Source of the DNA: Chlorogloea sp. CCALA 695
GTDB lineage: Bacteria; Cyanobacteriota; Cyanobacteriia; Cyanobacteriales; Chroococcidiopsidaceae
DNA: 32,289 nucleotides
Direction of reading: 5' to 3'
Assembly: GCF_003003885.1 (NCBI RefSeq)
Contig: NZ_PVWN01000049.1
Span: forward strand, 1 to 32,289
This document shows positions 1 through 32,289 of the stretch, in pieces (positions within the stretch are counted from its first letter, which is position 1; each line of letters begins with the position of its first letter). The translations under genes were made by a program, and so were the position numbers. The notes under the pieces are model-generated. The model worked only from the letters and a program-made list of their open reading frames with translations. It had not been told where the DNA came from and ran no database searches.

Positions 1-83
1 CTAGCTGCGTCAATTATTTTCCGTGTCGGTTGTTGCACAAATTGTCGCCTACACTCTCTACACAAAAATCGTTGTTTACTGTT

Positions 84-282
84 ATGGATTCGCCCGTTTT
101 TGACGATTTGAGCAGAGGTACGGGTGGGATTCAAGATCGAATATCATTGAATATTAAATTCTGTCCCTACTCTAGCAATTATCATTACTTTCGTAGCCCT
201 ACCCTTCCTTAATATTATTTGGAGTCCCGTAGGTACTTATACAACTGAAGAAATGATCCAACTCAATCCCGGCGCAGAATAA
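84..282 (+). pseudogene. Possible frameshifted small membrane protein
   Basis: I do not recognise this gene. From an ATG at 84 an open frame reads MDSPVFDDLSRGTGG and continues to about position 155. The adjacent frame, open from 151 to a TAA at 280-282, encodes a hydrophobic stretch (TLAIIITFVALPFLNIIW) followed by a polar tail, VGTYTTEEMIQLNPGAE. That second part has no ATG, GTG or TTG start of its own. Removing one A from the AAA at 155-157 joins the halves into a natural-looking protein of about 65 residues with one membrane segment. It is therefore either a frameshifted pseudogene, a sequencing error, or chance. No ribosome-binding site is visible. Confidence 0.3.
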
Positions 283-345
283 GTTAGAGTGCAAATTAAT
301 ACTTAGTTTTTGGTTTGTAACAAAAAAACTAGAAAGTTTGCAGAA

Positions 346-351
346 TATAAT
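346..351 (+). promoter_or_regulatory. Candidate -10 box upstream of metH
   Basis: A perfect TATAAT lies 50 bases before the metH start in an AT-rich leader. No good -35 box is found at the usual spacing. I see no B12-box or other cobalamin riboswitch element between 283 and 400, so B12 control of metH is not apparent here. Confidence 0.25.
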
Positions 352-400
352 AAGTTAATTAGCCAAAGCCTAGCTCAAATACTTATATAGTCGCCAAATT

Positions 401-3400
401 ATGAATAGTCTCTTCCTTTCTCGCCTTCATAGTAAAAGTCGCCCAGTAATTGTATTTGATGGAGCAATGGGTACATCTTTACAAACGCAAAACTTGACTG
501 CGGAAGACTTTGGCGGTGCAGAGTACGAAGGATGCAACGAGTATTTGGTACATACTAAACCTGAATCTGTGAAAACAGTACATCGTGACTTTCTAATTGC
601 TGGCGCAGATGTCATTGAAACAGATACGTTTGGCGGCACGTCAATTGTACTTGCTGAGTACGACCTAGGCGACCAGGCTTATAGTCTCAATAAAGCCGCC
701 GCAGAACTCGCTAAAAGCGTTACTTCCGAATTTTCTACACCCGAAAAACCTCGATTTGTAGCAGGTTCGATTGGGCCTGGTACTAAGTTACCAACTTTGG
801 GACATATTGATTATGACTCTTTAGAATCTGCCTTTGCAGAGCAAGCGGAAGGGCTATATGACGGCGGGGTGGATTTATTTATCGTCGAGACTTGTCAAGA
901 TGTCTTGCAAATAAAAGCGGCGCTAAATGGAATTGAACAGGTTTTTCAGCGCAAGGGTGAAAGAAGACCCTTAATGGTGTCGGTGACAATGGAAGTCCAA
1001 GGGACAATGCTTGTAGGTACAGAAATCGGCGCTGTATTGTCAATTTTGGAGCCTTACCCCATCGATATATTAGGGCTAAATTGTGCCACTGGCCCCGATC
1101 GCATGGCGGAACATATCAAGTACCTATCTCAGCATTCCCCTTTTGTGGTTTCTTGTATTCCTAACGCTGGTTTGCCAGAAAATATTGGCGGTCACGCTCA
1201 TTATAAATTAACGCCAATGGAATTAAAAATGGCGTTGATGCACTTTATTGAAGACTTGGGAGTGCAGGTAATTGGCGGTTGTTGCGGGACAAAACCCGAT
1301 CATATTCAAAAACTAGCTGAAATAGGCACAACTTTACAACCTAAAGAGCGACAAATTCAATACGAACCTGCGGCGGCTTCTATCTATAGCGCCCAGCCTT
1401 ACGAGCAAGATAACTCATTTTTGATTGTCGGCGAACGTCTTAATGCTAGTGGTTCCAAAAAATGCCGCGATTTATTGAATGCAGAAGATTGGGACGGACT
1501 TGTAGCTTTAGGAAAAGCCCAAGTTAAAGAAGGGGCGCATATATTAGATGTCAACGTCGATTATGTGGGACGTGATGGGGTGCGCGATATGCACGAACTA
1601 GCATCGCGTCTAGTAACCAGTGCGACTTTACCTTTGATGCTTGACTCTACCGAATGGGAAAAAATGGAGGCGGGGTTAAAGGTTGCTGGTGGTAAGTGTT
1701 TGCTTAATTCTACTAACTACGAAGATGGCGAACCCCGGTTTTTGAAAGTGCTGGAGTTGGCGAAAAAGTATGGCGCGGGAATAGTAATTGGGACAATTGA
1801 TGAGGATGGGATGGCGCGAACAGCAGATAAAAAGTTTGCGATCGCAAGCCGTGCTTATCATCAAGCGGTAGAATATGGTATTGCTCCTTACGAAATATTC
1901 TTTGATGCTTTAGCTTTACCGATTTCTACCGGGATTGAGGAAGATAGAGCTAATGGCAGCGCTACTATTGAATCTATTAAGCGAATTCGGCAAGAATTGC
2001 CCGGATGTCACGTTATTTTGGGTGTTTCTAACGTTTCTTTTGGCTTGAACCCTGCCGCGCGAGTTGTGCTAAATTCGATGTTTCTGCACTATGCAACCGC
2101 CGCAGGAATGGATGCAGCAATTGTTAGCGCCAGTAAGATTTTACCTTTGGCGCGAATTGAAGACAAGCATCAGGAAGTTTGCCGTCAGTTGATTTTTGAC
2201 GAGCGCAAATTTGATGGGGATATCTGCGTATACGATCCTTTGACTCAATTAACGACATTGTTTGAAGGGGCGACTACAAAACGCGATCGCACTGAAGACG
2301 AAAACCTCCCCGTAGAAGAACGATTGAAGCGTCACATCATCGACGGTGAAAGGATTGGTTTAGAAGAACAGCTAAAAAGAGCATTAGAAACTCATCCACC
2401 TTTAGAGATTATCAACGTTTTCTTGCTAGATGGCATGAAAGTTGTGGGCGAATTATTTGGTTCGGGACAGATGCAATTGCCTTTTGTATTGCAGTCTGCG
2501 GAGACTATGAAGGCGGCGGTAGCATTTTTAGAGCCGTTTATGGAGAAAAAAGCAGGCGATCGCAGTGCTAAAGGTACAGTAGTAATTGCTACCGTTAAAG
2601 GTGATGTCCACGATATCGGCAAAAATCTTGTCGATATTATTTTGTCAAATAATGGCTACAAAGTAGTTAATCTAGGCATCAAACAACCTGTAGATACGAT
2701 TATTGATGCTTGCTTGCAACACGAAGCCGATTGTATTGCTATGAGCGGTTTATTAGTTAAATCTACTGCTTTCATGAAAGAAAACTTACAAGTATTTAAT
2801 GATCGCGGTATTACTACCCCGGTGATTTTAGGCGGTGCGGCGCTTACACCCAAATTTGTCTATGAGGATTGTCAAAACGCATACAACGGTCAGGTGATTT
2901 ACGGCAAAGATGCCTTTTCTGACCTGCATTTTATGGACAAATTGATGCCTGCTAAGTCGCAAGAGCAATGGAGCGATCGCACGGGCTTTTTAAATGGCAT
3001 GGCGGAAAAAGTAGAAGAAAATGGTCATAAGCAAGCTGTAGAAGTCGCTGAACCTGTCGTTGAAGCCGAAAACATACCTTTAGACACGCGCCGCTCTGAA
3101 GCGGTAGAAGTAGACATAAAACGCCCTACGCCGCCATTTTGGGGAACTAAATTATTACAGGGTAGTGATATCGATTTAGAGGAGGTTTTTGGGTATTTGG
3201 ACTTACAAGCCTTAATTGCCGGACAGTGGCAGTTCCGCAAGCCCAGAGAACAGTCTAAGGAAGAATATGAGGCGTTTTTGGAGGAAAAGGTTTACCCAGT
3301 TTTGGTGCAATGGAAACAGCGAGTAATTGAAGAAAAGTTGCTGCATCCTCAACTAATTTATGGGTATTTTCCTTGTCAATCCGAGGAAAATTCCTTGTAT

Positions 3401-3919
3401 ATTTACGAGCCAGAAACGACGGAAAAAATCGCTATATTTGAGTTTCCGCGTCAAAAGTCATTGAGACGATTATGTATTGCTGACTTTTTTGCTCCGGTAG
3501 AATCGGGGATTATGGATGTATTTCCGATGCAGGCGGTGACAGTGGGAGAAGTTGCAACCGAGTTTGCTAAATCATTATTTGAGGAGCATAAGTACACAGA
3601 TTACCTTTATTTTCACGGGTTAGCAGTATCGGTAGCTGAAGCATTAGCTGAATGGGTACACGTTCGGATTCGGCGCGAGTTGGGATTGGGAGAAGAACCG
3701 ACTAATATTCGAGATATTTTAGCTCAACGCTACCCAGGTTCTCGTTACAGTTTTGGCTATCCAGCTTGTCCAAATATGCAAGATCAATATAAATTATTAG
3801 ATTTGCTCAAGAGCGATCGCATCAAACTACATATGGATGAGAGCGAACAACTATATCCCGAACAGTCTACAACGGCGATCATTGCCTACCACCCAACAGC
3901 TAAATATTTTAGCGCTTAA
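401..3919 (+). CDS. metH: Cobalamin-dependent methionine synthase
   Basis: This enzyme transfers the methyl group of 5-methyltetrahydrofolate to homocysteine through cobalamin, giving methionine in the cytoplasm. The 1172 residues cover the whole four-module family. The homocysteine-binding domain spans about 1-325, with the three zinc-ligand cysteines visible as GLNCATG (Cys228) and GGCCGT (Cys294 and Cys295). The pterin domain begins at about 339 ([12 protein letters not shown]). The B12 cap follows, and then the cobalamin-binding motif GDVHDIGKN at about 734, whose His is the lower cobalt ligand. The reductive-activation domain ends the protein, with [10 protein letters not shown] from about 1115 for AdoMet binding. 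The ATG at 401 is the first start in frame and precedes the conserved [10 protein letters not shown]. No clear Shine-Dalgarno is visible. The gene stands alone on plus. Confidence 0.97.
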
Positions 3920-3986
3920 TAAGTTTACAGGCAGTGCGATCGCTTTTTAGACGTTGTTAATTAGGTGTATGAATTTTCGTGTAATG

Positions 3987-4009
3987 GAGACGTTGCACCG
4001 CAACGTCTC
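3987..4009. repeat. Perfect 10-bp inverted repeat, GAGACGTTGC arms
   Basis: GAGACGTTGC and its exact reverse complement GCAACGTCTC flank a 3-base loop. It sits 67 bases after the metH stop and before the convergent Uma2 gene. From general knowledge, very similar GAGACGTTGC hairpins are scattered between genes in many cyanobacterial genomes, so this is probably a dispersed repeat. It could also end transcription, although no T-run follows it. Confidence 0.6.
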
Positions 4010-4075
4010 TACACTGGCTTTGATCTCGCAAAATCATTTTCATCACAAATTTAGCAACCTGGCTTATTATTTTGG

Positions 4076-4855
4076 CTAAAAGTTCTCATCAGGTTCAACC
4101 CCAAGAGCGCGTAATTGTGCTAATAATCTGTCGGCGCGTTGCTTTTCTCGTTCGGCGCGTTGCCTTTCTACTGCGACTTGTCCAGCCTGTTGCCTTTGGG
4201 CTTCTTCTGGGGTCAAAATCCAATTACCTGCGGCATCGTACCAGCGCAACCATTGCTCTGTTATCTTTTGATAACTTCCTTGCCAAACTCCTAAACCTAA
4301 TTTAATTTCATCTATCCATACTCGCTGTTCATTCAACTCTAACCCTGTGTAACTACTACCTACTAACTGAAAGGCTTTTAACTGATTTGTATAGCGGCTA
4401 AATACAAAGTAATAAGGTACACGCAAAATTCGCTCGTAGACTTCCCATTTAGTCGGGGGTTGATTTGCTTCCCGTATAGTCTGACCTAAATCTTCTTTTT
4501 CTGTACCGGGTGAAAGTAGCTCCACCACCACAAAAGGGTTGACTCCTTCAATCCAAGTTACATAGCTCGTTCTTAACTCTTTTAATTCGTAGAGCCTATC
4601 TACATCTACCACCGCAAACCAATCCGGGCGTTTGTACCAAGCTGACTGACGCACGTTGTAATACAACTTTAAGTCGCTACCTGTAAAAATCTTATCTTCA
4701 GGGTAATTAGGCGGACAAAATGTTTCTCTTAATAGTTGGGGTTGATAGTCATGAAATTCATCCGGCAAACCTGGCTCCTGTGGATCTTCGCTCTTAAGAT
4801 CGTACATCGTCGGCAAAAACTTTTTAGGATCGAGTGGCGGGTTGGTTTGATACAT
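4076..4855 (-). CDS. Uma2 family (DUF820) putative endonuclease
   Basis: This belongs to the large cyanobacterial Uma2/DUF820 family, which has a PD-(D/E)XK nuclease-like fold but no established cellular role. Of 259 residues, the core spans about 35-200. The expected acidic residues are visible as RPDW (Asp78) and VVVELLSPGTEKEDL (Glu112, Lys120). The C-terminal 50 residues are a charged, Arg/Gln/Glu-rich coiled coil, with QRQQAGQVAVERQRAEREK followed by RADRLLAQLRALGVEPDE, a tail common in this family. The ATG at 4855 starts the conserved N-terminus. It is a single gene on minus, converging with metH. These genes occur in many paralogous copies, so little can be inferred from its location. 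Confidence 0.85.
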   Translation of the reverse strand: MYQTNPPLDPKKFLPTMYDLKSEDPQEPGLPDEFHDYQPQLLRETFCPPNYPEDKIFTGSDLKLYYNVRQSAWYKRPDWFAVVDVDRLYELKELRTSYVTWIEGVNPFVVVELLSPGTEKEDLGQTIREANQPPTKWEVYERILRVPYYFVFSRYTNQLKAFQLVGSSYTGLELNEQRVWIDEIKLGLGVWQGSYQKITEQWLRWYDAAGNWILTPEEAQRQQAGQVAVERQRAEREKQRADRLLAQLRALGVEPDENF

Positions 4856-4928
4856 TTGCCTAAAAGAAGATAGTAAAACTTTGACCTAATAATATTGTGA
4901 CTTGAAGTTTTACCCTTGCAAAACAAAA

Positions 4929-4950
4929 CAGCACCTTTTACAAAGTGCTG
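4929..4950 (-). terminator. Rho-independent terminator of the 4987-5625 gene
   Basis: CAGCA...TGCTG and CTTT/AAAG form a stem with one bulged base. On the minus strand it is followed by TTTTGTTTTG, and it begins 36 bases after the stop of the membrane protein gene. Confidence 0.65.
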
Positions 4951-4986
4951 TCTAAATTCTTGAATTACTTTTAGCAGTTACAGGAA

Positions 4987-5625
4987 TTAATAGTCTCTTT
5001 TTGGAGTACGAGCGCCTGCGGCAGAGCCAATCATAGCAGCCGCCAAACCTAGTAAAGAACCAAATACAAAAGACCATAATCCTTTTGACGCTCCCTCAGC
5101 GATCGCACGGGTATCATTTGCAGTCACATTTGGCGCTGGAGGTACATTGACTCCACCTTGTTGTTGTACTTGGTCGGCAATTGCCCCCGCAGCGTTACTG
5201 GCGGCATTGGTCGCAAGACCAAAAGCACCGCTAACTCCACTTGCTAGTAACCAGGAGCTAAGAGCTAAAGTTGTTGCCCACAAAATTGTGCCATTGAGTA
5301 AAGCTGTTTTCCGGTTCATGGGGCCGCAAGCTTGGGCGGTAAACCATCCACCTACAAATAAAGAAATTAGTAATGCAATAATTGCACTGATACCAGCAGT
5401 AGCTCCGGCATTGTCAGCATTCGATCTAGGTGCGCCAGAATCAGAAATAAAGCTTGAAGCTATTGCGCCAATTAATGCTGTTAAGACTAACTGAGTTGCT
5501 AAGGCTATAACTAATCCTGAGAGGATTGGCCCCCATCGGACGCGATCATGATAATCTACTGCTCTATTTGCAACAATTCCTTGTTCAGGAATTACATCAT
5601 CAATTGGTCTATTTACGTAAGACAT
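4987..5625 (-). CDS. Conserved cyanobacterial membrane protein of unknown function
   Basis: I cannot name a function. The 212-residue protein starts with a polar N-terminus (MSYVNRPIDDVIPEQG) and has four likely membrane segments, at about 31-58, 77-98, 106-128 and 182-204. The first and last are rich in small residues (GLVIALATQ; GSLLGLAAAMIGSAAGA), a Gly/Ala-zipper style of helix packing. A soluble Ala/Asn-rich, Pro-containing loop at about 135-178 lies between the last two. The protein ends RTPKRDY. The ATG at 5625 is preceded by AAAAAGGAAAATTG, which supplies a ribosome-binding site. It is transcribed alone, with its own terminator and about 500 AT-rich bases upstream. Confidence 0.75.
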   Translation of the reverse strand: MSYVNRPIDDVIPEQGIVANRAVDYHDRVRWGPILSGLVIALATQLVLTALIGAIASSFISDSGAPRSNADNAGATAGISAIIALLISLFVGGWFTAQACGPMNRKTALLNGTILWATTLALSSWLLASGVSGAFGLATNAASNAAGAIADQVQQQGGVNVPPAPNVTANDTRAIAEGASKGLWSFVFGSLLGLAAAMIGSAAGARTPKRDY

Positions 5626-6127
5626 AACTCAATTTTCCTTTTTAATTATTTGTAAGGATTGCTTAATTTTTTCACTTCAGATTTTCATTTAATTACAAAA
5701 TCCATAAATCCACTATCTATCACTAGAAATACTTTAATTGTCTACCTTTAGACATAACTAAGTTTTTTGGATAATTATTTAAGTTTTTATTTGCACATAA
5801 ATGTCTAGTTTTAGTCGTTTTATAATTTCCAACAATTGCTTATATTGGCAATAATTTACTTTCCTTGTGCGATCGCTACCAAGAGCTTTTTAAACTGATT
5901 GGATCGCCTCTGGGCTAGCAAAAGGCTAACTTATAAATGAGCTTACACTTTTGATTAATAAATTTTTGAGTAACAATAACTACGTAATTATTTGATTGTT
6001 ATTTAACTAAATTAAGCCAATCTAACCTATACAGTTTCCAAAACTACCGATTTCTGATTTAATATAAAAACCCTTGTAAGAACTGTAAAAATTTGTAAAG
6101 GCATAAAGAACTATAGGTTGTAGAATC
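5626..6127. other. AT-rich intergenic region between divergent genes
   Basis: These 502 bases separate the membrane protein (minus) from the TPR protein (plus), so both promoters must lie here. One HIP1 site (GCGATCGC) is present near 5871. I see no RNA gene, no convincing small ORF and no strong hairpin. Confidence 0.5.
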
Positions 6128-7234
6128 GTGCAAAAGTCAAGATTATTAGGAATTAGTTTAGTGCTACTAGGAAGTATTGCTGCCCTAGCACCAACGGTAG
6201 CGACGGCCGAGATACTAGCAGCACAAGAAAAGAAGAGCCAGCAAGCAACTAATCAACAGTTAAACAAATTGCTAGAGCAAGGTCGTAAACTGGTAGATGC
6301 TGGCAACTGGTCAGGAGCGATCGCACTATATCAAAAAGCCGCAAAACTAGAGAAAAATAATCCCCGTATTTATTCTGGTATTGGCTACTTACAAGGGTTA
6401 AAAGGGGATTTTTCTGCCGCCGCCGTAGCTTATCGTCAAGCAGTGGCACTAGAACCAGAAAATCCAGACTTCTACTATGCTTTAGCTTATAGTTTAGGGA
6501 AACTAGGAGAAAACGCCGGAGCAGCCCAAGCTTATCGTCGTACTATAGAGCTAGATCAAAATAACCCTAATGCTCACTTGGGACTTGGGGTGATTATGTT
6601 ACGTCAAGGAAACTACAATGGCGCGATCGCAGCTTACAAAGAAGCTTTAGCCTTCGATCCTGACAATGCTAGTGCTTACGGCTTACTCGGAGAGATATTA
6701 TTGAGACAAGGGCGCTCAATGGAAGCGATTTCTGTATTGCAAAAATCCGCAAAAATAGACCCCAATAACAGTAATGTACTATTATCGTTAGCCGATGCTT
6801 GGGGCAAACAGGGTAACGATACAGCTAGATTCTTGACGTTACAGCAAGTAGCTGTTTTAGAACCAGGTAATGCTAAAGTTCATTTAGTAATTGGCAACCT
6901 ACTATTAGAACAGCAGGACTTAGATAATGCTTTGCTGGCTTACGAAAGAGCTTTAACCGTACAGCCTAACTTAGTTACAGCCCAAGAAGGGATTGGAAAT
7001 ATTTTACTAGCCAGGGGAGAAATAAAGCCAGCAATCAGAGCTTACAAGCGGCTAATTATCCTATCTCCGCAAAACGGTAATGCTTACTATAGTTTGGGTG
7101 TAGCTTTGCAACAACAGCAACAAGCACCGGAGGCGATCGCAGCTTTTAGCCGCGCTCGTGAACTGTATAAGCAAAGAGGACAAGTAGAAGGCTTACAAAA
7201 AGCTGAAGCTGCGTTAAGACAGTTTCAGAAGTAA
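6128..7234 (+). CDS. Secreted tetratricopeptide (TPR) repeat protein
   Basis: This is probably a periplasmic scaffold for protein-protein contacts; the client is unknown. The start is the GTG at 6128 (reads MQKSRLLGIS). Residues 1-28 form a signal peptide, with a basic start, a hydrophobic core LGISLVLLGSIAALA and a likely cleavage site after VATA. From about 43 to 365 the protein is a run of roughly nine 34-residue TPR units, with typical cores such as NPRIYSGIGYLQGLKGDFSA, NPDFYYALAYSLGKLGEN, NAHLGLGVIMLRQGNYNGA and NAYYSLGVALQQQQQAPEA. It ends back to back with the ABC ATPase gene: its TAA is immediately followed by the last codon of the convergent gene, so the two transcripts must overlap. 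Confidence 0.85.
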   Translation: MQKSRLLGISLVLLGSIAALAPTVATAEILAAQEKKSQQATNQQLNKLLEQGRKLVDAGNWSGAIALYQKAAKLEKNNPRIYSGIGYLQGLKGDFSAAAVAYRQAVALEPENPDFYYALAYSLGKLGENAGAAQAYRRTIELDQNNPNAHLGLGVIMLRQGNYNGAIAAYKEALAFDPDNASAYGLLGEILLRQGRSMEAISVLQKSAKIDPNNSNVLLSLADAWGKQGNDTARFLTLQQVAVLEPGNAKVHLVIGNLLLEQQDLDNALLAYERALTVQPNLVTAQEGIGNILLARGEIKPAIRAYKRLIILSPQNGNAYYSLGVALQQQQQAPEAIAAFSRARELYKQRGQVEGLQKAEAALRQFQK

Positions 7235-8086
7235 CTAATCAAGTTGTCGCCCTGTTAGTTCAACAAAAATATCTTCTAAGTTGGCTGGGCGTACCATCAT
7301 TCCTGTTTTGTCAGGCTGGTTTTCTAGATAAGCGTTTGCGTCGGTTAAATCGGCAAAAAACTTATACTCCCAGCGATCGCCTACTTGTTTCATTACTAGC
7401 CCTTCGCCATACTGGGATTTTAGTTGTTGCAGAGTACCATTAGAAATCAGTTTACCGCCGTCCATAATGCCAATGCGATCGCACAGATACTCTACTTCAT
7501 CCATGTAGTGAGTTGTGAGTAACATTGTCATTCCCTGCTTATTTAAGCCCTTAATAATCTCCCACAATCGCCGTCTTGTCTGCGGATCTAAACCTACGGT
7601 AGGTTCATCTAAAAATAATATTTTTGGTTCATGTAATAGCGCTCTTGCAATCTGCAAGCGGCGTTTCATGCCACCGGAAAGCGTTTTAACTAAATCCTTG
7701 CGCCGCTCAATTAATTCTACATATTCTAGCCAGCGATTGATTGATTGTTGGCGTTGGGGGTTGGGAATGTGATGCAACCGCCCGTGCAACTCCATGTTTT
7801 CCCACACGCTTAAATCAGCGTCTACACTGGTTTGCTGCAAAACTACACCGATATTTTGCTTTGCTTGCAATGGTTGACGCTTTAGATCAAACCCTGCTAC
7901 TTCAATGTGTCCTTGAGTAGGTTTAGTTAAAGTTGTCAGCATCCGAATAGTAGTAGATTTGCCTGCACCATTAGGCCCAAGTAAACCAAACATTTCCCCA
8001 GATTGAATTGTAAAGGATAAATCGCTAACTACCGGAGCATCGTTATAAACCTTGCGGACGTTTTGCACAGAGACGGCAATAGTCAT
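7235..8086 (-). CDS. ABC transporter ATP-binding protein (CcmA/DrrA-like)
   Basis: This is the ATPase subunit of an ABC-2 type exporter. All motifs are intact in 283 residues: Walker A GPNGAGKST (37-45), signature LSGGMKRRL, Walker B ILFLDEP followed by TVGLDP, and the switch His in LLTTHYMDE. The C-terminus carries the extra small domain common in drug or polysaccharide export ATPases (ANLEDIFVELTG). An ABC-2 permease gene normally lies directly downstream or upstream. Here the downstream neighbour is the convergent TPR gene and the upstream DNA is a transposase remnant, so the partner is encoded elsewhere. The substrate cannot be predicted. Confidence 0.92.
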   Translation of the reverse strand: MTIAVSVQNVRKVYNDAPVVSDLSFTIQSGEMFGLLGPNGAGKSTTIRMLTTLTKPTQGHIEVAGFDLKRQPLQAKQNIGVVLQQTSVDADLSVWENMELHGRLHHIPNPQRQQSINRWLEYVELIERRKDLVKTLSGGMKRRLQIARALLHEPKILFLDEPTVGLDPQTRRRLWEIIKGLNKQGMTMLLTTHYMDEVEYLCDRIGIMDGGKLISNGTLQQLKSQYGEGLVMKQVGDRWEYKFFADLTDANAYLENQPDKTGMMVRPANLEDIFVELTGRQLD

Positions 8087-8177
8087 AAATGTGATGCTTT
8101 GAGCTTATTTTTTCCTACCCTAACATTACGATTAGCAATTTCTAAGTAAATCAGCGCGATCGCTGCTACTACGTTAT

Positions 8178-8423
8178 CTATTTTATGATTGCACGCCATA
8201 TATCGAGCAAGCCTTGATCGTCAGACACACTAGCTTTAATGCTGTGGGTAAAGTCTGCCGGAGGAAGGATTCGCATCGAGGCGAGCTTTACGTAAAAAAC
8301 GGCAAACCTAGAATATCAACGGCTAAATGTCTTTTGCTCCCATTGGTACATTTGTAATCACAGAACCCTTAAGGCTCGGTACTAGCATTGCAAGTATCTT
8401 TCACGGCTTGAGAAGTCAATAAT
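8178..8423 (-). mobile_element. Degraded IS5-type DDE transposase remnant
   Basis: Read on minus from 8423, the sequence gives IID, a one-base shift, then SQAVKDTCNASTEP, a stop, GFCDYKCTNGSKRHLAVD, LGLPFFT, a stop, and finally KASVSDDQGLLDIWRAIIK before a last stop at 8178. This matches the middle of IS5-family transposases: DSQ with the first catalytic Asp, KRHLAVDTLG with the second, and SDDQGL. Both ends are missing and the frame is broken at several points, so it is inactive. It lies immediately after the broken end of the helicase gene, which suggests that insertion contributed to that gene's loss. Confidence 0.75.
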
Positions 8424-8425
8424 CA

Positions 8426-9440
8426 TTAACCTTGAATACTGCGGTTTTTTTGGGCTTGTTCGCGGACTTTGCGGTAGTGAATCAAAGGATTGTTGGATAA
8501 GTAACGATATCGTGCCAAGTCCAAGGTCGGTTAGTTAGCTCTGCACGCCACGCCGGGGTCGTTTTAAATAGACGGTGCTGCCAAATCCAATTGAAGTAAC
8601 TCACGACTAATCGGACTGTTGACAGTATTGCTTAGATAGCTCAACTGATACCGGATAAAGCACAGTGCGCTTACCTTGGGCGTGTTTCTCCCAGGTGTCA
8701 ATAATCTCCCCGGTTAGCAGTACACTCCCGGCATAATCTTCTAGTTCTGATTGGGAATAGTCGCCAGCTTTAGGAGAAATTCCCGCCGCTTTGGGGTCAA
8801 GTAAGTTACTGCCAGCAAATATTTTAAATGGGCAAAGATAGCCTTGCTCAGTGAGGTTTTTAACCGATTCGCCAGTAACCAGCGCGTCAAACCCTAATAC
8901 TCCTTCATGCAGATATCTTAAGCCTCGCCCATCTACTCTCAAAGGAGTTGCTGTTAGTCCAAGTATCTTAGCTCCCTGCTGCCTGTAGTAAGCGATGGTT
9001 TTGCTATAAGTAGGCGCGGCGGCATGATGAGCCTCATCTAGAATCACTAAATCAGCTTTGGGCAATTGTCGCCTAGTTAGTGATTGAATTGTGGCTACTT
9101 GTACACGACTATAAGGATTTGGCTTGATTCCGTGCTTGATAATGCCAATGGGTAAGCCTAAGAATTTCTCTAAGTCAGCAATAGCTTGGTTAAGTAGCTC
9201 AATTTTGGGAACGATTACAAGTATTGATTCTCTAATCCTTAAGGCTTCCAAGGCTAAATAGGTGAAGATGACTCGCTTTCTTGATCCTGTAGGAGACTGA
9301 GCTAAAACCCCGAACCTCCCAGCGTTCCAGTGAGATTCGATTTTGTCGATTAAAGCTTGCTGATAGTCTCTAAGTTTAAGCGACCAATCGCTTAATATTG
9401 AATCGTTTTGGGTTAAACTATTAACTGAGATTTGTTGCAT
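8426..9440 (-). pseudogene. DEAD/DEAH-box helicase, internally deleted
   Basis: The intact part (8607-9440, 277 codons) is the N-terminal half of a superfamily 2 helicase. The Q/DYQ region (LRDYQQALIDKI) is at 23-34, the motif-I region SPTGSRKR at 49-56, motif II LDEAHHA and motif III GLTATPL. Motif I should read PTGSGKT; here Gly54 and the Thr are both Arg, which should abolish ATP binding. The reading frame stops after KQYCQQSD, where helicase motifs IV-VI should begin. In the next frame the DNA continues with SYFNWIWQHRLFKTTPAWRA and RPWTWHD, then after another shift YLSNNPLIHYRKVREQAQ, which looks like the original C-terminus. The ATG at 9440 (MQQISVNS) is preferred over the further-upstream start because AAGAGG precedes it. 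Confidence 0.7.
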
Positions 9441-9446
9441 TTTGAA

Positions 9447-9474
9447 GTATCCTCTTTTTAGGTAATTTGGATAC
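9447..9474. promoter_or_regulatory. Inverted repeat GTATCC/GGATAC before the helicase start
   Basis: Two perfect 6-base arms (9447-9452 and 9469-9474) flank 16 bases. The arm nearer the gene contains part of the likely ribosome-binding site (AGGAT). It could be an operator or a translation-blocking hairpin. The evidence is structural only. Confidence 0.25.
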
Positions 9475-9503
9475 CTCGCCCTTATTTCTCTCGTCAACCC
9501 TTG

Positions 9504-9626
9504 CTAAACTCGTTTATATAGTTTTATTGTGTGATACCAAATTTGGTCAATTCTTGATGCCGATGCTTGTGCTTGTAACACTAGCTGTTTAGCGGTGGCG
9601 AGATTGATCCCAGACGAGGTATCCAT
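9504..9626 (-). CDS. Small ORF (40 residues) in the integrative element
   Basis: I do not recognise a family. The ATG at 9626 opens a 40-codon frame reading MDTSSGINLATAKQLVLQ, then AQASASRIDQIWYHTIKLYK and RV. It has an amphipathic helical character and looks protein-like. It begins only 4 bases after the stop of the excisionase-like gene and lies before the helicase, so all three could be co-transcribed and translation could be coupled. No separate ribosome-binding site is visible. Confidence 0.4.
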   Translation of the reverse strand: MDTSSGINLATAKQLVLQAQASASRIDQIWYHTIKLYKRV

Positions 9627-9630
9627 TTTT

Positions 9631-9934
9631 TTATGCTGCTTTTCTGCCCCGCGTTTTGGGTTGATTGTGCGGTAGTGATGCTGGGTATTTTTCTACAGCG
9701 ATCGCGTGTTGTTCTGGCTGGTTGCGATTTTGGATAAATGAACTTAATAAGAGCGCGTTGTAGAGGATGCATCTTGGATTTTGTCGAACCCACTCAATGT
9801 TTTCCCTCAAGTCACCATTGAGACGCATTTTTTTTAGTGTTTCATGACTCAATCCTGTAATACGTTCAGCTTCCCTTTTGCCAACAAAAAAGTAACCATG
9901 AATGATTAATACCAGTAAGTACGTCTGTACTCAT
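9631..9934 (-). pseudogene. Excisionase-like small DNA-binding protein, frameshifted
   Basis: The body reads FFVGKREAERITGLSHETL, then KKMRLNGDLRENIEWVRQNP, RCILYNALLLSSFIQNR and a tail ending KTRGRKAA. The first part (EAERITGLSHETLKKMRLNG) looks like a helix-turn-helix or MerR/excisionase type DNA-binding helix pair, and I recall similar small proteins beside integrases in cyanobacteria. The only in-frame ATG (9852) would remove that domain. A better start is the ATG at 9934, with AAGG upstream, encoding MSTDVLTGINHSW. That start connects to the body only if one T is removed from the six-T run near 9885-9890. Either the gene is frameshifted, or the run slips during expression, or there is a sequencing error. 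Confidence 0.5.
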
Positions 9935-9964
9935 GATTACCTTGCCAATACAAAAGTAGCAACA

Positions 9965-10093
9965 TTAACCACTACAGAATTATTACAGCGTGGGAATGTT
10001 ACTTTTGTTAGCCACTACTGGTTTTTGTTAACCACTACAACATGAATTGAAGTAATTTTTACTACTCGTACAGTTTTTGTTAACCACTACAAC
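9965..10093. repeat. Cluster of four TTAACCACTAC direct repeats
   Basis: The core TTAACCACTAC lies at 9965-9975, 10028-10038 and 10080-10090, with a one-base variant (TTAGCCACTAC) at 10008-10018. The last three copies are all preceded by TTTTG, and two share an exact 21-base match (10021-10041 and 10073-10093) at a period of 52. An imperfect inverted pair built on CAAAAGT/ACTTTTG (9951-9957 and 10001-10007) surrounds the first copy. The cluster lies between the excisionase-like gene and the winged-helix gene, and so may be the binding site of either product. One copy contains the stop codon of the winged-helix gene. Confidence 0.7.
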
Positions 10094-10609
10094 CGCTTTG
10101 CGCCCCAATTGAGTGAGTTTTACATAAGTTTTTCTAGCTCCTTGTTTACTCATTGATAATTTATTTATATCAATAGCAGAGATAATTATTACAAGTCCTC
10201 TTGCTTCTAATTTTTTAAGTGACTTGCTCCATGAGGATCTTTGTGAGTCAGTTGTTTCAGAAGTTCCAAACCATTTTGATGGACTCCATTGGACAAGTTT
10301 GTCTTCTTGTTCCTCCTGAGCTATCCGAAGAAGGATGTCAGTTTGTAGTTTGCCCATTCTGGCAGTTGATTTATAACGCTTTTCTTCCGTACTAACTTCA
10401 TCTGAAGAAGTTTGAGGAGGGCTGTGATTAGGTTCGTGTTGTTTTACTAATTGTTGAAATATCGGATTGTTTGCAAAATCAGCTTGAAGTTGTTTTGCTC
10501 CTGCTAAGGAAGGTTTGAGTTGATCAGCGATTTCTTTTTGAAGTAACTCGAAATTAGGCAGACGTAGATGAACTTTGAAGTAGTTGCTCTGGGATTCAGA
10601 TTGATTCAT
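10028..10609 (-). CDS. Winged-helix DNA-binding protein of the integrative element
   Basis: This is probably a regulator of the element; the exact family is uncertain. The 193 residues have a helical N-terminal part (about 15-58), a polar linker (60-80) and a winged-helix domain from about 85 to 172. That domain reads MGKLQTDILLRIAQEE, then RSSWSKSLKKLEARGLVIII as the recognition helix and start of the wing, and RKTYVKLTQLGRKA closing it, as in MarR/PadR-type folds. The last 21 residues (VVVVNKNC onward) are encoded by the repeat cluster and look like a recent addition by repeat duplication. The ATG at 10609 gives the full N-terminus. It lies downstream of the integrase gene in the same direction. 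Confidence 0.6.
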   Translation of the reverse strand: MNQSESQSNYFKVHLRLPNFELLQKEIADQLKPSLAGAKQLQADFANNPIFQQLVKQHEPNHSPPQTSSDEVSTEEKRYKSTARMGKLQTDILLRIAQEEQEDKLVQWSPSKWFGTSETTDSQRSSWSKSLKKLEARGLVIIISAIDINKLSMSKQGARKTYVKLTQLGRKAVVVVNKNCTSSKNYFNSCCSG

Positions 10610-10632
10610 GATAGTTATTAAGAATTTTGAAT

Positions 10633-10654
10633 GCTCCCAGTCCCCTCTGGGAGC
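10633..10654 (+). terminator. Hairpin GCTCCCAG/CTGGGAGC with T-rich flank on plus
   Basis: A perfect 8-bp stem with a 6-base loop lies between the integrase and the winged-helix gene. The T-rich flank (TTTGTT) is on the plus side, whereas both genes are on minus. It would therefore stop plus-strand (antisense) transcription heading into the integrase gene, or act as a processing site between the two messages. Confidence 0.45.
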
Positions 10655-10689
10655 TTTGTTATGGGGAATCTCTAAAAGTATTTCGATAT

Positions 10690-11859
10690 CTAAAACTCAG
10701 GAACAAATAAATCTCTACGGTTTCCTGCGTAGTGCTTGTAAATCATACCTGGGCTATTACCTGAAATTCTTGCAACGTCTTGGACAGTCATACCGTTTTC
10801 TAAAGCCAAGGTAATAAATGTGTGCCTAGTTTGGTATGGTTTACGATATCTAATTAGTGGCAAGCTTTCTAAAACGTTCTTCCACGCTCGGTTGCGAAAG
10901 TTATGGAAGTCGATAAGCTTACCTTCAGGACTAGGAAAAACTAAGGAGTTTGGTTGGTAATTGTCAGGTTTGGTAGCTTCTAATAGGTTCTGAAGCTTGG
11001 TATTACAGGGGAATGTGCGCGATTCTTGAGTCTTTAACCCTTTTCTAGAAATCAGCCCATCTTCAGAAATAATTGCTGATTGCTCAAAGTTAATTCGCCG
11101 CAAATCTTTGGTAATGTGCTTCCACTCTAAAGCGATCGCTTCACTAGGTCTACAGCCAGTGGCAAACAAGAAACCAACAAAAGGCGCGTAGCCGCGATAG
11201 TATCGGTTTGATTCAAAAGCTTGAATAATTGAATCTCGTTCCTCTGCGGTAAACGAATCAATTTCCTTAACGTCATTGTTGGATTGATTCTTCGGTAGTC
11301 TGACTTCTAACGCCATGCCTGTAAATGGGTTTTTAGAAACAAAACCAGATTTAACAGCCCACTCGCAGCAGGCAGCCAACTGAGTTAAAAGACGCTTGGC
11401 AGCATCAGGAGATTTGTTAGCAATAATCCAATCTCTAATTATCACCGCGTCATCTAAAGATGTTGTAGGTAAATGTTTCTCAATACAGCGTTCTACCGTA
11501 GCAAACTCTTTAACTAAAGTATTGGGACTGATACTAGGGCGCTTAAATTCTGTATATCGCTGCCATAGAATATTTAGGCTTAACTCCGAGATTGGGGTAA
11601 AAATTGGGGTAACGGTACTTAATGCTGATTGAGGCTTGTACTTAGTCAGAGTCTCATCAAAGCGATCATAGGCGATATCAGACTCAATCAGTTTAGCTTT
11701 AGCTTCAGCTACCTTAAAAGTCGCCTTGTTTTCTGGCAATCCCAAGGAAAGATAATGTCGCTTACCAGCGTAGGAAAAGACTAGCTGCAACCTACCGTTA
11801 GAACTCTTGATTTGAACAGAACCTTTGCTAGACTTACGTTGGGTATTTTGAGAGTACAT
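10690..11859 (-). CDS. Tyrosine-recombinase integrase of a tRNA-Arg island
   Basis: This is a site-specific recombinase that inserts and excises the element. The 389 residues show an N-terminal arm-binding part, a SAM-like core-binding domain (about 92-180) and the catalytic domain (about 200-385). Visible catalytic residues are Arg237 (GCRPSEAIAL), a Lys at 273 or 276 (SRKGLKTQ), Arg345 with His346 in YQTRHTFIT, and the nucleophile Tyr377 in IYKHYAG. Two positions differ from the textbook set: the first His of HxxR is Tyr342, and the His/Trp before the nucleophile is Asn368 (SGNSP). I recall other cyanobacterial island integrases with the same variant, so it may still be active. The gene starts 166 bases from the tRNA-Arg 3' end. 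Confidence 0.92.
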   Translation of the reverse strand: MYSQNTQRKSSKGSVQIKSSNGRLQLVFSYAGKRHYLSLGLPENKATFKVAEAKAKLIESDIAYDRFDETLTKYKPQSALSTVTPIFTPISELSLNILWQRYTEFKRPSISPNTLVKEFATVERCIEKHLPTTSLDDAVIIRDWIIANKSPDAAKRLLTQLAACCEWAVKSGFVSKNPFTGMALEVRLPKNQSNNDVKEIDSFTAEERDSIIQAFESNRYYRGYAPFVGFLFATGCRPSEAIALEWKHITKDLRRINFEQSAIISEDGLISRKGLKTQESRTFPCNTKLQNLLEATKPDNYQPNSLVFPSPEGKLIDFHNFRNRAWKNVLESLPLIRYRKPYQTRHTFITLALENGMTVQDVARISGNSPGMIYKHYAGNRRDLFVPEF

Positions 11860-11898
11860 TGGGTAAGATTGGGGTAATATCTTATGCTCTACCCCAAT
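11591..11898. repeat. ATTGGGGTAA repeats in and before the integrase gene
   Basis: ATTGGGGTAA occurs at 11591-11600, 11603-11612 and 11858-11867, and TACCCCAAT lies inverted at 11890-11898. A related TTGGGTAA lies at 11849. The outer pair forms a perfect 9-bp inverted repeat around the bases just upstream of the integrase start. Such repeats could be integrase arm-type sites or an operator. Confidence 0.5.
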
Positions 11899-11973
11899 TA
11901 TTGCTCTAAAGTTACCTAAAAATACCTAATCTATTGATTATTTTTATACTTAAGTTTTTTACTGTACCAACTT

Positions 11974-12017
11974 AAAAGCCTTGAAGTAACGTAAATTCGT
12001 TGACTTTCAAGGCTTTT
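11974..12017 (-). terminator. Terminator of tRNA-Arg
   Basis: Perfect 12-base arms (AAAAGCCTTGAA and TTCAAGGCTTTT) are separated by 20 bases and begin 8 bases after the tRNA 3' end. On minus the stem ends in TTTT, fitting a Rho-independent terminator. Confidence 0.65.
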
Positions 12018-12024
12018 GTTAAAA

Positions 12025-12097
12025 CGAGTATGGAGGGATTTGAACCCCCGACCCTCAGAACCGGAATCTGATGCTCTATCCACTGAGCTACATACCC
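12025..12097 (-). tRNA. tRNA-Arg (anticodon CCG)
   Basis: The minus strand folds into a full cloverleaf of 73 bases. The acceptor GGGTATG pairs with CATACTC (one G-U), the D-arm is GCTC/GAGC, the anticodon stem TCAGA/TCTGA encloses the loop TTCCGGT, and the T-arm is GGGGG-TTCAAAT-CCCTC. The anticodon CCG reads CGG. The discriminator base is G and no CCA is encoded. The integrase gene lies immediately downstream, so the 3' end of this gene is the likely integration site. Confidence 0.97.
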
Positions 12098-12170
12098 ACA
12101 TATTTTGTAACTATAGCATCGATCGCAAGTTTAAGTAAAACCGATAGGCATTAACTAACCAATGCTAAAA

Positions 12171-12596
12171 TTATTCTTGAATTTGCTCAAGCATTCGCTG
12201 CTCTAATAACTCAACTAACGCATCAAACTCGGCGGCAATTTCTTGATAGCAAATTGGTGGCGGCGGTTCGCTCTGAAATTGAATTAGCTTGATTTGACTA
12301 TTGCCAATGCCAATAATTACCACTTCTTTATCGGCTTGATGCCCATCAATTACACCTAAAATTTCTTGGATGTGGTCGTTGACATTTTGATTGAGTTTTT
12401 CTAAATCCGCTTTTGGGCAAGCAATAAAATGTGGTGTTGGTTTAATATCAATGCCCAAGGTATCTTGACTATCGCCTTTTATTAGCGAAAATCCCCACGA
12501 TAAAGCCGCCAATTCTCGCTGATTTGCTTTGACAAACTTATTTAATTGGTGTCGCCAGTTATTTTCTTTGCCGTCAAGCTTGAGGTTGCCAAACAT
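12171..12596 (-). CDS. Conserved cyanobacterial protein, possibly CcmS carboxysome chaperone
   Basis: This is a 141-residue soluble protein with no signal peptide. It has a conserved-looking N-terminus MFGNLKLDG, an NQRELAALSWGF stretch, a GIDIKPTPHFIACPK segment, an EVVIIGIGNSQIKLIQF beta-strand pair and a Pro-rich PPPPICYQ, then a helical, acidic end. I recall this pattern from a cyanobacteria-wide family that has been annotated as the beta-carboxysome assembly chaperone CcmS, which acts on shell protein CcmK. The assignment is from memory of the family and not from a motif that proves function. No other carboxysome gene is in the window. It lies next to tRNA-Arg on the same strand. Confidence 0.55.
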   Translation of the reverse strand: MFGNLKLDGKENNWRHQLNKFVKANQRELAALSWGFSLIKGDSQDTLGIDIKPTPHFIACPKADLEKLNQNVNDHIQEILGVIDGHQADKEVVIIGIGNSQIKLIQFQSEPPPPICYQEIAAEFDALVELLEQRMLEQIQE

Positions 12597-12655
12597 TATC
12601 TATTATTCCGTTGCTACTAATATCCATTTAAGCTGTACCCGCCCTCACCTAATTT

Positions 12656-12689
12656 AAAACTCCCCGTTTTTTTAGCAACGAGGAGTTTT
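12656..12689 (-). terminator. Terminator of the DUF1517 gene
   Basis: AAAACTCC and GGAGTTTT, extended inward by CGTT/AACG, form a strong stem starting 17 bases after the DUF1517 stop. The minus-strand transcript ends the stem with TTTT followed by AAATT. Confidence 0.65.
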
Positions 12690-12705
12690 AACCTAGAGGT
12701 TTAAA

Positions 12706-13701
12706 TTATACAAGTTTGAGGTCAGAATACTCAGCTAACAAGTCATCTGCTGTTAGAGTATCACCTTCAGCTTGAGGTGTCCAAAGCACTTCAATCGCTA
12801 GTAAGCGATCGCTAGACAAGCCGCCCAAAACTCGCAGTGCTTGGCGCAAATCTTCAGCGCTGTTAATTTGTGGCATTTCTAAATTGCCCAAAGTTGCCGC
12901 CAAGAGGGTAACAACAATATATTCTCCAGGCCCTTCACTAATTAAACGAGTTGGATTGTCTAAAGCTCCCCCAACTTCCACTCCTGGCAAAATGTTAGGA
13001 GTTGCGCCTTTTAGCTGGTTGTTGAAATTAGAAAGGGTTTCTTCGGTAAACTTGCTCCGTTCCGCTAACGACAAGCGATTAAACTGCGACTCTGCCGCAC
13101 CTAATAGCGCTTTTTGGCTATTTCCTGCCGCGTAAGACCAGTATTCGGGGTGGCGCAATAGAGCTAGAGAGGTTTCTTGCAATACTTCGGCGCGTCCTTC
13201 AGGGGAGTTTGTATCAGCCGTTTCGGCGATGTGGTTAAGTTCCGCTTGCAACTGTCGAGCGTTAGCCAGCATACCTACTTGCAAGCGATTAATTGAAACG
13301 CTGGGATTGCTACCATACTGAGCTTCGTCTTCGCCACCATTAGCACGCCTGAAGCTCTGCATCAAGAAATTAGCGATCGCCCCGACAACTAAAATTGTAA
13401 ACAAACCGCCAAAACCGCCACCAATCCCTAAGAAGGGAAAGACAAAGGGAAAGCCAAAGCCACCGCCAAAGCCACCGCCGGGGTAGCCATAGCCATATCC
13501 ACCACCGGGAGGAGCGTAAGTACGGCTAGGAGAGGAGTAACTACGGCTAGGCGCTCTAAAAGAGCCACCACCAATCCGCCCCCCGCTACCACGAGCCGCT
13601 AAGGCTCCGTCAGCGTGTCCTAACGCCAAAGTAACGATTAGACCGAGTACAAATAAAGGTTTTAAAAGTGGTTTGATTACCGAAAGCAGTTTGTTACGCA
13701 T
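12706..13701 (-). CDS. DUF1517 domain-containing membrane protein
   Basis: The function is unknown; the family occurs in cyanobacteria and plastids. I prefer the ATG at 13701 (MRNKLLSVIK, 331 residues) to the one at 13740, because TAGGAAA lies a proper distance before it and a signal peptide then starts directly. Residues 1-37 form that peptide (FVLGLIVTLALG...ALAA). Residues 38-98 are a Gly/Ser/Tyr/Phe-rich, low-complexity stretch (YGYGYPGGGFGGG). A membrane segment follows at about 98-116 (GGLFTILVVGAIANFLMQ). The rest (125-331) is the DUF1517 domain, with LQVGMLANARQLQAEL and EYIVVTLLAATL. The domain is probably anchored to the membrane behind a flexible Gly-rich tether. It has its own terminator. 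Confidence 0.85.
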   Translation of the reverse strand: MRNKLLSVIKPLLKPLFVLGLIVTLALGHADGALAARGSGGRIGGGSFRAPSRSYSSPSRTYAPPGGGYGYGYPGGGFGGGFGFPFVFPFLGIGGGFGGLFTILVVGAIANFLMQSFRRANGGEDEAQYGSNPSVSINRLQVGMLANARQLQAELNHIAETADTNSPEGRAEVLQETSLALLRHPEYWSYAAGNSQKALLGAAESQFNRLSLAERSKFTEETLSNFNNQLKGATPNILPGVEVGGALDNPTRLISEGPGEYIVVTLLAATLGNLEMPQINSAEDLRQALRVLGGLSSDRLLAIEVLWTPQAEGDTLTADDLLAEYSDLKLV

Positions 13702-13915
13702 AACAGATTTCCTAAAAAACAGTTGGTTGGTAGTGGACATCTAGCTTTGGCTGCCGATTTTTAGAGAATCTTTGCCAATCCACACCAGAACAGCAGAAAC
13801 TCTTTGATGGAGTTTTTACCTTCAATTCAAGGCTACCTTTCTAATTTATCGTTTCTCATCCTTCTAGGGGATCGATCTTATTGAGAGATTTCCTATGGAG
13901 ATAACCGAACAACTT

Positions 13916-14128
13916 TTACCCACCACCGACTATTGTGACAACTTCTAAGCGATCGCCTGCTTGAATTAAGGTATCTGTCCAAAACTGACGATGGAGGATT
14001 TCGCCGTTGTACTCTACCGCTACCAGGCGCGGGTTAAATCCTAGTTGGGCTAACACTTCCGGTAAGCTCGAACTTTCATTGCAGGTAAAAGTTTCGCCAT
14101 TTACTTGCAGTGCGATCGCCTTAGGCAT
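13916..14128 (-). CDS. thiS: Sulfur carrier protein ThiS
   Basis: This ubiquitin-like carrier delivers sulfur, as a C-terminal thiocarboxylate, for the thiazole half of thiamin. The 70 residues end in the diagnostic Gly-Gly tail (VVTIVGGG), and the ubiquitin-like beta-grasp is visible (IALQVNGETFTC, LVAVEYNGEIL, GDRLEVV). Its ATG lies inside the last codons of thiE (an 8-base overlap around CATGCCTAAG), so the two genes form an operon with coupled translation. Confidence 0.95.
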   Translation of the reverse strand: MPKAIALQVNGETFTCNESSSLPEVLAQLGFNPRLVAVEYNGEILHRQFWTDTLIQAGDRLEVVTIVGGG

Positions 14129-15212
14129 GATTATCTGAGTAGTCTGGGGCTAAACTTCGCATTGACGGACGGCGATTTAATTGCGCTAAAAAATACTGCA
14201 CTATTAACGTTGGTTGCTGGGCTTGAACTAAGCTCCGTACCACCGCCACTCGCTCGGCTCCGGCTCCAATTACATCATTAATATTGTTTACATTTACTCC
14301 CCCGATCGCAAACCAGGGAACTGTTGCATACTGAGCGGCGTAGCGCACGTAATCTAACCCGGAGGCGGCTTTACCTGGTTTTGTGGGGGTTTCGTAGACG
14401 GGCCCCACACCGATATAATCAGCCCCTTGTTCGATGGCTTGTTGCATTTCTTCGGGATTAGTTGTGGAGCTACCAATAATTTTTTGCGCTCCTAGCAATT
14501 CTCTAGCTACGCTAATCGGCGCGTCTTGCTGCCCTAGATGTACGCCATCGGCGTTTACTGCCATGGCGATATCTAGGCGATCATTGACTATAAATAACGC
14601 CCCGTATTGATGGCAAAGGTGGCAGAGTTTTTCGGCGGTGGCGTGGCGCGCGCGATCATCGGTGGTTTTGTCGCGGTACTGTACTAGAGTTAATCCACCT
14701 TGCAAAGCCGATTCGACAATATTAAATAGGCGATCGCTCGGTGACGTAACTAGATATAACTTCGATTCTGCAAGTATTTGTTGCCGCCCGTAGCCTAGCA
14801 ACTGGCTCTCAAGGGTATAAACCCGATAGCGCATTTGCTTAAATGCACCGCCCATTGTTGGATGATAAAGCTTGCCGTATTCTTCTAACACCCTTAAAGC
14901 TTCTTGGGCGCGCGAAAAATTTACTTGCAATAATTGCTCAATACTATCCCGTTGTTGCTCTTGGGGGTGGGTTAATTCTGTCCCCGGATCTCCTGGTGTA
15001 TCTCGTGCTGCTCGTAGTTCGGGAGTATGCCAACTAGCTAATTCTTGACGTAATTGCTTGCATTCATCAGTCAATTGGGCGCTATTGATCCCAAAGCGAC
15101 ACCATTCTTCAATAATTCTCAACCCTTCACGGGCGCGATCTAAATTGGCATCCAAGATGCGACAAACCTTTGCCTGCACTTGTACTCCCTGGTTATGTCT
15201 GTTGACCATCAA
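14121..15212 (-). CDS. thiE: Thiamin-phosphate synthase, long cyanobacterial form
   Basis: This enzyme joins the pyrimidine diphosphate and thiazole phosphate to give thiamin phosphate. The C-terminal part (about 150-350) is a standard ThiE TIM barrel, with QYRDKTTDDRAR for pyrophosphate binding, NDRLDIAMAVNADGVHLGQ, IGSSTTN, ADYIGVGPVYETPTKPG and FAIGGVN. Before it lies an N-terminal domain of about 145 residues (ILDANLDRAREGLRIIEEW, LQVNFSRAQEALRVLEEYG). Standard ThiE is about 210 residues. This extension is known in cyanobacterial ThiE proteins, but I know of no established role for it. No thi-box (CTGAGA) riboswitch is apparent upstream. The gene overlaps thiS downstream. Confidence 0.93.
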   Translation of the reverse strand: MMVNRHNQGVQVQAKVCRILDANLDRAREGLRIIEEWCRFGINSAQLTDECKQLRQELASWHTPELRAARDTPGDPGTELTHPQEQQRDSIEQLLQVNFSRAQEALRVLEEYGKLYHPTMGGAFKQMRYRVYTLESQLLGYGRQQILAESKLYLVTSPSDRLFNIVESALQGGLTLVQYRDKTTDDRARHATAEKLCHLCHQYGALFIVNDRLDIAMAVNADGVHLGQQDAPISVARELLGAQKIIGSSTTNPEEMQQAIEQGADYIGVGPVYETPTKPGKAASGLDYVRYAAQYATVPWFAIGGVNVNNINDVIGAGAERVAVVRSLVQAQQPTLIVQYFLAQLNRRPSMRSLAPDYSDNHA

Positions 15213-15542
15213 AACAAAAGCATTAGTTTTTTTATCTTACCAGTCAATGTTACTGTTTCTAAGATGTAACAGACCCTTGACAAATATTGATGGAGCTTTT
15301 TCCTACAGAAACTATATAAAAACCCTCCGCTAAAGAGTAGAAATAAATACTTTTTTAGCCCTTGATCTTATTTAACATCGGCGGTATAACCAAAACAAAT
15401 ATAAAATAATTCGTCAGCTATTTAAAAGCTAGTAAATAGCCTAAAACAATCTACTTTCCATTGGCCCCGAACCAACAGCTTTAGATTGTTGTCTTTAAAC
15501 AATGCCACAATTGTAAATTTAAAGATTGATTAAAGGAGTAAT
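15213..15542. other. Divergent intergenic region, thiE and beta-helix protein
   Basis: These 330 AT-rich bases hold the promoters of both divergent genes. A strong ribosome-binding site (AAAGGAG) lies 5 bases before the GTG at 15543. I found no TPP riboswitch, no small ORF and no RNA gene. Confidence 0.5.
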
Positions 15543-17309
15543 GTGAATTTCCTATATCATCCCAGCCATTTTTTTAAAATCGTGAAACATTGTAATTATT
15601 TAATTGCTCCGGCATTATGCTTGACTACTGTTACTGTATTGTGCAGTATTGATTTAAGCTTGGCTGCACCGCTTAGGAGTGTTGACTCGATTACTCAAGT
15701 ACCTACTTCTGCAAATCAGCTATTTGTAAATCCTGCCGGAAATCCTACAGGTAACGGGAGCGAAGGTACGCCTTTTAAAACGATTACTCAAGCATTGCAA
15801 GTAGCTGGAGATAATAGTGTAATTGTTTTGGCGACGGGTACTTATAGCGCCGAATCGGGGGAAACCTTTCCTTTGATGCTCAAAAGTGGGGTATCGATTC
15901 AAGGTAATTCTCCATCAAAGGGACGCGATATTGTGATCAATGGCGGCGGTGCTTATATGAGCCGTACCTTTGCTAGGCAAAATATTACAATGTTGGGGGC
16001 AAATAATGCCGCTATTTCAGGAGTGACAATTACAAATAACAATCCGCGTGGTTATGGGTTGTGGATTGAGTCGAGTAGCCCTATGGTAAGCGACAATACT
16101 TTTACGGGCAATAAACACGATGGCATTTCTGTTACTGGTAATAGTGCGCCCAAAATTCGCAACAATTATTTTTACCTTAATGGCGCTAATGGGATGACAA
16201 TTTACGGTACATCAGCACCAGAAATTCAGGAAAATGTTTTTGAAAAAACTGGGTTTGGCATTAATATTGCCCAAAAAGCAGCGCCAATTATCACAAATAA
16301 TCGCATAATTCAAAATCGCTCTGGAATTATCACCCAAGCGAATGCACACCCGGTATTGCGCGGTAATATTATTGAAGGAAATACCGAAGATGGGTTAGTC
16401 GCAATTTCTACTAGCCAGCCAGATTTAGGCACAAAAGCCGAACCCGGAAAAAATGTATTTCGCCAAAACGGACGTTTTGATATTAATAGCAGCGCTTCAA
16501 AACAGCTATTGGTAGCTTTTGGCAATCAACTAGAGAGCGATCGCATTAGCGGTAATTTAGACTTGAGCGGCACAATAAACCCAACTCAACCCCAAATTGC
16601 CCAAAATGTCCCCAGCGTTAGCACTCAGCCTCTTAGACCTGTAGTAGCGCCCCTAGGGAGGACAACTCCATCGCTACCAGCAGCATCTTTAGGAGTTGGA
16701 CAGCTACCTACACCCCCAAGAGTGCCAACCCTTTCTAGTAGCAACGCACTATCTACCACAAGTATTGAAATTATCGTACCGCCGCCAGAAAAAGCTAGCT
16801 TTGTACCAGTTGTTGAAGTTACTGCAAGGGCTGCTCAAGGTAGCGATCTTGCGAGTGTTCCCCAAATTGAGATTCCCCCACCGCCCATTGTCTCTGGGCA
16901 AATTAACCCGCCAGCAACGATAGACAACAATTTACCTGTATTGCAATCTGCCCAAATTGTCGAAGCAGACCTATTACCCGTACCTGGGGGCAATATTCCC
17001 GTTGGTGATAGTCGTAAATTACCTAAAGTACCTGTGGTGCAAAATACTAACGTTGCTGTTGATGGTAGCCCACCCTTACCGCCAACTCAAGCAACGAGCC
17101 TAGGTTTACGTTACCGGGTAGTAGTAGCCGCCGATAGCAAAAGCCAACAAGACCAGGTGCGAAGCCTTGTGCCGGGAGCCTTTAGAACTTTTAATAATGG
17201 TAAAGTGTTGATGCAAGTAGGAGCTTTTGGCGATCGCACCAAGGCTGTAGAAATGCAGCAGTATTTAAGTAGTCAAGGGGTAACTGGCACTATCGAACAA
17301 CTAAATTGA
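15543..17309 (+). CDS. Secreted beta-helix (DUF1565) protein with C-terminal SPOR-like domain
   Basis: This is probably an envelope protein; the ligand is unknown. The GTG at 15543 is fixed by AAAGGAG just upstream. A signal peptide covers about 1-41 (YLIAPALCLTTVTVLCSI...SLAA). Residues 59-330 match DUF1565, a right-handed parallel beta-helix: FVNPAGNPTGNG, GTPFKTITQAL, then repeated turns such as NNPRGYGLWIESSSPMVSDN, NSAPKIRNNYF and SAPEIQENVF. About 335-515 is a long Pro/Val/Thr-rich linker (PPPPIVSGQINPP). The last 69 residues (YRVVVAAD... VLMQVGAFGDRTKAVEMQQY) look like a SPOR domain, a fold that binds denuded peptidoglycan. The layout suggests a glycan-binding protein held at the cell wall. 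Confidence 0.85.
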   Translation: MNFLYHPSHFFKIVKHCNYLIAPALCLTTVTVLCSIDLSLAAPLRSVDSITQVPTSANQLFVNPAGNPTGNGSEGTPFKTITQALQVAGDNSVIVLATGTYSAESGETFPLMLKSGVSIQGNSPSKGRDIVINGGGAYMSRTFARQNITMLGANNAAISGVTITNNNPRGYGLWIESSSPMVSDNTFTGNKHDGISVTGNSAPKIRNNYFYLNGANGMTIYGTSAPEIQENVFEKTGFGINIAQKAAPIITNNRIIQNRSGIITQANAHPVLRGNIIEGNTEDGLVAISTSQPDLGTKAEPGKNVFRQNGRFDINSSASKQLLVAFGNQLESDRISGNLDLSGTINPTQPQIAQNVPSVSTQPLRPVVAPLGRTTPSLPAASLGVGQLPTPPRVPTLSSSNALSTTSIEIIVPPPEKASFVPVVEVTARAAQGSDLASVPQIEIPPPPIVSGQINPPATIDNNLPVLQSAQIVEADLLPVPGGNIPVGDSRKLPKVPVVQNTNVAVDGSPPLPPTQATSLGLRYRVVVAADSKSQQDQVRSLVPGAFRTFNNGKVLMQVGAFGDRTKAVEMQQYLSSQGVTGTIEQLN

Positions 17310-17341
17310 TTAAATAATCGCCTTTTTGCGGAATTTAGTTG
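17298..17341. terminator. Inverted repeat between convergent genes
   Basis: CAACTAAATT (17298-17307) and AATTTAGTTG (17332-17341) form perfect 10-base arms, with a small inner CGC/GCG stem. It spans the end of the beta-helix gene and the gap before the convergent glycosyltransferase gene. It may act as a shared terminator, but T-runs are weak. Confidence 0.35.
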
Positions 17342-17345
17342 AATC

Positions 17346-18533
17346 TTACCAAGCAGTTTGTGACTTTTCTTGTAATACGCGATTGTAAACGCTCACTGTT
17401 TGCTGTGCTAAGTCTTTCCATTGAAAGCGCTGCGCTAAGTCTTGGTAAGCATTGTCTACTAACCACTGTTTATAACCAGGGTTTTTTAATACTTCCAAAA
17501 TTCCCCAAGCTAAAGAATTAGCATTGCCTGTATAAGTGACGATACCTGTCTTTGTATGTTGTACAACTTCCGGTAAACCTCCCGTATCGGAGACTACAAC
17601 AGGGACACGGGCGGCAAAACTTTCTAAAGCTACAATCCCAAAGGGTTCATACAAACTAGGAAAAACCGCGCAATCTGCTACAGTTTGAAATTTGTCTAAA
17701 GTTTCGTCAGACATGAAACCCGTAAAATAAAACTTGTCCCAAACTCCTAAATCCCAAGCTTGGCGTTGTAAATTGTCAGTGTTACCGCCACCAATAATTA
17801 CAAATTTGACATCACCGCCCATGGCGGCGGCAACTTTGGGAGCAGCATTAATTAATACCGCCACACCTTTTTCATGGGTCATCCGCCCTACATAGTAGAC
17901 AATAGTTTCGCGATCGCTTGCAAAATAACGGCGGAAATTCCAGAAGTCAAAATCTGTTTGATGCTGTTTTTTTTCGGCTCTAATCCCGTTATAAATCACA
18001 TCTACTTTATCCCAAGAACTATGTAGCGCTCTTGCTACTTCACGGCGCATATAGTCCGTACAGACAATCACTCGCCAAGCATTGTAAGCAAGTAGCCTTT
18101 CTTTGCCACAAATGTAGTAATGCTCGTTGTTGTAAAGCCCATTGTATCGCCCAAATTCGGTAGCGTGAATAGTAGCAATTAGTGGAACTTTAAAGTTGTG
18201 CTTGAGAGAAATTGCCGCGTCTCCCACTAACCAATCATGAGCATGAATTAAATCAAAACCACCTTCTTCCAACATCAATTTAGCGCCATGATTGCCCATG
18301 CTGTCGTTTAAATTGACTATCCAATGGAAAAAGTCATTACTTGCAGCAACGCTAACGCGATGTACTTTTACCCCGTCTACTACTTCGTACATTGGCGCTG
18401 CGCCAAATTCTACAGTAATTAAGTGGACTTCATGCCCTAAGTTGACAATTTCTGGATACAATTCCGCTACATGGCGAGCAATTCCGCCTACAATTCGCGG
18501 TGGAAACTCCCACGTTAGTACCAAAATCTTCAT
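17346..18533 (-). CDS. Glycosyltransferase family 4 protein
   Basis: This retaining, nucleotide-sugar dependent glycosyltransferase has a GT-B fold of two Rossmann domains. The N-terminal domain opens with KILVLTWEFPPRIVGGIARH, the glycine loop of the glycogen synthase-like subgroup. HAHDWL, ATIHATEFGRYNG and YNGIRAEKK follow. The C-terminal domain shows YVGRMTHEKGV, VKFVIIGGG, FYFTGF and the E(x7)E signature SLYEPFGIVALESFAARVPV. I use the ATG at 18533 (MKILVLT, 395 residues); the TTG nine bases upstream sits too close to the AGG. The acceptor and product cannot be told. Glycogen or cell-wall glucan chemistry is possible from the N-terminal motif, but GT4 is broad. Confidence 0.88.
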   Translation of the reverse strand: MKILVLTWEFPPRIVGGIARHVAELYPEIVNLGHEVHLITVEFGAAPMYEVVDGVKVHRVSVAASNDFFHWIVNLNDSMGNHGAKLMLEEGGFDLIHAHDWLVGDAAISLKHNFKVPLIATIHATEFGRYNGLYNNEHYYICGKERLLAYNAWRVIVCTDYMRREVARALHSSWDKVDVIYNGIRAEKKQHQTDFDFWNFRRYFASDRETIVYYVGRMTHEKGVAVLINAAPKVAAAMGGDVKFVIIGGGNTDNLQRQAWDLGVWDKFYFTGFMSDETLDKFQTVADCAVFPSLYEPFGIVALESFAARVPVVVSDTGGLPEVVQHTKTGIVTYTGNANSLAWGILEVLKNPGYKQWLVDNAYQDLAQRFQWKDLAQQTVSVYNRVLQEKSQTAW

Positions 18534-18576
18534 CGACCACAAACCTACAAATATTTCTAAATATATATTGATTTTA

Positions 18577-18610
18577 GGTAATGGGTGATTGGTAATTGGT
18601 AATTGGTAAT
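18577..18610. repeat. Heptamer tandem repeat TTGGTAA
   Basis: Three perfect TTGGTAA units (18589-18609) follow a degenerate GGTAATGGGTGA. They lie between the glycosyltransferase start and the DUF2079 stop. Heptamer tandem repeats of this type are known as STRR elements in cyanobacteria. They probably have no coding role. Confidence 0.7.
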
Positions 18611-18618
18611 CTAAAAGA

Positions 18619-20229
18619 TTAAGGCTGATTGGTTGCTTTGAGTTGCTTTTGGTAGGCTAACCAATTAGTTAGAGCTTGATTAGAAGATAACGCGGCTTTT
18701 TTGAGCAATACTACACCATCAGCATAATCAATAATTCCGTATTGATGATCGCTTAAAACTTGATTAATTATCGCCCTATAGTCTACTAATAGTTGGCGAT
18801 CGCCCTTAAACGCGGCTTGGTATTGTTGTAATTGCCAAAGGTCTGCGATCGCATACTCTATACTTACAACGTTCCCAGCATCATTACGCAGTTGCAGCGC
18901 CGGAAACCGCAAAATTTCTCGACGGCTCGAAAGAGGGGGAATAAGGTAAGTAGATGCCGATACACTAGCACCGACGGGAATTTGGTCTAAAAGCTTACGC
19001 GCTTGGGCGACATGATGCCATTGCTGAGGTAAAGACACGTATACCAAGGGTTGAATCGAGTCGGGAATGATAAAATAAAAAGTCCGACTAGGGTTTGAAG
19101 TCAGAGTAAATATTAAGGACAAACCAATGCAAACTGTCCAAAAACGTTGAAACGATGGCTTAAATTGTTTAGGGTGATGCGCTAACCAAAGTATTGCACC
19201 ATAAAATAGCCCAGGAACTACCGTTAAAGCATAGCGAATTGTAATTGCTAATCTTGATTCTCCTTGCTGGAGAAAGATTTGCAGCAATGGAAACCCCGCC
19301 ACTAGCCAAGCTGTGCCAGAAACCGCCGGGATAAAAGCTAAAGGTAGCCAATGACCGAGTAAATACTTGACTTTGGTGGCAAAAGGTGAAAATAAATGTA
19401 CCAACAACTGCCCCGGTTGGCTAACAATTGCCCAAATAATATCTAAAGTAGTTGCTTCTTCTTTATCGGTGAAATGTCCAAAGCGTTCGATCATAAACCG
19501 CCGGGAAATATCGTCAGAAAAGAGCGGCATAATGGCATTAGTCAGCACTAGCATATAACCTAGGCTAAGAGTGCAAACCATTAGCCCTATCTGAGGGTAG
19601 CGTTTGCTTAAAATTAAATAAAAACCAATACTAAACAGCACCACCCCGCTATCTTCCCGCACCGTTAAAATTAACACTGCAAGCAGCCAAAAGAGCCGCC
19701 ATTTGCGTTTTTCCATTGCCAGCAGCAACCCAAATACAAATAAGGGAATTTGACTTAGATCGTGGAAATTGGACAGCGTAGGGCCAATTACAGCATTAGC
19801 TCCGTAGAAGCTGACACAAATCATCGCCGATAGGGGTGCTTCTAAATAGTGTCTTGCTAACCCATAAAGAACAAACCCCGCCGCCGTAATTAAAATTACT
19901 TGCAAAACTGCCAAAGTAGCAGGAGAAGGAAATAAGAGGTAAAGCGGCAGCCATAGGAGTAAAGCAGGGGTGAAATGCTGCCCCAAACGGTGATAAAACA
20001 CCTCTGGAACTTCGCCATTGTGAACGACATTAGTAGAAAGACTAGAAGAAAGGGAACTTTGAAACATTCGCCCGTGAGTACCGTTCCAAAATACTTGATT
20101 AAAAATACCTTGATCGAAGGAAGCGTAAAAAGTGTAGTAGCGATGGAGGATAAATATTAGACAAATAATAAAAAAAATACTTGCTACTTTTGTAACTAAC
20201 CATAAACTCGGCTGTTGCCGTAATTTCAT
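18619..20229 (-). CDS. DUF2079 multi-pass membrane protein
   Basis: The function is unknown. DUF2079 proteins resemble GT-C type membrane glycosyltransferases in layout, but this is family-level inference. The 536 residues begin at the ATG at 20229 (MKLRQQPSLW); a TTG three codons earlier is less likely. A first membrane segment lies at 14-33 (VASIFFIICLIFILHRY), followed by the conserved YASFDQGIFNQVFWNGTHG. About ten more hydrophobic segments run to about 390. A soluble C-terminal part follows, with PVGASVSASTYLIPPLSSR and YADGVVLLKK. It is the upstream neighbour of the GT4 gene on the same strand, 86 bases away, so co-expression in glycan synthesis is possible. Confidence 0.82.
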   Translation of the reverse strand: MKLRQQPSLWLVTKVASIFFIICLIFILHRYYTFYASFDQGIFNQVFWNGTHGRMFQSSLSSSLSTNVVHNGEVPEVFYHRLGQHFTPALLLWLPLYLLFPSPATLAVLQVILITAAGFVLYGLARHYLEAPLSAMICVSFYGANAVIGPTLSNFHDLSQIPLFVFGLLLAMEKRKWRLFWLLAVLILTVREDSGVVLFSIGFYLILSKRYPQIGLMVCTLSLGYMLVLTNAIMPLFSDDISRRFMIERFGHFTDKEEATTLDIIWAIVSQPGQLLVHLFSPFATKVKYLLGHWLPLAFIPAVSGTAWLVAGFPLLQIFLQQGESRLAITIRYALTVVPGLFYGAILWLAHHPKQFKPSFQRFWTVCIGLSLIFTLTSNPSRTFYFIIPDSIQPLVYVSLPQQWHHVAQARKLLDQIPVGASVSASTYLIPPLSSRREILRFPALQLRNDAGNVVSIEYAIADLWQLQQYQAAFKGDRQLLVDYRAIINQVLSDHQYGIIDYADGVVLLKKAALSSNQALTNWLAYQKQLKATNQP

Positions 20230-20380
20230 TAATATCAATGGTTTTCAGCCCTCAACGACGTGAAAATTAATTTTATCAGCCAAAGAGAACGGGCAGAAAG
20301 GTGTAACTTTTGATTTTTAGTAGTAACTGCTGCCGGATTCGTTGCAAAATAGAGTCAGTTTACTATCTTTGGCTACTTTT

Positions 20381-21778
20381 ATGCCGATCGCGGTTGTTGA
20401 TGCCCAAAACTTGCTTGCCGACTTAATCTCCCGCTATCGCTCTAGAGTAGATTATTTAGCTATTCGTCTAGAAGAAGCCGAAGGGACAGATATTTTACGG
20501 CGTGGTGACAAAATAGAAACCCTCAGCGAAGGTTTATCTATTGGCGGACAAATTCGCGCTTGTTATAAAGGCGGCTGGGGATTGAGCAGCTTTAACGAAC
20601 TTGCCACCATTGAAGAGCGAATTGAAGAAGCTGTAACCGCCGCCCGGATTGTGGGGGATTCGGAAACTTTATTAGCGGAAATTGCCCCCCACCAAGAGGT
20701 TTGTTTTGTGCCTTTGACGGGAACCGATCCGCGTCATGTTTCTTTGGCGGCAAAAAAAGAATTATGCGACTTCTATGGTGAAATTCTCAAAAGTGTAGCT
20801 CAAGTTACTACAACCTCTGTCCGCTACGGCGACACTGTGCAAAGAGTAGTTTTAGCAACATCAGAAGGAACATTAATCGAGCAATCGTGGGTAGATATGG
20901 AGATGCGTTTTGCCGCTACCGCTCGTAATGGCGACACCGTACAAACTGGGCGCGAAACTTTTGGTTCTCGTAAGGCTTACGAAGACTTAACGAATTTAGA
21001 ATCGCAAGTTTTTAGTGCAGCGACAAGAGCCGTTGCAGCGCTATCTTTGCCAGCCGTTAAAGGCAATACCTATACCGTAGTTATCGATCCAATTTTAACG
21101 GGTTTATTTGTCCATGAAGCTTTTGGTCATCTTTCCGAGGCTGATATGGCTTACGAAAACCCCGATTTGCTCGAAGTTATGAGCCTAGGACGGCGCTTTG
21201 GGCCTAAAGAACTGCAAATATTTGATGGTGCGGCTCCTCTAGGTCATCGCGGCAGCTTTTTTTATGATGATGAAGGCACTCCTGCAACTACAACGCAACT
21301 AATTAAAGATGGCGTATTGGTGGGTAGGTTGCATTCGCGAGAGACGGCGGGGAAGTTAGGCGAAGCGCCTACGGGAAATGCTCGGTGTCTTAACTATCAC
21401 TATGCGCCTATTGTCCGCATGACTAATACTTGGATCGAGCGGGGGACAACGCCTGTAGCTGATTTGTTTAGCGACATTGAAGAAGGGGTTTATGCGAGTA
21501 ATTGGTTAGGGGGAATGACTAACGGCGAAATGTTTACCTTTAGTGCTGGAGAAGCGTGGATGATTCGCAACGGACAGATAGCGGAGCCTGTAAAAGACGT
21601 TACGTTGTCGGGGAATGTCTTTCAAACTTTGGCAGATATTGAAGGGATAGGAGACGATTTTTACTGGGATGAATCCGGTGGTTGTGGTAAAGGTGGACAA
21701 AATGGGCTACCTGTGGGTTGCGGCGGCCCTAGTTTGCGGATTCGGGATGTGGTAATTGGCGGGGAAGCGGAGGTTTAA
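20381..21778 (+). CDS. tldD: TldD/PmbA family metalloprotease
   Basis: TldD, usually with TldE/PmbA, forms a zinc protease that degrades or trims unfolded peptides. The metal-binding HEAFGH (HExxxH, at about 245 from this start) is intact, as are the upstream TYTVVIDPILTGLFVHE context, DDEGTPATTT, TGNARCLNY and the glycine-rich end GGCGKGGQNGLPVGCGG. I use the ATG at 20381 (MPIAVVDAQNLLADLI, 465 residues). A TTG at 20342 is also possible and would add 13 hydrophobic residues; no ribosome-binding site decides between them. No pmbA/tldE partner is beside it. Its 3' end overlaps the convergent coaE gene by 50 bases, so the C-termini of both are encoded by the same DNA. Confidence 0.9.
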   Translation: MPIAVVDAQNLLADLISRYRSRVDYLAIRLEEAEGTDILRRGDKIETLSEGLSIGGQIRACYKGGWGLSSFNELATIEERIEEAVTAARIVGDSETLLAEIAPHQEVCFVPLTGTDPRHVSLAAKKELCDFYGEILKSVAQVTTTSVRYGDTVQRVVLATSEGTLIEQSWVDMEMRFAATARNGDTVQTGRETFGSRKAYEDLTNLESQVFSAATRAVAALSLPAVKGNTYTVVIDPILTGLFVHEAFGHLSEADMAYENPDLLEVMSLGRRFGPKELQIFDGAAPLGHRGSFFYDDEGTPATTTQLIKDGVLVGRLHSRETAGKLGEAPTGNARCLNYHYAPIVRMTNTWIERGTTPVADLFSDIEEGVYASNWLGGMTNGEMFTFSAGEAWMIRNGQIAEPVKDVTLSGNVFQTLADIEGIGDDFYWDESGGCGKGGQNGLPVGCGGPSLRIRDVVIGGEAEV

Positions 21779-22367
21779 GCATTGCTGCGTCTATTTGGTT
21801 GTACAGAAATTCTTGGCTAGAGGAATTGTCTAAAATTAAACTAGCGCGATCGCATTTTTTCTCTAAAGACATCTGGCTACTAATTCTAGCTTGGGCAGCT
21901 TCTAAGCTTAAGCTTTCACGCTGCCTTAATCTTGCTAGTTGCTGGGATGGGTTGCAATACACTACCCAAATTTCGGTAACTAAATCTGTCATCGCAGCTT
22001 CAAATAGTAACGGGATGACAAGCACTATTGACTCTGCTGGGGATTTATCAATTTCTTGTACAAAAGCATCGCGCACGAGAGGATGAATTTGCTTTTCTAA
22101 CCACTGACGCTCATAGATATCGGCAAAAACAATACTTCCCAACTCTTGCCGATTTAAACTACCATCGGCTAACAATATATTTGCACTATAACGAGAGGCG
22201 ATCGCATTTAGGGCTACTGAACCAATTTCAACGGCGTTTCTAGCGTAAATATCCGCGTCCAAAATTGGCAATTTATATTGTGCCTCTAAATACTTACTGG
22301 CGGTGCTTTTGCCTGTACTGATGCCTCCAGTTAAGCCAATTAAGCGACGTTTAATTTTACTTTTCAT
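21729..22367 (-). CDS. coaE: Dephospho-CoA kinase
   Basis: This catalyses the last step of coenzyme A synthesis, phosphorylating the 3'-hydroxyl of dephospho-CoA. The 212 residues show the P-loop GLTGGISTGKSTAS, LDADIYARNAV for substrate binding, RQELGSIVF, KQIHPLVRDA, VVLVIPLLFEA with a natural one-residue variation, and ARLRQRE. The ATG at 22367 lies inside the last codons of cobA-hemD (ATGAAAAGTAA), giving translational coupling. A TTG at 22382 is less likely. The C-terminal tail (RQLPHPESAN) is what the overlap with tldD encodes. It is the last gene of the thrC, cobA-hemD, coaE run. Confidence 0.95.
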   Translation of the reverse strand: MKSKIKRRLIGLTGGISTGKSTASKYLEAQYKLPILDADIYARNAVEIGSVALNAIASRYSANILLADGSLNRQELGSIVFADIYERQWLEKQIHPLVRDAFVQEIDKSPAESIVLVIPLLFEAAMTDLVTEIWVVYCNPSQQLARLRQRESLSLEAAQARISSQMSLEKKCDRASLILDNSSSQEFLYNQIDAAMLKPPLPRQLPHPESAN

Positions 22368-23859
22368 CAGCCCATTGGACAATTGCAGTAGTTAATCCTT
22401 CTAGAGTATATTCTGTAGCTTCTACGTCAACTTTTTGTAGCAATTGCTGACAAGTTTTTGAAGTTTGTGGGCCAATAGAGGCAATACAAACACGCTCTAA
22501 ATCAACTTCTCCCCAGTCTGTTAGAAGTTGATGAAAGCATTTGACAGTTTTTGAACTAGCAAAGGTTAGCACGTCTACCGTACCCTGTTTTAATGCTTCT
22601 AAAGCAATGGGATCGAAGCTATCGGGACACGTAGATTGATAAGCAGCTACTTCGACTACTTCTGCGCCTTTAGCGCTTAATTGCTGAACTAAAACTTCCC
22701 TTCCCCCACTTTCTACCCTAGGAAATAGCACTTTTTTACCTTTTAAGGGTTCGGGGAAATCACTTGCGATCGCATCGGCGACAAATTCCGAGGGGATAAA
22801 GTCAGGCTTTAAACCATATTGTTTGAGAACTTGGGCAGTTTTTTCGCCAACTACAGCAATTTTTAATCCCGATAAAGCACGAGCATCTTTATTTTGAGTT
22901 GCCAACCGCTCAAAAAAATAATCTACCGCATTAGCAGAAGTTAGAATCAACCAATCGTATTCTAGTAAATGTGCGATCGCCCGATCTAATGCTTCCCAAC
23001 TAGCAGGCGGGATAATAGCAATGGCTGGCATTTCAATAACTTTAGCGCCTTGTTGCTGTAATAATTGGCTAAATTGGCTAGATTGTCCTACCGAGCGCGT
23101 GATTAAAATTGTTTTTCCTATTAGGGGAAGCAATGAAGATTGAAGATAGGTGCGTAACTTGACTACTTCCCCAATTATCATCACTACAGGAGTTAGGGAA
23201 ATTTCTGTAGTTTGAGCAACAATATGGGCTAAATCGCTTGTCCATACTCGTTCTTGGGGAGAACTAACCCAACGGGCGATCGCAATTGGCGTTTGCAACG
23301 ATCTTCCATGCCTTTCTAATTGAGCGACAATCTCTGCTAAATGTTGCCCTCCCATTAAAACTACCAAGGTGTCAATACGCGCCAAAGCTTCCCAGTCTAA
23401 TTCGTCTGGCTCGTGAGCCGTAAACACAGCAAAACAGCGACTAAGCACCGGATCTGTTAGGGGAATGCCTAACAACAAAGGAGCCGCCAACGCTGAGGAT
23501 ATTCCCGGTACTACTTCAAAATCGCAATTGCTACCTTTAAGTGCCGTTATTTCAGCAGTGCAGCGCCCAAAAATAAACGGATCTCCACTTTTAAGCCTGA
23601 CTACTTGTTTCCCTAGCTGACAATGTTCTACCAATAACTGATTAATTTCTACTTGCGGCGTGCTACTTTTTCCACCGCGCTTACCCACATCAATTTTGTG
23701 ACATTCGGGCGGTACTTGCTGCAATAATTGACTATCAACCAAAGCATCGTAAACTAACACCTCAGCTTTAATTAATAGTTGCTGCGCTCGAATAGTTAAA
23801 TAATTAACATTTCCTGGCCCCGCACCGACTAGGTAGACTTTACCCTTCCCCTGCGCCAT
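22357..23859 (-). CDS. cobA-hemD: Uroporphyrinogen-III methyltransferase / synthase fusion
   Basis: This is a two-domain tetrapyrrole enzyme. The N-terminal half (about 1-245) is SUMT, which methylates uroporphyrinogen III toward precorrin-2 (siroheme and B12). Motifs are YLVGAGPGN, YDALVD, VVRLKSGDPFIFGR, VVPGISSALAAPLLLGIPLT and MGGQHLAEI. The C-terminal half (about 250-500) is HemD, which closes hydroxymethylbilane to uroporphyrinogen III, with KTILITRSVGQSSQF, LILTSANAVDYFF, AVVGEKTAQVL, FPRVESGGREVLV and FASSKTVKCF. I use the ATG at 23859 (MAQGKGKVYLVG, 500 residues) with TAGG upstream; the longer frame to 23901 would overlap thrC. It begins 10 bases after the thrC stop. Confidence 0.95.
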   Translation of the reverse strand: MAQGKGKVYLVGAGPGNVNYLTIRAQQLLIKAEVLVYDALVDSQLLQQVPPECHKIDVGKRGGKSSTPQVEINQLLVEHCQLGKQVVRLKSGDPFIFGRCTAEITALKGSNCDFEVVPGISSALAAPLLLGIPLTDPVLSRCFAVFTAHEPDELDWEALARIDTLVVLMGGQHLAEIVAQLERHGRSLQTPIAIARWVSSPQERVWTSDLAHIVAQTTEISLTPVVMIIGEVVKLRTYLQSSLLPLIGKTILITRSVGQSSQFSQLLQQQGAKVIEMPAIAIIPPASWEALDRAIAHLLEYDWLILTSANAVDYFFERLATQNKDARALSGLKIAVVGEKTAQVLKQYGLKPDFIPSEFVADAIASDFPEPLKGKKVLFPRVESGGREVLVQQLSAKGAEVVEVAAYQSTCPDSFDPIALEALKQGTVDVLTFASSKTVKCFHQLLTDWGEVDLERVCIASIGPQTSKTCQQLLQKVDVEATEYTLEGLTTAIVQWADEK

Positions 23860-23869
23860 AACAAATAAC

Positions 23870-24961
23870 CTAAAATCCCATTGCTTTAGCAACAGCCTCA
23901 ATTTGTGGCTCGATACCTTGCTGAAAAGAGTTTTGACTATGTTTAATAGCTGTATCAGGATCTTTCAACCCATTTCCTGTCAAAACGCAGACAACTTTTG
24001 CTCCGGTGGGAATTTTGTCTTTAACCTTTAGCATTCCTGCTACCGAGGCGGCGCTTGCTGGCTCACAAAATATCCCTTCTTCCGATGCCAACAATCTATA
24101 AGCAGCTAATATTTCCTCATCAGTAACAGCATTAAACTCACCTTGGCTTGCTTCTTTAACTGCGATCGCTTTGAGCCAATTTGCGGGATTGCCAATTCTA
24201 ATGGCTGTCGCTAAAGTATCGGGATTTGTTACAGGTTTTCCGGTAATTAAAGGCGATGCTCCCGCCGCTTGAAAGCCCATCATACGCGGCAAGCGAGTAC
24301 ATTTAGATGCGGCATGATATTCACAAAATCCCATCCAGTAGGCGGTAATATTTCCCGCATTTCCTACCGGAATACACAGCCAATCGGGAGCATCTCCTAA
24401 AACTTCCACCACTTCAAAGGCGGCGGTTTTTTGCCCTTCTAAACGGTAAGGATTGACCGAGTTTACCAGTGTTACCGGGTAATTAGTCGCCATCTCCCGG
24501 ACTATTTCTAGCGCTTGGTCAAAATTGCCCTTAATCGCCAATACCTCGGCTCCGTATAGCAATGCTTGAGCCAACTTACCTAAAGCTACATAACCTTCAG
24601 GAATTAGTACAAAAGCGCGCATTCCTCCGCGTTTGGCATAGGCGGCGGCGGCGGCGGAGGTGTTTCCGGTACTCGCACAAATTACTGCGGTCGCTCCGGC
24701 TTCTTTTGCCTTAGAAATTGCCATAGTCATACCCCGATCTTTGAAGCTTCCGGTCGGGTTTAGACCATCATACTTTGCCCAAACGCGCACCTGTCTACCG
24801 ATGCGATCTTGAATAGCTGGCAGAGGAATTAAAGGCGTATTTCCTTCTAAGAGGGTGATAACAGGGGTTTTATCGGTTACAGGCAGGTAAGGACGGTAGG
24901 TTTCTATAAGTCCAGACCAAGATTGTTGAGAAGATGTTAGGGGCAAGCTTAAAGTCGTCAT
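23870..24961 (-). CDS. thrC: Threonine synthase
   Basis: This PLP enzyme makes threonine from O-phosphohomoserine. The 363 residues are the short bacterial form. PLP binds Lys74 in [13 protein letters not shown], and the phosphate-binding loop and substrate residues are visible in [29 protein letters not shown] and [23 protein letters not shown] near the N-terminus is typical. The ATG at 24961 gives the expected length. It is first in a tight minus-strand run with cobA-hemD and coaE, with a divergent promoter region shared with the aminotransferase gene. Confidence 0.95.
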
Positions 24962-25172
24962 TCGATCGGGGGAATGGATGGCAATAGCGCAAAAGACCTG
25001 AGACTTTTACTCTACTTAGTGTACCGCGATCGCTTCTTTTCTAAAAAAATATAACATCGCGCCTGCTTATCTTTTGAGCTTTGCGACAAACTTATCGGGA
25101 ATTATCCGATAGTTAACGCAATTATGTAATCCTAAATAGTCTGGACTCTTATTTAAAGCAAAGGTGAAATCA

Positions 25173-26324
25173 ATGGACGATAAATTAATGCTAATGATTC
25201 CTGGGCCTACTCCCGTACCAGAATCAGCACTACTTGCTTTAGCCAAACACCCCATTGGTCATCGTACTAGCCAGTTTAGTAATGTGCTAGGGGAAGTAAC
25301 TCAAAACCTCAAATGGCTGCACCAAACCCAAAACGATGTTTTAATGCTGACAACTAGCGGTACAGGGGCGGTAGAAGCGGGAATGATTAACTTTTTGAGT
25401 CCAGGCGATCGCATTATTGTTGGTTGCAATGGTAAATTTGGTGAACGTTGGGCCGAAGTTGGGGAAGCTTACGGTTTAAATGTCGAACAAATTACTGCCG
25501 AATGGGGACAACCTTTAGATCCGCAACTGTTTGCTGACAAGCTGAGTAACGATACTGACAAGCAAATTAAAGCTGTAATTGTTACTCATAGCGAAACTTC
25601 TACAGGCGTATTAAATGACTTAGAAACTATCAATCGTCACGTCAAAAATCATGATTCGGCGTTGATGATTGTAGACGCGGTGACAAGCTTAGGCGCGGTT
25701 AATTTGCCTGTGGATGAGTGGGGTTTAGATATAGTAGCTTCCGGTTCGCAAAAAGGCTACATGATCCCTCCTGGGTTGGGTTTTGTCTCTGTTAGTCCCA
25801 AAGCTTGGGAAGCTTACAAAACCGCAAAATTACCTCGTTATTATTTAGACTTAGGGAAGTACCGCAAATCTGCGGCTAAAAATACTACTCCTTTCACGCC
25901 GCCAGTAAATTTAATCATGGCGCTACATACTACTTTAGGGATGATGAAAGCCGAAGGCTTAGAATCGATTTTTAGTCGTCACCACAGGTTAATGAAAGCT
26001 ACCCGCGCTGGAATTAAAGGCTTAAATATGCCCTTATTTGGCGCTGATGAATTTGCAAGTCCCGCTATTACCGCCGTTGCACCCCAGGGAGTAGAAGCCG
26101 ATCAAATTCGTTCAATTTTGAGCAAGCGGTTTGATATTGCCGTAGCTGGGGGACAAGATCATTTAAAAAACAAGATATTTCGGATTGGTCACTTAGGTTT
26201 TGTGAGCGATCGCGATATATTAACTGCTATAGCTGCTCTTGAAGTTGCTTTGTGCGAACTTGGTTATGAAGGGTTTACTCCCGGTGGGGGAATAGCCGCC
26301 GCCGCTAGAGTTTTTGCCCAGTAA
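25173..26324 (+). CDS. Alanine/serine-glyoxylate type aminotransferase
   Basis: This is a fold-type I PLP aminotransferase of class V, close to alanine-glyoxylate and serine-glyoxylate transaminases. In cyanobacteria such enzymes use glyoxylate from photorespiration, and some have been mislabelled as a soluble hydrogenase small subunit. The conserved start MLMIPGPTPVPESALLA, TSGTGAVEAGMINFL, THSETSTGV, VDAVTSLG (Asp168) and the PLP lysine in SGSQKGYM (Lys194) are all present. FRIGHLGFVSDRDILTA ends the small domain. I use the ATG at 25173 (383 residues) with AAAGG upstream; a GTG nine bases earlier is possible. A strong terminator follows it. Confidence 0.9.
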   Translation: MDDKLMLMIPGPTPVPESALLALAKHPIGHRTSQFSNVLGEVTQNLKWLHQTQNDVLMLTTSGTGAVEAGMINFLSPGDRIIVGCNGKFGERWAEVGEAYGLNVEQITAEWGQPLDPQLFADKLSNDTDKQIKAVIVTHSETSTGVLNDLETINRHVKNHDSALMIVDAVTSLGAVNLPVDEWGLDIVASGSQKGYMIPPGLGFVSVSPKAWEAYKTAKLPRYYLDLGKYRKSAAKNTTPFTPPVNLIMALHTTLGMMKAEGLESIFSRHHRLMKATRAGIKGLNMPLFGADEFASPAITAVAPQGVEADQIRSILSKRFDIAVAGGQDHLKNKIFRIGHLGFVSDRDILTAIAALEVALCELGYEGFTPGGGIAAAARVFAQ

Positions 26325-26340
26325 GGCTTTGATTGCATTA

Positions 26341-26378
26341 AAAAAGCGGGTTGATAATTCAACCCGCTTTTTATTTTT
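26341..26378. terminator. Strong Rho-independent terminator
   Basis: AAAAAGCGGGTTGA and TCAACCCGCTTTTT form a perfect 14-base stem with a TAAT loop, then more T. It lies 17 bases after the aminotransferase stop. The A-run before it would also let it serve the minus strand, ending the DUF2949 transcript. Confidence 0.9.
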
Positions 26379-26482
26379 TGTAGCAATAGATAGAAATTTT
26401 CTCGATTTTTGCCTAGTCAGCATCATAAATTAAGCACCATCGATTTTGACTTACCTTTTTACCCCTAACCAATTAGTACGAT

Positions 26483-26674
26483 TTAAGCCGCCTCTAACCA
26501 GTCGTAAATTCTATCCAATTGCTCTAGCGTAACTAACCCATATTGCCAAAGAATCATTGGTAACGGGCCTGGATCTTGCTCTCGATGCCTTAAAGCAACA
26601 GCAACTTCGGCGGTTGAAATTGCCAGATCCTCCTGCAAAAAATTGATAAACCGTGTGTACTTTAAAGGAGCCAT
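26483..26674 (-). CDS. DUF2949 small protein
   Basis: This is a 63-residue cyanobacterial protein of unknown role. It matches the DUF2949 pattern: a helical start (TRFINFLQEDLAISTAEVAV), ALRHREQDPGPLPMILWQYG in the middle, and LVTLEQLDRIYDWLE at the end. It has no signal or membrane segment. The ATG at 26674 is preceded by AAGAGGTG, a good ribosome-binding site. It is transcribed alone and converges with the aminotransferase gene. Confidence 0.82.
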   Translation of the reverse strand: MAPLKYTRFINFLQEDLAISTAEVAVALRHREQDPGPLPMILWQYGLVTLEQLDRIYDWLEAA

Positions 26675-26984
26675 TAACTTTTCACCTCTTGAAAAGACTT
26701 TTAATTTTATACTTAGACTTAATAAGTATTTCTTAGCTTGAGCTAGGAAACCAACTATTTCTTGTTTTAGTAAGTGTTAGTCACCTGTAGTTACGATTGA
26801 TTGCTTACGGTGTCAATTTTCGTACAAGTTTAAGCGCAAAATAAGATTCTAACTTACCTTGCTTTAATTTGACTAAAAGTGATTAGATTCTTTTGTACCG
26901 CAGAACGACATACCCCTTATCTATAATAAGGAGTATTTTTTACAGGACTATTAATTACTAGCGACTACAAATAAATATAATTAG
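26675..26984. other. Intergenic region with possible small RNA
   Basis: This gap has no protein-coding signal that I can see. A hairpin at 26910-26936 (ATAC-CCTTAT / ATAAGG-GTAT, one mismatch) is followed by TTTTTT on plus. There is no plus-strand gene upstream of it, so it could be the terminator of an unannotated plus-strand small RNA. I see no motif that identifies a known cyanobacterial RNA such as Yfr1. Confidence 0.35.
26910..26941 (+). terminator. Hairpin plus T-run, orphan terminator
   Basis: The stem ATACcCCTTAT/ATAAGGaGTAT with loop CTATA is followed by six T. The flanking genes are both on minus, so no known plus-strand transcript needs it. Confidence 0.5.
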
Positions 26985-27473
26985 CTACTTTTTTACGGGC
27001 AAAAATTTAATTTCAAGGGGTGCGCCTACGTTTAAGCCTAATTCTTTTGCTCTACCGCCGCGAAGTTCAATGACGCGATCAATCGGTATTCCTGGTCCAT
27101 AAGTAGGACAGGGAGTAGTCTTACAAGGAGGTACGGCAGCCAAAATTGCTTTTACCTTGCCATCTTTAACAAAAATCATATCTAGAGGGATGACAACATC
27201 TTTCATCCAAAACCGGACGCTTTGGGGCGGATTAAATTCAAATAGCATTCCGCGATCACCCGCTAACGTAGTACGGTACATTAGCCCTGTAGCTTGCTGT
27301 GCGGCGGTTTTAGCAACTTCTAGTCCCACAATGTTACTTCTGATCGCAAATTGAGCCGAAATCGGCAAGCTTTGCCCCAAAGCTGTTGTTTCTGGCATAG
27401 CGGTAGAAGTAGAATCGCAACCCATCAACGTCATACTTAGTATTATTCCCATTACCGCCAACCAACGACTCAC
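26985..27473 (-). CDS. DUF192 lipoprotein
   Basis: The function is unknown, though DUF192 is a compact beta-rich domain common in bacteria. The N-terminus is a lipoprotein signal with the lipobox LMGC (Cys19) after MGIILSMT, so the protein should be lipid-anchored outside the cytoplasm. DUF192 covers about 50-160: VEVAKT-like VGLEVAKTAAQQATGLMYR, GMLFEFNPPQSVRFWMKDVV, IPLDMIFVKDGKV and VIELRGGRAKELGL. Two cysteines in PPCKTTPCP could pair. It starts 15 bases after the stop of the response-regulator gene on the same strand, so the two are probably co-transcribed. Confidence 0.85.
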   Translation of the reverse strand: MSRWLAVMGIILSMTLMGCDSTSTAMPETTALGQSLPISAQFAIRSNIVGLEVAKTAAQQATGLMYRTTLAGDRGMLFEFNPPQSVRFWMKDVVIPLDMIFVKDGKVKAILAAVPPCKTTPCPTYGPGIPIDRVIELRGGRAKELGLNVGAPLEIKFLPVKK

Positions 27474-27488
27474 CGATTTGCCCCCAAT

Positions 27489-28181
27489 TTAATAAGCTTC
27501 TCTTAAAACGTAGCCTACGCCGCGTACCGTTTGAATCAGGCGTTTTTGACCTTCATCTTCTATTTTCAAGCGCAGGTAACGAATATAAACTTCAATGACA
27601 TTTGATTCGCCCCTAAAGTCGTAGCCCCAAACATTTTCTAAGATTTGTTCGCGGGTTAATACTTCGCGGGGATGTTCCATTAAATACTTTAGCAATTCAA
27701 ATTCTTTCATAGTCAGATCGATCGCGCGTCCGTGACGAATAGCACGACGAGTAGCTAAATCGATACCCAAGTCGCCAAACCGTAATTGTTCTGTAACGGC
27801 GGGTTCTTGCAAGTACAGACGCACTAATTTTAAAAATTCTTCGGAGCGGTAGGGTTTGAGAAAGTAATCATCCGCGCCCGATTCTAGACAAGCTACGCGA
27901 TCATCAACAGTATCTCTTGCCATCAATACTAGCATTGGCTCTCTTGCGCCAGTTTTTCTTAATCTTTCACACAAATTTAGCCCTGATTCTCCTGCCAGCA
28001 TTCGATCAACGACAATTAAAGCTGGATGGCGATCGCGCGCTTCGTGGATTCCTCTAGCTGCATCATTGGCTACTATTGCTTCATAGCCCGACGCTTGCAA
28101 GTCGAGACTGACTTGCGATGCTAAAACTTCGTCTGTCTCAATTACCAACACACAGGTGTTGCGTTCAACAGTTGTAATCAT
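27489..28181 (-). CDS. nblR: OmpR-family response regulator, NblR-like
   Basis: The protein has a receiver domain (about 9-122) and a winged-helix DNA-binding domain (about 132-228, with TMKEFELLKYLMEHPREVLT and the LENVWGYDFRGESNVIEVYI recognition region). The whole sequence resembles NblR, the cyanobacterial regulator needed for phycobilisome breakdown under nutrient and high-light stress. That assignment is by remembered similarity. The receiver is atypical. The acidic pair is VIETD instead of DD, and the switch Thr/Ser is Met87 (VLMARD), while Asp59 (VVDRM) and Lys109 (LKPYR) remain. NblR is known to work without ordinary phosphorylation, which fits. It is probably co-transcribed with the DUF192 gene downstream. 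Confidence 0.7.
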   Translation of the reverse strand: MITTVERNTCVLVIETDEVLASQVSLDLQASGYEAIVANDAARGIHEARDRHPALIVVDRMLAGESGLNLCERLRKTGAREPMLVLMARDTVDDRVACLESGADDYFLKPYRSEEFLKLVRLYLQEPAVTEQLRFGDLGIDLATRRAIRHGRAIDLTMKEFELLKYLMEHPREVLTREQILENVWGYDFRGESNVIEVYIRYLRLKIEDEGQKRLIQTVRGVGYVLREAY

Positions 28182-28307
28182 AATTTTATTGGCTTAAGGC
28201 TAATTAACCGCCAATCCTTGATTGTGGTTTTAATCTAACTCAAACAATGATTTAAACCAACTCGATTTAAGCCGTTTTGAGTATTAATACCTATTGTACT
28301 CCTAAAC

Positions 28308-29231
28308 TTAAGGAAGTTCCACCGAAGTAGGTTTAGCAATGTGAGCTAAACCCCAGCCAAGTTTTTCGCGTAAGATGCGGAAAAACTCTGGAGATTGCAG
28401 GCGAATAAATTTGGCAGCGTAGGGCGACTTTTCAATCAGTACGCGATCGTCGGGAAATACAAAGCAGCCAGCATTACCATCAACCACCATAACTAAACGA
28501 GTTGGATTAGCTGGAAAAACTGTAACCACCTCTGTATCTGCAAACACTAAAGCTCTGGAAGCTAGGGAATGAGGACAAATTGGTACTAATTGCAATACTG
28601 GCACTCCCGGCGTTACTACGGGGCCGCCAGCGCTTAAAGAATAAGCTGTAGAACCCGTTGGCGTAGAGACAATGATCCCATCGGCGGCAATATCTACAGG
28701 CGCGTGACGACCGATCGCAATTTCAAAATGGCACATACTGGTTAAAGGTTCTCGATGCAGCACCATTTCATTGAGACAAAGAGCTTCCCAAGCTACAGCA
28801 CCTTGGCGAATTACTTGCACCGTTAGCATTACCCGTTCTTCAATCTCGTATTCCCCCTCCATCACGCTGTCTAAGGCTTCGGGCAGCGTGTTAACGTAGG
28901 TTTCGGTCAAAAAACCCATATGACCGCTATTGACAGCTAGTAACGGAATACCCACCGGGGCAACTTGGCGAAAGGCTGACAACACCGTACCATCGCCGCC
29001 TAAAACTACGGCAAAGCTCATCTGTGAGTCGAAGCCTGGAGGAGTCAAACATTCTATAGGGGTATGATATACGGGACTTTCTGGCGTAGCATAGCCCAAA
29101 ATACCCCCCATGCCAGTAGTCATACAAACATCACAACCAATAGCTATCAGTTTGTGTTGTAATTCGTGAGCAACTCGACGAGCTACGGGCTTTTCGTCAT
29201 TGTATATGATGCCTATTTTCGGCACTTGCAC
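28308..29231 (-). CDS. nadK: NAD kinase
   Basis: This enzyme phosphorylates NAD to NADP, the electron acceptor of photosynthesis. The 307 residues contain the catalytic GGDGT (78-82, [11 protein letters not shown]), [22 protein letters not shown] and the nucleotide-binding [16 protein letters not shown]. The frame starts with the GTG at 29231 ([15 protein letters not shown]); a second GTG two codons later gives the more usual family start MPKIGIIYN and is equally possible. It is on minus, 126 bases upstream of the response regulator. Cyanobacteria usually have two NAD kinases; the sequence alone does not show which one this is. Confidence 0.93.
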
Positions 29232-29346
29232 GCATCCAAATTAAAGCTAGGCTTAATGTTAGTTTGATCGTTGCACATTTTGGAGTCAATTATTCTTAAG
29301 GCGATCGCCTGTTAAGGGCGTAGAACTAAAAATAACAGAGGTAGAA

Positions 29347-30327
29347 TTAGGATTTATTAAAAGGAGTCTTTTTTTGAGATTTCTTTTTAGTTTTTAACTT
29401 TTCATAGTCTAATTCTTTAAGTTTTTTCATGATCCTGGCGAAATACTCTTGCATATAGCTTTCTAGCGTAGTAGTTTCCTCAAGATTCAACTGGAATGCT
29501 TGATATACTTCTTCCATTGGTGCTGTGATGGGTTTACCCGTTGCTAATACTTCCGCAAAAGCTAATCTGTCAGACAAATTCCAACCCCACTGAAAAAACC
29601 GGGATACATTGCGTACCGTCCGCAGTAGGTTTATAGGCATCCGAGTTATTCGCGCATCTTGTCCTGATAATCTTTCGCACAAACTAATAATTTCCTCTGC
29701 ACTCCAAGGACGAGTACCAACTAAAGGAAAAGTTTTGTTTTCAGTTTCCGGTATTTTCAGAGCGCGGACGGCAAACTTAGCAATATCTTGAGTATCCATG
29801 TAAGCAACTGGAGACGATTCGCCAGTAATCCAGACTGCTTGTTTTTCTAAAATAGGAATAGCGTACTGACCAATTAAGCCTTGCATAAAGCCACTTAGCT
29901 GCAACACGGTGTAATTTAAGCCAGATTGAGCTAAAAATAACTCCGTACACCGTTTGATTTCCATTAACGGTACGTCAGGGAACTTATCGGAGTCTAGGAA
30001 CGAAAAGAAAATATAGCGTTCAATTCCTGCTGCTTTCGCCGCTTGGATTAAGGAAACTTTACCGTCCCAATCTACCTGTTTAATACTTAATGAATCTGTA
30101 GGGCGGCTGGTAGCAGCGTCAATTATTTGCGTAATTCCTTCAAGCGATGGCGGTAAAGTATCGGGATAACACAAGTTTCCTTGGACAATTTCCGCTCCCC
30201 ATTCTCTCAAAAAGGCTGCTTTTTTTGGGCTTCTGACTAAACAGCGTACTTTATACCCCTCATCCAGAGCGCGGCGAACTACTTGCCTTCCTAATGTTCC
30301 TGTGGAACCGACAACTAATAAAGTCAT
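29347..30327 (-). CDS. ycf39: Ycf39/HCF244-type photosystem II assembly protein
   Basis: This is an atypical short-chain dehydrogenase that, in cyanobacteria, works with high-light-inducible proteins to deliver chlorophyll to newly made D1 and assemble the photosystem II core. The 326 residues begin with the NAD(P)-binding GSTGTLGRQVVRRALDEGY (7-25), then RCLVRSPKKAAFLREWGAEI, QAAKAAGIERYIFFSFL and KRCTELFLAQSGLNYTVLQ. The C-terminus (about 290-326) is very Lys-rich (KKLKELDYEKLKTKKKSQKK) and may contact the membrane or nucleic acid. The ATG at 30327 is the only sensible start. petM is the next gene upstream on the same strand. Confidence 0.92.
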   Translation of the reverse strand: MTLLVVGSTGTLGRQVVRRALDEGYKVRCLVRSPKKAAFLREWGAEIVQGNLCYPDTLPPSLEGITQIIDAATSRPTDSLSIKQVDWDGKVSLIQAAKAAGIERYIFFSFLDSDKFPDVPLMEIKRCTELFLAQSGLNYTVLQLSGFMQGLIGQYAIPILEKQAVWITGESSPVAYMDTQDIAKFAVRALKIPETENKTFPLVGTRPWSAEEIISLCERLSGQDARITRMPINLLRTVRNVSRFFQWGWNLSDRLAFAEVLATGKPITAPMEEVYQAFQLNLEETTTLESYMQEYFARIMKKLKELDYEKLKTKKKSQKKTPFNKS

Positions 30328-30446
30328 GAGGGGTGATTTTGTGAATGTTAATTTTTATTAATAAAATCTTATCAGAATAAGCTTGACAAATATTACGAGA
30401 AGGGAGAGAAAAACAAAATGCCTACTCAATCCCTCCTCTTGGCTAA

Positions 30447-30560
30447 TTAGAGCGCTTCTTCTTCGTCACCTTGGATTTTGAGTAGGGCGTAGCCTAAGAC
30501 TATGCCGACTAGGATTAAAGAAAAAGACAAAATAATGGCTGTAAACATCTCGCCGCCCAT
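30447..30560 (-). CDS. petM: Cytochrome b6f complex subunit PetM
   Basis: This is the small 37-residue subunit VII of the cytochrome b6f complex in the thylakoid membrane. It reads MGGEMFTAIILSFSLILV, then GIVLGYALLKIQGDEEEAL. One membrane helix spans about 8-28, and the family end motif LLKIQG plus an acidic tail is intact. GGAGG lies 8 bases before the ATG (30560), a strong ribosome-binding site. It is upstream of ycf39 on the same strand. Confidence 0.95.
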   Translation of the reverse strand: MGGEMFTAIILSFSLILVGIVLGYALLKIQGDEEEAL

Positions 30561-30625
30561 AGATAAATCCTCCAGTTGGATTTGGGAAATAATTAGATAG
30601 TCGTAATGTATCTTAAAACAATTTT

Positions 30626-31720
30626 ATGGATTCTATAGAAATAGCAGACATACCTAGTACAAAAAAAACTTATCGTCCGCGCTTAGTATTGCCTGTAGGC
30701 GATCCAGCCGGGATTGGAATAGAAGTAACTTTACAAACATTGAACGATTCAGAAGTGACAAAGAATTGTGATGTTACTGTTATAGGCGATCACATTCAAT
30801 TAACCGAATTTTACGATCGCCAAGATTTAGAGAAGCAAAAGTATATACATCCAAGTAAATTATCGATTATAGATATTCGTAGTAGCAATCAAATAACTGT
30901 AGGTAGAGGTAATGCTGCTAGTGGAGATGCAAGTTTTAGGTACTTAGAAAATGCGATCGCGCTTACTTTGGCGGGAAAATTTGACGGGATTGTTACAGCC
31001 CCGATTGCTAAATCTGCATGGAAAGCGGCGGGATACAATTATCCTGGACAAACCGAACTATTAGCCGAACGCTCAGGAGTAGAAAAGTTTGGGATGTTAT
31101 TTGTAGGTACATCGCCCCATACAGGCTGGACGCTGCGAAGTCTATTAGCTACCACACATATACCTTTAAGACAGGTAGCAGACACCCTCACGCCGCAGCT
31201 AATGGCAGCTAAACTTGATTTATTGGTAGAGTGCTTAGACAAATATTTTGGGATAACAAAGCCAAGAATTGCGATCGCGGGTTTAAATCCGCATAGTGGG
31301 GAACAAGGGCAGTTAGGGACAGAAGAACAGGAATGGATGATACCTTGGTTAGAACAAGAACGCGATCGTCGTCCGGGGTTAGTTTTAGATGGGCTAATTC
31401 CCCCTGATACCATGTGGGTAAAACCCGCTCAAGCGTGGTTTAGGAGTATTGATAGTTCAAAAGCTCACGATGCTTATTTAGCGTTGTATCACGATCAAGG
31501 TTTAATTCCGGTCAAACAATTAGCCTTTGATCGCGCCGTCAATACTTCTATTGGTTTACCCTTTGTGCGTACTTCACCCGATCACGGTACAGCTTTTGAT
31601 ATTGCAGGCTTAGGAATTGCCGATTCTACCAGCATGAAAGCAGCAATTTTGTTAGCAACAGAAATGGTTTGTAGAAAAATATTGCAACCAACAATCACAG
31701 AAACAAAGACACCCATATAA
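30626..31720 (+). CDS. pdxA: 4-hydroxythreonine-4-phosphate dehydrogenase
   Basis: PdxA oxidises 4-phosphohydroxythreonine in the deoxyxylulose-dependent route to pyridoxal phosphate. The 364 residues show the family marks: [79 protein letters not shown], and the metal- and NAD-binding [17 protein letters not shown]. The ATG at 30626 gives the expected length, though no Shine-Dalgarno is clear. It is divergent from petM, 65 bases away, so the two promoters must be packed between. Confidence 0.95.
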
Positions 31721-31818
31721 ATCTACTTGCCAAAAACTTGAACACCCACTGATAAGCCACTTTTGCAAGAGGTTTGGGGTCTGCCCCCCATATCTTGATT
31801 TTTCCTAAAGATAATTGA

Positions 31819-32184
31819 CATACTCCCTGGGCTGAAGTCGCAGGGATTCTTCCAGAGTCGCCTCTTGGAATTACTGGTTCATCGAGTCCACTTACCACAA
31901 TCTAGTTGCCCAAATTATGCAAGAGATGGTTCTCTCAAGCGACGTTTTGGGGGGAATCTTCACCCCAAAAGCTCGAGCCCCAGTCTTTCACTCCATTTCA
32001 GAAGTCGATTTCGGTAGGCCCGTGCCAGTATCGTTCAAACCTAATTGCTTGGTTTTCTGGTACTTGGCGCTTAAGTTTTTTACCTTTAGAAGCCTTCCTC
32101 TAAAGAACCCCCTAAACTTAGTTTTCAAGGTGCGTTAGTCTTTCGACTACTGGGTTTTTAAAGAGGTTGATTACCCTTTCTACT
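31819..32184 (-). ncRNA. Structured RNA or RNA-bearing transposon end
   Basis: The right edge shows no convincing long protein frame, but it has many strong hairpins: TAGTC-TTTC-GACTA (32136-32149), which reads as a GAAA tetraloop on minus; CTTTAGA/TCTAAAG (32084-32105); TTTTGGGG/CCCCAAAA (31945-31970); AGAGA/TCTCT (31922-31935); TTCCAGAG/CTC-TGGAA (31850-31870); and CCCTG/CAGGG (31825-31845). An extended -10 box (TGTTATAAT, hexamer 32191-32196) reads into it on minus. The last hairpin, followed on minus by AGTATGTCAA, resembles the terminal hairpin of IS200/IS605-type elements. My reading is an omega-RNA or HEARO-like RNA without its nuclease gene. A remnant of a larger element beyond the window is also possible. 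Confidence 0.5.
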
Positions 32185-32190
32185 ATGTAT

Positions 32191-32196
32191 ATTATA
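32191..32196 (-). promoter_or_regulatory. Extended -10 promoter for the structured RNA
   Basis: The minus strand reads TGTTATAAT, a perfect -10 with the TGN extension, which can work without a -35 box. Transcription would begin near 32184 and run into the hairpin region. Confidence 0.4.
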
Positions 32197-32234
32197 ACAC
32201 ATTGGAGAATAACCCTTTTCTGTCATTTTCCGGA

Positions 32235-32289
32235 TATAATAAGTAAAAGAATCAAGAGATAAAAGGCTAAGAGGTAAGCAGAGCAATGG
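32235..32289 (+). promoter_or_regulatory. Possible start of a plus-strand gene at the window edge
   Basis: TATAAT (32235-32240) precedes GAGGT and an ATG at 32286. The frame leaves the window at once, so no product can be judged. Confidence 0.25.

Follow-up and report, generated by a model that had tools for sequence, protein, structure and literature searches.

The window, that is the whole 32,289-nucleotide stretch of DNA analysed here, is the entire contig C157 of Chlorogloea sp. CCALA 695, whose 5.2 Mb genome is assembled in 168 contigs. At 31815-32212 the minus strand holds the greater part of a non-autonomous IS608-like (IS200/IS605) element, which encodes a structured RNA (Table 1). 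The signals given for IS608 in the relevant part of PMC5934647 are TTAC on the left, TCAA on the right (CR), AAAG as the left guide and GAAT as the right guide (GR), and the window copy has all four. The GAAT (GR) of its right-end hairpin lies at plus-strand 31846-31849, and its left end, located on contig C168, consists of TTAC followed by CGGAAAAATGGGTTTAAAG and a hairpin with AAAG at its base. No open reading frame of the TnpA kind occurs within the window element, which is therefore regarded as a non-autonomous derivative and not as an autonomous IS608-type member. As claimed in a preliminary description made from the sequence alone, no protein of useful length is encoded: the longest listed frame, of 73 aa, is antisense to the RNA (plus strand), and a protein gene in the element was rejected as a candidate because only short frames are present.

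The preliminary description had placed the RNA at 31819-32184, at the right edge of the window. The RNA stands, but the element spans 31815 to ~32212, and the 'edge' is an assembly break because the terminal part of an IS701-family insertion sequence occupies 32213-32289. This ~80-bp repeat recurs mostly at the ends of other contigs in CCALA 695, and the Nostoc plasmid sequence that matches it is annotated as IS701 family transposase. The C168 end adjoining leuB reads ...CTCTAACTTAC / CGGAAAAATGGGTTTAAAGCCCCGCACTTCAGGGCGGCTTTATAT and then continues into sequence resembling an IS701-type end (~80% over 37 nt). An IS701-family element has thus split the window copy and terminated contig C157; the join between C168 and C157 is deduced from synteny with genome G001 and not from an assembly. 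A look for a tnpB or iscB gene to the right of the window had been advised, and the deduced continuation holds instead an IS701-type insertion sequence, the left end of the element and then leuB on C168. A G-rich repeat (GGGGGGCAGACCCCCCAAGTCTTGG...TTTTTCCTAAAG) at 31771-31814 is scattered across CCALA 695 (a query containing it gave 32 matches in this genome, the leuB locus among them), and the window element is inserted at the edge of one of its copies.

Table 1 Features of the element, its RNA and its surroundings (window coordinates unless a contig is named).
Feature	Position	Strand	Basis or remark
Element body	31815..32212	-	~398 bp; empty site in G001 and left end on C168
Element left end, 45 bp	C168:134824-134868		Outside the window
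IS701-family insertion sequence end, interrupting the element and breaking the assembly	32213..32289	.	~80-bp repeat; Nostoc plasmid match
Extended -10 box TGTTATAAT	32191..32199	-	Sequence; conserved box upstream of GGTA
Stand-alone structured RNA, inferred 5' end ~32184	31815..32184	-	Fold, covariation; predicted read-through into flank
5' module (model R1)	32078..32184	-	Alignments A2 and A4, model R1
3' module, homologous to omega-RNA of tnpB elements	31815..32030	-	Model R2, BLAST
Lineage-specific palindromic insert, ~42 nt, outside the conserved core	31937..31978	-	2 of 34 rows of A4
Right-end hairpin with guide tetranucleotide GAAT (GR) at its 5' base	31823..31849	-	Sequence
Right cleavage site TCAA	31815..31818	-	Boundary by empty site; plus strand reads TTGA
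Predicted guide (host DNA adjoining the right end) TTATCTTTAGGAAAAATCAA	31795..31814	-	Empty site in G001 reads TTAC + guide

A look for further copies in the genome had been advised, and a second one, 76% identical over 31814-32199, is present on contig C14, flanked by ftsH and a pabC-like gene (names read from the translations), with no tnpB nearby. Close relatives lack the element at that place: the filled C14 site reads ...GAGTTTTTTTAC, the element, TCTACAAACAATCC, and the empty site in genome G005 reads ...GAGTTTTTTTACTCTACAAACAATCC with a TTAC joint; G001 has the same empty joint as G005 at this site, after a shorter T-run. On the minus strand, the window copy reads ...GTATGTCAA / TTATCTTTAGGAAAAATC and the empty site in G001 reads ...CTCTAACTTAC / TTATCTTTAGGAAAAATC. 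Both CCALA 695 copies thus sit exactly 3' of TTAC and terminate in TCAA, and neither insertion duplicated its target. Of seven loci retrieved from genome G118, five are 390-bp copies, each preceded by TTAC; over their full length they share 96.4-99.7% identity, and their flanks are unrelated (identity 0.07-0.43 on the left and 0.03-0.40 on the right). Such near-identical multicopy sets indicate recent movement.

The ends of the window copy were compared with those of a tnpB element on contig C29 of CCALA 695, and 38 of 46 aligned positions were identical on the left and 33 of 43 on the right, where shuffled controls reached at most 0.60 and 0.59, respectively. As in MITEs or PATEs of IS605, the element is short and gene-free, is multicopy (in G118) and has ends like those of a tnpB element (C29, in CCALA 695). 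GAAT, which the end-finder did not require, is present in 60 of 61 full-length distinct RNAs, compared with 152 of 1060 background windows. Of 76 copies, 25 passed a strict test of the left end (TTAC, AAAG and hairpin), one of them (L079) probably spurious, as did 5 of 301 controls, indicating that the left end is degraded or different in many copies; in the C14 copy, TAAG replaces AAAG. The strict register of the right-end hairpin was fully paired in 20 of 36 sequences (cross-sequence control, 0.21). Among the G155 copies L115-L117, L121 and L122, several have a left-end hairpin enlarged by tandem repeats (CTTCGACAAGCTCA, GCAAGCAGTGC). Viral contigs contained no exact match to two sequence patterns.

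Folding supports the earlier claim of a structured RNA on the minus strand: the minus-strand fold of 31814-32187 has an energy of -113.8 kcal/mol, compared with a shuffled mean of -96.8 (z -3.04, 0/100 shuffles as good), and the plus strand gives z -1.58 with 4/100 shuffles as good. The extended -10 box, the GAAA-loop hairpin on the minus strand and the CCCTG/CAGGG hairpin followed by TCAA, all reported previously, are in the sequence. A TATAAT-like box (TA....T, at least 4/6) is located 10-32 nt before a conserved GGTA in 79 of 80 RNA loci, compared with 243 of 1520 background windows. No T-run follows the last hairpin; the element boundary is the 3' end of the RNA, the 3' part of which ends exactly at the right end of the transposon. 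Both features would fit a transcript that runs on into a guide from the flank. The 5' module comprises a 5' stem, the pseudoknot PK1, the GAAA-loop hairpin (32138-32147) and the 5' sides of P4/P5 and PK2, while the 3' module comprises hairpin P7 (~32012-32028), P9-P11, the right-end hairpin and a palindromic insert. One of the most striking hairpins is this insert, which lies outside the conserved core; of the 34 rows of alignment A4 it occurs in the window and C14 copies only, and a diverged version is borne by L045, which is not in A4 owing to its length. The same ~42-nt palindrome (GAGCTTTTGGGG...CCCCAAAACGTCGCTTG) recurs at L026:1501-1550, L028:1501-1544 and L029:1501-1550, where it lies within or close to other TnpB-type RNAs (G002 and G001) or at a different location (G013), and may be a small nested mobile repeat.

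Covariation across homologues had been set beforehand as a test that could refute the RNA. From 66 distinct RNA starts, 59 sequences of 270-400 nt with both ends were obtained, leaving 36 after de-duplication, of which 34 form A4 (L164 and L123 were omitted for their long inserts). Twenty-nine named pairs in seven helices, pseudoknot-type pairings among them, were scored. In these pairs 96.4% of cells were paired, compared with 78.7% in shuffled alignments and 23-46% in slid ones, the slid control somewhat favouring the structure because it was read from the same sequences. Changes on both sides affected 178 cells in 20 of the 29 pairs, compared with 50.8 cells in shuffles, none of which (0/500) was as high, although shared ancestry inflates this test. 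Helix 5, a single pair, has 67.6% of its cells paired and fails in part of the family, and helices 6 and 7, which belong to the core shared with omega-RNA, keep compensating. The 5' stem was scored outside A4 because of one-base shifts in that alignment; with the best of three spacers taken, it was fully paired in 31 of 36 sequences, compared with 0.28 across sequences. The RNA thus withstood the test, and its compensatory change is strong.

To describe the distribution of the family, covariance models of the 5' module (R1) and the 3' module (R2) were used, each built from 17 sequences. R1 matched 92 of 195 genomes of the order and 55 of 339 genomes in a phylum sample, 52 of the latter from the same order (CCALA 695 included in each case) and the remaining three, which scored weakly, from other orders of the class; members of the family formed part of the training set behind these counts. 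Matches per genome reached at least 18 (G164). By BLAST, some match was found in 27 of 60 genomes, CCALA 695 among them, many of the matches being short. A 23-letter signature of the 5' module with one letter open matched 23 stretches of named records, including Microcystis, Crocosphaera, Nostoc, Calothrix, Tolypothrix, Spirulina and Roseofilum; two further titles bearing it, Tatlockia and Chloroflexaceae, are metagenome bins that probably correspond to G005 (same genus) and G028 (same order).

The 3' module connects this RNA to TnpB. R2 matched the 3' ends of tnpB loci in CCALA 695 at L059 (54.6 bits), L056 (40.1), L057 (29.3) and L054 (25.1), weakly at L058 (16.4 bits, E 0.07) and L055 (10.7 bits, E 2.2) and, among these loci, not at L053; it also matched tnpB elements of relatives. 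A stand-alone copy from G164 (L127) shares 70-72% DNA identity over 133 nt with five tnpB 3' ends from G118 (BLAST), and the similarity starts at about the hairpin ACUACCGUGGGGCACACGG, which is tnpB coding sequence in the autonomous element. The 3' module is thus homologous to the omega-RNA at tnpB 3' ends, and because the homology begins within tnpB coding sequence, the stand-alone RNA looks like a tnpB 3' end and right end that was freed from coding and joined to a new 5' module. R1 matched CCALA 695 at the two stand-alone copies only, and thus the tnpB elements of this genome lack the 5' module, which with its own predicted promoter occupies the place of tnpB. CCALA 695 has open TnpB genes, that on C29 encoding 402 aa with OrfB_IS605 and Cas12f1-like TNB domains. 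Its only match to TnpA (Y1) is partial with an internal stop, so the CCALA 695 copies may now be stranded.

The nuclease was absent from the elements, as had been claimed. Seventy-seven of 79 distinct RNA loci had no TnpB-like stretch in the flanks examined, and in the other two (L136 and L137) it lies outside the element. These flanks had medians of ~1.5 kb, with 59 of the 79 loci covering 1 kb or more upstream of the RNA start and 1.4 kb or more downstream of it, and the 79 loci are fewer than the total of R1 matches, of which many more exist. Among 49 loci, TnpB scored only at L037, a tnpB element without R1. At L137 (G118:C2 near 362883) the TnpB-like stretch is on the opposite strand and starts directly after the right end, so that the predicted guide of this copy falls within a tnpB coding region, in antisense orientation. 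At L032:1475-1569 (G052:C9) and L029:1291-1391, R2-type 3' modules are preceded by a different sequence and have no TnpB-like stretch in the examined flanks; these are possibly a second kind of stand-alone RNA. A protein gene over the region in a close relative had been named earlier as evidence that would count against an RNA. In annotated plasmid records, an antisense frame over one homologue (L232; AP018315.1, 123071-123454) is labelled 'transposase', which is probably a spurious gene call, and a 'hypothetical protein' (H6) and a TnpB gene (H5) overlap partial matches to the 3' module.

Comparison with Rfam (4227 families) at gathering scores gave no match to the RNA, the sole match in the window being a tRNA at 12025-12097. 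At E up to 10, 31500-32289 gave four chance-level matches, none of them HEARO, and at E up to 1 the loci of eight relatives gave no HEARO and a sub-threshold HgcC match at L088 (E 0.18). The HEARO and IS605 models, to which the preliminary description had looked for a match, therefore yielded none. HEARO, IS605-orfB and the group I intron are all Rfam families; IS605-orfB, group I introns (IStron) and other catalogued RNAs were rejected because no covariance model matched. IscB omega-RNA, which belongs to HEARO, has its guide and the element boundary at its 5' end, and this candidate was rejected both for the missing Rfam match and because the boundary here lies at the RNA's 3' end. The earlier assignment was to guide RNAs of the TnpB or IscB type; the TnpB version is supported by the 3'-module homology, the IS608-type ends with precise insertion and the flanks free of TnpB-like stretches in 77 of 79 loci, and the HEARO/IscB version is not supported.

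We propose that this is an RNA-only, non-autonomous IS608-like transposon that uses TnpA and TnpB in trans and whose guide aims TnpB at the vacated site, a reading to which we assign a probability of roughly three in four and which builds on the observed anatomy, mobility, covariation and homology. The RNA would be transcribed from its own promoter across TCAA into the flank, so that its last ~16-20 nt would be a guide copied from host DNA, and a TnpB from another element in the cell would bind it. TnpA made elsewhere would peel the element out and leave a re-joined donor site consisting of TTAC and the guide; TnpB would cut this site, and repair from a sister copy would restore the element and thereby retain it. 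The 5' module would replace the tnpB message, complete the scaffold by pairing its GGUUC with GAACC of the 3' module, and stabilise the RNA. For the window RNA, the predicted guide is TTATCTTTAGGAAAAATC and the predicted TAM is TTAC. The target formed by TTAC and this guide is present in G001, and a search of CCALA 695 with TTAC and 18 nt of guide, allowing up to three mismatches, matched at the window locus only.

This use in trans is suggested by the empty sites, the left end on C168, the likeness of the ends to those of the C29 element, the G118 copies, the omega-RNA homology, the covariation, the promoter box, the absence of TnpB from the flanks and the open TnpB genes in CCALA 695. It is also suggested by the known requirements of ISDra2 TnpB, which, in the part of PMC8612924 that concerns this system, needs a right-end RNA that finishes in ~16 nt of flank sequence, cuts targets adjoining the insertion motif, which serves as TAM, and is proposed to restore the element at a vacated site. 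That TnpB would accept the longer stand-alone RNA is our proposal by analogy. The section of PMC10278001 on processing describes 5' trimming of the RNA by TnpB and gives lengths of 79-466 nt for processed omega-RNAs, which leaves room for a longer scaffold. The position of the IS701 insertion, just upstream of the -10 box of the window copy, counts against the use in trans, as do the single defective TnpA match in CCALA 695, the lack of the 5' module in the tnpB elements of this genome, the shares of copies that passed the strict left-end (25 of 76) and right-end (20 of 36) tests, and the incomplete pairing of helix 5.

That insertion and the lack of an intact TnpA in CCALA 695 would also suit a fossil, namely a deletion derivative of IS605 that lost tnpB but kept part of the omega-RNA together with its right end, the structure being a relic that has no present function. 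PATE- and MITE-type deletion derivatives of IS605 are known. However, independent deletions would not share a promoter-bearing 5' module across 92 of 195 genomes, the near-identical multicopy sets speak for recent movement, and the compensatory change argues against a relic, for the family if not for this single copy; we consider a fossil unlikely. We likewise give little credence to a domesticated regulatory RNA that would serve the host and not the element, using a TnpB-like protein, perhaps nuclease-dead, that binds targets without cutting them. What speaks for it is a copy in the same place and orientation between apcB and apcC (read from sequence) in three genomes, but the G118 copies and most others inspected are at unrelated sites with mobile-element boundaries, with the consequence that guides differ between copies, and one of the three (L084) has its right end altered from the usual GTCAA to GTTAA. 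The apcB-apcC copies (L023 in G049, L082 in G121 and L084 in G089) lie ~40 nt before apcC and may be co-transcribed with that operon.

The structure might instead be cis-acting or directed at the transposase, either acting on TnpA as an RNA or serving it as folded single-stranded DNA, the omega-RNA likeness being inherited and unused. IS608 TnpA does recognise hairpins near the ends, according to the portion of PMC5934647 on end recognition. Yet the described TnpA signals are terminal, and here ~300 nt of internal structure is conserved, the core pairs of the omega-RNA (helices 6 and 7) still compensate, and the promoter box is conserved; we regard a cis-acting or transposase-directed structure as very improbable.

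The proposed RNA-only transposon shares traits with several known systems. PATEs and other MITEs derived from IS200/IS605 consist of gene-less ends that are presumably moved in trans by TnpA; the present elements likewise have IS605-type ends without protein genes, but carry a conserved guide-RNA gene and promoter, unlike a mere deletion remnant. Stand-alone omega-RNAs that lie away from the nuclease gene, and are presumably used in trans, have been mentioned for IscB. The RNA described here is similarly apart from a nuclease gene, but without a match to HEARO. Like the omega-RNA (reRNA) of TnpB, as reported for ISDra2 in the corresponding part of PMC8612924, it is a right-end RNA with a hairpin, a TCAA-type boundary and a predicted flank guide, and its 3' scaffold is homologous to that of cyanobacterial tnpB elements. 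Unlike that omega-RNA, it neither overlaps nor adjoins tnpB, has its own promoter and an extra conserved 5' module, and is roughly 280-400 nt long, compared with the ~150 nt stated for ISDra2 in the same part of PMC8612924. With IS608 of H. pylori, as far as its insertion is set out in PMC5934647, the element has in common the TTAC/TCAA sites, AAAG/GAAT at the hairpin bases and insertion 3' of TTAC without duplication, but no tnpA or tnpB lies inside it.

Literature searches of open-licence PMC papers returned no title or abstract opening that describes a guide-RNA-only TnpB-type element. Term searches of PMC12558985, PMC11870625 and PMC9956272 returned no stand-alone or non-autonomous case in the passages that contain the terms, and the main text of a review on prokaryotic MITEs (PMC10969869) contains neither 'TnpB' nor 'IS605'. 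In Anabaena sp. 90, MITEs of 77-541 bp have been catalogued, according to the part of PMC3542288 that lists them.

Taken more broadly, these elements may be widespread cyanobacterial RNA-only transposons made of two TnpA-recognised ends and a promoter-driven guide-RNA gene with a 5' module, which would parasitise other elements in two ways, borrowing TnpA for movement and TnpB for retention, the 5' module enabling the RNA to compete with tnpB-linked omega-RNA for TnpB; we consider the odds of this wider picture to be about even. Dozens of natural omega-RNA scaffolds that covary clearly, with a 5' module unmatched in Rfam, are available in this family, which may also explain some of the multicopy gene-free repeats of cyanobacteria. 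TnpB is thought to prevent the loss of the transposon that encodes it. Should stand-alone guide RNAs be able to use TnpB in trans, this nuclease would be a shared good open to gene-free parasites, which bears on the persistence of tnpB and on the separation of guide and nuclease, as in CRISPR.
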